From positions 1-64,000 of the forward strand of contig NZ_VTOX01000014.1 in the NCBI RefSeq assembly GCF_012184415.1: DNA of 64,000 nucleotides, in the 5' to 3' direction. This DNA comes from Ramlibacter lithotrophicus. GTDB taxonomy: Bacteria; Pseudomonadota; Gammaproteobacteria; Burkholderiales; Burkholderiaceae_C. The translations under genes were made by a program, and so were the position numbers. Each line of letters begins with the position of its first letter. The stretch's first letter is position 1. The notes under the pieces were generated by a model. That model did no database searches and had not been told where the DNA came from. It saw only the letters and a list, made by a program, of their open reading frames with translations. Shown piece after piece: positions 1-64,000 of this stretch.

Positions 1-69
1 CCCCGGCGCCGTCGCCAGCCTGACCGCCTCACGCTTGAATTCGTCCGTGTAGTGCTTCCTTGAAGCCAT
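1..69 (-). CDS. IS3-family transposase OrfA, N-terminal fragment
   Basis: The 23 codons visible from the ATG at 69 start [19 protein letters not shown], the typical opening of IS3/IS911-type OrfA proteins, whose N-terminal helix-turn-helix binds the element's ends. The rest of orfA and the catalytic orfB (DDE integrase) lie outside the window, so it cannot be said whether the element is intact. A purine-rich ribosome-binding stretch (caggagat) lies just upstream of the ATG. Confidence 0.75.
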
Positions 70-127
70 TTCGATCTCCTGAACACATGTTGCCATTCAA
101 TGTGTCCGGGAAATCGGGGGCAGCCCA
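1..127 (-). mobile_element. IS3-family insertion sequence, left end only (truncated by window edge)
   Basis: The orfA start of an IS3-type transposase reads leftward out of the window. Reading inward from about 127 on the minus strand the sequence begins TGGGCTGCCCCCGATTTCCC, which fits the IS3-family rule that terminal repeats start with TG; orfA begins 58 bases inside. The boundary at 127 is inferred from this TG tip and was not confirmed by the other end or by a target duplication. The element ends about 35 bases before the queA start codon. Confidence 0.72.
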
Positions 128-162
128 CCCTTCGGTACGGGTCCGTCCGGCCCTCGACGCAC

Positions 163-2363
<2,201 letters not shown>

Positions 2364-2431
2364 CCTCACGGCCGCCGGAGAGCCGGCGGCCCGCGCCTGG
2401 GCCGTCTGCCGCGCGGCGCGGCGGCCAGGCG

Positions 2432-3235
2432 TCACCCGGGATGCGAACTCACGCGGGTGAGCGTGGCGAACGCCCGCCGCTCGCGTTGCGGCCGCAGCGC
2501 GGCCAGGGCCGCCACCACCGGCCACGCCGCAGCCGCCGCCGCGGCGTGCTGCAAGGCGTGCCCTGCCAGCAGGCCATCGGTCAGCTGATGCACGTCATGG
2601 TCGGCCATCTCGAGCAGCTTGGCGCCGACGAGCGCGAGGATCACGGCCGCCCAGTGCACGTCGGGCGCACCGAAGCGCCGGCGCAGGAGCCCGAGCCAGA
2701 CGAGCAGCGCCATGCCGCCGGCCTGCAGCGTGGTCCATGGCAACAGGTCGCCGGTGGCCAGCCAGGTTCGCACGGCCACCGGCCCCAGCGCCAGCAGCGC
2801 CAGCCCCGTCGCCGCCGCGGCCCGCTCGCTGACGTGGGTCGCCACCGCGAAACCGAGCAGCCCGGCGCAGGCCATCGCCGTTGCCGTGCGGTCTACCGCC
2901 AGGCTCGCGTTGTCCGGGTCCCAGTGGTACCAGGCCGACGCCGCAGCCGTCAGCAGCAGCCCGGCGAAGAACAACGCCGCCATGGCGCGCTGCATGTTGG
3001 TGACGGTGCGCGGCGGCAGTGCCGCAAGCACCCGCAGGCCCGCCAGGCCGGCCGCGGCGAAGGCGAGACTCGACAGCACGTCGAGCGCGAACGGCACGTC
3101 CAGCATGGCGCGGCGGTCGGCGAAGTCATGGTAGCCCGCCGGCTGCGGCGTGAACGGCCCCCAGATCGCGAAGGCCGCCAGGGCCAGGGCCGCGATCAGC
3201 AACGTGGTCTCCCGGGACGACAGGTTCGATGGCAT
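2432..3235 (-). CDS. seven-TM membrane protein of the ceramidase/CREST type
   Basis: A 267-residue, very hydrophobic protein with about seven predicted membrane helices. It carries scattered polar residues typical of the CREST superfamily of membrane hydrolases (alkaline ceramidase, PAQR, Per1): S100-x3-H104 (SAWYH), nearby aspartates (DPDN, VDRT) and a late HDVHQ...GHALQH pair. In that family the Ser, Asp and three His build a metal-dependent amidase or lipase site. The substrate here is unknown. The start MPSNLSSRE is the first ATG after an AAGGAG-like ribosome site (gttcaacaaggagcagac); longer reading frames upstream are not protein-like. It is divergent from the XRE regulator at 3348. Confidence 0.6.
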   Translation of the reverse strand: MPSNLSSRETTLLIAALALAAFAIWGPFTPQPAGYHDFADRRAMLDVPFALDVLSSLAFAAAGLAGLRVLAALPPRTVTNMQRAMAALFFAGLLLTAAASAWYHWDPDNASLAVDRTATAMACAGLLGFAVATHVSERAAAATGLALLALGPVAVRTWLATGDLLPWTTLQAGGMALLVWLGLLRRRFGAPDVHWAAVILALVGAKLLEMADHDVHQLTDGLLAGHALQHAAAAAAAWPVVAALAALRPQRERRAFATLTRVSSHPG

Positions 3236-3326
3236 GTCTGCTCCTTGTTGAACGTGGCGGGAGTGTCCGCACGCGCCGGCGGCCGGTACAGCATTTTGTT
3301 GAAAACGCACCGTAGTGCGCCGACGA

Positions 3327-3343
3327 GTATCGGAATACGATAC
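3327..3343. promoter_or_regulatory. palindrome immediately upstream of the XRE regulator start
   Basis: A perfect inverted repeat GTATCG-GAATA-CGATAC lies 4 bases before the ATG at 3348. It also contains TACGAT (3336-3341), which resembles a -10 box six bases before the start codon. It sits in the 112-base space between two divergent genes, where an autorepressor would bind. Function is inferred from position and symmetry only. Confidence 0.45.
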
Positions 3344-3347
3344 CGGC

Positions 3348-4088
3348 ATGAGCACCACCGCCGATCTCGTCGCCGCCCTCAAGAAGGAACTCAAGGCGGC
3401 CCAGATGACGTACGCCGACCTCGCGCGGGCGCTTTCCATGGCGGAGTCGAGCGTCAAGCGCATGCTGGCGCGCGGCGACATGCCGCTGTCGCGCGTCGAT
3501 GCGATCTGCCGGGCGCTCAAGCTGGATTTCGGCGAACTCGCGCGGCGCGTGGCGGAGACGCAGCCGCTGCTGAAGGAGCTCACGCAGGAGCAGGAGAGGG
3601 CCGTCGTCGCCGACAAGAAACTGTTGCTGTGCGCGATCTGCGTCCTCAGCCAGTGGACCCTGGAGCAGATCACCACCCATTACCGCCTGAGCGAAGCCGA
3701 GGCGATCCGCTGTTTCGTGCAGCTGGACCGGTTGGGCATCGTCGAACTGCGGCCGCTGAACCGGTACCGCCTCAAGCTGGCCAAGACCTTCCGCTGGCGT
3801 CCGCACGGCGCCGTGATGAAGTACTTCCGCGAGCACGTGCTGCTGGATTACTTCGCCGGCGGCTTCGACGGCGAGGCCGAGGGCCTCCTGCTGGTGCACG
3901 GTTCCGTCAGCCGCGGCGTGGCGCCGGCTTTCCTCGACCGCCTCCAGCGGCTGGCGCAGGACTTCGCGCAGCAGCACCAAGCCGACCAGAAGCTGCCTGA
4001 CCGCCAGCGTGAGAGCTACACCTTGCTGCTGGGAATGCGCCGCTGGGAATTCTCGGCGTTCACGGCGCTGCGGCGCAGAACACCGTAA
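3348..4088 (+). CDS. XRE-family helix-turn-helix transcriptional regulator
   Basis: A 246-residue protein with an N-terminal XRE-type helix-turn-helix (about residues 8-60: MTYADLARALSMAESSVKRML, then RVDAICRALKLDFGELARR). A second winged-helix-like stretch follows (TLEQITTHYRLSEAEAIRCFVQLDRLGIV, about 100-130). The C-terminal half has no domain I recognise and no protease or S24 motif. The start at 3348 is chosen because residues before it are not conserved-looking and a palindrome sits directly upstream. The last 29 bases overlap the convergent FIST gene. It probably controls itself and the divergent CREST gene, which is inference. Confidence 0.75.
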   Translation: MSTTADLVAALKKELKAAQMTYADLARALSMAESSVKRMLARGDMPLSRVDAICRALKLDFGELARRVAETQPLLKELTQEQERAVVADKKLLLCAICVLSQWTLEQITTHYRLSEAEAIRCFVQLDRLGIVELRPLNRYRLKLAKTFRWRPHGAVMKYFREHVLLDYFAGGFDGEAEGLLLVHGSVSRGVAPAFLDRLQRLAQDFAQQHQADQKLPDRQRESYTLLLGMRRWEFSAFTALRRRTP

Positions 4089-5331
4089 GCACCCCGGTGT
4101 AGCCGTACAGGTGGTCGCGGGCGATCTCCCCGCCGGCGAAGAACCCGACCAGCGGCACGTCGCCGAGCGCCCGCCGGACGATCTGCAGCTCCGCGCTGGG
4201 CCCACCGAAATGCGGCCCGCCGCGCCCGGCGCAACTCACGTACACGGCGCCGGCGATCCGGCGCGCCGGATGCGGTCCCGCGCCAGCGTCCGGCGCCGCC
4301 AGGGCGGCCGCGACCGGCAGGCTCACCTCCTGCGGCTCCAGCTCTTCGCGGATTTCGGAGCAGATGCGGACGAGGTCGGAGCGCGCCGCTTGCACGTCGC
4401 GCCGGCAGAAAGCCATGCGCATGCCGGGCTCGACGCGGTCGGCGATCGCAACGGCGTTGCGGCCTGGATCGAGGCCGATGATGTGGCGCACCAGCACGTC
4501 GGCACCGAAGTGGCCCGTGCGCCCCACCGCGTCCGACCCCGCCGGCGTGAGCCCGACCAGCGTGGCACGCAGGGCGGCCATCGCCTCGTGCGGGCGATCC
4601 AGCGAGATGCCGGTGTCGCGCAGCAGGACTTCCAGCGCCGGCTCGCCGTCGAGTTCCTGCATCACGTGGCCCTCGGCCGCGGTGACTACCCGCTGCGGCG
4701 CGACCGGGTGGCAGCCTTGCGTCACGCGCGAAACCAGAACCACCTGTTCCCCGAAAGCCACTCCGGACAGCCCGCCGCGGAACACGCCACCGGCCGCGCC
4801 CTGGCCCTTGATATTGCCGTTGCCGCCGACGGCAAACTGCACCGGCTGGGTGCGGCTGGATGCCAGTCCGCCGAACAGGTAGCCGGTCGCGGTGCGCTGC
4901 GCCATTTCGGCGATCAGTTCGGCCAGGTCGGCCGTGGACGCGTCGGCATGCACCAGCGCCGTATGCGGCTCGAAGCCCATGGCGTCGCCGACGCCGAGCG
5001 GCGCCACCCCCGAGAACACCCGGTACTGGTCGGGCGGCACGGCACACAGCATCACGGAAAGCGCCGGCTCGTCGAAGTACTCGACATTCGAGCCAGCCAC
5101 GCCGACCCCCACCGTTCCGGCCCAGTCGGTCACCTCCGGCAGTTCGGCGCCGAGGTGGTCGAGGATGTCCTGCGCGTGCGGCGCGTAGTGATCGGTGATG
5201 TAGAGCAGGCCGAGCGTCGGGCTGGCCGCGTACTCGGGCAGCGCCATCTGGGCCCGCAGCTGCGCGAGCACCAGCCCGGCCGCCATCGCCCACTGCGGGT
5301 GCGTGGCATGCGCGCACGGAAACAGCTTCAT
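4060..5331 (-). CDS. FIST-domain protein (FIST N and FIST C)
   Basis: FIST domains are presumed small-ligand sensors, possibly for amino acids, and are often linked to signalling or oxidoreductase genes. The 423-residue protein shows the FIST N half (residues about 30-210; LGLLYITDHYAPHAQDIL, GTVGVGVAG, GYLFGGLASSR) and the FIST C half (about 230-415; HVMQELDGEPALEVL, VPLVGFFAGGEIARDHLYGYTGVL). No transmembrane or output domain is attached, so it acts alone or through a partner. It follows phaM by 16 bases on the same strand and is probably co-transcribed. Its 3' end overlaps the convergent XRE gene by 29 bases. Confidence 0.85.
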   Translation of the reverse strand: MKLFPCAHATHPQWAMAAGLVLAQLRAQMALPEYAASPTLGLLYITDHYAPHAQDILDHLGAELPEVTDWAGTVGVGVAGSNVEYFDEPALSVMLCAVPPDQYRVFSGVAPLGVGDAMGFEPHTALVHADASTADLAELIAEMAQRTATGYLFGGLASSRTQPVQFAVGGNGNIKGQGAAGGVFRGGLSGVAFGEQVVLVSRVTQGCHPVAPQRVVTAAEGHVMQELDGEPALEVLLRDTGISLDRPHEAMAALRATLVGLTPAGSDAVGRTGHFGADVLVRHIIGLDPGRNAVAIADRVEPGMRMAFCRRDVQAARSDLVRICSEIREELEPQEVSLPVAAALAAPDAGAGPHPARRIAGAVYVSCAGRGGPHFGGPSAELQIVRRALGDVPLVGFFAGGEIARDHLYGYTGVLTVFCAAAP

Positions 5332-5347
5332 GGTCGAACGCCGGCAG

Positions 5348-5944
5348 TCAACTGGCGGCGGTCTTGCGGGCCGGCCGCTTCGTTTTCCCGGCCGCCGCCT
5401 TGCCGGCGGCAGGCGCCGGCGCGTGGTCCGCCGCCTTCGCCCCGCTGTCGGCGGTGGCGGCGACCTCCTGCATGGCCGTCGCGGCGATCTGCTGGAACTG
5501 CTGCGTCAGGGCGCCCCACCACTGCAAGGGGTCGACCACCTTCCCATCGTGCGGCTGGCCGTCGGACCCCCTGGCCTCGTTGCCCTTCGCGGCCGCCTTG
5601 GCTGCCGGTGCCGCACCAGGGGCCGCCTCGGGCTTGAACTTCATGGACTCGGCCAGGTCGGCCATCTTGACGTTCATGCCTTGCAGCGTCGCCAGCGTCA
5701 TCTTCTGGACTTCCAGGGCCTGGATGGTCGCGCCGACGGCAGTGGCATTCTGTTCCAGCCAGAACCGCACCGCCTTCAGCTCGCCGATGCGCTTGTCCAG
5801 TTCCTCGACGTCCAAGGTCGGCGCGATCCAGTTCGACAGGCCCGGCATCTGCGGCATCGCCTGGGCGCCGCCCTTGGCCAGGTTCTGCAGGAAGTCGAAG
5901 CCCGGAATGAACTGTCCGAAACCGGAATGCTGCTGGTCGCTCAT
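5348..5944 (-). CDS. phaM: PhaM-type polyhydroxyalkanoate granule regulatory protein
   Basis: In Ralstonia eutropha, PhaM activates PHA synthase, sits on granules and tethers them to the nucleoid through a histone-like tail. This 198-residue protein carries the N-terminal signature FGQFIPGFDFLQNLAKGG, followed by NWIAPTLDVEELDKRIGELKAVRFWLEQN and a coiled-coil-like block (ATIQALEVQKMTLATLQGM). The C-terminus is Ala/Lys/Pro-rich (GKAAAGKTKRPARKTAAS), the expected DNA-binding tail. It implies that the organism makes PHA granules although no phaC lies here. It lies between the PCuAC and FIST genes on the same strand. Confidence 0.87.
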   Translation of the reverse strand: MSDQQHSGFGQFIPGFDFLQNLAKGGAQAMPQMPGLSNWIAPTLDVEELDKRIGELKAVRFWLEQNATAVGATIQALEVQKMTLATLQGMNVKMADLAESMKFKPEAAPGAAPAAKAAAKGNEARGSDGQPHDGKVVDPLQWWGALTQQFQQIAATAMQEVAATADSGAKAADHAPAPAAGKAAAGKTKRPARKTAAS

Positions 5945-6015
5945 TGCCACGCTCCGAGGGTTGCCCGATGCTGCCAGCTTACCCGATGGACCTCGCGCCG
6001 TGGCCGCGCGCGATG

Positions 6016-6534
6016 TCAATGTTTGTGCGAATCCATGTGGCCATGGCCGCCTCCGGGGGCCTTCGCCGCCACCGGCACCTTCAGCTCCAGCCGGCTTTCG
6101 GCGCCGGCGCCGTCGCGCAGCAGCAAGGTGATGGGCACCGTGGCTCCGGCCTTCAGGCTCTGCTTCAACTCCATCAGCATCAGGTGGTAGCCGCCGGGCT
6201 TGAGTTCCACGGTGCGGCCGGCCGGAAGGTCCAGCGCCGGAAGGGCACGCATCTTCATGACGTCCCCTTCCATCTTCATCTCGTGCACTTCGGCCACGCC
6301 GGCGATGGGCGTCGAGACGCCGACCAGTTGCATGGGCCGCGGCGCGGTGATCTTCATGAACGCGCCCGTGCCGTGCTGGCCCGGCACGGCGCTGCGCACC
6401 CAGGCGCCTTCGACGCGCGGCAGATGCTGCGACTGGCCGGCCGGCGTGGCGGGCTGGGCCTGGGCTGGGGCGATGGCGCCAACCGCGCTGGCAGCGGCCA
6501 GGCACAGGGCGGGAAGGAAGACTCGGCTTGGCAT
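6016..6534 (-). CDS. periplasmic copper chaperone PCu(A)C
   Basis: PCu(A)C proteins carry Cu(I) in the periplasm to the Cu-A site of cytochrome oxidase. The 172-residue precursor has a signal peptide (MPSRVFLPALCLAAASAVGA, cleavage near AQA-QP) and the copper ligands of the H(M)x10Mx21HxM motif, seen in VHEMKMEGDVMKM and GYHLMLME. The last dozen residues are His-rich (GGGHGHMDSHKH), giving a likely extra metal site. It is divergent from otsB and 71 bases upstream of phaM. Confidence 0.9.
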   Translation of the reverse strand: MPSRVFLPALCLAAASAVGAIAPAQAQPATPAGQSQHLPRVEGAWVRSAVPGQHGTGAFMKITAPRPMQLVGVSTPIAGVAEVHEMKMEGDVMKMRALPALDLPAGRTVELKPGGYHLMLMELKQSLKAGATVPITLLLRDGAGAESRLELKVPVAAKAPGGGHGHMDSHKH

Positions 6535-6717
6535 GATCGGCTCCAGGAGGCTCGAAGGTGGGACTGCCTGGATTATCGGCCCCCCGCAGAGACCCCGAGC
6601 CGTTCCCAAAAAGCCCGCGCGAGCGCTTGCACCGGCGAGGCGGTAGGCTGCGTCCTACATGCCCAGGGGCCGGCCCGGACTGGTCCGCGGGCGCCCCGCC
6701 TGTTAGGGTCACACACC

Positions 6718-7461
6718 ATGAATTTCGTGGACATCCTCCACCCCTCGTCAGCACTCTTCCTCGATTTCGACGGCACGCTGGTGGACCTGGCGCCCCAGCC
6801 GGAGGCGGTGGCCGTCCCGCCGGACCTCACCCGCAGCCTGGCCGCGCTCGGGGAGTACCTCGGCGGTGCGCTCGCGGTGATTTCGGGCCGCCCCATCGCC
6901 CAGATCGACGAATTCCTGCGGCCGCTGCACCTGCCGGTGGCCGGTGTCCACGGGGCGGAACGGCGCACCGCGAGCGGCGAACTGGCGTTGCTGCACACGC
7001 ACCCGCTCGAGCACGTCGAGGAAGTTGCCGCCGAGCTGGCCGCCCAGCATCCGCGGCTGCGCATCGAAACCAAGCGCGGATCGGTGGCGCTGCACTACCG
7101 GCAGGCGCCCGAACTCGAGCAGGTCTGCCTGCATGCGATGCAGGCTGCCGTCCAGGAATCGCCCGGGATGACCTTGCTGCGCGGCAAGATGGTGGTGGAA
7201 GCCAAGCCCGGCGGCGCGAGCAAGGGCAACGCCATCGAAGCCTTTCTGCAGGAGCCTCCCTTTGCCGGCCGCACGCCCGTCTTCGTCGGCGACGACTTCA
7301 CCGACGAGGTCGGCTTCGCCACCGTGCAGCGGCTGCAGGGGCTGGGCGTGAAGGTGGGCGAAGGCACGAGCGTTGCGTGGCACCGGCTCGACTCGCCGGC
7401 GGCGCTGCGCGAGCAGCTGCACGCCGCGGCGGCCGCGAAGGCCGGAAAGGTCAATGCATGA
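6718..7461 (+). CDS. otsB: trehalose-6-phosphate phosphatase OtsB
   Basis: OtsB removes phosphate from trehalose-6-phosphate to release trehalose. The 247-residue HAD-superfamily enzyme shows motif I FLDFDGTLVD (residues about 15-24), motif II SGRP, a lysine-bearing region (VVEAKPGGASKG) and motif IV VGDDFTDE. It starts the operon otsB-GH15-otsA. Its TGA overlaps the next start codon (ATGA). No clear Shine-Dalgarno precedes the ATG; a TAGGGT hexamer lies 8 bases upstream, so initiation on a very short leader is possible. Confidence 0.96.
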   Translation: MNFVDILHPSSALFLDFDGTLVDLAPQPEAVAVPPDLTRSLAALGEYLGGALAVISGRPIAQIDEFLRPLHLPVAGVHGAERRTASGELALLHTHPLEHVEEVAAELAAQHPRLRIETKRGSVALHYRQAPELEQVCLHAMQAAVQESPGMTLLRGKMVVEAKPGGASKGNAIEAFLQEPPFAGRTPVFVGDDFTDEVGFATVQRLQGLGVKVGEGTSVAWHRLDSPAALREQLHAAAAAKAGKVNA

Positions 7462-9260
7462 ACACGACGGCAAGCGCCCTGGAACCTTCGCTGCGCCTGG
7501 GCGTGATCGGCAACTGCGCGTACAGCGCGCTGGTCGACGAACGCGGCCGCATCGTGTGGTGCTGCCTGCCGCGCTTCGACGGCGATCCGGTCTTCAACGG
7601 CCTGCTGGACGCGAGCGAGAACGGCAGCCTGTGGTCGTTCGAACTCGAGCACTTCGCGCGCAGCGAGCAGATCTACGAGCCGAACACCGCCATCCTGCGC
7701 ACCCGGCTGTGGGACGCGCAGGGGCAGGGCATCGAGATCACCGACCTGGCGCCACGCTTCTTCAGCCGCGGCCGCACGTTCCGGCCGCTGACGCTGGTGC
7801 GGCGCGTGAAGGTGCTGGCCGGCTCGCCGCGCGTTCGGGTCCTGCTGCGGCCGCGCTTCGAATGGGGACGCGCGGTGCCGCAGGTGACCCAGGGCAGCAC
7901 GCACATCCGCTACGTGGGACCGCACCTGACGCTGCGGCTCAACAGCGACGGGCCGCTGAGCTACATCCTGTCGGAAACGCCGTTCGTGATGGACCGGCCG
8001 ATGAACTTCATCCTCGGGCCCGACGAGACGCTCACCGGCGGCATCGAGGACACGGCCCGCACCTTCGAACAGGAGACGGCCAGCTACTGGCGATCCTGGT
8101 CGCGGGCGCTGTCGCTGCCGCTCGAATGGCAGGACGCCGTGATCCGGGCGGCCATCACGCTGAAGCTGTCGCTGTTCGAGGACACCGGCGCGATCGTGGC
8201 GGCGATGACCACGAGCATCCCCGAGGCGCCGCACAGCGGCCGCAACTGGGATTACCGGTTCTGCTGGCTGCGCGATGCCTTCTTCGTCGTGCGCGCCCTG
8301 AACAGCATTTCTGAAGTCGCCACGATGGAGGAGTACCTGCGCTGGCTCAACAACGTGGTGGTGCGCTCGGGCGGCGGCCACATCCAGCCGCTGTACGGCA
8401 TCGGCCAGGAGGAGAAGCTGCCGGAGGCGATCCTCGAGCACCTGCCGGGCTACCGCGGCCAGGGCCCGGTGCGGGTCGGCAACCAGGCCCAGGAGCACTT
8501 CCAGCACGACGTCTACGGCAACATCATCCTCGGCGCTTCGCAGGCCTTCCATGACCACCGGCTGTTCCGCCGCGCTGGCCTCGCGGAGTTCGGCTACCTG
8601 GAGGCCGTCGGTGAGCAGGCGTTTCGCGTCCACGACCAGCCGGACGCCGGGATGTGGGAGCTGCGCACCCGCGCCCGGATCCACACCTCGTCCGCCCTGA
8701 TGAGCTGGGCGGCGTGCGACCGCCTCGCCAAGGTCGCGACCGCGCTGCGCCTGCCCGACCGGCATCGCTACTGGTCCGAGCGCGCCGAGATCATCCGCCG
8801 GCGCATCCTCACCGAAGCCTGGTGCGAGCAGCGCCAGGCGTTCGCCGAAAGTTTCGGCGGCCGCGACCTCGACGCCAGCGTGCTGTTGATGGCCGAGGTC
8901 AACTTCATCGACCCGAAGGACCCACGCTTCATCAGCACCGTGGACGCCCTGGAGAAGTCGCTGTGCGACGGCCCCTACATGCGCCGCTACGAGGCGCCCG
9001 ACGACTTCGGCAAGCCCGAGACCGCCTTCAACATCTGCACCTTCTGGCGCATCGATGCGCTCGCGCGGATCGGCCGCAAGGGCCAGGCGCGCGAGATCTT
9101 CGAGGTGATGCTCCAGAGCCGCAACCCGCTGGGCCTGCTGTCGGAAGACACGCACCCCGTCAGCGGCGAGATGTGGGGCAACTTCCCGCAGACGTATTCG
9201 ATGGTCGGAACCATCAACGCCGCGGTGCGGCTCTCGGCACCGTGGGACACCGTCATCTGA
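7458..9260 (+). CDS. glycoside hydrolase family 15 protein (trehalase or glucoamylase type)
   Basis: A 600-residue cytoplasmic protein with the N-terminal beta-sandwich of bacterial GH15 enzymes (IGNCAYSALVDERGRIVWCCLPRFD, residues about 18-42) and a C-terminal alpha/alpha barrel. The barrel includes GRNWDYRFCWLRDAFF (near 260-275) and a late GEMWGNFPQTYS block. Family members cleave trehalose or alpha-glucans, and some regulate rather than degrade. The 4-base overlap with otsB and 7-base gap to otsA tie it tightly to trehalose metabolism, so trehalase-like or maltooligosaccharide trimming activity is plausible. The actual substrate cannot be read from sequence. Confidence 0.9.
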   Translation: MNTTASALEPSLRLGVIGNCAYSALVDERGRIVWCCLPRFDGDPVFNGLLDASENGSLWSFELEHFARSEQIYEPNTAILRTRLWDAQGQGIEITDLAPRFFSRGRTFRPLTLVRRVKVLAGSPRVRVLLRPRFEWGRAVPQVTQGSTHIRYVGPHLTLRLNSDGPLSYILSETPFVMDRPMNFILGPDETLTGGIEDTARTFEQETASYWRSWSRALSLPLEWQDAVIRAAITLKLSLFEDTGAIVAAMTTSIPEAPHSGRNWDYRFCWLRDAFFVVRALNSISEVATMEEYLRWLNNVVVRSGGGHIQPLYGIGQEEKLPEAILEHLPGYRGQGPVRVGNQAQEHFQHDVYGNIILGASQAFHDHRLFRRAGLAEFGYLEAVGEQAFRVHDQPDAGMWELRTRARIHTSSALMSWAACDRLAKVATALRLPDRHRYWSERAEIIRRRILTEAWCEQRQAFAESFGGRDLDASVLLMAEVNFIDPKDPRFISTVDALEKSLCDGPYMRRYEAPDDFGKPETAFNICTFWRIDALARIGRKGQAREIFEVMLQSRNPLGLLSEDTHPVSGEMWGNFPQTYSMVGTINAAVRLSAPWDTVI

Positions 9261-9267
9261 AGGGAAC

Positions 9268-10686
<1,419 letters not shown>

Positions 10687-10689
10687 CGG

Positions 10690-11109
10690 CTACAGCAGCG
10701 CGAGCGTCGTGGCGTCCGGACTCCCGCCGAAGAACCGGTCCAGGCACGCGCCGAACACCGGCTCCTGCGGCGCGGCCCGCTGGAACAGCGTCAGGCACGA
10801 GCGGAACTTGAGGTCGTCGGGCGATCCGAAGATGCGATGCACGTCGGGCTCCGCCGCCCGCAGCACCAGTGCGCTGCATTCGCGCAGGCGCGGACCCAGC
10901 ACCGGATGGGCGAGGTAGGCCTGCGCCTCGTCGAGCGAGGAAATGGCGTAGCGGCGGGCCATGGCGCTGCTGCCGAGCCCGGCCAGTTGCGGGAACACGA
11001 ACCACATCCAGTGGCTGGCCTTGCGCCCGGCACGCAGCTCGGCGAGCACCTGCGCGTACACCGGCGCCTGGGCGTCGACGAATCGCTGCAGGTCGAAGCG
11101 ATCACTCAC
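10690..11109 (-). CDS. DUF1810-family protein
   Basis: A 139-residue soluble protein with the DUF1810 pattern: FDLQRFVDAQAPVYAQVLAELRAGRK, SHWMWFVFPQLAGLG, ARRYAISSLDEAQAYLAHPVLGPRL and VHRIFGSPDDLKFRSCLTLF. The family is small, widespread and calpastatin-like by old annotation; its function is not established. It lies 22 bases downstream of the FAH-family gene on the same strand and is convergent with otsA, separated by only 3 bases. Confidence 0.88.
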   Translation of the reverse strand: MSDRFDLQRFVDAQAPVYAQVLAELRAGRKASHWMWFVFPQLAGLGSSAMARRYAISSLDEAQAYLAHPVLGPRLRECSALVLRAAEPDVHRIFGSPDDLKFRSCLTLFQRAAPQEPVFGACLDRFFGGSPDATTLALL

Positions 11110-11131
11110 TGGAGCCGGAGTGCCCAGCGCC

Positions 11132-12145
11132 TCAGCGCGACAGCGGCGCGATCGCCTGGTCGATCGCGCCGAAGATGCTCTGGCCGTCGCGGCCGCGCAT
11201 CTCGATGCGGATGGTGTCGCCGAACTTCATGAAGCCCGTCGTCGGCTGCCCGTCCTGGATGGTCTCGATCGCGCGCTTCTCGGCGATGCAGCTGTAGCCC
11301 TTGGGCCATTCGGTGCGCCCGCTCTCGCCGGTGACGCCCTTGTTGCTCACCGTGCCGGAACCCACGATGCTGCCGGCACGCACGTTGCGGGTCCTGCAGA
11401 TGTGGGCGATCAGTTGCCCGAAGTGGAAGGTCATCTCCGGCCCGGCGTCGCACATCCCGACCTTGCGCCCGTTCCAGCTGCTTTGCAGCGTCAGGTGCAA
11501 CCGCCCTCCGTCCCAGGCGCCGCCGAATTCGTCGAGCGTCACGGCGACGGGGCTGAAGGCGGTGGCCGGCTTGCTCTGGAAGAAGCCGAAGCCCTTGGCC
11601 AGCTCCGCGGGGATCAGGTTGCGCAACGACACGTCGTTGGCCAGCATCACCAGGCGGATGCCGTCGAGGGCGCGCTCGGGGGTGGCGCCCATCGGCACGT
11701 CGCCCGTGACCACGGCGATCTCCGCCTCGAAGTCGATGCCCCACTCCTCGCTGGCGATGACGACATCGTCACACGGGCCCAGCAGGTCGTCGCTGCCGCC
11801 CTGGTACATCAGCGGGTCGGTGTAGTAGCTCTCGGGCACCTGCGCCTTGCGGGCCGCGCGCACCAGTTCCACGTGGTTGATGTACGCCGAGCCGTCCGCC
11901 CACTGGTAAGCCCGCGGCAACGGCGCCATGCACCGCGCCGGGTCGAAGGGAAAGGCGTGGCGCGCCTTGCCGCCGTTGAGCGCGTCCGAGAGGTCCTGCA
12001 GCTGCGGGGAAAGAAAGCCCCAGTCGTCCAGCACCTGCTGGAGGCGGTCGGCGATGCCGGTGGCGTAGTGCGCGGTCGCCAGGTCGCGCGACACGACCAC
12101 CAGCTGTCCGTCGCGCGAACCGTCCTTGTACGTGGCGAGCTTCAC
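11132..12145 (-). CDS. fumarylacetoacetate hydrolase-family protein
   Basis: A 337-residue FAH-superfamily enzyme. The fold's metal-site glutamates appear in EEWGIDFEAEIAVVTGDVP (about residues 132-150), followed by VMLANDVSLRNLIPAEL, GFGFFQSKPATAFSPVAVT and SIVGSGTVSNKGV. Longer FAH proteins of this shape hydrolyse acylpyruvates or fumarylacetoacetate in aromatic amino acid breakdown. No neighbouring hmgA or maiA gene is present, so the exact substrate is unknown. The start is the GTG at 12145 with a GGAGG site upstream. Confidence 0.85.
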   Translation of the reverse strand: MKLATYKDGSRDGQLVVVSRDLATAHYATGIADRLQQVLDDWGFLSPQLQDLSDALNGGKARHAFPFDPARCMAPLPRAYQWADGSAYINHVELVRAARKAQVPESYYTDPLMYQGGSDDLLGPCDDVVIASEEWGIDFEAEIAVVTGDVPMGATPERALDGIRLVMLANDVSLRNLIPAELAKGFGFFQSKPATAFSPVAVTLDEFGGAWDGGRLHLTLQSSWNGRKVGMCDAGPEMTFHFGQLIAHICRTRNVRAGSIVGSGTVSNKGVTGESGRTEWPKGYSCIAEKRAIETIQDGQPTTGFMKFGDTIRIEMRGRDGQSIFGAIDQAIAPLSR

Positions 12146-12239
12146 CGATGAGCCTCCAGCGTGTAGTCGCGCGAAAGTGCCGCGGCGTTACGCAAATTGA
12201 AATGAACCGAACTGCGCGAAATTCTAGCGGGCACGCCCG

Positions 12240-13211
12240 ATGAGCACGGGTGCCGGGATGCCGGCGTCAGCGGTCCTCGGACTCACCGCGGCCGTGCTGG
12301 CGGCGCATGTCTGGCTCCTGCATCGCAGCCCGCCGCGCATCCAGCCCGCACCGGCGCTCCGGCCGGCGGCCTTCAGCACCCGCGGCATAGTCGCCACGCC
12401 GCCGCCCGCCGTCGCAGCGCCCGCCGTGACCGCCGCCGCTCCGCCCTCCACCAGTCCGGCACCCCCGCGCCCCGCAGCCCGGTTGCCGGCGTCCCCGCGG
12501 GCCCGATCCAGCGCCGTGCCTCCCGCCGTGCCGCAGGAGCCCGCGCCGGCCGCAGCGGTGGCAACGAGCGTGAAAATCCCGCCGTCGGTGCTGCTGCAAT
12601 ACCAGGTCACGATGCAGGTCAGGCAGCAGGCCAGCCTGGGCACGAGCGAGCTGACCTGGCGCCACGACGGCAACAGCTACGAGGCGCGCTTCGAGACCGC
12701 GTCGCCCTCGTCGCCGCGGCCGCGAGTGCAGCACAGCGCCGGCAGCATCGGCAGCCGGGGCCTGGAGCCGGCGCGCTTCGGGGATCGTGGCCGCGGCGAG
12801 CAGGCGGCGCACTTCGACCGCGCAGGGCAGCGGGTCGTCTTCAGCAACAACCGGCCGGCCGCGCCGCTTGCGCCGGGCGCGCAGGACCGCCTGAGCATCC
12901 TGTTGCAGCTTGCGGCCCTGGTGGCGGGCACGCCGGACCGGTTCCCTGCCGGCGCCGAAGTAGTCGTCCAGACCGCGACGGCGCGGGAGGCGGGGCCCTG
13001 GGTCTTCACGGTCGACGGCCCCGAACAGCTGCAGCTGCCGGGCGGGGAACTCGGCACGGTGAAGCTCACGCGGCCGCCACGGGGCGAATTCGACCAGCGC
13101 CTGGAAGTCTGGCTCGCTCCCGGACAGGCTTACGTTCCGGTGCGCCTGCGTCTGACACAGCCGAACGGAGATTGGGCCGATCACCAGTGGTTGGCAACCG
13201 ACAGGCGCTGA
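12240..13211 (+). CDS. DUF3108-domain protein with N-terminal membrane anchor
   Basis: A 323-residue protein with one N-terminal hydrophobic helix (ASAVLGLTAAVLAAHVWLL). It continues with an Ala/Pro-rich linker (about residues 35-110) and a C-terminal periplasmic beta-rich DUF3108 domain (LLQYQVTMQVRQQASLG...SELTWRHDGNSYEARFETA, then DRLSILLQLAALVAG and LEVWLAPGQAYVPVRLRL). The family is common in Burkholderiales; its role is unknown, though a periplasmic lipid- or lipoprotein-related function is often suspected. The start at 12240 could also be the ATG six codons later. Little can be said from the neighbours. Confidence 0.82.
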   Translation: MSTGAGMPASAVLGLTAAVLAAHVWLLHRSPPRIQPAPALRPAAFSTRGIVATPPPAVAAPAVTAAAPPSTSPAPPRPAARLPASPRARSSAVPPAVPQEPAPAAAVATSVKIPPSVLLQYQVTMQVRQQASLGTSELTWRHDGNSYEARFETASPSSPRPRVQHSAGSIGSRGLEPARFGDRGRGEQAAHFDRAGQRVVFSNNRPAAPLAPGAQDRLSILLQLAALVAGTPDRFPAGAEVVVQTATAREAGPWVFTVDGPEQLQLPGGELGTVKLTRPPRGEFDQRLEVWLAPGQAYVPVRLRLTQPNGDWADHQWLATDRR

Positions 13212-13264
13212 GCTGGCGCCTGCCTATTCTGGGAAGCACAAAGGGAGGCCTTTCCAACCGTGAT

Positions 13265-13290
13265 GGCCCGGTCATCCTTGAAACCGGGCC
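13265..13290 (+). promoter_or_regulatory. hairpin between the DUF3108 and DUF3567 genes
   Basis: An eight-base perfect stem, GGCCCGGT (13265-13272) and ACCGGGCC (13283-13290), with a ten-base loop. It has no T-run after it, so it is a weak terminator candidate or a leader structure for the small DUF3567 gene starting at 13327. Confidence 0.35.
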
Positions 13291-13326
13291 GAACGCAGCC
13301 ATTTGAGGTGGCAAGAGGAAATCGAA

Positions 13327-13599
13327 ATGCAGATGCTTTATGACTCCGACTCGTTTGTCGTCGTGCACATGCAGGCGAACGAACCCGCCGAAGGCGAGCC
13401 GCCGCCGCGCATCGTGCGCCACGGCTTCGAGATCGTCGACAAGCGATCCAACAAGGAGGTGTACCTCGACGGCTCCTGGGCCGAGGCCTTCCAGCGCCAG
13501 ATCAACGCCTGGCAGCTGAACACGCCGACGCAGGAAGAAGTCGAAGAGACGCTGGACGGCTACGCCGAGCTGGCACAGAACCCGCTGGTCATGCACTGA
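13327..13599 (+). CDS. DUF3567-family small protein
   Basis: A 90-residue protein starting MQMLYDSDSFVVVHM, the hallmark of DUF3567, a family nearly confined to Burkholderiales and neighbours. The following HGFEIVDKRSNKEVYLDGSWAEAFQRQ and PTQEEVEETLDGYAEL segments also fit. Its function is unknown. The ATG at 13327 is preferred over an in-frame TTG at 13303 because it follows an AGAGGAAAT ribosome site and matches the family's N-terminus. The gene stands alone with its own leader and is convergent with the AbrB-type gene. Confidence 0.87.
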   Translation: MQMLYDSDSFVVVHMQANEPAEGEPPPRIVRHGFEIVDKRSNKEVYLDGSWAEAFQRQINAWQLNTPTQEEVEETLDGYAELAQNPLVMH

Positions 13600-13628
13600 T
13601 CCGCTGGCGCTGGAGGGCCGTCGCCCCC

Positions 13629-14687
13629 TCAGCGCGGCCGGCGCTCCCAGTGGTAGAGGGGCTCCACCAGCAGGAGCACCGCCACCAGCCGGCAGACCTG
13701 GAACGCCGTCACCATCGGCACTCCCAATTGCAGTACCTTGGCGGTAATCGCCATCTCGCCGATGCCGCCGGGCGAAGTCCCCAGCACCAGGGTCGCCCAC
13801 CCAAGTCCCGTCGCCCAGGCCAGCAGCCCTGCAAAACCCGCGCAGAGGACGATCATCCCGACAGTTCCGGCCGCCACTGCCGCTACCCATTGCGGGGCGG
13901 CATGCAGGAATCCCGCCGAAAACCGCACCCCCAGGCTCACCCCGATCAGCAGTTGGGCCGCGTTCGTCGCCCAGCGGGGCATGGCGGAGAGTTCGATACC
14001 GGCCATGGTCAGGCCCATGGCCACCAGCAGCGCCCCCATGAACCAGGGATTGGCCCGGCCGGTGCGTTGCAGGACCAGCACCCCCGCGATCGTGGCTGCC
14101 GCGAGCAGCGCCAGCCCGGCCGCATCGACGCTGTTCGGTCCGGGGACGATGGCGTCGCTGCCGGAGAAGCCCCCGAACGTCAGGGCGAACGGAACCGCCA
14201 CGGTGACGATGACCAGCCGGACGCTGTGCGATGCGGCCACAAGATCGGTGCGGGCGCCTTCGCGCTCCGCCAGCACCGTCATCTCGGATGCGCCGCCGAT
14301 CGCGCCGGCAAAGAAGCCGGTGGCGCGCTGCTGCTGCGCGGTGCCGCCGATGCGGTGCCCTTGCGCACGCTGCAGCCACCGCCCGAAGGCCCAGCCCAGG
14401 CCCAGCGCCCAGACGATGCTGAGCAGGATGGCCCACCAGAGGCCGGCGACCAGGGCCGTGACCTGCGGCGTGAAGTAGAGCCCCAGCGCGGTGCCGATCG
14501 CCCACTGCCCGGCGTTGCGCAACGGCGCGAGGCTGCGGGTCGGCGCCCCGGCCACCGAAGCGATGCCGGTGGCCAGCAATGGACCGATCATCCAGGGGAC
14601 CGGCGTGCGCAGCCAGACGCACAGCAGCGCGGCCGCAAGGGCGAGCAGCAGGGTCAGCGCAACGCGCAGAGCAAGAGTCGGGGTCAT
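13629..14687 (-). CDS. AbrB-family integral membrane protein (PF05145 type)
   Basis: A 352-residue protein with about ten membrane helices arranged as two repeated halves. Each half carries the glycine-rich signature of this family: QWAIGTALGLYFTPQV with GAIGGASEMTVLAEREGA, and LLIGVSLGVRFSAGF with LGTSPGGIGEMAITAKVL. Related proteins are annotated as putative ammonia monooxygenase or AbrB regulators, both misleading labels; a transporter is more likely. The substrate is unknown. It is divergent from the ChaN-like gene, with 47 bases between starts. Confidence 0.82.
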   Translation of the reverse strand: MTPTLALRVALTLLLALAAALLCVWLRTPVPWMIGPLLATGIASVAGAPTRSLAPLRNAGQWAIGTALGLYFTPQVTALVAGLWWAILLSIVWALGLGWAFGRWLQRAQGHRIGGTAQQQRATGFFAGAIGGASEMTVLAEREGARTDLVAASHSVRLVIVTVAVPFALTFGGFSGSDAIVPGPNSVDAAGLALLAAATIAGVLVLQRTGRANPWFMGALLVAMGLTMAGIELSAMPRWATNAAQLLIGVSLGVRFSAGFLHAAPQWVAAVAAGTVGMIVLCAGFAGLLAWATGLGWATLVLGTSPGGIGEMAITAKVLQLGVPMVTAFQVCRLVAVLLLVEPLYHWERRPR

Positions 14688-14734
14688 TCGGGTGGCGCCG
14701 CCGCGGGGGTCGCGGCGCGCCTTAGTATCGTCGG

Positions 14735-15505
14735 ATGCGCCTGCACCTCACCGCCGCGGCCGTCCTCCTCGGGCTGGCCTCCTGCACCACCTCGCCGTCG
14801 CTGCCGCCGCTGGCGGCCAGTGACGGGGCCCCGCTGGACCTCCTGCTGCTGGGCGAGCAGCACGACGCCGAGGAACATCAGGACATGCACCGCAAGGTGG
14901 TCGACGCCCTGGCCCGCCGCGGCACGCTGGCCGCGGTCGTCCTCGAGATGGCCGAGCGCGGCCGCTCGACGGCGGGCCTGCCGTCCACCGCGAACGAGGC
15001 ACAGGTGCGCGAGGCGCTGCACTGGGGCCCGGGCGGCTGGTCGTGGGACGCGTATCGGCCCGCCGTGATGGCGGCCGTGGCCGCGGGCGTGCCGGTGCTG
15101 GGCGGCAACCTGCCGCGACCGCACATGCGCGAGGCGATGGCGGATGCCCAGCTCGATGCCGCGCTGCCGGGGCAGGCGCTGCGCGACCAGCAGGAGGCCG
15201 TGCGCCACGGGCACTGCAACCTGCTGCCGGAACACCAGATCGCGCCGATGGCGCGGATCCAGATTGCCCGCGACCGGACCATGGCCCAGACGCTGCAGCA
15301 GGCCGCCACCCGCGGCAAGACCGTGGTGCTGCTGGCGGGAGGCCGCCATGTGGACGAGCGGCTGGGCGTCCCGCTGCACCTGCCCCCCGGCCTGCGCGTG
15401 CAGACCATGAAGTGGCCGCCGCCGCCACCGAAAAAGGACTACTGCGCGGAGCTGGAGGCGCAACTCAAGTCGCGCGGCGCAGCCAGGCCGCCCGCGCCGC
15501 AGTAG
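14735..15505 (+). CDS. ChaN-family haem/iron-associated lipoprotein
   Basis: A 256-residue lipoprotein precursor with lipobox GLASC (Cys at about residue 17). The ChaN domain follows: LLLLGEQHDAEEHQDMHRKVVDAL, AAVVLEMAERG, AYRPAVMAAVAAGVPVLGGNLPR, MARIQIARDRTMAQTL and VVLLAGGRHVDERLGVP. Campylobacter ChaN dimerises around stacked haems, but many homologues have other roles. A TAGTAT hexamer sits six bases before the ATG and no Shine-Dalgarno is visible, so the mRNA may be leaderless. The 3' end is 16 bases from the convergent GT2 gene. Confidence 0.85.
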   Translation: MRLHLTAAAVLLGLASCTTSPSLPPLAASDGAPLDLLLLGEQHDAEEHQDMHRKVVDALARRGTLAAVVLEMAERGRSTAGLPSTANEAQVREALHWGPGGWSWDAYRPAVMAAVAAGVPVLGGNLPRPHMREAMADAQLDAALPGQALRDQQEAVRHGHCNLLPEHQIAPMARIQIARDRTMAQTLQQAATRGKTVVLLAGGRHVDERLGVPLHLPPGLRVQTMKWPPPPPKKDYCAELEAQLKSRGAARPPAPQ

Positions 15506-15521
15506 ACGGCGAAGGCGTCTT

Positions 15522-16190
15522 TCAGCCGAACGCTGTCGCCAGCCACGGGTGCGAAGTCAGCGAGCCTTCGTGGGCGTGGTAGACCGCCGTGCGCCGGCTC
15601 GACACCCGGCAGCGGAAGCGGGGCATGGTCACGTGCGCCACCACGTTGTCGCTGTAGTGGTGCACCGTATCGGCCAGGAGGTCGGCCAGGAGCTGCCCGG
15701 CAAAGGCACGGTTGAAGCACATGCTGGAACTCATCCCGCCGGGCGCGTGCGAGGTGAACTCGACTTGCGGCGCGTAGCGGAATTCCGACGCCTTGGTGTA
15801 CAGCAGCCCGCATTGCCTCGACACGGAGAAGTCGGCGTCGCGCAGGTCGTCGAGGCCGGCCTGGACGTGGTCCCGCAGGTAGATGTCGTCGTGGTCGGCC
15901 CAGAAGAAGTGCGTGCATCCGGCCTCGAGCAGGTAGCGCAGCGGCACGGCGTACCACTGGTGCTGCGCGATCTTCTGCGGCGTGTGCATCCACACCAGCT
16001 GGCCCGGCGTGCGCAGGTCCTCGACCGACCAGATGTACGAATCCGGGTGGCCGTTCTGGTGGATGCAGATGAGGTCGGGCGGGCGCGACTGCGCCGCCAT
16101 TTGCAGCACGCATGAGCGCAGCAGATCCGGGCGGTTGAAGGTGGGCACCATCACGCCCACCTTCGCGCCCGCGTCGGTGCCTTGCCCCAT
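15522..16190 (-). CDS. GT2-type glycosyltransferase
   Basis: A 222-residue GT-A-fold protein. The nucleotide-sugar binding start is VGVMVPTFNRPDLLRSCVLQM (residues about 11-30) and the metal-binding acidic motif is ADHDDIYLRD (about 94-103). A QHQWYAVPLRYLLEAGCTHFFW block precedes the acidic motif. There are no membrane segments, so it is probably soluble. Donor and acceptor are unknown. It lies 17 bases downstream of the omega-aminotransferase gene on the same strand and may share its transcript, but no sugar pathway is evident nearby. The start MGQGTDAG at 16190 is the only ATG that keeps the full beta-strand 1. Confidence 0.8.
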   Translation of the reverse strand: MGQGTDAGAKVGVMVPTFNRPDLLRSCVLQMAAQSRPPDLICIHQNGHPDSYIWSVEDLRTPGQLVWMHTPQKIAQHQWYAVPLRYLLEAGCTHFFWADHDDIYLRDHVQAGLDDLRDADFSVSRQCGLLYTKASEFRYAPQVEFTSHAPGGMSSSMCFNRAFAGQLLADLLADTVHHYSDNVVAHVTMPRFRCRVSSRRTAVYHAHEGSLTSHPWLATAFG

Positions 16191-16207
16191 CGGCCGGATC
16201 CGGCCCG

Positions 16208-17542
<1,335 letters not shown>

Positions 17543-17627
17543 CGCGGTTCTCCTTGGTGTGCGGCAGCGGCCATTGTCGCACCGCCGGCAGGGCGTGCTC
17601 CGGCGCTCCTGCGACAATCGCCGGGGT

Positions 17628-18476
17628 ATGACCCACGCGTATATCCTGACGCTTTCCTGCCCCGACCGGCCCGGGATCGTGCATGCCGTCTCCGGCTTCC
17701 TCCTCGACCGCGGCGGCAACATCGAGGAGGCGGCCCAGTACAACGACCACGACACCGGCCTGTTCTTCATGCGGGTGCAGTTCGCCTGCACCCAGCTCAC
17801 CTACGACGACCTGAAGATGCAGCTGGGGTTCTTCGCCGAGCCGTTCCAGATGGAGTGCCGGCTGCACGCGCTGCGCGAACCGATGCGCACGGTGATCCTG
17901 GTCAGCCGCGAAGGCCATTGCCTGAACGACCTGCTGTTCCGCTGGAAGAGCGGGCTGCTGCGGCTCGACGTCGCGGCGATCGTGTCCAACCATCGCGACT
18001 TCTACCAGCTGGCGGCCAGCTACAACGTGCCGTTCCACCACCTGCCCGTGACGGCCGCGACCAAGGCGCAGGTCGAGGCGCGGCAACTGGAAATCATCGG
18101 GTCCGAACGGGCGGAACTCGTGGTGCTGGCGCGCTACATGCAGATCCTGTCGGACGACATGTGCCGCAAGCTGGCGGGCCGGGCGATCAACATCCACCAC
18201 AGCTTCCTGCCGAGCTTCAAGGGCGCCAAGCCGTATTACCAGGCCCACGACCGCGGGGTCAAGCTGATCGGCGCGACCGCACACTACGTGACGGCCGACC
18301 TCGACGAGGGCCCCATCATCGAACAGGACGTCGCCCGGGTCGACCACAGCTTCGCCGTGGAAGACCTCACGGCGCAGGGCCGCGACACGGAAAGCCAGGT
18401 CCTGGCGCGCGCCGTCAAGTGGCACAGCGAACATCGCGTGCTGATGAACGGCCACAAGACGGTCGTGTTCAAGTGA
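17628..18476 (+). CDS. purU: formyltetrahydrofolate deformylase PurU
   Basis: PurU hydrolyses 10-formyl-tetrahydrofolate to THF and formate, balancing one-carbon pools and feeding formate to purine synthesis. The 282 residues contain an N-terminal ACT domain (LSCPDRPGIVHAVSGFLLDRGGNI, about 9-32) that senses Met/Gly in E. coli. The formyltransferase-fold domain follows, with VILVSREGHCLNDLL, LVVLARYMQILSDDM, INIHHSFLPSFKGAKPY and GATAHYVTADLDEGPII. A GACAAT hexamer sits 8 bases before the ATG with no clear ribosome site. It ends just before a strong hairpin shared with the convergent rquA-like gene. Confidence 0.96.
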   Translation: MTHAYILTLSCPDRPGIVHAVSGFLLDRGGNIEEAAQYNDHDTGLFFMRVQFACTQLTYDDLKMQLGFFAEPFQMECRLHALREPMRTVILVSREGHCLNDLLFRWKSGLLRLDVAAIVSNHRDFYQLAASYNVPFHHLPVTAATKAQVEARQLEIIGSERAELVVLARYMQILSDDMCRKLAGRAINIHHSFLPSFKGAKPYYQAHDRGVKLIGATAHYVTADLDEGPIIEQDVARVDHSFAVEDLTAQGRDTESQVLARAVKWHSEHRVLMNGHKTVVFK

Positions 18477-18506
18477 AAAACCGCCGGCCGCTGGCGCGGC
18501 CGGCGG
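18477..18506 (-). terminator. intrinsic terminator of the rquA-like gene
   Basis: An 11-base perfect GC stem (18481-18491 with 18496-18506, loop tggc) is followed on the minus strand by TTTTT, the classic terminator layout. It lies 24 bases after the stop of the minus-strand methyltransferase. In the plus direction the hairpin also follows purU directly but lacks a T-run, so it mainly serves the minus strand. Confidence 0.85.
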
Positions 18507-18530
18507 TCCTCGCCGCGGGTGGCGGCCGGA

Positions 18531-19325
18531 TCAGTGCTTGGTCGCGGTGATGATCTGGAAGTTGTCGAAGAAGAACGTCTGGCGCTCGACGGTCCAGCCG
18601 CCCATCTTCTGCAGGATGGCCACCGGGTCGTGGCTGTCCCACAAGGCCAGGCCCAGCGGCTCGAACACCTTGAAGTAGCTCCAGCTCAGGCACTTGAGCA
18701 CCAGCGGCGTGGGCTTGTGGAACTCGCCCAGGTACAGCTTGCCGCCAGGGGCCAGCATGCGCCCGGCTTCGCTCAGGGCCTTGCCCTTCAGGTCGTGCGG
18801 CAGTTCGTGCAGCAGGAAGAACATGATGTTGGCGTCGGCGAAGCCTTCGCTCTGCTTCATGGCCGTGGCGTCGTCCTCGACGTACTCGATGCGGCTGCCG
18901 TAGGTATCGTCCAGCTTGCTCTTGGCGTGCAGCAGTTCGTTCTTGATGATGTCCGCCACCACGACGCGGCTGGCGCCGGAGTTCAGCGAGGCATCCACCA
19001 CGCGCGGGATCACGTTGCCGAAGGCGCACGAGGTGATCAGCACCTTCTTGTGCTTCAGGTTCGTGGCGCGCAGGCCGCTCACGATCCTGGAAACCAGGCG
19101 GTGGTACTGGAACAGCAGGATGGCGGAAATGATCGGCTGAAAGTCGACCAATTTGATCAACCGCATGTTCGAGTAGATCGGATACACATGCGATTCGCTG
19201 CTGCGGGGACCGCCGGCGAGGCCGCGCACGATCAACGTACCGCGGGTGGTCACGAAGAAAAAGAGCCCCGTGGCGGCAAGCACGGCGAGGATGCCGGCGG
19301 CGGTGTTGATCATCCAGGGGCTCAT
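18531..19325 (-). CDS. rquA: membrane-anchored methyltransferase-fold protein, probable rhodoquinone biosynthesis RquA
   Basis: RquA converts ubiquinone to rhodoquinone, a low-potential quinone that lets fumarate serve as electron acceptor. This 264-residue protein has an N-terminal membrane helix (residues 6-26) and a class I SAM-fold domain. Its motif I reads VLITSCAFGN (95-104) without the usual GxGxG, a known oddity of RquA-type enzymes. FFLLHELP (169-176), LAPGGKLYLGEFHKP (191-205) and FEPLGLALWD (221-230) match my recollection of the Rhodospirillum rubrum RquA layout. An ordinary membrane-bound methyltransferase is the alternative. It is transcribed alone and ends at a strong terminator. 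Confidence 0.62.
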   Translation of the reverse strand: MSPWMINTAAGILAVLAATGLFFFVTTRGTLIVRGLAGGPRSSESHVYPIYSNMRLIKLVDFQPIISAILLFQYHRLVSRIVSGLRATNLKHKKVLITSCAFGNVIPRVVDASLNSGASRVVVADIIKNELLHAKSKLDDTYGSRIEYVEDDATAMKQSEGFADANIMFFLLHELPHDLKGKALSEAGRMLAPGGKLYLGEFHKPTPLVLKCLSWSYFKVFEPLGLALWDSHDPVAILQKMGGWTVERQTFFFDNFQIITATKH

Positions 19326-19498
19326 TTGGTCTTCCTTTCGCTCTCGAATGCTCTGATGGCATCACTGTGCCAGCGCTCGAGCAGGCAAAGGTTGATATTT
19401 CTCATGGCATCAGGCCGTATCGCGGGATGGGAGGAGCCCTCGCGCAGGTGGTACAAACGGGCCGGACGCCCCACCCGACACCACCCGAAGGCCCGCCC

Positions 19499-20992
19499 GT
19501 GAACCGCCCACCCGAACCCGCCGCCCTCGAACGCGCCGAACTCCAGTCCCGCACGGTGGCCGCGCTCGAGCCGCTGCTGCCGCGCGGCGGGCTGCTGTGG
19601 AACGCCGAGGACACGACGCCGTACGAATGCGACGGCCTCACGGCCTACCGGCAGCGCCCGCTGGTCGTGGCGCTGCCGGAGACCGACAGCCAGGTGCAGG
19701 CGGTGCTGAAGGCCTGCCACGGGCTGAAGGTGCCGGTCGTCGCCCGCGGCGCCGGCACCGGGCTGTCCGGCGGGGCCATGCCCCACGCCATGGGCGTCAC
19801 GCTGTCGCTGGCCCGCTTCAACCGCATCCTGAAAGTCGATCCGCGATCCCGCACGGCGCTGGTGCAATGCGGCGTGCGCAATCTCGCGATCAGCGAGGCG
19901 GCGGCGGCCCACGGCCTCTACTACGCGCCCGACCCGTCCTCGCAGATCGCCTGCACCATCGGCGGCAACGTGGCCGAGAACTCGGGCGGCGTCCATTGCC
20001 TGAAGTACGGGCTGACGGTGCACAACGTCCTGAAGGTGCGCGGCTTCACCGCCGAGGGCGAGCCGGTGGAATTCGGCAGCGACGCGCTCGACGCGCCGGG
20101 CTACGACCTGCTGAGCGCGATCGTCGGCAGCGAAGGCATGCTGGCCGTGGTGACCGAGGTCACGGTCAGGCTGGTCCCCAAGCCGCTGCTGGCGCGCTGC
20201 ATCATGGCCAGCTTCGACGACGTGCGCAAGGCGGGCGACGCGGTAGCGCAGGTGATCGCGGCCGGCATCATTCCCGCGGGCCTCGAAATGATGGACAAGC
20301 CGATGACCGCGGCGGTCGAGGATTTCGTCCATGCCGGCTATGACCTCGAGGCCGCCGCGATCCTGCTGTGCGAAAGCGACGGCACGCCCGAGGAGGTGGA
20401 GGAGGAGATCGGCCGCATGACCGACGTCCTGCGCGGCGCCGGCGCCACCGCCATCGCCGTGAGCCGCGACGAGGCCGAGCGACTGCGCTTCTGGAGCGGC
20501 CGCAAGAACGCGTTTCCGGCCTCCGGGCGGATCAGCCCCGATTACATGTGCATGGACTCGACGATCCCGCGCCGGCGGCTGGCCGACATCCTGCTGGCGA
20601 TCCAGCAGATGGAGCGGAAGTACGCGTTGCGGTGCGTGAACGTCTTCCATGCCGGCGACGGCAACCTGCACCCGCTGATCCTGTTCGATGCCAACGACGC
20701 GGACCAGCTGCGCCGCTGCGAGCAGTTCGGCGCCGAGATCCTGGAGACCAGCGTCGCGATGGGCGGCACCGTCACCGGCGAGCATGGCGTCGGCATCGAG
20801 AAGCTCAATTCCATGTGCGTGCAGTTCAGCGCCGCCGAGCTGGAGCAGATGCGCGGGGTCAAGCGGGCGTTCGACGGCGCGGGCCTGCTCAATCCGGGCA
20901 AGGTGATCCCGACGCTCAATCGCTGCGCGGAGTACGGAAAGATGCTGGTGCGCGGCGGCCGGCTCGCGCACCCCGACCTGCCACGCTTCTAG
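19499..20992 (+). CDS. glcD: FAD-linked glycolate/D-lactate oxidase subunit GlcD
   Basis: GlcD is the flavin subunit that oxidises glycolate or related 2-hydroxy acids. The 497-residue protein has the FAD-binding PCMH part (VPVVARGAGTGLSGGAMP, about residues 77-95; CTIGGNVAENSGG, about 158-170; GSEGMLAVVTEVTV) and the C-terminal FAD-oxidase part. The latter has VFHAGDGNLHPLI, the catalytic histidine region VTGEHGVGIEK and GLLNPGKVIP near the end. I chose the GTG at 19499 because it gives the E. coli length (499); upstream in-frame ATGs at 19367 and 19427 add non-conserved residues. No glcE or glcF follows, so it is either a solitary oxidase or pairs with subunits elsewhere. Confidence 0.9.
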   Translation: MNRPPEPAALERAELQSRTVAALEPLLPRGGLLWNAEDTTPYECDGLTAYRQRPLVVALPETDSQVQAVLKACHGLKVPVVARGAGTGLSGGAMPHAMGVTLSLARFNRILKVDPRSRTALVQCGVRNLAISEAAAAHGLYYAPDPSSQIACTIGGNVAENSGGVHCLKYGLTVHNVLKVRGFTAEGEPVEFGSDALDAPGYDLLSAIVGSEGMLAVVTEVTVRLVPKPLLARCIMASFDDVRKAGDAVAQVIAAGIIPAGLEMMDKPMTAAVEDFVHAGYDLEAAAILLCESDGTPEEVEEEIGRMTDVLRGAGATAIAVSRDEAERLRFWSGRKNAFPASGRISPDYMCMDSTIPRRRLADILLAIQQMERKYALRCVNVFHAGDGNLHPLILFDANDADQLRRCEQFGAEILETSVAMGGTVTGEHGVGIEKLNSMCVQFSAAELEQMRGVKRAFDGAGLLNPGKVIPTLNRCAEYGKMLVRGGRLAHPDLPRF

Positions 20993-21023
20993 CGTGCCGC
21001 CGCGGCGACGCAACGCCCGGCGG

Positions 21024-24000
21024 TCACGGACGGCAGGTGTCGCCGTCGATGACGATGTCACCGGAGCGGTTGCCGTCCTTGTCCTTTTCGCGCTCCTTCT
21101 CCCGCTCCTCGCGGCGCTCCTCGCGCGCCTGCTGCTCCTGGTGCTGCTGCTCCTGCAGCAGGAGCGTGACGAAGGTATTCAGCGGATTGCTCGCCAGCTC
21201 CGACACCACCTGTTCCGCCAGCGCCTGGTTGCCGCCGAGCATCGGCGCGATTCGACCGGCGGCTGAACCGGAGGGAGCCGGCGTGGGCGCGGGCGTGGGC
21301 GGTGGCAGGGGCTCCGGCGTCGGGACAGGCGTCGGCGCCAGGGTCGGCGGTGGCGTCGGTCCCGGCGTCGGGACCGGCGTGGGCACCGGTGTCGGCTGCG
21401 GTGTCGGCTGCGGTGTCGGCTGCGGTGTCGGCTGCGGTGTCGGCTGCGGGGTCGGCTGCGGGGTCGGCTGCGGGGTCGGCGCGATCGTCGGCCCGGGAGT
21501 GGGCTGCGGCGTCGGCGACGGGGTGGGCTGCGGCGTCGGCTGCTGCGTCGGCGCGATGGTGGGCTCCGCCGTAGGCTGCGGCGTCGGCGCGATCGTCGGC
21601 GCGATGGTGGGCTGCGCAGTGGGCTGCACCGTCGGAGCGATCGTCGGTTCCGCTGTCGGCTGAGGGGTCGGCGAAGGTGTCGGCAAAGGTGTGGGTGACG
21701 GCGTAGGTGACGGCGTGGGTGACGGCGTAGGTGACGGCGTAGGTGACGGCGTGGGCGACGGCGTCGGCGAAGGAGTAGGAGAAGGTGTGGGCGACGGCGT
21801 CGGTGCCACCGTCGGCGGCGGCGAAGGCTCCACCACCGGCGGCAAGGTCGGCGCGGGGGTGGCCACGTTCAACAGCACCGAGCCGAATGCCAGCGTGGCG
21901 CCGGTGACGTTGCCTGACAGCACCGGCAAGTTGCCGGTCGTCGCACCGGCGATCAGCGTGTAACTGCCCGGCGCAGGCTGGGTGGAGGCGGTCGCGACGA
22001 TCACGCTGGTGCCGCCGCCGGTCGGGAAATTGACGCTCCCGGTGACGTTGACCGCGTCGTGGCTGCTGCCGTTGAAATCGAACTGCAGGCTGGCCCCGCT
22101 CAGCACGTCGAGATTGCCGGTGACGTTCACCGAGCCGATGGTGCCGGGCCCGCCCGGGGACAACACGCCCGCAACCGCGAGGTCACCCGCGCCGCTGATG
22201 CCACCGGCGGCGTTCACGCTGCCGCCGCCCAACCCGAGCGTGGCCGACCCGAACCCGCTCCACTGCAGCAGGCCGTCGCTGGTCGCCTGGCGCAAGTCCA
22301 GCACGGCGGCGCCGCCGGGACCGTCCAGCACCGCCCCGGCACCCGCCTGCAGGTTGCCGACAACGAAGGGCGATCGCGCCGTGGCGAGGTACACGCCCCC
22401 CGTTGCCCGCGACCACACGCCGCCGCTGGTGTTCACCGTGAGTGGCAGGGTGCTGGCGCCGATCGGCCCGGCGCTCGCGTCCAGGACCACGGAGCCGTCG
22501 ACCGTCGCGTCGATCGTGCCGGGCAGTTCCTCGACGCCCGATGGCTTCGCTTCGATGGAAGTCGCGGCGACGCTGACGGCGGCGGTGCCCGGCGCGCTGC
22601 CGGTGGCGCTGCTTTCCGACCGCAGCAATTCGATCACCGCTGCACCGGCGCCGCCGTACGAGATCCTGCCAGGGGCACGCGCAGAGAGCATCGTGGAGCC
22701 GGTGTTGCTGTTCGCCAGCGCGATGTCGCCGGCGCTGGTCCATGCATTCAGCGCGGCGAAACTGTTCATGGGATGCACCAGCGCGACGCTGCCGGCGGCG
22801 TCCAGCGCCAGTGTCGAAGCAGCGATGGGCGCGGTCTGGGTGATGCCGCCCAGCCCCTGGCGCAGCGTCACGGGCAGCAGGCCGCCGGCGCCGTCGATCC
22901 CGGCCATCCCGTCCACGGTTCCCACCGCCAGGTCACCCGAGCCGCCGCCGTTCGAGAAGCGGAAGCCCGCGCCAGCCGTGTCGCTCGCCCGGCCGCTGAT
23001 GGTCTGGACGTCGTTCCACTCGTCGAGGGCGACCGTGCCGGCCGAAAGGTTCAGCTGACTCACGGCCAGCACCGTGCGAGCGCCCTGCGTGATGCTGCCG
23101 CCGCTGCCCGTGACGAGGCTCAGCGCCGGGGCACCCGTGATCGTGACGAAACTTGTTCCGTCAGGGTTGTCCCCTTCGATCGCGATGTTGCTGCTGCCCA
23201 GCAGGCCGGGGCCGACCATGACGGTGCCGGCGGAAATGCGGTTCAACTCCGCCGCGCTCAACGTGAGCTTGCCAGCCTCATCCGAGCCCCCCAGCGAGAT
23301 GGCGCGTTCAAGCGTGGCGGGCGTCACGTGCACGCGCCCCGCCCCCGCCTGCACGGCCCCAGCGATCTGCATCCGGTCGGCAAACAGGTCGACCTGGCCG
23401 CCACCGGTGCTCTTCACCGCGGATCCCGCGTCGATCGAGATCCGGGGGGGCGCGGTGGGCGCTGGGGAAGGCAGCGTCTCGGGCAGCAACGCCTGGAGCG
23501 AGAGTGACCCAGCCCCCTGGTTCTCGATGGTGGCGCCGCGCAGCGACAGGTCGCCGCCGGTCGCCTGCAGCAGCAGCGAGGAGGTGGCGGAAAGTCCCTG
23601 GACGTTGCCCACGTCGACCGCGCTGGTGCCGGTGGCCGTCGTCCCGGTGATAAGCAGGCTGCCTGCCTTGATCGTCACCGGCGCCGTGCCGGTGCTCGGC
23701 ACGCCGGCCCCGTCCCAGGTACTGGTGTCGAGCCACACGCCCGCGCCGGTCCCGGCCTCGCCGTTGATGACCAGCGTGCCGGTCCCGGCGTTGAGCGTGG
23801 AGCCGCCGCGTACCTCGACGCCGAGCGCCGCCGCCGCATTGCCGCCCGCGACGACAAGCATCCCGCCGCCGCTGGCGAGGGTGCTGGCGCTGACGTTCAG
23901 GATCGAATCGCTGGCCACCGTCAGCCCGCCGCCCCCGCTGCTGGCGCTGCTTTCGTGGAGGTGCAGGCCCAGGTAGGGGCTGGCGCCGCTTACCGTCAGC

Positions 24001-27000
24001 GAGCCGCCGCTGGTCTCCAGCGCCGAGCCTCCGTAGATCAGCGCTCCATACCTGTCGCCCGTGCCGACCACGGTCACCGGGCCCGCCGTTCCGCTCGCCG
24101 AGAGCGTGCTGCCGGCAATGCGTACGCCGGCGCCGGTGTCGGCGCTGCTCGAGAACCCTTGCACGGCGACGCCGGCTGCGCCGGCCGAAGCGACGGTCGA
24201 GGACTGCAGCACGACGGCGTCGAAGGCCGGCGCGGTCGTTCCACCGGCGCGCAGGAGTGCCTGTCCGGCGGAGGAAGCGACCGTCGAGCCGTCGACGTTC
24301 ACCTGCGCGTTCGGCGCCTCCAGCTTGATGTCGCCGGCTGCAGAGAGCGAGGAGTCCGACACGAACGTGCCGGACGGGAACGTCGCATCGAGGAAAGTGG
24401 TAAAGGTGCCGCCGCCGAGGAGCGACACGGCACCGGTGGCCGCAATGATTTCGGACGCTGAGGCCAGGGACACCTTGCCCGCCGGTGCCGTGACGTCGAC
24501 GTCGCCCTGCGTCGCCGTGAGCTTCGCGCCGGTCAAGGCCACCTGGGCATCGGTGCCCGTCGCCTGCAGCACGATGCCGCCACTGGCGGCCGTCAGCTGC
24601 GCGCCGCTCACGGAAATGCCGTCCTCGGCCTGGATGCTGACGGTGCCGCCGCTGATGGTGGTAGCGGACACGGCCACGGTGCCCGCCACCACGCTGACGC
24701 TGCCGGTGCCCGCGCTCACCGGGGCGATGACCTGCAGCGTGGCGCCGGAGGCCTTCAGGTCGAGCGGCTGGTCGGTGGTCCAGACGCCGTCGATGCCATC
24801 CACGCCGCTCGCGATCTTCAGCGCGGTGCCGTTCGCGAACACGAACGGGTGGTCCATGTTGCCCGGATCGCCGGGCGCGGCGGCGAGGTTCGCCACCTGG
24901 TTCGCGGCCGTGCCCAGGTCGGCGCCTTTCACTGCCTGCACCGCGAGGTTCGTCGCCGTGATCGCAGCGTCGCTGGTCTGCGTGATCCTTTCGCCGGACT
25001 GGAGCGACAAGGTCGGCAACGGCGCGACCAGTGGCGCGACGACGGCGAGGGGGCCGGAAGCGAGCGAGCCGATGCGCAGCACGCCGGTGCCGGTGAGCTT
25101 CGCCAGTTCGTCCTTCGAGATCTGCAGCAAGGTGCCGTTCGCATCGCAGCAGTCGTTGAGCTCGACGGCGCGGCCCGCCGTGGCCGGCTTGAGCCACATG
25201 AGGCCGCTGCCCGAGTCGATCGTGCTGGCCGAGAACAGGTCCAGCCTGTCGCCTTGCAGGGTGATTGCGCTCCCCGCGAGCGAACTGCCCACGGACAGCA
25301 TGGATCCCGTCCCGGCCGCCGCCAGTGTCAGCGCTCCGCTCGCCTGCACGCTGGCGTTGACGGCGAGGCTGCGGGCGGTGATCAGCGACACGTCGCCCGC
25401 GGTGTTTGAAAGACCACCCGTGGGCAACAGCGCCGCGACCGCGAGCGTGCCGGTGCCGTCGTGGGCGAAATCCACGTTGCCGGCGCCGGAATTGGCGGCG
25501 CTGAGCCGGGCGGCGTCGATCCACATGGGACCGCCGTAGCCGTCGCCGATGCCGCCTGTCGCCACGACCTTGAGGTCGTCGGCGACGAGCGTGCTGTAGG
25601 TCTCGAGCGAGACGGGCCCCGACGCCGTCAGCGCCACGTCGCCCTTGCCGCCGCCGGCCCCGGCCGCGCTGATGTTGCTGCCCGTCAGGATGTCGCCGAT
25701 GAGGCTGAAACCGCCCAGCTTGATGGAGGACCCACCCGCGGTCAGCGTGATGTCGCCGCCGGCGCCGGCCGCCGGCGTGGTGCTGATCTCGCTCACCATG
25801 ATGCTTCCCGCCGCGCCGCCGGCGTTCAGGTTCACGGCGCCGCCCTTGGTCGCGATGCCCCCGGCTTCGATCTTGCCGCCCAGGGTGCTCATCGTCACGC
25901 CGCCGCCGCCGGTGGCGATCCAGACGTCCGGACCCTTGATGCTGCCGCCGGCCGAAACGGTGAAGGACTGGCCCGGACCCACGCCCGCGAGGTTCAACGT
26001 GCTGTCGGCGAGTGGCTGGAAGATCACGTCGCGATCCGCCCACAGCGTCACGGTGCCGCTCAGGGCTTCGAGGGCCTGCTCGGAGATCGTCGCACTCGAA
26101 GTGGAATCGACGTCCGCGAGATCGACCGCGTTGTCCGCGAGCGCTGCGTCGTTGGCGCCGCCTGTCCCGTCGGCGATGGTGATGTCCAGCGGATCGAGCA
26201 GCAGCGAGCCGGCCATGCCTTGCGGCGCCGTCGTATCGACGGTCGCACGGAACACCAGTCGCCTCTTGCCGGACGTCTCCACGGCGCCGCCGTTGCCGCC
26301 GTGCACGCCGCCCCTCGATTCGATCTGCCCGCCCGCTCGCGTCAGCTCGTCGGACCACACCACCACGGTGCCGCCGTCACCGCGCTCCAGCGCATTGGCC
26401 CGGATCACGGCACCGGCTTCGACGGTGGTGTTCTTCGCATTGCGGATGCCCGCGTCGCCGCCTTGCCACCCGCCGCCGACCAGGGCCTGTCCACCGCCTT
26501 CGGCTCCGCTCACGTCGACGACCGCGCCGCTGCGCACGATCAGCGATTCGGCAGTGGCACGCACTTCGCCACCGCGCCGTCCCTGCGTCGCCGCGACGGT
26601 ACCCGAGATCTCCGCGCTCCGGCCGCCGGTCAGCACCACCTTCCCGCCGCTGGCCGTCACGCCCTTGGCCTGGACCAGTCCGCTGTGGTTCAGGTGTCCG
26701 GCGAAGATCCCGACCGCATCTCCTTGCAGCGTGCCGAGATTGATCGCCTGGTCGCCGGGAGCCTGCACCTGCAGCCAGATCCCCTCCAGGCCGCGCCCCG
26801 TGAGTTCCACCCTCTGTCCGGCAGCCAGCAGCGTGGCGCCCTCGGGGGAGCGCAGCAGCGCGGGCGTGCCGACCTGCACCCGCGGCGCGACCAGCACCAG
26901 GTCACCGCTTCTCGCGAGCACGTGCCCGTCGACCTGGAGCACGCCGGCGGTGGCCGCGTCGCCGCCGAACATGAGACGCCCCGCCACCGCGTCGGCATCG

Positions 27001-27512
27001 GCCATGCGCAGCGTCGAGGCCGTGAAGCCGGCAGTGTCGACGACGGCGCCGGCGCCCACGGCGATCCCGGACGGGTTCACCAGCACCAGCCGGCCGTTGG
27101 AGGCCAGCGTGCCGTAGATCGCGCTCGGATTGCCGCCGAGGACGCGATTGATCGACGTGCTGCGTGCGTCAGGCTGCCGGAACTGCGTGGTCGTGCCGGC
27201 CGGCACCGAGAAGCTTTGCCAGTCGATGGCCGAGTGACGCGTGCCCGGGCCGTTCAGCGTGGTCACGACCAGCGTACTGCCTTGCTGCTGGAGGCTGGCC
27301 TGCCCGTGGATCGCGTGCGCCCCCGCCGGTTGCCCGAACGCAGTGGTGCCCACGGACATGAAGGCCGCGGCCACCGCCAGCGCGAGTCCGGCCGGCCGGA
27401 AGCCCGCGGCAATCGGGTGGATCGCCGGAGCGCGGCTGGGCCGCGGAGCGGCGACTGGCGGCGCGCGGCGCCCGGCCGGCGCAGCCGCCGGCGCGATGGT
27501 CGAATGGTCCAC
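21024..27512 (-). CDS. giant filamentous-haemagglutinin-like exoprotein 1 with Thr-Pro stalk
   Basis: A 2162-residue predicted two-partner-secretion (TpsA) exoprotein. It has a long signal region (residues 1-65; hydrophobic core [19 protein letters not shown]) and an N-terminal haemagglutination/TPS domain (about 66-330) with [15 protein letters not shown] and [10 protein letters not shown] (146 onward). Residues 330-1880 are a beta-helix-type repetitive passenger. A Thr-Pro-rich stalk (about 1890-2077; PTPS and PTPQ units) leads to a conserved C-terminus with [15 protein letters not shown], a charged [12 protein letters not shown] coil and the end IDGDTCRP. The start is GTG with a GGGAG site. 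It is a tandem paralogue of the next gene. No TpsB pore gene lies in the window. It probably acts in adhesion or biofilm formation. Confidence 0.85.
21388..21471. repeat. seven tandem 12-bp units in the stalk of exoprotein 1
   Basis: Five perfect copies of GGTGTCGGCTGC are followed by two GGGGTCGGCTGC copies, in frame, each encoding one Pro-Thr-Pro-Gln step on the minus strand. Because the unit is a multiple of three, slippage would change stalk length without breaking the reading frame. Confidence 0.9.
21694..21765. repeat. six tandem 12-bp units in the stalk of exoprotein 1 (PTPS type)
   Basis: Near-identical units GGTGACGGCGTA or GGTGACGGCGTG (last copy diverged) encode Pro-Thr-Pro-Ser steps on the minus strand. 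This is a second, independent array in the same stalk, separated from the PTPQ array by less regular Thr-Pro coding DNA. Confidence 0.9.
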
Positions 27513-27670
27513 GGATGCTCCCGCAGTAGCCTCCCCGAACCTGCTCTGATGGGGCTCTTGCCGCTACATCCGTGGCCCCGCAGATCAACTTAGCACACGG
27601 CTCCTGGAGCGGCAAATCAGGCGGCGCGCCCGCCCCGGGACCGGCGGCTTGCGGGCCGGCCAGGCCCGGC
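27513..27670 (-). promoter_or_regulatory. spacer between the two exoprotein genes with candidate promoter of exoprotein 1
   Basis: This 158-base gap separates the tandem genes. TAGCACACGG (27591-27600; CCGTGTGCTA on the minus strand) sits 79 bases before the GTG of exoprotein 1. The same ten bases occur 78 bases before the GTG of exoprotein 2. On the minus strand TGC-TAAGTT resembles an extended -10 box. A six-base GC hairpin (27652-27657 with 27663-27668) follows the stop of exoprotein 2 but lacks a T-run. Confidence 0.45.
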
Positions 27671-30600
27671 TCAAGGACGGCAGGTGTCGCCGTCGATGAC
27701 GATGTCGTCGGAGCGCTTCTCGTCCTTGTTCTTGTCGCGTTCCTTCTCCCGCTCCTCGCGGCGCTCCTCGCGTGCCTGCTGCTCCTGGTGCTGCTGCTCC
27801 TGCACCAGCAACGTGACGAAGGTCTGCAGCGGGGTGTTGCTCTCCGTGACCACCTGTTCGGCCAGCGCCTGGTTGCCGCTCAGCATCGGCGCGATGCGGT
27901 CGGCGGCCGACCCCGTCGGCGCCGGCGTGGGCGCGGGCGTCGGCGGTGGCAGGGGCTTCGGAGTCGGTGCCGGGGTCGGCACTGGCGTCGGCGCCGGGGT
28001 AGGGGCCGGCGTAGGGGCCGGCGTAGGAGCCGGTGTAGGAGCCGGCGTGGGGGCCGGCGTGGGAGCCGGCGTAGGAGCCGGCGTAGGAGCCGGTGTCGGT
28101 TCCGGTGTGGGCGCAGGCGTCGGCTGCGGGGTCGGGGCCGCCGTTGGTGGCGGGGTCGGCGCGGGCGTCGGCCCGGCCGTGGGCTCCGGCGTCGGTGCGG
28201 GAGTGGGTGCCGCCGTCGGCGCCGGCGTGGGGGCTTCGGTGGGTGCCGGCGTCGGCGCGGCCGTGGGCTCCGGCGTCGGTGCGGGAGTGGGTGCGGGCGT
28301 CGGTGCCGGCGTGGGAGCTGCCGTCGGGGCCGGGGTCGGGGCCGGCGTGGGCGCCGCCGTGGGCTCCGGTGTCGGTTGTGGTGTCGGCGAGGGAGTCGGC
28401 GCCACGGTAGGCTCGGGCGTGGGCTCCGCCGTCGGCGGGGAACTGGTCGGCGGTGGGCTGGTCGGCGCCGGCGTGACGACGGCGTTGGCGATCTTGACCA
28501 GGCCGGCGTAGCTCACCGGAATGGTGGTCGTGGTGAAGGCGCCGCTCACCGCACCGGCGGTGGCAATGACGTTGAACGCATCGCCTTCGTTGGGCGCGTA
28601 GGTGCTGATCACCTGCAACGTCCCGCCAAGGGCCACGTTGCCGGTGACGTTCAGCTGGTCGTACCCGGTGCCGGGGGCGTTGCTCTCGACTTCGACCTGC
28701 AGCGTCCCCGCCGCACCCTGCTGATAGTCGCCCTGGATGGACAGGATGCCGGGCGAGTTGCCGGGAGCGACGATGCCGTTGTTGACGACGTTGGCGAGGA
28801 TCGTGCCGGCCCCCTTCAGCGTGCCCTGGTTCGAGAGGCTGCCCACCCCATTGGAGAAGCCGTCATAGGTGTCGATGTCCAGGGACCCGTTCACCGTGAG
28901 TGTCCCGCTGTTCTGCAGCTCGCCCACCACGTAGGTCGAGAAGTCGAGGTTGTCGGCGAGCAGCAGGTTGCCCGGGTTGATCCATCGGCCGTACACGGTG
29001 AGGTCTTCGGTCACGCTGGTGCCGCCGGCCGCCGAGGCAGTGAAGATGCCGGTGGCGCCCTGGGTTCCGGGCAGTCCTGGGGACGGACTGGGCGCGGGAG
29101 CAGGACTGCCGGTCGGGGATGGGGTGACGGTGGGCGCAGGATAGCCGGGGGCGCCGCCGCCGACGTCGACCACGCCGGCAAGAGCCAGCGTCGGTGCCGT
29201 GGTGGCGTCGGGAGGAGCCAGAACGGTGATGGTCACGCTGCCACCGGCCCCGCCGTTGCCGGCCGTGGCGCTGCCGATGCTCTCGGAGCCGCCGTCGCCG
29301 CCGGGGGCGTACAGGTAGCCGCCCAGGCTGCTGGAGCCCTTCGCGGTGACGGTGATGCTCCCGCCCGCGCCGCCATTGCCGCCGAAGTCGGCGGACGTCG
29401 TGCCGGAGCTGTATCCGCCCCAGCCGCCAGGCGCCGCCACGTAACTGCCGCTGCCGGCCTGCACGCCACCGTTGTCGCTCGTGATGTTGATGACGCCGCC
29501 ATCGCCACCGGTGCCGCCATGCGTGGTGCCGTCGCCGCCGTCACCGCCGCTGGCGCGCAATTGCGACGACGCAAGCGTCACGCCGGCGTCGCCGATGACG
29601 TTGATGGTGCCGCCCTTGCCGCCCGCGCCTCCGGCACCGGCGTAGGCATAGCCTCCGTAACCGCCATCTGCAGAGAACCAGACGGCCGGTTCGATCGCCA
29701 CCTGCGGCCCGGTGACCGTGATGGTCCCACCCGCTCCACCCGCGCCGGCGCTCCCGGCGTCGGCGTAACCGCCGCCCCCGCCCCTGACGTCCAGATCCGC
29801 CCCTTCGCGCAGCTGCAGCGTGCCGGCCGTCTGAGTGAGCGCGATCGTGCCGCCCACGCCGCCACCGCCGCCTGCCGTCAGGGACCCATAGCCGCCCCAG
29901 CCGCCGCGGGCCGAAGCGTCCCGGATGAGGAGTTCATCTCTCGCCTGGACCGTCACCGTGCCGCCAGTGCCACCCGTTCCGGCGCCGTCGGCGTCGCCGC
30001 CGTCCGCGTCGAGCCTGCCGTAGACCAGCGCCCTGCCGGTCAGTGCAGTGATGGTGATGGTTCCACCCGCGCCGCCCGCGACCGGCGAGGGGTTCCAGGA
30101 GTCTCCGCCATACACGCCGATGTAGCCGTAGCCTTCGCCTTCGACGTTGCCGACACTGACGTCCTGGCCGCTGCTGATGGTCACCGTGCCGCCCTTGCCA
30201 CCGCCGCCGGTGTCGCTGTCTTCGCCGTAGGCGTAGATGGCGTCGACCGCGACCGGGCCGGCCGAAGTGAGCGTGACGGTGCCACCGGCGCCGCCCTTGC
30301 CGCCGCCGGCCAAGGAGCTGTCTTCGGCATAGCCCCCGCCCACGCTGATGTACTGGATACCGAGGCCGGTCGCCGCGTCCACGGTCACCGTCCCGCCGTT
30401 GCCGCCGCTGCCGCCGTAGCTGTCGCCGCCGTCGGCCTCGAGCCATCCGCGCACCGAGACGGCGCCGCCGGTGCTCTCCATCACGATGGAACCGCCGTCG
30501 CCGGCCCGGCCGCCGGCAGCATCGCTGGAGCCGCCGCCCACATCGATGCCAGTCGAATACGTGGTGCTGCCGAGGACGATGTCCTGCGCGGCGGTAATGG

Positions 30601-33600
30601 TGACCGAGCCGCCCTTGCCGCCTGGACCGGTGTCGCTGTCGCCGCCTTCACCGTCGATCCAGCCCACCAGCGTGACGCCGCCGGCGCCGGACCGGATCGT
30701 GACGCCGCCGCCGGCGCCGCCGGCCGCCGTCACCTCACCAGCATTCGAGGAACCTCCGCTCACGTCGATGTGGGCGGTGGCGGCGTCCGTTCCGATCACG
30801 ACCTGCTGGGCGGCGCTGATTCCCACGGTGCCGCCGGTGCCGCCGGGACCTTCGTCGCCCCAGCCACCGCGCGCATACAGGTTGCCGGTCAGCGTCACGG
30901 CACCGGCGGTCGACTCGATGGTGACCTGTCCGCCGTTCCCGCCGTCCTGGCCGGAACTCTCGATCCACCCCGCGTCCCCGCCGTCGACGTTGATGCCGCC
31001 AGCGATGGTCAGTGCGTCCCTGGCGAGGACCGTTACCGTGCCACCCTGGCCGCCCGTCTGGCCATAGCCGCCCTCGGCCCGGAGCTGCCCGTACACCGCG
31101 ACCTTGCCTTGGGAAGCGTCCAGCTTGACGAGCCCTCCCAGGCCGCCAACCAGGCCGCCGCCGCCGCCGGCGTCGACATAGACGGATCGCCCGTACGCCA
31201 GCTCCGCGGACGGGAACTCGCCGAGCAGGATGTCCTGCCCCGCGACGATCGTCACGCTGCCGCCATCGCCCCCATTGGCGTTGCCGCTGCCGCCGCCGTT
31301 GACCAGCAGTTCATCGCCGATGACCACGGATCCCGCGGTGGCGGTGATGGTCACCGCGCCGCCCTTGCCACCGGCCGCCTCGGACGAATAGCCGCCGGTC
31401 GACTCGACGTAGTACAGGTCGACCTTCGTTCCGGCCGTCGCGGTGACGTTGACGGAGCCGCCATCCGCACCGGCGCCGCCGCTGGCGTAGATGGAGTGGC
31501 CGACGATGCTGCCGGCGGTGGACGTCACGGTCACGGCGCCACCGGCGGCGCTGCTCGACCACCCGTCAGTGTCGATCGAGCCGAACGAGATTTCGTCTTG
31601 CGCGTCCAGCATCACGGTGCCGGCGACTCCGCCGCCGGTCCGGAAATTGCCTTGTCCCTTGATGGCGCCGGCCGTGCCGCCAAGAACCTCGTCGCCCGCC
31701 GTAACGGATATCCCACCTCCGGCCGCCGAGACAGTGGGCGCGGACGCACCCGGGAACACGACGTCGCCGTAAGCACGAATGTCGACGTTGCCGTCGGTGG
31801 AAGTCACATCGGCCCGCACCGACAAGGCGCCGGACGACGCCTCCAGCGTCACCGACTTGCCCTTGATTGCCTGCTCGACGTCCAGCGTGACCGGACGTTC
31901 GGCGTCGCCCTTCAGACTGCTGGAGAGCTTGAGCGATCCGGCCGCTTCGATGCCTGCATACCCGGCGACGCTGGAGACCAGAATCGGGTTGGAGCTCGCG
32001 TACCTGAAATCACCGGCGGTGGCGCGACCCGCGACGACGCCGGTGGTGTTGCCGCCGGTCGCCGTGGTCAGGTCGACCGAGGCGCCTTCCGCGAACACTT
32101 CGCTGCCGGCAAGACCGCCGGCGGCCGTCTGGGTCAGCGCGCCGCTGGCCGACAGCCGGACGAGGCCACCGAGGGCGCGGTCCGTGAAGCTCGCCATGAC
32201 ACCGCTCGCGCCCTCCTGGCCGCTGCCGATGCTCAAGTCGCCGCTGTTGGAGAACTTGAACGAGTGGTTGGTCTCCACGGTGCCGGCGCGGCCGGCCAGC
32301 GTGGCCACCTCGTTGGACGCCGCAGTCAGGTCGACGTCGCCGCCCGCGATCACCGTCAGCGTGTTGCTGGCACTGACCGCACCGCCGTTGCTCTGCGTGA
32401 TGCCGGCGCCGGAGCTGGTGGTTTTCAGCAGCACCTCGCTGCCGTTCACCGGGGCGTCAAGGACCAGCCCGCTTTCCGCCTCGATGCTGACGGCGGCGCC
32501 GCCGCCGGTCGTGACCGCCCCCGTGACGTTGATCGTGCCGAAACCCGTCGAGCGGATCGACACCGACGAATCGGGTGCCGCCTGGCTGACGCCGGCCAGC
32601 TCCCAGGACGCAACGGGTGCCCGGCCCACGAAAACAATGGATCCGGTGCTGCCGGTCTGCGTGGCCGAGAACGAATTGATCGTGTTGTCGCCCTGCAGGT
32701 CGATCGACTGCGCTGCCGCGACCTCCAGCGTGTGCGTCGCGACCGTCGTTCCCGGCCCCTGGGTCACGCTGCCAGTCTCGGCTTTCAGGCCGACGCTGCC
32801 GCCGCCGACCCCGGTGTCGATCGCCTGAATCCCGTCGGCGAGCACGAGGTTGCCGGCCAGGGCGCGCAGGTTCACCGCCTGGTTCTGGGCCTTGACCCCT
32901 TCGGTCAAGCCGATCTTGCCGACCGCGAATCCTTGCGAATTGGTGAAACTGAACCCGCCGGCAGCCGCCGATCCGGCCAGTACGCCGACGCTGTTGCCGA
33001 TGTTGTCCAGCGTCACGCTGCTCTCGCGCGACAACGCGACCAGGCTGGCCGCCGTGATCGGCTCCGTTTGCGAAATCGGACCCTTGGCATCGAGCGTCAA
33101 TCCGCCGGCACCCGTCGCGACGATCGGTGCATTGATGGCGATCTCGCCGTCGGCCTCCAGGGTCAGACCATGCGGCGAGGCCCATTCCATCTTGCTCAAG
33201 ACCTTGATGTACCCCTCGTTCGCTCCATCGTTGGCGGTCGTGAGCGTTACGGCGGCCGTCTCAAGCGAGCTCTTGAGAACGCTGGGCAAGAGAAGCGATT
33301 CGGACGCGGCGCCGTCCGGCAGGGCCTCCGCGACGTACATGTTCGTCGGATCGAGCAGCAGGCTGCCCGTGCGCCCTTGCGGCGCGCGCGTGTCCACCTG
33401 GCCGCGCATGTCGAGGTAGTGACCGGAGGTCTCGATCCTGCCGCCGTCGCCGCCGCCCGCGCCGCCGCGCGCGGACAGCGAACCCCGGACGCGCGTCGCC
33501 CCATCGGACCAGGCCACGATGGTGCCGCCGTCACCGCTTGCGATCGCGTCCGCCTTGACCTGCACCCCGGCCTCCAGCGTGGTGCGCTGCGCATTTGCGA

Positions 33601-34657
33601 TCCGTGCGTCCTTGCCCTGCCAGCCACCGCCCAGCAGCGCTTCGCCGCCGCCGTGCTGGCCGCTGACGTCCACCAGCGCATTGCCCCGGACCATGAGGTC
33701 GGGCGCCGTGGCGTGGACCCGGCCACCCTTGGTCCCCTGGGTCGCGGCGATCGTGCCGGCGATCTCGGCGGCGCCGGTGGCCTTCAGCACCACCTTGCCC
33801 CCGTCGACCGTTACGCCGGTCGCCTGCACCAGTCCGCTGTGCTGCAGCTGCCCGGCAAAGATGGCGACGGCATCGCCTTGCAGCGCGCCGAGGTTCACCG
33901 CCCGGTCGGCGGGCGCCTGGACGTGCAGCCGGATCCCCTCCAGGCCGCGCCCCGTCACTTCGACCGACTGGCCCGCCGCCAGCAGCGTGCCGCCGCCGGG
34001 GGCCTGCACCAGCGCGCCGCTGCCCACGTGGATCTGCGGCGCAATGAAGACGGCATCACCCTGCCGCGCGATCACGGTGCCATCCACCTTGAGCGCGCCA
34101 GCGTCTCCACCGCCGAACATCAGCCGCCCGGCCAGCGCGTCGGCCTCGCTCATGCGCAGGGTGGAGGCCGTGAAGCCGGCGGTGTCCACCACCGCGCCAG
34201 CGCCCACGGCGATGCCGGACGGATTGACGACGACCAGCCGGCCGTTGGAGCTCAGCGTGCCGAAGATGGCGCTGGGGTTGTTGCCCAGAACCCGATTGAT
34301 CGAGGTGCTGCCCGCGTCGGGCTGGCGAAAGTGCGTCAGGCTGCCGCCGGGCACCGAGAAGCTCTGCCAATTGATCGCCGAATGCCGCGACCCCGGTCCG
34401 TTCTGGGTCGTGACGACGAGCGAATTGCCTTGCTGCTGCAGGTTGGCCTGCCCATGGATCACCTGCGCGCCGGCTGGCTGCGCCAGCACGTCGCCGTAGG
34501 GAACGAAGGCTGCCGCCAGCGCCAGGGCCACACTGGCGGGACGGAACCCGGCGGCCAGCGGGTGACGCAGGCTGCGGCTGGGGCTTGCCTGGACCGGACG
34601 CGACGCGCGGCGCGGGACGGCGGCCGCCGCCGCTGCCCTGATGTTGGTCTTATCCAC
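27671..34657 (-). CDS. giant filamentous-haemagglutinin-like exoprotein 2 with Gly-rich beta repeats and Thr-Pro stalk
   Basis: A 2328-residue paralogue of the preceding exoprotein. Its signal region is about residues 1-60. The TPS domain has [15 protein letters not shown] and [10 protein letters not shown] (145 onward, the same spacing). Residues about 1080-1840 form a very regular Gly-rich beta-helix (units like [11 protein letters not shown], dozens of copies). A passenger-associated segment follows ([19 protein letters not shown]). A Thr-Pro-Ala stalk (about 2062-2249) leads to the same [21 protein letters not shown] coil and IDGDTCRP end. It also starts at GTG. No TpsB gene is nearby. 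Likely surface-exposed or secreted adhesin; the ligand is unknown. Confidence 0.85.
27990..28097. repeat. about nine tandem 12-bp units in the stalk of exoprotein 2
   Basis: Units of the form GCCGGCGTAGGA or GCCGGCGTGGGG, with one- or two-base differences, encode Pro-Thr-Pro-Ala steps on the minus strand. Similar but less regular units continue to about 28470. Unit identity differs from that of exoprotein 1, so the arrays expanded separately after duplication. Confidence 0.85.
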
Positions 34658-35146
34658 GGATGTATGTCCCCGAAGTGGCCTTTGGAAGGAGGCTCCCGAA
34701 AGGCGCGCAGGTACCCCCCAGTCTGCTGTAAAGGTAGCACACGGTTACACGACCGACGCATCGCGAGGACCGTGTTGCAGAAGTTCCGTGCGCTAGTTCA
34801 CCAGCAGGTCCCATCGTGGCAACACCTTTTGTTACTGATCTGTTGAAGCCACGACGCCGCACGGCAGAGCACGGCCGCCTGAGGGCGCGCGACGGGGACG
34901 ATCCCCCGGCGCCGTTTTCGACGGAACTGGACAAAGAGCGGGTCACGATGTTCCTCCCGAAAAAGGAACGGCGGCTCTGCCACGCAGGCGCGCGCTGCCC
35001 CTCCTCGCGCTGAGGTGGGGCGCAACGCTAACACGGCGTTACAGGCGTCCGCAATCTCGTAAACGCCACGCCGCGGCGGAAAATCCGTTGCCTTCGCTGG
35101 TTACCATCGGACGAGCAGCGTCGGGATGGCGCTGCCCGTCGGTTCC
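34658..35146. promoter_or_regulatory. 489-base divergent intergenic region between exoprotein 2 and the GT60-like gene
   Basis: This is the longest non-coding stretch in the window. It holds TAGCACACGG (34735-34744), duplicated upstream of exoprotein 1 at the same distance, and a possible extended -10 (TGC-TACCTT on the minus strand). A small inverted repeat AACGC-taacacg-GCGTT (35024-35040) lies on the GT60 side. A 65-codon frame (34816-35013) has no protein-like features and I do not call it. Confidence 0.45.
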
Positions 35147-36109
35147 ATGAGCATCTTCGTCAGCATCGCTTCCTATTGCGATCCCGTCCTGGGCTTCACG
35201 CTCGGGCGGGCGCTGGCGACCGCGCGCCGGCCGGACAGCCTGCACTTCGGCATCGTCGACCAGAGCCCTGCCGCCGCGCCCCAACCGGCCGCGGCGCAAC
35301 TGCAGCCGGCGCGCCTGAGTTACGTGAAGCTCGAACCCGTTTACGCGCGCGGGCCGTGCTGGGCGCGGGCGCTCGCGATGTCGCTGTACGAGGGAGAGGA
35401 CTGGTTCTTCCAGATCGACTCCCACATGGATTTCGATGCCGGCTGGGACGAGCGGCTGATCGACCAGGCGAGCGCGCTGGTCGCCGGCCGGCGCGGCGTC
35501 GTGCTGTCCTCGTATCCGAACTCCTTTGTTTTCGACCAGGGCCGGCCGGTGCGCCGGCCCGCCACCGACAAGGTGCTGGCGCATGTCGTGAAGCCGGGCG
35601 CCGCCTTCGATCCGCAGCACCCGGTGCTCGGCTTCGAAGCTCACCCGGCGCCGGTCGACCAGCCACTGCCGGGTTTTCACGTCGGGGCAGGCTGCCTGTT
35701 CGCGCCGGGCAGCTTCGTCGATGCGTTTCCGTACGACCCCTGGTTCTACTTCCACGGCGAGGAGCAGGGGATTGCGATCCGGCTGTTCACGCATGGCTGG
35801 GACGTCTTCCACGTCCCGGGCCTGCCGGTCTATCACCTCTACAACAACCCGGACGCCGGGGGTCCGCCGCGGCCGATGCACTGGGATGCCGCGCACGAGG
35901 CGCTGCGGCAACGCACCTGGTGGAGCCTGGAGCAGCGCTCGCGTGCGCGGCTGGCGGCGCTCGTTGCCGGCCGGCCCATGGGCGTCTACGGGCTCGGGAG
36001 CGTGCGCTCCGTGGCCGACTACGCCACGTTCAGCGGGATCGACTACGCGGCCCGCACGATCGCGCCGCGGGCCTACAAGCCGCTGCTGCCGGAACCCGTG
36101 TCCGCCTGA
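35147..36109 (+). CDS. GlcNAc-transferase family glycosyltransferase (PF11397/GT60-like)
   Basis: A 320-residue soluble GT-A enzyme with the family opening SIFVSIASYCDPVLGFTL and ARGPCWARALAMSLYEGEDWFFQIDSHMDF, whose D91-S-H93 is the metal/nucleotide-sugar motif. Later come HVGAGCLFAPGSF, DPWFYFHGEEQGIAIRLFTHGWD and LYNNP. Family members include the cytoplasmic Skp1 hydroxyproline GlcNAc-transferase of Dictyostelium and mucin Thr-GlcNAc-transferases of trypanosomes. It is divergent from the Thr-Pro-rich exoproteins, so these stalks are a tempting but unproven acceptor. The start at 35147 is preferred to the ATG at 35126 because the domain begins immediately. Its 3' end overlaps udg by 37 bases. 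Confidence 0.8.
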   Translation: MSIFVSIASYCDPVLGFTLGRALATARRPDSLHFGIVDQSPAAAPQPAAAQLQPARLSYVKLEPVYARGPCWARALAMSLYEGEDWFFQIDSHMDFDAGWDERLIDQASALVAGRRGVVLSSYPNSFVFDQGRPVRRPATDKVLAHVVKPGAAFDPQHPVLGFEAHPAPVDQPLPGFHVGAGCLFAPGSFVDAFPYDPWFYFHGEEQGIAIRLFTHGWDVFHVPGLPVYHLYNNPDAGGPPRPMHWDAAHEALRQRTWWSLEQRSRARLAALVAGRPMGVYGLGSVRSVADYATFSGIDYAARTIAPRAYKPLLPEPVSA

Positions 36110-36879
36110 CCGCGCAGCTGCTCGAGCGCCAGGCACAGGTCCGCCCACGCCTTGGCCTTTTCCGGCAGGTTGCGCAGCAGGTAGGCCGGGTGGTAGGTGA
36201 CGACCAGCGGCACGCCCTGGTATCGGTGCACGCGGCCGCGCAGCCGGCCGATCGGCTCGGCGCTCCCCAGCAGGGACTGCACGGCAAAGCGCCCCATGGC
36301 CAGGATGATCTTCGGCCGGAGCAACTCGACCTGCCGGCGCAGGAAGGGCTCGCACTGGGCGACTTCGGCCGGATCCGGGTTGCGGTTGCCCGGCGGACGG
36401 CACTTGAGGACGTTGGCGATGTAGACCTTGCGCTGGCGGTCGAGCCCGATCGCACGCAACATGTTGTCCAGCAACTTCCCGGCCTGCCCGACGAACGGCT
36501 CGCCCTGCAGGTCCTCCTGCTCGCCGGGCGCTTCGCCCACCACCAGCCAGTCGGGCTGCGGGTCACCGACGCCGAAGACCGTGTTGGTGCGGCTGTCGCA
36601 CAGGCCGCAGGCACGGCACTCGGTCACGGCCTGCCGCAGTTCCTCCCACGACAGCAGCGGCATCGCACCGGCCGGCGGCGTGGCGGTTGCCGCAGGCGAC
36701 GCGATTGGCTGCCGCGGCTGCGGCTGCACCGGAGCCGGGCGCGGGGCCGGTGATGGCGGCGCGCACTGCACTTGTGCGGGCGGCGTCCGCTCGGCGTGCG
36801 CAGGCGGTAGCACCGAAAACCCGGCCAACCCCATCTCGGCCAGCATCGCGCGGCGGCGCTCGTCGAGGGCCAGCGTCAT
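36073..36879 (-). CDS. family 4 (Fe-S) uracil-DNA glycosylase
   Basis: Removes uracil from DNA as the first step of base excision repair. The 268-residue protein has a Pro/Ala-rich N-terminal extension (about residues 28-75). The catalytic domain has CRACGLC (two Fe-S cysteines), [29 protein letters not shown] (motif A with GEAPG), [18 protein letters not shown] (the other two cysteines) and [11 protein letters not shown]. Long N-terminal extensions with linkers are common in proteobacterial homologues. It overlaps rimI by 4 bases (tsaB-rimI-udg operon) and its 3' end overlaps the convergent GT60-like gene. Confidence 0.93.
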
Positions 36880-37343
36880 AGCTTCAGGCTCATGACGACC
36901 GCGTTCTCGCGCTTGCCGGCGCCGGCGGGATAGTAGTTGCGGCGCTCGCCCACGCGGCGGTAGCCGTAGCGCTCGTACGTACGCTGGGCGTGGACATTGC
37001 TGGTGCGCACCTCCAGCCACAGCCATTGGGAGCCTTCGGCGCGGGCCCACAGCGCCAGGGCGTCGAGCATCAGGCGGCCCCAGCCCTGCCGCTGGTGTTC
37101 CGGCGCGACGGTGATGTTGAGCAGGTGCACCTCGTCGACCCCCTTCATCGCCACGTAATACCCCAGGAGCTCGCTGGCGGCCACCAGCATGCGGGCGTGA
37201 TAGCCGGCGCGCAGCGAATCGACGAAATTGCCCTGGGTCCACGGATGCGCGTACACCCGCTGCTCGAGGGCGACGACCGGCCCCAGCCGGTCCTCGGACA
37301 TGGGCTCCAGGGAGGCTTCGGCGGTGTTCGGCAAGGCACTCAT
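36876..37343 (-). CDS. rimI: ribosomal-protein alanine N-acetyltransferase RimI
   Basis: A 155-residue GNAT enzyme that acetylates the N-terminus of ribosomal protein S18. It has the acetyl-CoA loop in [15 protein letters not shown] (Q/RxxGxG/A pattern, about residues 80-93), preceded by VHLLNITV and followed by [31 protein letters not shown], the typical RimI C-terminal strand-helix. It sits between tsaB and udg with 4-base overlaps at each end, a widespread tsaB-rimI arrangement. Confidence 0.92.
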
Positions 37344-38023
37344 TGACTCGGCATGGCGCGGGCGGCGGCGCGTTCGGCCGTCGTCTGGGCCACTTTATCG
37401 CGAATGTACAGAGGCAGGGCGCCGTCGGCGGCCACGGCCTCCCCGGCGCCGAGGAGTGCGGGCGCGAGCCGCAGCAGCGCGGTGGCGCTCGGCAAAGCGT
37501 CGACCCGCGGCCCCGGCGGCAGGCGGCCGCCGTAGGGGGTGAAGACGTTGCCTGCCATCGCCCAGCCGGGCGGCACTGCCACGGTCTGCGGCGCATGCAG
37601 GGCGATCCCGCCATCACGGTGCCACACGCGGCCATCCCACTCGTAGGCAGCGACATAGACCTCGTCCATGCGCGCGTCCAGCAGCGCCACCACCCGGGTC
37701 ACGCCGGCCCGCGCTCGCGCATCCTCCGCCACGGCAAGCAAGGTTTCCACCGGCAGCACCGGGACGTTGGCGCCGAAGGCGAGCCCCTGCGTCACCGAAC
37801 AGGCGGTGCGCAGGCCCGTGAACGAGCCCGGACCGCGGCCGAACACGATCGCGTCGAGCTCCGGGAGCGTCAGGCCGGCCTGCGCCAGCAGGCGCTGGAT
37901 GGCGGGGATGAGGGCCGCGGAGGCTTGGGCGCCACCCGGCGCTTCATGCCGGAACACCTCGCCGCCGCGCTGGACGGCGATGGCGAACACTTCGGTACTG
38001 GTGTCGAGGGCGAGCAGGTTCAA
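37340..38023 (-). CDS. tsaB: tRNA threonylcarbamoyladenosine synthesis protein TsaB
   Basis: TsaB scaffolds TsaD and TsaE in transfer of the threonylcarbamoyl group to A37 of tRNA. The 227-residue ASKHA-fold protein shows LALDTSTEVFAIAVQRGG, the VFGRGPGSFTGLRTACSVTQGLA block (about 61-83) and LLDARMDEVYVAAYEW. The start is TTG at 38023. It opens the tsaB-rimI-udg operon and is divergent from dacB with 50 bases between starts. The same pathway's TsaC is also in this window. Confidence 0.94.
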   Translation of the reverse strand: MNLLALDTSTEVFAIAVQRGGEVFRHEAPGGAQASAALIPAIQRLLAQAGLTLPELDAIVFGRGPGSFTGLRTACSVTQGLAFGANVPVLPVETLLAVAEDARARAGVTRVVALLDARMDEVYVAAYEWDGRVWHRDGGIALHAPQTVAVPPGWAMAGNVFTPYGGRLPPGPRVDALPSATALLRLAPALLGAGEAVAADGALPLYIRDKVAQTTAERAAARAMPSQ

Positions 38024-38045
38024 GCAGCGGCTTTCGGGAACCCGT

Positions 38046-38068
38046 GATTATCGAGGCCCGGGATAATC
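38046..38068. promoter_or_regulatory. inverted repeat between tsaB and dacB containing paired -10-like boxes
   Basis: GATTATC (38046-38052) and GATAATC (38062-38068) form a perfect 7-base inverted repeat. Each arm contains GATAAT, read outward, giving a -10-like box for each divergent gene. On the dacB side the box ends six bases before the ATG, which would make that mRNA leaderless. No good -35 boxes were found. Confidence 0.4.
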
Positions 38069-38073
38069 CCCGG

Positions 38074-39468
38074 ATGCCGCTGCCCCGCTGCGTCGCCCTG
38101 CTGCTGATTCTCGCGTCCCTTTCGGTTCGGGCCCAAGCGCTGCCGCCGGAAGTCGAGGCGGCGCTGGCCCGGGGCGGCTTGCCCGTCGATGCCGTCACGG
38201 TGCTCGTGGCGGACGCCGATGCGGCCCTGCCGCCGCGCGTGAGCCACCGCACCGAGGTGGCCGTGAACCCGGCGTCGATTGCCAAGCTTGCCACCACGGT
38301 GGCTGCGCTGGAACTGCTCGGGCCCGCCTTCACCTGGACCACCGGCGTCTATCTCGACGGACCGGTGCGCGACGGAACCCTCCATGGCGACCTCTACCTC
38401 AAGGGCGGCGGCGATCCCAAGCTGGTGGCCGAGCGGCTCTGGCTGCTGCTGCGGCGGGTGCAGGGGCTGGGCATCCGCTTCATCGCCGGCGACATCGTGC
38501 TCGATCGCAGCGCTTTCGAAGCAGTGGCGGCCGACCCGGCGGCGTTCGACGGCGAGCCGCTGCGGCCGTACAACGCGGCCCCCGATGCGCTGCTGGTGAA
38601 CTTCAGGTCGCTGGTGCTGACGTTCACGCCGCAGGCAGGCCAGGCGCGCGTCCACGTCGAGCCGCCGCTGGCGGGCGTGCGCATTCCGTCGACGGTGCCA
38701 CTTTCGCGGGTTGCATGCGGCGACTGGCGCGGCGGGCTCAAGGCGGACTTCAGCGAGCCCGCACGCATCCGCTTCGCCGGCGCGTATCCTGCGGCCTGTG
38801 GTGAACGGGCCTGGCCCCTGGCGTATGCCGACCCCGCAGCCTTCGCGGGACGGGCCATCGCGGGCACCTGGCATGAGGTCGGCGGACGGCTCGGCGGCCG
38901 CGTGCGCGACGGCAGCGTTCCGCCCGGCCTGGCGCCCGCCTTCGAGTGGCATTCGCCGCCGCTGGCCGAGATCGTGCGCGACCTCAACAAGTACAGCAAC
39001 AACGTGATGGCGCAACAGGTGTTCCTCACGCTGAGCCTGCAGCAGCACGGCACCGGGACGCTCGAGGGCTCGCGCGAGGTCCTGCGCCGGTGGTGGCGCG
39101 ACCGGATCGGTGGCCCGGACGTACCGAACTTCGGCAACGGTTCGGGGCTGTCGCGCGAAGAGCGCATCAGCGCCCGGCAACTCGGTGCGCTGCTGCAACT
39201 GGCGTGGCGCTCGCCATTGATGCCCGAGCTGCTGTCGTCGCTGCCTCTGGCGGGCGTCGACGGCACGATGCGCCGCGCCCGCGGCGACGGCGCCGGACTG
39301 GCCCACCTCAAGACCGGCAGCCTGCGCGACGTGGCCGGCGTCGCCGGGTTCGTCCATGGCGCCAGCGGCCGCCGCTACGTGCTGGTCGCGATCGCGAACC
39401 ACGCGCACGCCGCCGCGATCCGGCCGGCGATCGCAGCGCTGGTGGAATGGACGGCGCGCGACCGATGA
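38074..39468 (+). CDS. dacB: D-alanyl-D-alanine carboxypeptidase/endopeptidase DacB (PBP4)
   Basis: A periplasmic class C penicillin-binding protein that trims and cuts peptidoglycan cross-links. The 464-residue precursor has a signal peptide (ALLLILASLSVRAQA). Its catalytic motifs are S68-x2-K71 in NPASIAKLATT, SxN in KYSNNVM and KTG in LKTGSLRDVAG; the intervening insert domain (about 100-300) is typical of PBP4. GDLYLKGGGDP is also conserved. A GATAAT box lies six bases before the ATG and no ribosome site is visible. Its stop overlaps the SemiSWEET start by 4 bases. Confidence 0.94.
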   Translation: MPLPRCVALLLILASLSVRAQALPPEVEAALARGGLPVDAVTVLVADADAALPPRVSHRTEVAVNPASIAKLATTVAALELLGPAFTWTTGVYLDGPVRDGTLHGDLYLKGGGDPKLVAERLWLLLRRVQGLGIRFIAGDIVLDRSAFEAVAADPAAFDGEPLRPYNAAPDALLVNFRSLVLTFTPQAGQARVHVEPPLAGVRIPSTVPLSRVACGDWRGGLKADFSEPARIRFAGAYPAACGERAWPLAYADPAAFAGRAIAGTWHEVGGRLGGRVRDGSVPPGLAPAFEWHSPPLAEIVRDLNKYSNNVMAQQVFLTLSLQQHGTGTLEGSREVLRRWWRDRIGGPDVPNFGNGSGLSREERISARQLGALLQLAWRSPLMPELLSSLPLAGVDGTMRRARGDGAGLAHLKTGSLRDVAGVAGFVHGASGRRYVLVAIANHAHAAAIRPAIAALVEWTARDR

Positions 39469-39722
39469 GCGGGTGGACGGAATTCGTCGGCGGCCTCGCC
39501 GCCGTGCTGACCACGTTCAGCTTCGTGCCGCAGGCCTGGCACACCTTCCGCACCCGGGACGTGAGCGGGATCTCGCTGGGCATGTATTCGGTCTTCGCGT
39601 GCGGCGTCGCCTTGTGGCTGCTGTACGGGCTCCTGCTCGGCGCCTGGCCGATCGTCGCCGCGAACGGGATCACGCTGGCGCTGGCGCTCGCGATCCTGGC
39701 GATGAAACTGCGCTACCGCTGA
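39465..39722 (+). CDS. SemiSWEET-type PQ-loop sugar transporter
   Basis: An 85-residue protein with three membrane helices, the half-size bacterial relative of SWEET sugar uniporters, which works as a dimer. The PQ motif is in TTFSFVPQAWHTFRTRDVSGISLGMY (P-Q at about residues 22-23). A second signature follows in YSVFACGVALWLLYGLLLG. The stop-start overlap (ATGA) with dacB implies co-translation. A link with cell-wall sugar recycling is possible but unproven. Confidence 0.88.
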   Translation: MSGWTEFVGGLAAVLTTFSFVPQAWHTFRTRDVSGISLGMYSVFACGVALWLLYGLLLGAWPIVAANGITLALALAILAMKLRYR

Positions 39723-39835
39723 GTCCGACGGGGCGGGCGCGTGGCAGGACAAACCCGAATGGCGCGCCCGGATCGGCAGGGCTTCGCTAGGATGAGGCGC
39801 CCCGCCAGCCGGGAGCTTCATACCAAGGAGACACC

Positions 39836-41143
39836 ATGAGGAAATTCCATGCCCTGACGGCCGTCGCTGCCGCCGTTCTGGTGGCGGCGTGCGGTGGCGG
39901 GGGCGGCAATGACCGCGGCGCACTGCTCGAACCGCCGCAGACGGTGGCCACCCTGTCGGCGGCGCAGATCGATGCCGCCACCCAATCCAGCGGCCTGCGG
40001 GCACTGAGCGGGCCGGCACAGTGCGATGTCAAGGTCACGCAGCTGCACTATGCGACCGTGGGCGTGAACGGCGAAGAGGCGAACGCCTCCGCCGCGATGC
40101 TCGTGCCGGCCGGTGCCTGCGCCGCGGCGAGCCACCCGCTGGTAGCCTACGCCAAGGGCACCGACGTGCAGAAGCCGCGCACGCTCGCCAACCCCACCGA
40201 CACCGAGACCTTCCTGCTCGCCGCCATGTATGCGGCCCAGGGATACGCCGTCGTCGCAACCGACTATCTCGGGTACGCCAAGTCCACCTACAGCTTCCAC
40301 CCCTACCTGCACGCCGAGAGCGAGGCGGCGAGCGTCATCGATTCGATCCGCGCGGCGCGCAACGCCGCCCCTTCCCAGGGCGCCGCCTTGTCCGGCAAGG
40401 TGATGCTGACGGGCTACTCGCAGGGCGGCCACGCTTCGATGGCCGCGCAACGCGCGATCGAGCGCGACCTGGGAAGCGAGATCGGCATCGCGGCAGCAGC
40501 CCATCTCGCAGGCCCCTACAACCTGTCGGGCTCGATGCGCCTCACCAACGCCATCGCCGGCTACCAGTTCTTCGTGCCGTTCCTGGTCACGGCCTGGCAG
40601 AAGGTCTACGGCAACCTGTACGGCAGCGTGACCCAGGCGTTCAAGGCGCCGTACTCGAACTACATCGAGACGCTGCTGCCCAACCCGACCATGACGTACG
40701 CCACGCTGGTGACCAGCGGCACCTTGCCGGGCGGCCCGGGCGTCAGCCCTGACCAGGCGCGCGACCTGGTCTTCCAGCCGGCCTTCCTGGCCGACATCCA
40801 GACCAATCCCGACAACGCGGTGGTGCAGGCGGCGCGCAAGAACGACCTGCTCGGCTGGAACCCGCGGTCGCGCACCTTGCTGTGCGGCGGCGCGGGTGAC
40901 CCGACCGTCCCGGGCGCATTGCACATGGGTGTGGCGCAGGCCGACTTCGCCAGCCGCGGACTGTCGAACGTCACTTCAGTGGACGTCGACCCGATGGTCA
41001 GGGCGGCGTTCGGCGTGAACGGCCAGGCACCGGCCGATCCCGCCAGCGCGGCGTTCGCCACCTATTACGCCAACTACCACGGCACCTACGAGCCGCCGCT
41101 GTGCCACGCGCAGGCGCGGGCGCTGTTCAACACGGTGCGTTGA
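39836..41143 (+). CDS. secreted alpha/beta-hydrolase lipoprotein (secretory-lipase type)
   Basis: A 435-residue lipoprotein precursor with lipobox LVAAC followed by a glycine run. The hydrolase domain resembles secretory lipases, with the nucleophile elbow GYSQGGHASM (Ser about residue 202). Upstream are YAVVATDYLGYAKS and VAYAKGTDVQ. The candidate acid and histidine are in LLCGGAGDPTVP and near the C-terminal YHGTYEPPLC. The substrate may be short esters or lipids. A TAGGAT box about 40 bases upstream and an AAGGAG site just before the ATG give a conventional leader. It is followed by a bidirectional terminator. Confidence 0.82.
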   Translation: MRKFHALTAVAAAVLVAACGGGGGNDRGALLEPPQTVATLSAAQIDAATQSSGLRALSGPAQCDVKVTQLHYATVGVNGEEANASAAMLVPAGACAAASHPLVAYAKGTDVQKPRTLANPTDTETFLLAAMYAAQGYAVVATDYLGYAKSTYSFHPYLHAESEAASVIDSIRAARNAAPSQGAALSGKVMLTGYSQGGHASMAAQRAIERDLGSEIGIAAAAHLAGPYNLSGSMRLTNAIAGYQFFVPFLVTAWQKVYGNLYGSVTQAFKAPYSNYIETLLPNPTMTYATLVTSGTLPGGPGVSPDQARDLVFQPAFLADIQTNPDNAVVQAARKNDLLGWNPRSRTLLCGGAGDPTVPGALHMGVAQADFASRGLSNVTSVDVDPMVRAAFGVNGQAPADPASAAFATYYANYHGTYEPPLCHAQARALFNTVR

Positions 41144-41161
41144 TGAGCCAGCGGCACCAGA

Positions 41162-41189
41162 AGAAAAGCGCCCCGCGGGGCGCTTTCTT
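41162..41189. terminator. bidirectional intrinsic terminator between convergent lipoprotein genes
   Basis: A 22-base perfect palindrome (41165-41186; arm AAAGCGCCCC plus central GC) is flanked by A-rich sequence on the left and TTTCTT on the right, so it can stop transcription from both the lipase gene and the convergent SGNH-like gene. Confidence 0.88.
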
Positions 41190-41201
41190 CCGGCCTGCGT
41201 A

Positions 41202-42155
41202 TCACCAGCGTTGCCGGATGCGGGTGTAGGCGTAGTCGCCGAAGGCCCGATGCGCCGCCGGCGTCGGGTAGATGCGATCGGCGAAGACGAACAGGTTGTA
41301 GTTCACGTTCGCCGGCACGGTGGCCGTCGTGCAGCGGGCCGAATTCACCTGCCCGGCCCCGGTGCCGATCCCCGGGCCGGGATCCACCGAAGTGCAGACG
41401 GGATCGACCGAATTGGTCATGCCGTAGACGCTGGGCTCCGCGACCATGATGTTGAACACCAGCGGCGCGTCGACGTACAGCACGTTGCGGCCCAGGTCGA
41501 CCATGGCCACCAGCAGCTGTTCGTTGAAGCGGGCGCTGGCATCGGACAACAGCTGCTCCTGGCCCGTCGCGCGGGCCCAGGGCGAGCGCCCGAGGTCGTA
41601 GGTGCCGACCACGACGACATGCGGCGCGCCGGCGTCCACCAGCCGGCGGACCTGGGCGGCCAGGTCGCGGCCCACCTGCTTCAGTTCCTCCATCATCTGG
41701 TCGCGCGTCTGCGTGCCCGCCGTGACCCTGGCCATCTCGGCCACCACGTCGGCCGTGCCGGCATTGACGATCAGCACGTCGGTGGCGCCGATCGGGCCGC
41801 GCGCCAGGAAGGCATCGATCTGCTCGGCGACCGTGGGCGTCGCGCCGTTGCCGGCGGCGTCCGGCTTGCGGCTGACGCGCGCATTGCCCGTCGCGAACGC
41901 GGTGCCGCCCGCGGCGGCCGGCTTGAGGTCGACGCCGAAGCTCAGCGCGACGTGCTGGGTCCAGATGTCGATGCCGCCGTCATTGACCGTGTAGCTCGAA
42001 CCGGTCTGGCCCACGTCGGCCAGGCCGTCGCCGAAGGTGACGATGCGCGACGGGTGCAATTCGGATTCGATGGTCCCCGAGCCGCAGCCCGCCAGCACCA
42101 GCACCGCGGCGCTGGCCGCGGCGAGCAGGGCGCGGCGCATCCATACACAAGACAT
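41202..42155 (-). CDS. SGNH/GDSL-like lipoprotein with substituted catalytic motifs
   Basis: A 317-residue lipoprotein precursor (lipobox VLAGC) with the overall layout of outer-membrane GDSL esterases. Block I reads FGDGLADVG instead of FGDSLxDxG, so the nucleophile serine is Gly44 (codon at 42024-42026). Block III reads VNAGTADV where GxND is expected. The terminal block reads DRIYPTPAAH rather than DxxHPT. Three of the usual catalytic positions are therefore changed, and the protein may bind rather than hydrolyse, or use other residues. TVNDGGIDIWTQHVALSFG and DLGRSPWARA fit the family. A GGAG site precedes the ATG. Confidence 0.8.
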   Translation of the reverse strand: MSCVWMRRALLAAASAAVLVLAGCGSGTIESELHPSRIVTFGDGLADVGQTGSSYTVNDGGIDIWTQHVALSFGVDLKPAAAGGTAFATGNARVSRKPDAAGNGATPTVAEQIDAFLARGPIGATDVLIVNAGTADVVAEMARVTAGTQTRDQMMEELKQVGRDLAAQVRRLVDAGAPHVVVVGTYDLGRSPWARATGQEQLLSDASARFNEQLLVAMVDLGRNVLYVDAPLVFNIMVAEPSVYGMTNSVDPVCTSVDPGPGIGTGAGQVNSARCTTATVPANVNYNLFVFADRIYPTPAAHRAFGDYAYTRIRQRW

Positions 42156-42218
42156 GAGCGATTCTCCAAAAGGCTGGGACGCCAGTGTAACGAGGCGGCA
42201 GCGCGCCCGGCGCGGCTC

Positions 42219-43220
42219 CTAGCGCACCGATGCCCGCTGCAGCCGGTCGCGCACGCCGTCCCACTCCGGGCCGGCCGGCGGCGCTTCCACCCAGATCAAC
42301 TGCACGCCGGCATCGTCGAAGTCGCGCAAGGCGGCGAACAGCTCGCGTGCGGCTTGCGCCGGGTCGCCGGGCATGCGCCGCAGGAGCACCTGATGCGAAT
42401 CGCTGTGCAGCGCCGAGCGGGCATACACGGCGATCCGCGGGGCGTCGGGCCCGAGGACGGCCAGCGCCGTGCGCAGCGAACGCGCGTCCATCAGCCGCAC
42501 GGTCGCCCGCGGCGCATAGTGTGACTCCAGCGTGCCGGAGGCGCGCGGCGCGGCTTGCGGTTGCGCCGCTTCCTGCGGCAGCAGCAGCCGCTGGCCGCAG
42601 GCTGCGCTCACGGCGTCCACCGTCAGCACGCCCGGACGCAGCAGCACCGGCACGCCCCGGGTGCAGTCGACGATGGTCGACTCGATGCCGACGTCGCACG
42701 GACCGCCATCGAGCACCAGCAGGCCGTCGCCGAACTCCGAGCGCACGTGCTGCGCCGTGGTGGGGCTGACGCGTCCGAACTTGTTGGCGCTGGGCGCCGC
42801 CAGGCCGGCCATCGGCGGCGTGGCGTTCGCGCACGCCAGGAGCAAGGCATGCGCCACCGGATGGGCCGGACAGCGCAGCCCGATCGACGACTGTCCGCCC
42901 GCCGCGGCGGCAGCGCGCCCCGGACGGCGCGGCAGGATCAGCGTCAACGGCCCCGGCCAGAAGGCGGCGATCAGCCGGCTCGCGAACTCCGGGATCGCGG
43001 CGGCGAAGTGCGGCGCCGCGGCGGCATCGGCGACGTGCACGATCAGCGGGTGATCGCTGGGCCGCCCCTTGGCGGCGAAGATCTTCGCGACGGCGGCTTC
43101 GTTGTCGGCATCGGCCGCCAGGCCATACACCGTCTCCGTGGGAACGCCGACCAGTTCGCCGGCGGCGAGCGTCCGCACCGCCTGCGCGATGCCGGCAGGA
43201 GCGCGGCCGTCGACGATCAA
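42219..43220 (-). CDS. tsaC: L-threonylcarbamoyladenylate synthase TsaC (Sua5 type)
   Basis: Makes threonylcarbamoyl-AMP from threonine, bicarbonate and ATP for the t6A37 tRNA modification. The 333-residue protein has the YrdC domain (residues about 10-200: LVGVPTETVYGLAADADN, KIFAAKGRPSDHPLIVH, FWPGPLTLILPRR, APSANKFGRVSPTTAQHV, VGIESTIVDCT) plus the C-terminal Sua5 domain (about 210-330; SGTLESHYAPRATVRLMD). I chose the TTG start at 43220 because it follows a GAGGGAGCAGG site; further upstream the frame overlaps purK. It is the last gene of purE-purK-tsaC. Confidence 0.93.
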   Translation of the reverse strand: MIVDGRAPAGIAQAVRTLAAGELVGVPTETVYGLAADADNEAAVAKIFAAKGRPSDHPLIVHVADAAAAPHFAAAIPEFASRLIAAFWPGPLTLILPRRPGRAAAAAGGQSSIGLRCPAHPVAHALLLACANATPPMAGLAAPSANKFGRVSPTTAQHVRSEFGDGLLVLDGGPCDVGIESTIVDCTRGVPVLLRPGVLTVDAVSAACGQRLLLPQEAAQPQAAPRASGTLESHYAPRATVRLMDARSLRTALAVLGPDAPRIAVYARSALHSDSHQVLLRRMPGDPAQAARELFAALRDFDDAGVQLIWVEAPPAGPEWDGVRDRLQRASVR

Positions 43221-43231
43221 GGCCTGCTCCC

Positions 43232-44386
43232 TCAGAACGGCTCGATGCCCAGCACGCGAGCCGCCTGCAGTGCGATGCCGCGCACTGCATCGGTCGTGGC
43301 GCCGGTCACTGTGAGATGCCCCATCTTGCGGCCCGGACGCGCGCTGAGCTTGCCGTACAGGTGCAGGTGCACGCCGGGCAGGGCGAGCACCTGTTCCCAC
43401 GGCGGCGGCGCTTCGGCGCCGCCGGAGAACCAGAGGTCACCCAGCAGATTGAGCATGATGGCCGGGCTGTGCAGGCGCGGCTGCACCAGCGGCAGCCCGG
43501 CCAGCGTGCGCACCTGCAGCTCGAACTGCGAGACGTCGCACGCGTCCATGCTGTAGTGGCCACTGTTGTGCGGACGCGGCGCCATCTCGTTGACGACCAG
43601 GGAGCCGTCCTGCAACAGGAAGAACTCCACGCAGAGCACGCCCACGTAGCGCAGGCCGTCGGCGATGGCTCGGGTGGCCTCGATGGCGCGGGCGGCCGTC
43701 GCCTCTGGCAAGGCACCGGTCCCGGCTTCGGTCACGGCGAGGATCCCGCCCCGGTGCAGGTTCCACTGGGCCGGCAGGTGCACCATGGCGCCGTCGTGGC
43801 TGCGCGCCACGATCACCGAGCACTCGGCCGCCAGGGGCAGCAGCTGCTCGAGCACGCAAGGCACTTTCTTCAGATCGTCCCACGCGCGGGCGAGTTCGTC
43901 GCGCGTCGCCACGCGCAACTGGCCCTTGCCGTCATACCCGAGGCGCGAGGTCTTCAGGATGCCGGGGAGGAGGTGCTCCGGCACGCGCTCGAGGTCGGAC
44001 GCGCTCTCGAGCACCGCGTGCGGTGCGCACGCCACCCCGCAGCGGATGAAATGCGCCTTCTCCTGGGCCCGGTCCTGCGCAATGGCGACGGCATCGGGAC
44101 CGGGTGCGACCGGACGGTGGGCGCCGAGCGTCGCCAGCGCGGGGGCCGGCACGTTCTCGAATTCGGTCGTGATCGCCGCGCTGCGCTGCAACAGCTGCGC
44201 CAGGCCGTCCTGGTCCAGGTAACCGGTCTTGACGTGGTAATGGCTCACCAGCCCGGCGGGGCTGGCCGGATCCGGATCGAGCACCGCCGTGAAATAGCCC
44301 AGCCGCTGCGCTGCGTGCACGAACATGCGCCCCAGCTGGCCGCCGCCCATGACGCCCAGCGTTGCGCCCGGCAGGATGACCGTCAC
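43232..44386 (-). CDS. purK: N5-carboxyaminoimidazole ribonucleotide synthase PurK
   Basis: PurK uses ATP and bicarbonate to carboxylate AIR to N5-CAIR in purine synthesis. The 384-residue ATP-grasp protein opens [22 protein letters not shown]. It contains [22 protein letters not shown] (ATP loop, about residue 145), [30 protein letters not shown] (metal-site glutamate and asparagine) and MLNLLGD. It overlaps purE by 4 bases and is followed by tsaC after 11 bases. Confidence 0.97.
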
Positions 44387-44892
44387 GAGGCCGCTCCGGC
44401 CGGCGGCAGCGTCATGTCCCGGGCCGCCTGCGTCTGCCGCACACGATACGCCTCGAGCCGTGCCCGCAGGGCCGGCTGCTCGCTGGCCAGCATCGCCACC
44501 GCGAACAACGCGGCGTTGGCGGCGCCGGCGGCGCCGATGGCGAAGGTCGCCACCGGGATCCCCTTGGGCATCTGCACGATGCTGTGGAGCGAATCGACGC
44601 CTTGCAGGTGCCGGCTCGGCACGGGGACGCCCAGCACCGGCACCGGCGTCTTCGCCGCGAGCATGCCCGGCAGGTGGGCCGCGCCCCCGGCACCGGCAAT
44701 GATCGCCTTCAGGCCGCGCCCGGCCGCGGCCGAGGCATACGCGAACATGTCGTCCGGCATCCGGTGGGCCGAAACGATCTGCGCCTCATGCGCGATGCCG
44801 AATTCCTGGAGAATGGCGACGGCGTGCTGCATGGTGTCCCAGTCGCTGCTGGAACCCATCACCACGCCGACCTGGACCTGGACGGCGCTCAT
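44383..44892 (-). CDS. purE: N5-carboxyaminoimidazole ribonucleotide mutase PurE
   Basis: PurE moves the carboxyl group of N5-CAIR to give CAIR. The 169-residue class I enzyme shows [17 protein letters not shown] (residues about 9-25), the catalytic histidine in [28 protein letters not shown] and LLSI-like [20 protein letters not shown]. First gene of purE-purK-tsaC. It is divergent from the thioredoxin-TPR gene across an AT-rich promoter region. Confidence 0.97.
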
Positions 44893-44962
44893 GCCGCCTC
44901 CCGCCGCAGGGCGTCGGCGCAGTGGCTGCCGGCGAGGCAGCGCGCGAGGGTGGCGCGATGGT

Positions 44963-44990
44963 CCATAAAATTCCCAAAGACCGCAATTTT
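44963..44990. promoter_or_regulatory. AT-rich inverted repeat between purE and the thioredoxin-TPR gene
   Basis: ATAAAATT (44963-44970) and AATTTTAT (44983-44990) form a perfect 8-base inverted repeat with a 12-base spacer. This is striking in such GC-rich DNA. It lies in the 124-base space between the two divergent start codons and probably holds both promoters or a regulator site. Which protein binds it is unknown. Confidence 0.5.
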
Positions 44991-45016
44991 ATTGGTTTGC
45001 ACTCCAGGAAGCCCCG

Positions 45017-45907
45017 ATGATCGACGTCACGCTGCAGAACTTCGAAGCCGAGGTGATCACCGCCTCCAGGTCCGTCCCCGTGCTGGTGGACTTCTGGGCC
45101 ACCTGGTGCGGCCCCTGCAAGGTGATCGGCCCGCTGCTGGAAAAGCTGGAAACGCAGTACGGCGGCCGCTTCAAGCTGGTCAAGATCGACTCCGACCAGG
45201 AGCAGCAGCTCGCTGCCGCCTTCGGCATCCGCAGCATCCCCACCTGCATCCTGCTGATGGACGGCCAGCCGGTCGACGGCTTCATGGGCGCGCTGCCCGA
45301 GGGCAAGATCAAGGAGTTCCTGGACAAGCACCTGCCGCCGGCACCGGAAGCCGAGGAGGAGTTCCTCGAGGAGGAGGCGCCCGGTGACGCCGGCTCGCAA
45401 CTCGAGAAGCTGCAGCACGCGGTGGCGACCGATCCCGCGAACGACGACGCCCGCTTCGAGTACGTCAAGAACCTGCTGCTGGCGGGGCGCACCGATGACG
45501 CCAAGGTGGCGTTCGCGCCGGTGATCGGCAAGGTGCCGGCCGTGCGCCGGTTCGATTCGCTGCAGCGCTGGATGGATGCGCTCGACTTCGCGCAAGGCGC
45601 CGACGGCCCGGCGGCCATGGCGGACCTGGACGCGAAGATCGCCGCCAACCGCCGCGACTTCGATGCGCGCCACGGCAAGGCGCGGCTGCTGATGGCGCAG
45701 CAGCAGTGGACCAAGGCGATGGACGAACTGCTCGAGATCCTGATGCGCGACAAGTCCTGGAACGAGGAGCTGGCGCGCAAGACCTTCATCGCGATCCTGG
45801 ACATCATCGAGCCGCCGAAGCCGAAGGTGGCCGAAGGCCAGATACCGCCCGACGATCCGACGGTGGCGACTTATCGCCGGCGCTTGTCGAGCGTCGTGCT
45901 GAGTTGA
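45017..45907 (+). CDS. thioredoxin-domain TPR co-chaperone (CnoX/YbbN type)
   Basis: A 296-residue cytoplasmic protein. An N-terminal thioredoxin domain (about 1-108) carries FWATWCGPCKVIGPLL with the CxxC active site. An acidic linker (EAEEEFLEEEAPGD) is followed by a TPR-like C-terminal region (about 130-280). E. coli CnoX lacks an active CxxC pair but holds unfolded proteins for DnaK and GroEL under oxidative stress; here WCGPC is intact, as in Caulobacter CnoX. It stands alone on the plus strand between purE and purC. Confidence 0.88.
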   Translation: MIDVTLQNFEAEVITASRSVPVLVDFWATWCGPCKVIGPLLEKLETQYGGRFKLVKIDSDQEQQLAAAFGIRSIPTCILLMDGQPVDGFMGALPEGKIKEFLDKHLPPAPEAEEEFLEEEAPGDAGSQLEKLQHAVATDPANDDARFEYVKNLLLAGRTDDAKVAFAPVIGKVPAVRRFDSLQRWMDALDFAQGADGPAAMADLDAKIAANRRDFDARHGKARLLMAQQQWTKAMDELLEILMRDKSWNEELARKTFIAILDIIEPPKPKVAEGQIPPDDPTVATYRRRLSSVVLS

Positions 45908-45937
45908 AGGCCGACCTCTGCGGCCGGGTGACCGCCT

Positions 45938-46846
45938 TCAGGCAAGCAGCCGGTCCAGCGCCTCGCGGTACTTCGCGGACGTCTTCTCGATCACGTCCTG
46001 CGGCAGGCGCGGCGCGGGCGGCGTCTTGTCCCAGGGCTTGCCGTTGATGCGCACCTGCTCCAGCCAGTCGCGCACGAACTGCTTGTCGAAGCTCGGCGGA
46101 TTGGCGCCCGCGCGGAACGCCTCGTCGTACCCTTCGACCGGCCAGTAACGCGACGAATCGGGCGTCAGCACCTCGTCCATCAGCACCATCCGGCCCTGCT
46201 CGTCCAGCCCGAACTCGAACTTGGTGTCGGCGATGATCATGCCCTTGGTCCGGGCGAACGCCGCCGCCTCCCGGTACAGCGCGATGCTGGTGTCGCGGAT
46301 CTGCGCCGCGAGTTGCGGCCCGACGATGCGCACCACTTCGTCGAAGCCGATGTTCTCGTCGTGCTGGCCCATCTCCGCCTTGTGCGCCGGCGTGAAGATC
46401 GGCTCGGGCAGCGGGCTCGCGTTCTTCAGGCCGGGCGGCAGCGCGACGCCGCACACCGACTGCGACTCCTGGTACTCCTTCCATCCGCTGCCGGCCAGGT
46501 AGCCACGCACCACGGCTTCCACCGGGATCGGCTTCAGGCGCCGCACGAGCATCGAGCGTCCGGTGACCTGCGGCGCTTCCGCCGGCGTGACGACGCTTTC
46601 CGGCGGTTCGCCGGTCAGGTGGTTGGGACACACGTGGCCCAGCTTGCCGAACCAGAACAGCGCCATCTTCGTGAGCAGCTCGCCCTTGCCGGGAATGGGC
46701 TCGCCCATGATGACGTCGAACGCCGACAGGCGGTCGCTCGCCACCATCAGGATGCGGTCGCTGCCGACGGCGTAGTTGTCGCGGACCTTGCCGCGCGCCA
46801 GCAGCGGCAGCGACGTGATGGAGGAGGTGTGAAGGGCGGAAGTCAT
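45938..46846 (-). CDS. purC: phosphoribosylaminoimidazole-succinocarboxamide synthase PurC (SAICAR synthetase)
   Basis: Joins CAIR and aspartate with ATP to form SAICAR, the step after PurE. The 302 residues include [29 protein letters not shown] (residues about 17-45), [39 protein letters not shown] and [14 protein letters not shown]. The length fits the longer, Burkholderiales and yeast-like form. I chose the ATG at 46846 (MTSALHTSS); the upstream frame runs into the terminator hairpin. It follows fba after a terminator and is convergent with the thioredoxin gene. Confidence 0.96.
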
Positions 46847-46863
46847 GGGCGGCTCACCAATGC

Positions 46864-46891
46864 AAAAGGCCCGTTGCGGCAACGGGCCTTT
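46864..46891 (-). terminator. intrinsic terminator between fba and purC
   Basis: A 12-base perfect stem (AAAGGCCCGTTG, 46865-46876, with 46880-46891, loop cgg) is followed on the minus strand by a T-run of four. It lies 43 bases after the fba stop and 18 bases before the purC start codon, so purC would need read-through or a promoter overlapping the hairpin. Confidence 0.82.
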
Positions 46892-46934
46892 CGATTATCG
46901 CTCCGGGCGCTGGGAGCCTGGGCGGCAGAGGCTC

Positions 46935-47999
46935 CTAGGCGACGACCTGCGCCAGTTCGCCCTTGGCGTACTTGGCGGCCACCACCTGCAGCGGCTCGCC
47001 CTTGATCTTGCCGCCCTGCCCCTCGCAGCCGAACTGGATGTAGCGCTGCTTGCAGATCTGCCTGGCCGCCTCGCGGGCGGGCTTCATCCAGTCGCGCATG
47101 TCGAACTTCTCGGGATTCTCGGCCATGAACTTGCGCACGGCGCCGGTCATCGCCAGCCGGATGTCGGTGTCGATGTTGATCTTGCGCACGCCGTGCTTGA
47201 TCGCTTCCTGGATCTCCTCGACCGGCACGCCGTAGGTTTCCTTCATGTTGCCGCCGTACTGGCGGATGATCGCCAGCAGTTCCTGCGGCACGCTGGAGGA
47301 TCCGTGCATCACGAGGTGGGTGTTGGGGATGCGCCGGTTGATTTCCTTGATCCGGTCGATCGCGAGGATGTCGCCCGTGGGCTTGCGGGTGAACTTGTAG
47401 GCGCCGTGGCTGGTGCCGATGGCGATCGCCAGCGCGTCGAGCTGGGTCTTGCGCACGAAGTCGGCGGCCTGCTCGGGGTCGGTCAGGAGCTGGTCGCGCG
47501 TCATGGTGGCCTCGGTGCCGTGGCCGTCCTCCTTGTCGCCGCGCATCGTCTCGAGCGACCCCAGGCAACCGAGCTCGCCCTCGACGGTGACGCCCAGCTT
47601 GTGCGCCTGTTCGACGACCTTGCGCGTCACGTCCACGTTGTAATCGTAGCTGGCGATCGTCTTGCCGTCCGCCTCGAGCGAGCCGTCCATCATCACGGAG
47701 GAGAAGCCCAGCTCCATGGCGCCCTTGCAGACGTCGGGACTCTGGCCATGGTCCTGGTGCATCACCAGGGGAATGTTCGGATAGGCCTCGACCGCGGCCT
47801 GGATCAGGTGCTTGATGAACGACTCGCCGGCGTACTTGCGGGCGCCGGCGCTGGCCTGCAGGATCACCGGCGCGCCGGTCTCCTTGGCAGCTTCCATCAC
47901 GGCCTGGACCTGCTCCAGGTTGTTGACGTTGAACGCGGGGATGCCGTAGCCGTTGGCTGCGGCATGGTCCAGCAGTTCGCGCATGGAGACGATTGGCAT
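46935..47999 (-). CDS. fba: class II fructose-bisphosphate aldolase (Calvin-cycle subtype)
   Basis: Zinc-dependent aldolase that splits or forms fructose-1,6-bisphosphate. The 354 residues match the CbbA/Fba subtype. Motifs include [31 protein letters not shown] (zinc histidine and catalytic aspartate, about residues 80-92), [31 protein letters not shown] (zinc histidine), [10 protein letters not shown] and [11 protein letters not shown] (the phosphate-binding loops). Third gene of the pgk-pyk-fba series on the minus strand, flanked by two terminator-like hairpins. Confidence 0.97.
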
Positions 48000-48019
48000 G
48001 GTGGGATCCTAGGGAGTTG

Positions 48020-48057
48020 AAAAACCGGCGTGCCTGGGACGTCGAGGCAGTTGCCGG
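48020..48057 (-). terminator. terminator-like hairpin between pyk and fba
   Basis: An interrupted stem, CCGGC and TGCCT (48025-48035) pairing with AGGCA and GCCGG (48045-48057) with a small bulge, is followed on the minus strand by TTTTT (48024-48020). It lies 59 bases after the pyk stop and 20 bases before the fba start codon, so it could uncouple fba from pgk-pyk. Confidence 0.6.
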
Positions 48058-48116
48058 AAATTCTACCCACGGCTCTGCGCTGGCGGGGCCGCGACGCTAC
48101 TGTCGAGCGACCGCGC

Positions 48117-49553
48117 TCAGGTCGCGCGCACGATCTTCAGCATGTTGGTGCCGCCGGGCGCGCCCATCGGCTCGCCGCACGTGATCGCGTAGATGTCGCC
48201 GCTGCCGACGATGCCTCGCTTCTTCAGGTGCGCCTCGGCTTCGCCCAGCGCCGTGTCCCGGTCGGCGCTCTGATCGAGCAGCAGCGGGCGCACGTTGCGG
48301 AACAAGGCCATGCGCCGCTGCGTCGCGAGCTTGGGCGTGAGCGCGTACATCGGGATGTGGATGCGATGCCGGCTCATCCAGAGCGCGGTGGAACCGGAAT
48401 CGGTCAGCGCGACGATCGCCTTGCAGCCCAGGTGGTAGGCGGTGAACAGCGCGCCCATGGCGATCGAGTGGTCGATGCGCGCAAACGTCTTGCCGGAAAA
48501 ATCGGCGTCGAGCTTGACCTCCTCCGCCTTCTCCGCCTCCAGGCAGATGTTCGCCATTTCGACGATCGTCTCCAGCGGGTAGCGGCCGGTCGCCGTTTCG
48601 GCGCTCAGCATCACGGCGTCGGTGCCATCGAGCACGGCGTTGGCGACGTCGCTGACCTCGGCGCGCGTAGGCACCGGATTCATGATCATCGACTCCATCA
48701 TCTGGGTCGCGGTGATCACCACCTTGTCGCACTCGCGCGCCATCCGGATCATGCGCTTCTGCAGCGCGGGCACGGCGGCGTTGCCGACTTCCACGGCGAG
48801 GTCGCCGCGCGCGACCATGATGCCGTCGCTCGCCTTGAGGATGGACTCGAGGTTCGGGATCGCCTCGGCGCGCTCGATCTTCGCGATCAGGCCGGGGCGG
48901 TGCCGCAGCTCGGCGCCGGCCACGTTGCACAGCTGGCGCGCCATCTCCATGTCGGTCGCGTTCTTCGGAAAGCTCACGGCGACGTAGTCGGCGCGGAAGC
49001 TCATCGCGGTGCGGATGTCCTCCATGTCCTTGGCGGTGAGCGCGGGGGCGGTGAGGCCGCCGCCCATCTTGTTGATGCCCTTGTTGTTGGACAGCTCGCC
49101 GCCCTGCTTGACGGTCGTGCGGACCTGCTCGCCCTTGACCGAATCGACGGTGAGCACGATCAGCCCGTCGTTGAGCAGCAGCACGTCGCCGGCCTTCACG
49201 TCGCGCGGCAGTTCCTTGTAGTCCAGGCCCACGCCCTGGTGATCGCCCGGCTCGGCGCGCGAAGCATCCAGCACGAACTTGGTGCCAGATTCCAGGTGGA
49301 CCTTGCCGTCGGCGAACTTGCCGACTCGGATCTTGGGGCCCTGGAGGTCGGCCATGATCGCGACCTCGCGGCCAGCGCGCGTGGCCGCTTCGCGCACGAG
49401 GCTGGCGCGATTCACGTGGTCGTCGGCGGTGCCATGGCTGAAGTTCAGGCGCACGACGTTGACGCCGGCGCGGATCATCTGTTCCAGCAGCGCGGGATCG
49501 CTGGAGGCGGGGCCGAGCGTGGCGACGATCTTGGTGGCGCGACGGACTGCCAT
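48117..49553 (-). CDS. pyk: pyruvate kinase
   Basis: Makes pyruvate and ATP from phosphoenolpyruvate and ADP, the last step of glycolysis. The 478-residue protein has TKIVATLGPASSDP at the start, VVRLNFSHGTADDH, MADLQGPKIRVGKF, IARD-type active-site block GIMVARGDLAVEVG, LIAKIERAEAIPNL (catalytic lysine) and TATQMMESMI with TRAEVSDVANAVLDGTDAVMLSAETATGRYP. The C-terminal allosteric domain is present (GSGDIYAITCGEPMGAPGGTN). It is downstream of pgk on the same strand; a GGAGG site precedes the ATG. Confidence 0.97.
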   Translation of the reverse strand: MAVRRATKIVATLGPASSDPALLEQMIRAGVNVVRLNFSHGTADDHVNRASLVREAATRAGREVAIMADLQGPKIRVGKFADGKVHLESGTKFVLDASRAEPGDHQGVGLDYKELPRDVKAGDVLLLNDGLIVLTVDSVKGEQVRTTVKQGGELSNNKGINKMGGGLTAPALTAKDMEDIRTAMSFRADYVAVSFPKNATDMEMARQLCNVAGAELRHRPGLIAKIERAEAIPNLESILKASDGIMVARGDLAVEVGNAAVPALQKRMIRMARECDKVVITATQMMESMIMNPVPTRAEVSDVANAVLDGTDAVMLSAETATGRYPLETIVEMANICLEAEKAEEVKLDADFSGKTFARIDHSIAMGALFTAYHLGCKAIVALTDSGSTALWMSRHRIHIPMYALTPKLATQRRMALFRNVRPLLLDQSADRDTALGEAEAHLKKRGIVGSGDIYAITCGEPMGAPGGTNMLKIVRAT

Positions 49554-49720
49554 GTCAGGCCTCCTTCGTGGACACGCGCGCTGCGCCGGACGAACGGAAG
49601 GGTGGTTGCGGGATCAGGTGCGCGTGCATGGAACGACTGGTTGTTGTTGGGTGATGCATTCTGGGGCCAGGGCGCGGCGTCGGCTGCGGCATCGCCGGAT
49701 GGGGCCGCGCGCGGCGCTGG

Positions 49721-50914
49721 TCAGGCCGACGCCCGCCGCTGCAGGATGTCGAACGCCGGCAGCGTCTTGCCCTCGAGCACCTCGAGGAAGGCGCCGCCGC
49801 CGGTGGAGATGTAGCCGATCTGGCGCTCGATGCCGTACTTGGCGATCGCGGCGAGCGTGTCGCCGCCGCCGGCGATGCTGAACGCGCTCGATGCGGCGAT
49901 GGCGCGGGCAATGGTTTCCGTGCCCTTGGCGAACGCGTCGAATTCGAAGACGCCGACCGGCCCGTTCCAGACGATGGTGCCGGCCGCCTTCAGCTGCCCG
50001 GCGAGGCGCTCGGCCGTCTTCGGCCCGATGTCCAGGATCAGGTCGTCGTCGGCCACTTCGGTGGCGGCTTTCACGGTGGCCGGCGCGTCCGCGGCGAAAG
50101 TCTTGGCCGTCACGACGTCGACCGGGATCGGCACCTCGGCGCCGCGCGACTTCATCGCGTCGATCACGGCCGCCGCCTCGGCCACGAGGTCGGCCTCGGC
50201 CAGCGACTTGCCGATCTTGAGGCCCGCCGCGAGCATGAAGGTGTTGGCGATGCCGCCGCCGACGATCAGCTGGTCGACGTTGCGAGCCAGCGACCTGAGG
50301 ATCGTGAGCTTGGTGGACACCTTGGAGCCGGCCACGATCGCGACCAGCGGCCGCTTGGGGTTGGCCAGCGCCTTGCCGATCGCGTCGATCTCGGCCGCCA
50401 GCAAGGGCCCGGCGCAGGCAATCCTGGCGTATTCGGCGATGCCGTAGGTGGACGCTTCGGCGCGGTGCGCGGTCCCGAACGCGTCGTGCACGAAGATGTC
50501 GCACAGCGCGGCCATCTTCTTCGCCAGCTCGGGGTTATTCTTCTTCTCGCCCTTGTTCACCCGGCAGTTCTCGAGCAGCACGACCTGGCCCGGCTGGACG
50601 GAGACCCCGTCGACCCAGTCGCGCACCAGCGGCACCTCGCGCCCGAGCAGTTCGCCCAGACGCTGCGCGACCGGCGCCAGCGAATCCTCGGGCTTGAACT
50701 CGCCTTCGGTCGGCCGACCGAGGTGCGAGGTCACCATCACGGCGGCGCCGGCGTCCAGCGCCATCCGGATCGCCGGCACCGAGGCGCGGATGCGGGTGTC
50801 CTCGGTAATCCGGCCCGCATCGTCCTGCGGCACGTTGAGGTCGGCGCGGATGAAGACGCGTTGCCCGGCAACCTTGCCCTGGGCACAGAGATCGGAAAAG
50901 CGCAGCACATGCAT
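49721..50914 (-). CDS. pgk: phosphoglycerate kinase
   Basis: Transfers phosphate from 1,3-bisphosphoglycerate to ADP. The 397 residues include [14 protein letters not shown] (substrate loop, residues about 19-32), [87 protein letters not shown] and [20 protein letters not shown] -10-like box lies 32 bases upstream. First gene of the glycolytic pgk-pyk-fba set. Confidence 0.97.
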
Positions 50915-50945
50915 GGCGGGTCTTTGGCTCCGGCGAAAACTCCAC

Positions 50946-50951
50946 ATTCTA
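50946..50951 (-). promoter_or_regulatory. candidate -10 box upstream of pgk
   Basis: TAGAAT on the minus strand, in the 73-base gap between azlD and pgk and 31 bases before the pgk ATG. A convincing -35 box at 16-18 bases was not found, so this rests on the single hexamer and its position. Confidence 0.35.
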
Positions 50952-50987
50952 GGGAGGCCCGCGGCGGTCGAGTTGGGCTCGGACCTC

Positions 50988-51326
50988 CTACCAGCCCAAG
51001 CCGACGTGGAGCGGCAGGTACACGGCCATGCCACCGGCGATCGTGAGCAGCACGCTGTGCCGCCAGAAATACAGTGCCGCGCCCGCCACCGAGCCGAACA
51101 GGCGCGCGTCCTGCCAGCTGGCGATCACCTGGCCCTGCTGCATCACGACCTCGGGCGCCACGACGCCGGCGAGCGCCGCCACCGGGGCGTAATGCAGTGC
51201 GCGGTGCGCCCATCCCGGCATGGTCCAGGGCCGGTCGAGGATGAAGAAGAAGCAGCGGGTGAGCACCGTCACGCCGGCGAGGCCAACGATCGCGGCCAGG
51301 GTCCACCAGTCGGTCTGGGCGTTCAT
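50988..51326 (-). CDS. azlD: branched-chain amino acid exporter small subunit AzlD
   Basis: A 112-residue membrane protein with about four helices, the small partner of AzlC in an efflux pair for branched-chain amino acids. It shows [24 protein letters not shown] (family signature near the N-terminus, including the TR motif), [20 protein letters not shown] and the final [15 protein letters not shown]. The ATG overlaps the azlC stop by 4 bases. Confidence 0.9.
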
Positions 51327-52060
51327 GCCGCCTGGCCCCTCCAGGCGCGCGGCAGGCGGTGTTCCAGCCAGAAGCCGGCCAGCACCGCCGCCGCGATCGC
51401 CGCCACGATGTTGAGTTTGAGCGGGAACGCGTACGCCGCGACGGCGGCGGCGCCGGCGACCAGCGCCGCCATCAGCCGCGCAGGCGTGCTGGCCAGCGAA
51501 CAGAGGATCCCGATCAGGCACAGGACGCCGGCGAATCCCAGTCCCCACGCGCTGGGGATCAGGTTGGCCAGGACGATGCCGACGACGCTCGTGCCCATCC
51601 AGCTGCACCAGGTGACGCCATAGTTGCCGGCCAGGTACGCCTCCTGCTCGTGCCGCTGCTGCGGCGTCTCTCCGGGGGTGGGGAACTGGCGCGTGAACAG
51701 CGCATAGCTGAGGTCGGCCGTGAGATAGCCGTTCACGAGCCGCCGCCAGCGCGGCAGGTGCATCAGGTAAGGCCGCAGGTGCAGGCTGAACACCACGAAG
51801 CGCAGGTTGACGCAGAAACCGGTGGCGAGGATGACCCAGATCGGCGCCCCGGCCACGATCAGCGGGATCGCCGCCAGCTGCGAACTGCCGGCATAGACGA
51901 GAAAGGTCATCGCCAGTGCTTCGACGACGCTCATGCCGGACTTGACCATCGCCACGCCGGTCATCAGGCCCCAGGCGGAGATGCCGGCCGCGAGCGGCGC
52001 CATGTCGCGAGCGCCGGCGCGAAAGGCCGGGTGCCGGAAGTTCGAAGGCGCGAAGAACAC
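51323..52060 (-). CDS. azlC: branched-chain amino acid exporter large subunit AzlC
   Basis: A 245-residue protein with about six to seven membrane helices and the AzlC/YgaZ pattern: FRAGARDMAPLAAGISAWGLMTGVAMVKSG, AMTFLVYAGSSQLAAIPLI, GFCVNLRFVVFSLHLRPYL and LSYALFTRQF. The GTG start shares one base with the fmt stop (TAGTG), so translation is coupled. With AzlD it exports branched-chain amino acids. The -fmt neighbourhood says little about regulation. Confidence 0.92.
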   Translation of the reverse strand: MFFAPSNFRHPAFRAGARDMAPLAAGISAWGLMTGVAMVKSGMSVVEALAMTFLVYAGSSQLAAIPLIVAGAPIWVILATGFCVNLRFVVFSLHLRPYLMHLPRWRRLVNGYLTADLSYALFTRQFPTPGETPQQRHEQEAYLAGNYGVTWCSWMGTSVVGIVLANLIPSAWGLGFAGVLCLIGILCSLASTPARLMAALVAGAAAVAAYAFPLKLNIVAAIAAAVLAGFWLEHRLPRAWRGQAA

Positions 52061-53022
52061 TACTGGCCCGCTTGCAGCATGGCCCCGGCCGCGACGGGGA
52101 AGCCGCGCAGGAAGTCGGCCACCGCCAGGCGCTTGCCGCCCGCGCGCTGCAACTGCATCAGGCGCAGCGCGCCCGAACCACAGGCCACGACGATGCCGGA
52201 GCCGTCGGCCGCCAGGACGGTGCCGGGCCGCGCGCCGGCGGCGTCAGGTTCGACCTGGCAGCGCCACACCTTCACCGGCTCACCGGAGATGAGCGTGGAG
52301 GCGCCGGGGAAGGGGTCGAAAGCCCGGACGCGGCGGCCGATGACCTCCGCCGGCTGCGCCCAGTCGATGGCCGCTTCGTTCTTTTCGATCTTGTGCGCGT
52401 AGGTGACGCCCCCGGCGGGTTGCGCCACGGGGTGCAAGCCGCCGCAGGCGGCCAGTTCGATCGCCTCGACGATCAGGCGCGCACCGAGCGCGGCCAGCTT
52501 GTCGTGCAGCGATGCGGTGGTGTCGTCGGCGGCGATCGGCAGGCGTTCGACGAGCAGCATGTCCCCGGTGTCCAGCCCGGCGTCCATCTGCATGATGGTG
52601 ATGCCGGTCTCGGGGTCGCCCGCTTCGAGCGCGCGGTGGATCGGGGCCGCGCCGCGCCAGCGGGGCAGCAGCGACGCATGGATGTTGAGGCAACCGAGGC
52701 GCGGCAGCTGCAACACCCACTGCGGCAGGATCAGCCCGTACGCGGCCACCACCATCAGGTCCGGCCGCGCTGCCTCGAGCGCCGCGCGCGCCGCGAGCGC
52801 GTCGTCGGGGTACTTGCCGTCCAGCCGCAGGCTGCGCGGCTGCGCCACCGGGATGCCGTGGTCGACGGCGAAGCACTTGACCGGCGAGGCCTGCAGCTTC
52901 ATGCCGCGGCCGGCCGGCCGGTCGGGCTGCGACAACACCAGCGGAATGGCGACCCCGCTCGCGTGCAGCCGCTCGAGGGCGGCGCGGGCGAACTCCGGAG
53001 TGCCGGCGAAGACGACGCGCAT
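52060..53022 (-). CDS. fmt: methionyl-tRNA formyltransferase
   Basis: Formylates initiator Met-tRNA using 10-formyl-THF. The 320 residues contain [18 protein letters not shown] at the start, [56 protein letters not shown] (catalytic asparagine-histidine region, about residues 100-135) and [22 protein letters not shown]-like sequence. The C-terminal tRNA-binding domain follows. I chose the ATG at 53022; a GTG three codons upstream (53031) is possible. It works with Def, found two genes upstream on the same strand. Confidence 0.96.
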
Positions 53023-53038
53023 CGGTGTCACAGGTCCG

Positions 53039-53527
53039 TCAGTCGCGGTCCCGCGGTGTGTTGATGAACTCCATGCCGGGATGGGCCCGCCCCACGACGC
53101 CCTGCTCGTCGAGATAGACGAAATAGAACATGTCGCTGTTGTCGCGGTCCTTCCAGCGGTACGTCATGATGGGGCCGCTCCAGCTGGTGACGCGATCCAC
53201 CTTCGCCGGCCGGCCGAACTCGCGTTCCACGTCCGCACCCGTCCAGGTGCCCGACTGGATCCGGTTGAACTCGTTGGCCGTCAGCACCTGCCGTGCACGG
53301 ACCACCTTGCCGCCGGCGTCCAGGTCGACCATCCAGGCGTACTGCCCGAACGGCTGCAGCGAGTACTGCAACCGCTCGCCGCCGTCCAGGCGCACGATGC
53401 GCGTCGGCGGGCCCATGCGCGCCAGCACGGCATCGCGCGGCGTGCCCGGCTGGATGTCGTAGCCATGGAACGGACTGGCGCAACCGGCCGCGAGCGCGGC
53501 GGCGGCGAGCCACGGGAACTTGCGCAT
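53039..53527 (-). CDS. BamE/OmlA-like outer membrane lipoprotein
   Basis: A 162-residue lipoprotein precursor (lipobox ALAAGC, Cys about residue 16) with SmpA/OmlA-type repeats: [32 protein letters not shown] and [22 protein letters not shown]. Each repeat has the G-x-(T/S)-x3-V...G-x-P pattern that binds lipid or partner proteins in BamE. It is longer than E. coli BamE (113 residues) because it holds two such repeats. It lies between def and fmt on the same strand, with gaps of 19 and 16 bases. Confidence 0.8.
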
Positions 53528-53546
53528 GCGTCGTCGCCGCGCCGGT

Positions 53547-54059
53547 TCAGGCGCGCTCCGTTTCACGCCTGGCCTTGAGCATCTTGGCCTTGATGCGATT
53601 GCGCTTCAGCGGCGAGAGGTACTCGACGAACACCTTGCCAAGCAGGTGATCCATCTCGTGCTGGATGCACACTGCCAACAGGCCTTCGGCCTCGATGATG
53701 CGGGAGTTGCCGTCGCGGTCGAGCGCCTGGACCTTGACGGCCGAGGAACGCTCCACGCCGTCGTAGACGCCAGGCACCGACAGGCAGCCTTCGTCGTTGA
53801 CCTGCTTTTCCGGGCTGGCCCAGGTGATCTCCGGATTGATCAGGACCAGCGGGGCGTTGCGCTCCTCCGACACGTCGATGACCACCACCCGCTCGTGCAC
53901 GTCGACCTGGGTCGCGGCCAGGCCGATGCCATTGGCGTCGTACATGGTTTCGAGCATGTCGCCCACCAGGGCGGCCACGCGGGCGTCGACGGCGCGCACC
54001 GGCTTGGCCACCGTGTGGAGGCGGGGATCGGGATAGCAGAGGATCGGGAGGAGGGCCAT
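53547..54059 (-). CDS. def: peptide deformylase
   Basis: Removes the N-formyl group from new proteins. The 170-residue metalloenzyme shows all three catalytic boxes: GIGLAATQ (residues about 44-51), EGCLSVPG (about 89-96) and [12 protein letters not shown] (about 132-143), which place the metal ligands Cys, His and His. First gene of the def-lipoprotein-fmt series and divergent from the LysM gene. Confidence 0.97.
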
Positions 54060-54261
54060 TTGGAATCGGCGAATGCTGGCGTATTTGACCACCGGCGCGG
54101 CCGCCGGGTTCTCGGTGCAGGGTGTCGCTATTTTCGCCACTTTCCCGGGACCGGGCAGGCGCCCACGGCCATAAACGTTGCCCAATCAAGGGCTTGAGCG
54201 CAGAATCGCCAGTACTTTATCAAGAGAGACGGCCCCGGCTGCCGGGGGCGTTGCGGTCCTG

Positions 54262-55497
54262 ATGCACCAACACAGCCACCTCGAGACGACCCGCCGCACC
54301 ACCGCCCGCCGCGCCGCCGCCCTGCTGCCGGCCTGGCTGCTCGTCGCGGCGCTGGGCGCGCCGGCCGCGGCGCAGAACTTCCCGGTGACGCCGGCCCAGC
54401 GCGGCACCGCCGAGCAGGTCGCCGCCGCAGGCGTGCCGCTGTCCGAACTGGCGCCGGACGCCCCGGACACGTACACCGTCAAGCGCGGCGACACCTTGTG
54501 GGGCATCTCCGGTGTGTTCCTGGCCCGCCCCTGGCGCTGGCCGGAGCTGTGGGGCATGAACCTGCAGGACATCCGCAATCCCCACCTGATCTATCCCGGC
54601 CAGCAACTGGTGCTGGAGCGGCGCGACGGCCGCGCCACCCTGCGGGTACGGCAGGCGGCCGCCGGCGACCTGCCAACCGAGACCGTGCGTGTGTCGCCAC
54701 GGGTGCGCATCGAGCCGCTGTCCGGATCGGCCGTGCCGGCGGTGCAGACCCACCTGATCGAGGCGTTCCTGTCGGAGCCCGTCATCGTCGACGAGGCGGC
54801 GCTCCTGCAGGCGCCGCGGATCGTCGCCGCGTCCGAGACCCGCGTGCTGATCACCCGCGGCGACCGCGCGTATGTCCGGGGCCCGACCGAGACCCCGCTG
54901 CAGCGCAGCGCGGGCGCGACCGAATACCGCGTGTTCCGCAATGCCCGTCCGATCAAGGATCCGGTGACCAGCGCCGTCCTCGGATACGAAGCGCCTTACC
55001 TCGGGAAGGCGAGCCTCGTGCGTGGCGAAACGGTGCAGGCCGTGCGCACGTCCAGTGGCGGACAGCAGCAGATGCCGGTGCCGGCCACGATCGACATCGT
55101 CTCGGCCAAGGAAGAGATGCGCGTCGGCGACCGGCTGCTGCCCGAGCCGCCGCGCGTTTTCACCAGCTACGTGCCGCATGCGCCCGCCGCCGGCCTGGAA
55201 GGCACGATCGTGTCGATCTACGGCGAAGCCGTCGCGATCGCGGGCCAGAGCCAGGTCGTCCTGATCAACAAGGGGACAGCCGACGGGATCGAGAGCGGCC
55301 ACGTCTTCGCGATCCTCAAGGCCGGTGACCGGCGCGTGGACCGCTCGCAGCCGGGCGAGCGCACCGACATCAAGCTGCCGGACGAGCGCAACGGGCTGCT
55401 GATGGTGTTCCGGCCGTTCGAGAAGCTTTCCTACGCGCTGATCCTGGAGATCAGCGACACCGTGCAGGTTGGCGACCGGATCGCCAGCCCGCAGTAG
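54262..55497 (+). CDS. LysM-domain cell-wall-binding protein
   Basis: A 411-residue secreted protein with signal peptide (AALLPAWLLVAALGAPAAAQ). One LysM domain (about residues 66-115) reads YTVKRGDTLWGISGVFLARPWRWPELWGMN...NPHLIYPGQQLVL and should bind peptidoglycan. The remaining 290 residues are a conserved proteobacterial beta-rich region of unknown role (TRGDRAYVRG, LGYEAPYLGKASLVRGE, ALILEISDTVQVGDRI). It is found next to dprA in many beta- and gammaproteobacteria. The start is set at the ATG at 54262, directly before the signal peptide; an earlier in-frame ATG (54178) gives a poor signal. Confidence 0.88.
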   Translation: MHQHSHLETTRRTTARRAAALLPAWLLVAALGAPAAAQNFPVTPAQRGTAEQVAAAGVPLSELAPDAPDTYTVKRGDTLWGISGVFLARPWRWPELWGMNLQDIRNPHLIYPGQQLVLERRDGRATLRVRQAAAGDLPTETVRVSPRVRIEPLSGSAVPAVQTHLIEAFLSEPVIVDEAALLQAPRIVAASETRVLITRGDRAYVRGPTETPLQRSAGATEYRVFRNARPIKDPVTSAVLGYEAPYLGKASLVRGETVQAVRTSSGGQQQMPVPATIDIVSAKEEMRVGDRLLPEPPRVFTSYVPHAPAAGLEGTIVSIYGEAVAIAGQSQVVLINKGTADGIESGHVFAILKAGDRRVDRSQPGERTDIKLPDERNGLLMVFRPFEKLSYALILEISDTVQVGDRIASPQ

Positions 55498-55510
55498 CCG
55501 CCGCGTCGCC

Positions 55511-56629
55511 ATGGAGCGCGAGGAGCTGGCCGCCTGGCTGCGGCTGGCGCTCACGCCGGGCGTGGGCAACCTGGTGGCGCGCCGCCTGCTCGCTGCCTTC
55601 GGGCTCCCTGCCACCGTCTTCGCACAACCTGCCGCCGCACTGCGGCAGCTCGCCACCGAAACCCAGGTGCAAGCGCTGGCCGCGGAGCCGCCGGAACTGG
55701 CCGCGCAGCTGGAAACGACCTGGACCTGGCTGCAGGAGGCCGCACCGGCGCCGCGTCGCATCCTCACCCTCGCCGACGCCGCCTATCCGGAGGCACTGCT
55801 GCGCACGGAGGACCCTCCGCCGATGCTGTACGTGACCGGCGAGGTGCCGGCCACGTGGCCGCGGGCCGTGGCCGTGGTCGGCAGCCGCAATCCCACTCCC
55901 CAGGGCCTCGCAAACGCCCGCCGCTTCGGCCGCAGCCTGGCCGAGGCGGGCCTCACCGTGGTGTCGGGGCTGGCGCTCGGCATCGACGGCGCAGCGCATG
56001 AAGGCGCCCTCGAGGGCGCGGCGCCGGACCGGCTCGCCACCATCGCCGTCGTCGGAACCGGGCTGGACCGCGTCTACCCGCGGCAACACCTGCAACTGGC
56101 ACACGACGTCGCCCGCCGTGGCCTGCTGGTGAGCGAATACCCGCTCGGCACCCCGCCCCTGCCGGAGAACTTCCCCAGGCGCAATCGCATCATCGCGGCG
56201 CTCAGCGAAGGCACGGTGGTGGTCGAGGCGGCCCTGCGCTCGGGCTCCCTGATCACCGCGCGGCTGGCGGCCGAACAGGGCAAGGAGGTCTTCGCCATCC
56301 CGGGCTCGATCCACTCGCCACAGGCCCGCGGCTGCCATGCGCTTCTGAAGCAGGGAGCCAAGCTGGTCGAGACCGCGCAGGACGTGCTGGAGGAGCTGAG
56401 CGTGGTGCCCGCGGCGACCGGGTCGACACCCGCCGGGCCCGCCGCCGGGAGCGGGCGCGAGGACGAGGTGCTGGCAGCGCTGGGGTTCGATCCGGTGAGC
56501 CTGGACGCGCTCGTCGCGCGCACGGGCATCGCGCCGTCCGTGCTGCAGGCGCGGCTGCTGGAGCACGAACTCGCCGGCCTCGTCGTGCGCTTGCCCGGAG
56601 GCCTGTTCCAGCGCGGTGACACCGCATGA
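55511..56629 (+). CDS. dprA: DNA-processing protein DprA
   Basis: Binds incoming single-stranded DNA during natural transformation and loads RecA. The 372 residues include an N-terminal SAM-like part and the Rossmann-fold core: AVVGSRNPTPQGLANARRFGRSLAEAGLTVVSGLALGIDGAAHEGAL, VGTGLDRVYPRQH, SEYPLGTPPLPENFPRRNRIIAALSEGTVVVEAALRSGSLITAR and GSIHSPQARGCHALLKQGA. A C-terminal winged-helix domain follows (VLAALGFDPVSLDALVARTG). It lies 13 bases after the LysM gene. Confidence 0.95.
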   Translation: MEREELAAWLRLALTPGVGNLVARRLLAAFGLPATVFAQPAAALRQLATETQVQALAAEPPELAAQLETTWTWLQEAAPAPRRILTLADAAYPEALLRTEDPPPMLYVTGEVPATWPRAVAVVGSRNPTPQGLANARRFGRSLAEAGLTVVSGLALGIDGAAHEGALEGAAPDRLATIAVVGTGLDRVYPRQHLQLAHDVARRGLLVSEYPLGTPPLPENFPRRNRIIAALSEGTVVVEAALRSGSLITARLAAEQGKEVFAIPGSIHSPQARGCHALLKQGAKLVETAQDVLEELSVVPAATGSTPAGPAAGSGREDEVLAALGFDPVSLDALVARTGIAPSVLQARLLEHELAGLVVRLPGGLFQRGDTA

Positions 56630-56702
56630 CGCTGAGGTCGCGGCGCAACACTCTTCGCACGCTGTTTACCGGTCGCCCCCGCGTTCTGGGCTATATTGGG
56701 GA

Positions 56703-57203
56703 ATGTTTGAAGTGCTCGTTTTCGTCTACGAACACTACTGGCGCGGCGACGCGTGCCCCGAACTGCCCCAGCTCGAACGGCGGCTCAGCGCGCACGGGTT
56801 CGAGCCCACCGAAATCCACGAAGCCCTGGTCTGGCTGGACGGCCTGAACCTCGCGGCCCAGAGCACCTGCCTTCCGGATGCCGACGCCCGGCCGCTGCCC
56901 GATGCGCCCGACGCCGGGTCCGCGCAGTCGACCGGCAGCATGCGCGTCTACTCGGTCGCCGAACAGGGCCACCTCGGGGCGCAGTGCCTCGGCTTCATTT
57001 CATTCCTGGAATCGTCCGGCGTGCTGCCGCCGGCGATGCGCGAGATCGTGGTCGACCGCGCGATGGCGGCGCCCGGCGACCCGGTCGCCCTGGACGACCT
57101 CAAGATCATCGTCCTGATGGTGTACTGGAGTTTCGGGCAGGAGCCGGACGCGCTGGTGCTGGACGAGCTCTGCGACGACAGCGACAACCGCCTCGCGCAC
57201 TGA
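56703..57203 (+). CDS. smg: Smg-family protein (DUF494)
   Basis: A 166-residue soluble protein starting MFEVLVFVYEHYWRGDACP, as in E. coli Smg. It also has HGFEPTEIHEALVWLDGL, SMRVYSVAEQGHLGAQCLGFISFLESSGVL and REIVVDRAMAAPGDPVALDDLKIIVLMVYWSFGQEP. Function is not established; it usually lies between dprA and topA. Here topA does not follow; the next gene is a convergent DUF1631 gene. TATATT lies five bases before the ATG, which suggests leaderless transcription from its own promoter. Confidence 0.93.
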   Translation: MFEVLVFVYEHYWRGDACPELPQLERRLSAHGFEPTEIHEALVWLDGLNLAAQSTCLPDADARPLPDAPDAGSAQSTGSMRVYSVAEQGHLGAQCLGFISFLESSGVLPPAMREIVVDRAMAAPGDPVALDDLKIIVLMVYWSFGQEPDALVLDELCDDSDNRLAH

Positions 57204-57234
57204 GCGCGATTGCACGGCGCCCGGCGGGGCCTCC

Positions 57235-59880
57235 TTACTGCAACAGCCGTTCCGGATTGGCGTCGAGCTTGGCGAGTGCCTCGCGCGTTGCGCGAACGGT
57301 GAGCGCTTCTTCCTCGGTCGGCAGCAGCAGCCCTGCCTGCAGGTAGGCGGCCAGCCGCTTGGCCTGGATCAGGTAGCTGCGGCCATCGGGCGCCGCGAAC
57401 AGGTGCAGCTGTCCACGGTCGCTGCGCCATGCGTACTGCACCTGCCTGGTCGCGCCGTTGTGATCCAGCGAGAACCAGTGGCCCAGCTGCAGTTCGGCGG
57501 CCCAGGCGACCATCGCCGAACTCGGCTTGGAGCCGCCATCGGCGATCACCTCGATCATCGACGCATCGATGCCCAGCATCAGCTCGATGCTTTCGGCGTC
57601 CAGCGGCAGTTCGGTGCTGGAGTCCGCCGTCATGACGAAATCCTCGAGGTGCGCCAGCCGTTCGGCCATGTCCTCGATGCGCTCGCGCGGGATGGCCTCG
57701 GTCTTCAGCAGGAACGCGTCGGCCAGGATATCGCCGATCAGCTTGATCTGGGACTCCTGGTCGGGGCCTTCCATGCCGATCAGTGACATGCCGTGCCGCA
57801 GCCGCTGCAGCAGGCGGGGCAGATCCTGGATCACCCGTGCCCGCTCGGCCCGGTTGGGCTTGGCGCTGGCCGCCCAGACCAGTTCCGAGGCGCATTTCTT
57901 GAGCGCCAGCGTGTCCTCGTGCTGCGCGCCGTGCTTGACGGCGGCGAGCGCCAGCACCTCCGCCCACACCTTGAACAGGAACTCGCGGATCTCCTCGCGA
58001 ACCGGAATTTCCGCCAGCATCGTGCGCAGCTCGATCGTGTACTGCACCGCCAGCGTTTCCTTCTGCTCGACCTGCTGCGCCACCGTGACAAGGCGCTGGG
58101 TCGGCCCCTTCTCGGTCAGGAACCGGGAGAGGAACTGGAGGAACTCGTCGTAGACCAGCTGGAACACCCGGCGCCCGGTTTCCGGGTATTGCTCGATCAC
58201 CTGCACCACCCGCTTGATCTCGATCTCGAGCGCGCTGCCGCTGATGTCCGTCGCGTTGAAGCCGAGCACGCAGGAGCCCATCCGGTCGATCAGCTGGCGC
58301 GCGGGGTGCTCCAGGGAGCCGAAGAACTCGGGCTCGGCGATGGCCACCCGCAACACCGGCATCTGAAGCCGCGCGAACCAGACCCGGATTGCCGGCGGGA
58401 TCCGCTCTTCGGCCAGGATGCTCTGGAACATGAGGGCGACGATCTCGATGATCGCCTTCTCGGTCTGGGTGCCGGCCTTCTTCTTCAGCTCGCCGGTGCG
58501 CCGCCGCAAGTCGCCTGCCACCTGCTGCACCGCGGCGGCGTCGTAGACGATGCCGCCGGTGTCGATGCCGGTACGCATCTGCTGCTGCGTGTCGCGCTGC
58601 GTGGCCTGCTCGTGCGCGATGGCATCGGCCAGCGCCGGCGAAGGACTCGTGACCGCGCCGCCGTCGAAGCCCACGCGTTCCTTGAGAAAGCGCTTCAGCT
58701 GGCCCAGCACGCCGGCCCCACGCAGCACCTGGCCGCGCAGGCCGGGCCGCGAGGTCATCATCCGGGTTTCGTCGGCCACCCCGCCGCGCGCGCCGGCCGC
58801 AGGTCCGGCGCCCGGCTCATGATGGCCGGGGTACCCGCCATCCTGCGTGGGGCCGGGGCCATACTGGCCGGGCCCGGGGCGAGGCCCGCCTTCGTACCCG
58901 CCGCCCTGGCCGCCGCGATAGGCCGGCTGGCCTTGTGGTTGCGCTCCCTGCGAGTGCCCTGCGCCCTGGTAGCCGCCGGCCTGCGATCCGCCCTGGTAGC
59001 CGCCTCCCTGGTAGCCGCCTCCCTGGTAGCCACCGCCCTGGTAGCCACCGCCCTGGGCGCCGCCTTGATAGCCACCGCCCTGGTAGCCGCCGCTCTGGTA
59101 GGCCCCCTGGCTGCCGGCGTCATAGCCGCCCTGGTAACCGCCGGCCGACCCCTGTCCGTCGTAGGGCTGCTCGGCCTGGTCGTAACCGTGCGGTTCGCCG
59201 TCCGGGCGCCGGCCGGCAGGCGCCGGCGCCGCGCGCTTCACCCGCCGGCTGAGGTCGATGTCCCGCACCACGCCCTTGTCGATCAGGTATTCGTTGGCGG
59301 CCTTGTAGGCCTTGAGCAGCTGTTCTGCCAGCCCGGCCTGGACGATGTCGTGCACCATCGTCCATTGCTCCCGGGTCAGCCCTGCCTTGTCCCACTGTTC
59401 CACGACGATCTGCGTCAGCGACTCCGGGCGCAGGACGTCCGCGCCTTCGAGCGCGTCGTCGCCCTCGAGGTGCTGCATGCGCACGCGCAGGTCGTTGAGC
59501 TCCCACGACGACTTCTCGCGGATCGCCAGCGCCAGCCGCGACGACAGGATCTTGCGCTCCACCACCTCGTCGCCGATCAACTCGAGGCTCACCGCCTCCA
59601 TCCGCGTGCGCCCGGTGCTGGTCGGCGGCGCGATCGCCTTACGCCACTCGGCGCCGGTGGCCCGCACCCAGTCCGGGCCCTTGCGCTCGACTTCGATCAG
59701 CGCGTCCCGCAACTCGTACATCTCCTTGGCGTTGAGGGTGTTTTCACCCAGCTCCGCCAGGCGCGCCCTGATCGCCTGCTGCATCGGCGCCAGCGCCGCT
59801 TCGAGGTGCGTCACGAACTGCTCGCGCACGCGGCGGGCCAGCGCCGAGGCGGATTCGCGGGGAGGACGCTGGGTGCTCAA
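57235..59880 (-). CDS. DUF1631-family protein with Gly-Tyr-Gln repeat region
   Basis: An 881-residue cytoplasmic protein of the DUF1631 family. The N-terminal helical part is about 1-215 (RRVREQFVTHLEAALAPMQQ, LSSRLALAIREKSSWELNDLRVRMQ). A disordered insert of Gly, Tyr and Gln (about 225-380) contains many GYQGG copies. The long helical core follows (KAIIEIVALMFQSILAEERIPPAIRVWFARLQMPVLRVA, then LGFNATDISG). A C-terminal beta-rich block (LGHWFSLDHNGATRQVQYAW) recalls PilZ-like folds. The role is unknown. The TTG start at 59880 follows an AGGGG site eight bases after the secF stop. Confidence 0.8.
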   Translation of the reverse strand: MSTQRPPRESASALARRVREQFVTHLEAALAPMQQAIRARLAELGENTLNAKEMYELRDALIEVERKGPDWVRATGAEWRKAIAPPTSTGRTRMEAVSLELIGDEVVERKILSSRLALAIREKSSWELNDLRVRMQHLEGDDALEGADVLRPESLTQIVVEQWDKAGLTREQWTMVHDIVQAGLAEQLLKAYKAANEYLIDKGVVRDIDLSRRVKRAAPAPAGRRPDGEPHGYDQAEQPYDGQGSAGGYQGGYDAGSQGAYQSGGYQGGGYQGGAQGGGYQGGGYQGGGYQGGGYQGGSQAGGYQGAGHSQGAQPQGQPAYRGGQGGGYEGGPRPGPGQYGPGPTQDGGYPGHHEPGAGPAAGARGGVADETRMMTSRPGLRGQVLRGAGVLGQLKRFLKERVGFDGGAVTSPSPALADAIAHEQATQRDTQQQMRTGIDTGGIVYDAAAVQQVAGDLRRRTGELKKKAGTQTEKAIIEIVALMFQSILAEERIPPAIRVWFARLQMPVLRVAIAEPEFFGSLEHPARQLIDRMGSCVLGFNATDISGSALEIEIKRVVQVIEQYPETGRRVFQLVYDEFLQFLSRFLTEKGPTQRLVTVAQQVEQKETLAVQYTIELRTMLAEIPVREEIREFLFKVWAEVLALAAVKHGAQHEDTLALKKCASELVWAASAKPNRAERARVIQDLPRLLQRLRHGMSLIGMEGPDQESQIKLIGDILADAFLLKTEAIPRERIEDMAERLAHLEDFVMTADSSTELPLDAESIELMLGIDASMIEVIADGGSKPSSAMVAWAAELQLGHWFSLDHNGATRQVQYAWRSDRGQLHLFAAPDGRSYLIQAKRLAAYLQAGLLLPTEEEALTVRATREALAKLDANPERLLQ
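58966..59140. repeat. 15-bp tandem repeats encoding GYQGG units
   Basis: About ten imperfect copies of CTGGTAGCCGCCGCC-like units (CTGGTAGCCACCGCC, CTGGTAGCCGCCTCC) lie within the DUF1631 gene. On the minus strand each encodes Gly-Tyr-Gln-Gly-Gly. The units are in frame, so copy-number changes would only shorten or lengthen the disordered insert. Confidence 0.85.
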
Positions 59881-59888
59881 GAAGACCC

Positions 59889-60842
59889 CTATACGGCGGC
59901 GCCCGCGTTCGGGTCGTTGGGGTCCCCTTCCTTCCTGGGCTGGGACTTGACCAGGTCTTCGCGCTTGATGCCCAGCCACATGGCGATGGCCGCGGCGACG
60001 AAGACGGAGGAATAGATGCCGAACAGGATGCCGATGGTCAGGGCCATCGCGAAATAGTGCAGCGTCGGGCCGCCGAACAGCAGCATGGACAGCACCATGA
60101 CCTGCGTGGAGCCGTGGGTGATGATGGTGCGGCTGATCGTCGACGTGATCGCGTTGTCGATGATGGCCACGGTGTCCATCTTGCGGTAGCGCCGGAAGTT
60201 CTCGCGGATCCGGTCGAAGATGACCACCGACTCGTTCACCGAGTACCCGAGCACGGCCAGCACGGCCGCCAGCACGGCCAGCGAGAACTCCCACTGGAAG
60301 AAGGCGAAGAAGCCCAGGATGATGATCACGTCGTGAAGGTTGGCGATGATCGCCGCCACCGCGAACTTCCATTCGAAGCGCACGGCCAGGTAGATCATGA
60401 TCCCGGCGATCACCATGGCCAGCGCCTTGAGGCCGTCGGTGGCCAGTTCCTCGCCCACCTGCGGCCCGACGAACTCGGTGCGCCGCAACGTGACGCCGGG
60501 GTCCTGCGCCTTCAGGGCTCCCAGCACCTTCTCGCTTTGCTGCGCGGAACTCACGCCCTTCTGCGCCGGCAGCCGGATCAGCACGTCGCGGGAGGTGCCG
60601 AAGGTCTGCACCTGGACGTCCGCGAAGCCGAGCCCGGCGACGGTGCCGCGCACCTTCTCGACGTCGGCCGGCTGCGAATACCCGACCTCCATGACGGTGC
60701 CGCCGGTGAACTCCACCGACAGGTGCAGCCCCCGCGTGACCAGGAAGAACACGGCCGCGGCGAAGGTGACGAAGGAAATCACGTTGAAGACCAACGCGTT
60801 CCTCATGAACGGGATGTCCCGTCGGATTCGGAAGAACTCCAC
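59889..60842 (-). CDS. secF: protein translocase subunit SecF
   Basis: Works with SecD and YajC at the Sec channel, using the proton gradient to pull proteins outward. The 317 residues contain six membrane helices and a periplasmic domain after the first. Signatures are FSVEFTGGTVMEVGYSQPADVEKV-like sequence (here LSVEFTGGTVMEVG), LGYSVNESVVIFDRIRENFRR and ISRTIITHGSTQVMVLSMLLFGG. It starts with GTG 16 bases after secD and ends eight bases before the DUF1631 gene. Confidence 0.96.
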   Translation of the reverse strand: MEFFRIRRDIPFMRNALVFNVISFVTFAAAVFFLVTRGLHLSVEFTGGTVMEVGYSQPADVEKVRGTVAGLGFADVQVQTFGTSRDVLIRLPAQKGVSSAQQSEKVLGALKAQDPGVTLRRTEFVGPQVGEELATDGLKALAMVIAGIMIYLAVRFEWKFAVAAIIANLHDVIIILGFFAFFQWEFSLAVLAAVLAVLGYSVNESVVIFDRIRENFRRYRKMDTVAIIDNAITSTISRTIITHGSTQVMVLSMLLFGGPTLHYFAMALTIGILFGIYSSVFVAAAIAMWLGIKREDLVKSQPRKEGDPNDPNAGAAV

Positions 60843-60858
60843 GTGAATGCCTTCTGCC

Positions 60859-62742
60859 TTACTCAGCCTTGGTTATAGCCGTATCCGCCTGGGGACGCCA
60901 GACCGTGCCAATGGAGACCGACTTCAATTTCTTCTTCCGGCCGTACCAGAAGTTCACCAGCCCGCGCGAGAAGAACACCGCGGAGAACATGGACGTCAGG
61001 ATGCCGATGCAGTGCACGACCGCGAAGCCGCGCACCGGTCCCGAGCCGAAGGCCAGCAGGGCCACGCCGGCGATCAGGGTGGTGATGTTCGAATCGAAAA
61101 TCGTCCCCCACGCCCGCTCGTACCCGGTGTTGATGGCGGCCTGCGGGGAGGCGCCGTTGCGCAGTTCCTCCCGCACCCGTTCGTTGATCAGCACGTTCGA
61201 GTCGATCGCCATGCCCAGCGCCAGCGCCATGGCTGCCATTCCGGGCAGGGTCAGGGTCGCCTGCAACATGGACAGCACCGCCACCAGCAGCAGCAGGTTC
61301 ACGCCCAGCGCGACGGACGAGAACACGCCGAACAGCATGTAGTAGACGATCATGAAGACGCAGATGGCGAGAAAGCCCCAGGCGACGCTCTGGAAGCCCT
61401 TCTCGATGTTCTCCTTGCCCAGGCTCGGGCCGATGGTGTATTCCTCGATGATCTCCATCGGCGCCGCCAGCGCGCCGGACCGCAGCAGCAGGGCCACGTC
61501 GTTGGCCTCGGTGGTGGTCATCCGGCCCGAGATCTGCACCCGGCCGCCGCCGATCTCGCTGCGGATCACCGGCGCGGTGACGACCTCGCCCTTGCCCTTC
61601 TCGAACAGCAGGATCGCCATGCGCTTGCCGATGTTCTCGCGCGTGATGTCCTTGAAGATCCGGGCCCCCTTGGCGTCGAGCGTCAGGTGCACCGCCGGCT
61701 CCTGGGTCTGGCTGTCGAAGCCGGCCTGCGCGTCGGTGAGGTTGTCGCCGGTGAGGACCACCTGCTTCTTCACGACGACCGGCTGCCCGCCGCGCTCGAT
61801 GTACTTTTCGGCGCCGAACGGCACCGGCCCGGTGCCGAGTTCGGCGGCACGGGCCTCGGCGCTTTCGTCCACCATCCGCACTTCCAGCGTCGCGGTGCGG
61901 CCCAGGATGTCCTTGGCCTTGGCGGTGTCCTGCACCCCCGGCAACTGCACCACGATGCGGTCCAGCCCCTGCTGCTGGATCACCGGCTCGGCGACGCCGA
62001 GTTCGTTGATGCGGTTGTGCAGGGTCACCATGTTCTGGCGCAACGCCTGCTCCTGGACGAGCCGCGCCGCTTCCGGCTTGATGCTGCCGACCAGCTTGAA
62101 TTCAGTGCCGTCCGGCGTCTCCGCCACCAGCAGGTCGGCGAACTGGTCGGCAATGACGGCGCGGGCCTGCTGCAGCGTCTGGGCATCGCGCAGCCGCACT
62201 TCGACCGCCTGGCCGTTGCGGGTGATGCCGCCATGGCGGATGTTCTTCTCGCGCAGCACCGAACGCAGGTCGCCCGCCAGCGACTCCGCCTTTTTGGTCA
62301 GTGCCGCCTGCATGTCGACCTGCAGCATGAAATGGACGCCGCCGCGCAGGTCCAGCCCGAGGTACATCGGGGCCGCATGGAGCGCGGACAGCCACCGTGG
62401 CGAGCCGGAGATCAGGTTCAGCGCGACGATGTACGGCGCATCCGAAGGATCCGGGACCAGGGCCTTCTGGATCGCGTCCTTGGCCTTGAGCTGGGTGTCG
62501 GTGCTGTCCAGGCGCACCTTGACCGAGGACGCATCCAGCGACACCGCCTCCGGCCGGATGCCGGCGCCCGCCAGCGCCTGCTCGACGCGTGTGCGGGTGG
62601 TCCCGTCCACCTTGACGGTGGCCTTGGCCGACGAGACCTGCACCGCGGGCGCCTCGCCGAAGAAGTTCGGAAGCGTGTAGATCGCCCCCACGAGCAGCGC
62701 GATCACGAGGATCGCGTATTTCCAGGCCGGGTATCGGTTCAT
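60859..62742 (-). CDS. secD: protein translocase subunit SecD
   Basis: The larger Sec accessory subunit, 627 residues, close to the usual 615-625. It has an N-terminal anchor (WKYAILVIALLVGAIYTLPNFFG), a large periplasmic part (P1 head and base) with YLGLDLRGGVHFMLQVDM and NELGVAEPVIQQQGLDRIVVQLPG, and five C-terminal helices with GMAIDSNVLINERVREELRNG and TLIAGVALLAFGSGPVRGFA. It lies in the order yajC-secD-secF on the minus strand. Confidence 0.97.
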   Translation of the reverse strand: MNRYPAWKYAILVIALLVGAIYTLPNFFGEAPAVQVSSAKATVKVDGTTRTRVEQALAGAGIRPEAVSLDASSVKVRLDSTDTQLKAKDAIQKALVPDPSDAPYIVALNLISGSPRWLSALHAAPMYLGLDLRGGVHFMLQVDMQAALTKKAESLAGDLRSVLREKNIRHGGITRNGQAVEVRLRDAQTLQQARAVIADQFADLLVAETPDGTEFKLVGSIKPEAARLVQEQALRQNMVTLHNRINELGVAEPVIQQQGLDRIVVQLPGVQDTAKAKDILGRTATLEVRMVDESAEARAAELGTGPVPFGAEKYIERGGQPVVVKKQVVLTGDNLTDAQAGFDSQTQEPAVHLTLDAKGARIFKDITRENIGKRMAILLFEKGKGEVVTAPVIRSEIGGGRVQISGRMTTTEANDVALLLRSGALAAPMEIIEEYTIGPSLGKENIEKGFQSVAWGFLAICVFMIVYYMLFGVFSSVALGVNLLLLVAVLSMLQATLTLPGMAAMALALGMAIDSNVLINERVREELRNGASPQAAINTGYERAWGTIFDSNITTLIAGVALLAFGSGPVRGFAVVHCIGILTSMFSAVFFSRGLVNFWYGRKKKLKSVSIGTVWRPQADTAITKAE

Positions 62743-62799
62743 GAATATCGAAGACAGGAAGACAAAGCTCGCGTGGCGCGCAGCACCCGCGCTCTCACC

Positions 62800-63120
62800 T
62801 CACTTGATGCTTCCCTTCGGCAGGACCTGCACCACCGCGGTCCGCTGCACCTGCACTTCGACGCCGCTGGCGATCTCCAGGCCCAGGTACGCATCGCCCA
62901 GCCTGGTCACCTTGCCCAGGAGACCGCCCGCGGTGGCGACTTCGTCGCCCTTGGCCAGCGCGTCGATCATGGCCCGGTGCTCCTTCTGCCGCTTCATCTG
63001 CGGCCGGATCATGACGAAGTACAGCACCACGAACATCAGCACCAGCGGCAGCATGCTCATGAGGGAGGACTGCATGTCGCCGCCGGCGGCGGTTTGGGCA
63101 TAGGCGGTGGAAATGAACAC
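62800..63120 (-). CDS. yajC: Sec accessory protein YajC
   Basis: A 106-residue single-helix membrane protein that joins SecDF. It opens MFISTAYAQTAAGG, then a helix LPLVLMFVVLYFVMIRPQMKRQKEHR (about residues 30-55) and the cytoplasmic DALAKGDEVATAGGLLGKV and VQVQRTAVVQVLPKGSIK. The start is GTG with a GGAG site. It is first of yajC-secD-secF; the usual upstream partner tgt is about 60 kb away in this window. Confidence 0.95.
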   Translation of the reverse strand: MFISTAYAQTAAGGDMQSSLMSMLPLVLMFVVLYFVMIRPQMKRQKEHRAMIDALAKGDEVATAGGLLGKVTRLGDAYLGLEIASGVEVQVQRTAVVQVLPKGSIK

Positions 63121-63157
63121 TTTGGCTCCAGAAAGAGAGTCGAATCGGCGCGGTCAA

Positions 63158-63181
63158 GCCGCCGGCGCGGATGCCGGCGGC
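63158..63181 (-). terminator. GC hairpin after the indolepyruvate oxidoreductase gene
   Basis: GCCGCCGGC (63158-63166) pairs perfectly with GCCGGCGGC (63173-63181), loop gcggat. It lies between the minus-strand gene ending at 63229 and yajC. No T-run follows, so it may be a weak terminator only. TTGACC directly after it could serve as a -35 box for yajC. Confidence 0.4.
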
Positions 63182-63228
63182 GGAACCAGGGATTGTATGA
63201 CGGGGGCCGCCCGCACCCGACGCCGGCC

Positions 63229-64000
63229 TCAGGCGGCCTGGCGGGTGGCCGCCGGCTGCCGCCACTGCTCCAGCAGTTGCTGCCACTGCACCCGCGCCGC
63301 CGCCAGGTTGCGCGCCTTGACGTGCCCGAATCCCTTGATCTGGTCGGGGATGCGCGCGATCTCGACCGCCAGCGCATGGTTGCCGGCATTCAGTCCGGCC
63401 AGCACCTGCTCGATGCTGGCCCGGTACTCGCCGATCAGCGCGCGCTCGGTGCGCCGCTCTTCGGTACGGCCGAAGATGTCCAGCGGCGTCCCCCGCAGGC
63501 CCTTGAGCCTGGCCAGGACCCGGAACACGCCGAACATCGCCGGGCCCCACTTGCGCTTGACCAGCTCGCCTTTTTCGTTCCGCTTGGCCACCAGCGGCGG
63601 CGCCAGGTGGTAGTGCACCTGGTAGTCGCCCTCGAACATGTCGGCGATCCGGTCCCGAAAGCCCGTTTCCGCGTGCAGGCGGGCGACTTCGTATTCGTCC
63701 TTGTAGGCCATCAGCTTGAACAGGTTCCGGGCCACGGCCTCGCTCAACGTCGTGCGCCCCAGCGACGCCTCGGCCGCTCGCACCTTCTCGATGAAGTCGC
63801 GATAGGCATCGGCATAGGCGGCGTTCTGGTAAGCCGCCAGGAACTCGACCCGGCGCGCCACCACCGTCTCGAGCGTTTCGCGCTTGCGCAGCTCGACCAC
63901 CTGCGCCGGCGTGATCAGCTTCTCGACCGCCTCGGGGTCGTGCGCGGCCTGCCGGCCCCATTCGAAGGCGCTCTTGTTGTTCTCGACGGCGACGCCGTTC
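63229..64000 (-). CDS. indolepyruvate ferredoxin oxidoreductase (fused type), C-terminal part
   Basis: The C-terminal 257 codons of a large fused thiamine-dependent 2-oxoacid oxidoreductase that turns indolepyruvate and other aryl pyruvates into acyl-CoA. The upstream part lies beyond the window edge. Visible blocks are NKSAFEWGRQAAHDPEAVEKL, LETVVARRVEFLAAYQNAAYADAYRDFIEKVRAAE, ARNLFKLMAYKDEYEVARLH, YQVHYHLAPPLVAKRNEKGELVKRKWGPAMFGVFRVLARLKGLRGTPLDIFG and IARIPDQIKGFGHVKARNLA, all typical of the DUF6537 tail. The family assignment is firm for this tail; substrate is by analogy. Confidence 0.85.
   Translation of the reverse strand, partial: NGVAVENNKSAFEWGRQAAHDPEAVEKLITPAQVVELRKRETLETVVARRVEFLAAYQNAAYADAYRDFIEKVRAAEASLGRTTLSEAVARNLFKLMAYKDEYEVARLHAETGFRDRIADMFEGDYQVHYHLAPPLVAKRNEKGELVKRKWGPAMFGVFRVLARLKGLRGTPLDIFGRTEERRTERALIGEYRASIEQVLAGLNAGNHALAVEIARIPDQIKGFGHVKARNLAAARVQWQQLLEQWRQPAATRQAA

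Follow-up and report, generated by a model that had tools for sequence, protein, structure and literature searches.

In the HMW1A-HMW1B-HMW1C system of Haemophilus influenzae, a glycosyltransferase gene lies beside a TPS exoprotein gene, and the enzyme acts in the cytoplasm before its substrate is exported. The locus described here, which lies in the window (the whole 64-kb stretch of Ramlibacter DNA that was analyzed), has the same gene neighborhood and is predicted to share the cytoplasmic, preexport action. The HMW1C family also includes, as here, members without an adjacent substrate gene (PMC3983070, in excerpt). However, HMW1C is a GT41 (GT-B) enzyme that modifies asparagine in NxS/T sequons with hexose, whereas the enzyme in the window belongs to PF11397, is GT60-like, and is predicted to act on threonine or hydroxyproline; moreover, unlike at the HMW1 locus, the tpsB gene lies elsewhere and long PT stalks are present in the exoproteins. 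The PF11397 domain and its DxH motif are instead shared with the GT60 polypeptide alpha-GlcNAc-transferases, namely, Gnt1 of Dictyostelium and Toxoplasma and ppGlcNAcT of Trypanosoma cruzi, although the enzyme in the window is bacterial and its gene is linked to those of secreted adhesins. In the Skp1 pathway of prolyl hydroxylation and glycosylation, Gnt1 works together with PhyA, and two bacterial relatives of our enzyme, perhaps three, fuse prolyl 4-hydroxylase (P4H)-like and GT60 domains; unlike in that pathway, the candidate substrates here are exported repeat proteins rather than Skp1, and the P4H of the window's genome is unlinked. Finally, the Gram-positive serine-rich repeat glycoproteins, such as Fap1, are described in literature excerpts as adhesins whose low-complexity repeats are glycosylated intracellularly before export, but they use other transferases and another export route, and their repeats are rich in serine rather than PT.

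The original prediction described two giant TPS-domain proteins with Thr-Pro stalks, and both open reading frames were present on the minus strand. Exoprotein 1 (P0001; positions 21024 to 27512) has 2,162 residues and comprises, in order, a TPS domain, a long passenger, a Thr-Pro stalk, and a charged C-terminal tail ending DGDTCRP. Its TPS secretion domain spans residues 63 to 307 (positions 26592 to 27326) and matched PF05860 at 80.5 bits, against a cutoff of 33.5 bits; the stalk of 204 residues, 46 of them threonine, is encoded at positions 21258 to 21869, and the 77-residue tail, with a cysteine near its end, at positions 21027 to 21257. Exoprotein 2 (P0002; positions 27671 to 34657) has 2,328 residues, with a TPS domain at residues 61 to 302 (positions 33752 to 34477; 78.4 bits), a 194-residue stalk that also contains 46 threonines (positions 27902 to 28483), and a 76-residue tail closely resembling that of exoprotein 1 (positions 27674 to 27901). 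Both proteins also matched the NCBIfam model TIGR01901 (adhes_NPXG), and their TPS regions are 68% identical. Long stalks were thus confirmed, but the length of 185 residues first given for them was not, since the present rule yields 204 and 194. Each stalk holds 45 PT dipeptides; threonine makes up 22.5 to 23.7% of the stalks versus about 9% of the rest of the exoproteins, and proline makes up 43 to 44% versus 3 to 4%. Proline precedes 45 of the 46 stalk threonines in each exoprotein and stands at position +3 from 46 of 46 and 45 of 46, respectively, a pattern that recurs in the autotransporters, an FHA giant, and an Aliarcobacter protein discussed below. When codons four places apart in the stalks were compared, identity was only 0.40 to 0.58 at codon position 3, compared with 0.76 to 0.84 at positions 1 and 2, indicating that the stalks are not fresh DNA expansions.

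The transferase gene lies on the plus strand (positions 35126 to 36109), divergent from exoprotein 2 across an intergenic region at positions 34658 to 35125. This gap is 468 bases when counted from 35126; the spacing of 490 bases given originally holds if translation starts at the eighth codon (35147), where several close homologues start. The slot that contains the three genes is bordered on one side by a FAD-linked oxidase gene (positions 19367 to 20992, plus strand) and on the other by an open reading frame of the uracil-DNA glycosylase superfamily (positions 36073 to 37656, minus strand), which overlaps the transferase 3' end by 37 bases. PF11397, at 164.5 bits against a cutoff of 21, was the sole Pfam match of the transferase at an E value of 0.01, and D98 and H100 of the DxH motif were invariant in alignments of 16 and 31 sequences, bearing out the GT60-like identity. 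The protein is predicted, from a reading of its N terminus, to be soluble. Searches by sequence with alignment A1 found no solved structural relative at E values up to 1, and the single structure match obtained with alignment A2 (E value of 0.38) was implausible. GT60 and GT27 enzymes carry a DxH motif and glycosylate serine or threonine (PMC7185993, in excerpt), and the known role of the GT60 family concerns protein acceptors (PMC6939170 and PMC8724618, both in excerpt). Five of eight plasmid matches were annotated just as "GlcNAc-transferase family protein," and among the matches listed from open-license PMC articles, represented by their titles and the starts of their abstracts, we recognized none in which a bacterial GT60 enzyme modifies exoprotein stalks.

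No ShlB/TpsB match was found within the 64-kb window, as originally stated. The profile search of the whole genome identified one PF03865 match, on another contig and with a POTRA_2 domain, and no PF05860 proteins beyond the two exoproteins. The local absence of a TpsB gene may be accounted for by a single unlinked TpsB, whose pairing with the exoproteins is putative. We propose, as a tentative explanation whose chances we put a little below even, that the GT60-like enzyme O-glycosylates the stalks of the TPS exoproteins in the cytoplasm, as HMW1C does its substrate but from a different family. The transferase would place a HexNAc, probably GlcNAc, on threonines in the P-T-x-x-P stalks of both exoproteins while these are unfolded, ahead of Sec export; in its summary form the proposal allows stalk hydroxyproline as the alternative acceptor. 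The exoproteins would then exit through the TpsB encoded elsewhere in the genome, the extended glycosylated stalk would keep the passenger at a distance from the cell, and the C-terminal tail may remain at the outer membrane. The transferase would thus be a dedicated third partner of the TPS adhesin, and related enzymes may act on stalked exoproteins that are secreted by other routes.

Linkage between the enzyme and TPS exoproteins proved to be frequent in the genus. Among 60 Ramlibacter genomes surveyed, 44 encoded the enzyme and 16 did not, and 37 of the 44, including the window's genome, carried an adjacent and divergent enzyme/TPS gene pair. G006, a genome from outside Ramlibacter, has its TPS gene in the same slot but flanking the enzyme gene on the other side, in convergent order, which argues that the two genes do not travel as a single fixed unit. 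Two further enzyme-bearing genomes (G063 and G008) have a PT-stalked TPS gene on a different contig from the enzyme, and in G097 the enzyme occupies the slot without a TPS gene.

We compared the stalks of intact TPS homologues with at least 50% identity, 29 from enzyme-bearing and 23 from enzyme-less genomes, scoring as dense any PT stalk with at least 7 PT dipeptides in 50 residues. The count left out 12 frames truncated where a contig ends, along with 5 rows of under 50% identity or 200 aligned residues. Dense PT stalks occurred in 12 of 29 proteins from enzyme-bearing genomes and in 0 of 23 from enzyme-less genomes (Fisher test, P = 4.5e-4), in a test that ignores kinship and compares groups sampled differently, the former from loci around the enzyme and the latter from best TPS matches. 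Two of the 5 excluded rows were PT-rich TPS proteins (48 to 49% identity) of the enzyme-less genome G035; with these restored, the counts were 12/29 versus 2/25 (P = 0.006), and counted by genome they were 10/27 versus 1/14 (P = 0.064). By a rank test, the PT measure was similar in TPS proteins from genomes with and without the enzyme (P = 0.18), the contrast residing in the fraction of proteins that have dense PT stalks. The proposed tie between enzyme and Thr-Pro stalks was upheld by the dense stalks but not by the 17 of 29 homologues from enzyme-bearing genomes that have none. Proline content was rejected as the correlate of the enzyme, as it did not differ between the two groups of TPS proteins (P = 0.11); a 50-residue window with at least 25 prolines was present in 14 of 29 proteins from enzyme-bearing and 14 of 23 from enzyme-less genomes, the latter windows often being poly-Pro. 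Since Pro-rich stalks are no commoner with the enzyme, these data suggest that threonine is what tracks it.

An acceptor other than threonine must be weighed at this point. P4H could convert stalk proline to hydroxyproline, which the GT60-like enzyme would then cap, as occurs on Skp1 of Dictyostelium; this would yield bacterial counterparts of plant hydroxyproline-rich glycoproteins. We consider this unlikely, although Toxoplasma Gnt1 is a GT60 enzyme specific for hydroxylated proline (PMC6939170, in excerpt) and enzyme relatives fused to an oxygenase do exist. One (locus L165, genome G233) is a 641-residue frame whose transferase part is 57% identical to that in the window and whose PF13640 [2OG-Fe(II) oxygenase] match reached 61.6 bits, against a cutoff of 27 bits, but its contig is just 5 kb long and belongs to a metagenome-assembled genome. 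Another (L298, G577), placed apart from L165 in the enzyme tree, has a P4H-GT60-TTL order and scored 54.4 bits; the oxygenase match of a third (L299, G264) scored 24.6 bits, under the cutoff, and this gene adjoins RTX proteins with PT repeats and collagen repeats. With two P4H fusions above the Pfam cutoff and a third match below it, the mucin-like threonine of the original prediction is indistinguishable from a hydroxyproline acceptor. The window's genome itself encodes a P4H (G000:C13; 66.7 bits), unlinked to the enzyme. Co-occurrence of the two is uninformative, because P4H is near-universal: among the Ramlibacter genomes it was present in 43 of the 44 with the enzyme and 15 of the 16 without it and, in the family sample, in 17 of 17 and 152 of 183, respectively. 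A bacterial P4H also has another known substrate, EF-Tu (PMC7864055, in excerpt), and the equal frequency of Pro-rich stalks without the enzyme, which dense PT stalks do not share, argues against proline as the target.

The proposal that the enzyme glycosylates stalk threonines was also examined at loci beyond the TPS pair. A PT-repeat frame was found at 18 of 80 enzyme loci but in only 1 of 40 control regions of 20 kb, arbitrarily placed in six enzyme-bearing genomes (P = 0.003). The 18 loci comprised 6 with TPS proteins, 7 with FHA/DUF3739 giants accompanied by ExbB/ExbD genes, 4 with autotransporters, and 1 with an Aliarcobacter PT protein. RTX proteins with PT repeats adjoin the enzyme in G264, 1 of 20 distant enzyme loci, the other 19 having no PT frame of at least 7, and in G024 RTX proteins with ATEPP repeats lie beside it. 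Enzymes with repeat-bearing exoprotein neighbors occupy at least five separate branches of the tree, with differing exoprotein architectures, and so PT-repeat proteins of other builds do adjoin other enzyme branches. A small protein that seemed common to the autotransporter and FHA loci was discarded, as the two were unrelated by blastp. At 34 of the 80 loci no recognized exoprotein lay within 10 kb; among these, L207 adjoins a PT-repeat protein, L165 is the P4H fusion, and several are on short contigs. The original prediction would be refuted by a transferase widespread without the exoproteins, and this is in part what these 34 loci and the 17 TPS homologues without dense PT stalks present.

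A link in phages was equivocal. From 208 IMG/VR stretches with an enzyme relative, 80 were kept and compared with 148 enzyme-less loci anchored on two neighboring phage genes. A PT frame of at least 7 was present in 9/80 versus 3/148 (P = 0.005), of at least 6 in 11/80 versus 6/148 (P = 0.015), and of at least 8 in 2/80 versus 3/148 (P = 1.0). Within the anchored sets, from which five loci already in the phage set were excluded, the frame was found in 0/4 loci with the enzyme versus 3/74 without it for gene one and in 0/3 versus 0/74 for gene two. The phage data were therefore not taken as support.

The 34 loci without a recognized exoprotein would also fit an enzyme that targets a surface polysaccharide or some other acceptor, with TPS adjacency reflecting either synteny passed down by descent or a slot that surface genes have in common. 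The TPS-less slot of G097 is consistent with this, as are neighboring open reading frames in G038 and L204 that resemble, judged by their first residues alone, dTDP-sugar and UDP-sugar enzymes, and the fusion of some enzyme relatives to methyltransferase-like or kinase domains. However, repeat-bearing neighbors of varied architecture on at least five branches, and the excess of PT frames over control regions, are poorly explained in this way, and we regard it as quite improbable. That the enzyme modifies its TPS neighbor mainly outside the stalk, on passenger serine or threonine as HMW1C does on asparagine, with the stalk incidental, we find more doubtful still, because although genes for the enzyme and a TPS protein are more strictly linked (37/44) than PT stalks are present (12/29 homologues from enzyme-bearing genomes), the autotransporter, RTX, and Aliarcobacter neighbors have PT repeats in common but no TPS domain, and 23 of 23 close enzyme-less homologues lack dense PT stalks.

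The occurrence of enzyme relatives beside differently built but similarly stalked proteins suggests, at the level of gene neighborhoods, a little-explored route by which bacteria may coat adhesins with sugar, and a candidate bacterial substrate class can now be named for PF11397 enzymes. More speculatively, and in our view rather less probably than otherwise, Proteobacteria and at least one member of the Campylobacterota may share a stalk glycosylation system in which GT60-like enzymes, fused to P4H in some lineages, decorate P-T-x-x-P and collagen-like PTG surface repeats whatever the export route (TPS, autotransporter, or RTX/type I). Such repeats would be counterparts of mucins and hydroxyproline-rich glycoproteins, and the hydroxyproline-GlcNAc pathway of Skp1 might have had its prokaryotic precursor in this system. 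If this is true, one family of stalk-modifying enzymes would be common to several secretion routes, the P4H-GT60 chemistry of protists would be present in fused form in bacteria, and a compact enzyme would be at hand for the O-glycosylation of PT repeats at threonine or hydroxyproline.

Two giant exoproteins with two-partner-secretion (TPS) domains and Thr-Pro stalks, next to a divergent PF11397 enzyme, were the core of the original prediction, and all three proved real. The exoproteins are encoded on the minus strand (21024-27512, 2162 aa, and 27671-34657, 2328 aa), and the PF11397 protein of 327 aa (35126-36109, plus strand) is divergent from the second. Each exoprotein has a C-terminal stalk of ~200 residues (Pro 43-44%, Thr 22-24%), followed by a 76-77-aa tail that is very similar between the two. 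Because the third codon positions of the stalks have diverged while the residues still repeat, the Thr-Pro pattern is kept at the protein level. Searches of the genome found no PF11397 gene besides the one in the window and no TPS domains beyond the two exoproteins. The outer-membrane partner TpsB, noted as absent from the window, is indeed not encoded there, but the genome encodes one, unlinked to the exoprotein locus. The 3' ends of the transferase and uracil-DNA glycosylase ORFs share 37 bases (36073-36109). Both tails contain a Cys close to the C-terminal end (DGDTCRP; 21027-21257 and 27674-27901), a feature shared by many TPS homologues (endings such as CK, CKR or CTR). Mostly one Cys was seen in these tails, whereas the HMW1 tether is described as a C-terminal disulfide of two (PMC3983070).

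The enzyme passes both the PF11397 and the DxH tests for GT60 membership; DxH is the motif of this family, which is reported from prokaryotes and protists (PMC7185993). Among GT60 enzymes are Skp1 Gnt1, which acts specifically on hydroxylated Pro (PMC6939170), and a polypeptide GlcNAc-transferase of T. cruzi (PMC6939170, PMC8724618). HMW1C provides the precedent of a cytoplasmic transferase encoded beside a TPS adhesin, and some members of its family are described without a neighboring substrate gene (PMC3983070). The window enzyme is predicted to work alike but belongs to another family and has tpsB elsewhere in the genome; since the family test and the tpsB test both failed, it is not an HMW1C.

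Within the genus, the enzyme was present in 44 of 60 Ramlibacter genomes and TPS domains in 55 of 60. Enzyme and TPS genes are neighbors in 37 of the 44, divergent in every case, with the matches 154-535 bases apart; among the linked TPS genes, two look like remnants (G225, G256). Linked TPS genes in genomes G251 and G243 are short or split as listed. Seven genomes have the enzyme without a listed TPS neighbor (G222, G204, G205, G097, G242, G233 and G231), at a contig end in G222 and G242. In G097 it stands alone in the slot between uracil-DNA glycosylase and FAD oxidase, and in G006, from another genus, the TPS gene lies on its opposite side, convergent; the border genes were assigned by Pfam in the window and from first residues in these two genomes.

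For other lineages, one scan of named genomes yielded 197 relatives, the best 80 of which were retained and their neighbors assessed within 10 kb or to the contig end. A close TPS gene was found for 29 of these 80, an FHA/DUF3739, ExbB, ExbD or Porin_5 locus for 11, an autotransporter for 4 (locus L205 included) and a weak TPS match for 2. The expected co-occurrence holds for most enzyme-bearing Ramlibacter genomes; the other 34 of these 80 relatives had none of these neighbors within that range. PT frames (at least seven PT dipeptides in 50 residues) occurred at 18 of the 80 enzyme loci (6 TPS, 7 FHA, 4 autotransporter and 1 Aliarcobacter) versus 1 of 40 arbitrarily placed 20-kb control regions drawn from six enzyme-bearing genomes (p 0.003). 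The 18 may be an undercount, because the stalk of an FHA locus can sit beyond 10 kb, as in G144 (L086). The FHA giant of G133 (4088 aa, TPS and DUF3739 domains) has an internal stalk. The autotransporters of Rhizobium, Rhizobiales, Pacificibacter and Hyphomicrobium carry PT repeats ahead of a PF03797 barrel and are on the same strand as the enzyme. In Aliarcobacter, the enzyme gene (L207:1702-3711) comes after that of a PT-repeat protein and encodes a fusion, with a protein kinase domain (PF00069, 148.2 bits) N-terminal to the GT60-like one. A phylum-wide sample gave enzyme matches in 27 of 398 genomes, the window's included; a PT frame was found in 1 of 20 such neighborhoods (from 19 genomes), that of G264, which encodes RTX proteins with PTPTPEPT and collagen-like PTG repeats. 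An RTX giant of G024 has ATEPP repeats.

Several further settings were observed. The Roseateles-type locus L041 comprises a DUF3739 TPS giant, DUF2341-ExbB, two ExbD, TonB-like, Porin_5 and coiled-coil-like proteins and ends with the GT60-like gene; L042, L045, L046 and L048 are similar (Pfam was run on L041 and L081 only). At L300 the gene lies amid ORFs whose first residues resemble type VI secretion genes. In IMG/VR, 208 stretches encode GT60-like relatives (80 retained, up to 48% identical); among those inspected, some lie beside large PT-rich proteins.

The PT stalk is not constant among enzyme-linked TPS proteins. Among intact homologues of at least 50% identity from the fetched loci, a dense PT stalk, by the same threshold, was found in 12 of 29 TPS proteins from enzyme-bearing and 0 of 23 from enzyme-less genomes (Fisher p 4.5e-4), two groups sampled differently and uncorrected for kinship. 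Enzyme-less G035 encodes two PT-rich TPS proteins of 48-49% identity; their addition gives 12/29 versus 2/25 (p 0.006), and counting by genome gives 10/27 versus 1/14 (p 0.064), both likewise uncorrected. Pro-rich stalks as such (at least 25 Pro in 50) did not track the enzyme (14/29 with, 14/23 without), and those of enzyme-less genomes are often poly-Pro and once Ser-Pro. Therefore, stalk Thr is what tracks the enzyme, although there are clear exceptions. Outside this count, the linked TPS protein of G214, fetched later, has a PT stalk, and PT/TP counts found none in those of G208 and G255. One of the arbitrarily placed control regions, from G255, contains the gene of a 398-aa PT-repeat protein (L269:2471-3667), not linked to the enzyme, with a lipoprotein-like start, a long PTPAPT C terminus and no Pfam match, so that a substrate encoded elsewhere than beside the enzyme is possible.

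In the enzyme tree, the autotransporter-linked enzymes, four in all, group in a single clade (100/100), TPS-linked enzymes fall in a 35-row clade (6 rows without a recognized exoprotein) and FHA-linked enzymes in a 22-row clade (11 such rows); those of Aliarcobacter, G264 and G024 are placed elsewhere. Pro occupies positions -1 and +3 of almost every stalk Thr in both window exoproteins, in TPS homologue L137, in the autotransporters, and in the FHA giant and the Aliarcobacter protein; the collagen-like protein departs from this pattern. This pattern is a description rather than a test, because any period-four PT repeat would show it. Animal ppGalNAc-transferases prefer Thr with Pro at positions +1 and +3.

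Prolyl 4-hydroxylase-like (P4H) domains are fused to some relatives. One protein of G577 (L298:8545-11172) combines P4H (PF13640, 54.4 bits), GT60 and tubulin-tyrosine-ligase-like domains, and in G264 a weaker match to a 2OG-oxygenase (24.6 bits, below the cut-off of 27) comes after GT60. Locus L165 (G233:C268), from the same genus, encodes a P4H fusion (61.6 bits) whose transferase part is 57% identical to the window's; after it comes another GT60, which has a methyltransferase-like domain. A distant GT60-like group (L212-L233, L237-L240, L165:3017-4597) has a C-terminal stretch resembling class-I methyltransferases, some members being longer still; Pfam, run on L165 only, gave matches below cut-off. 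The fusions point to a coupling of hydroxylation and GT60 chemistry in some bacteria but do not establish it for the window's genome, which has one P4H match, unlinked and 30% identical to the fused P4H of L165. P4H is near-universal in the genus and family, and a known bacterial P4H substrate is EF-Tu (PMC7864055). Taken together, the gene-context argument has exceptions but draws support from more than one locus, and it makes it plausible that the GT60-like enzyme O-glycosylates the Thr-Pro stalks.
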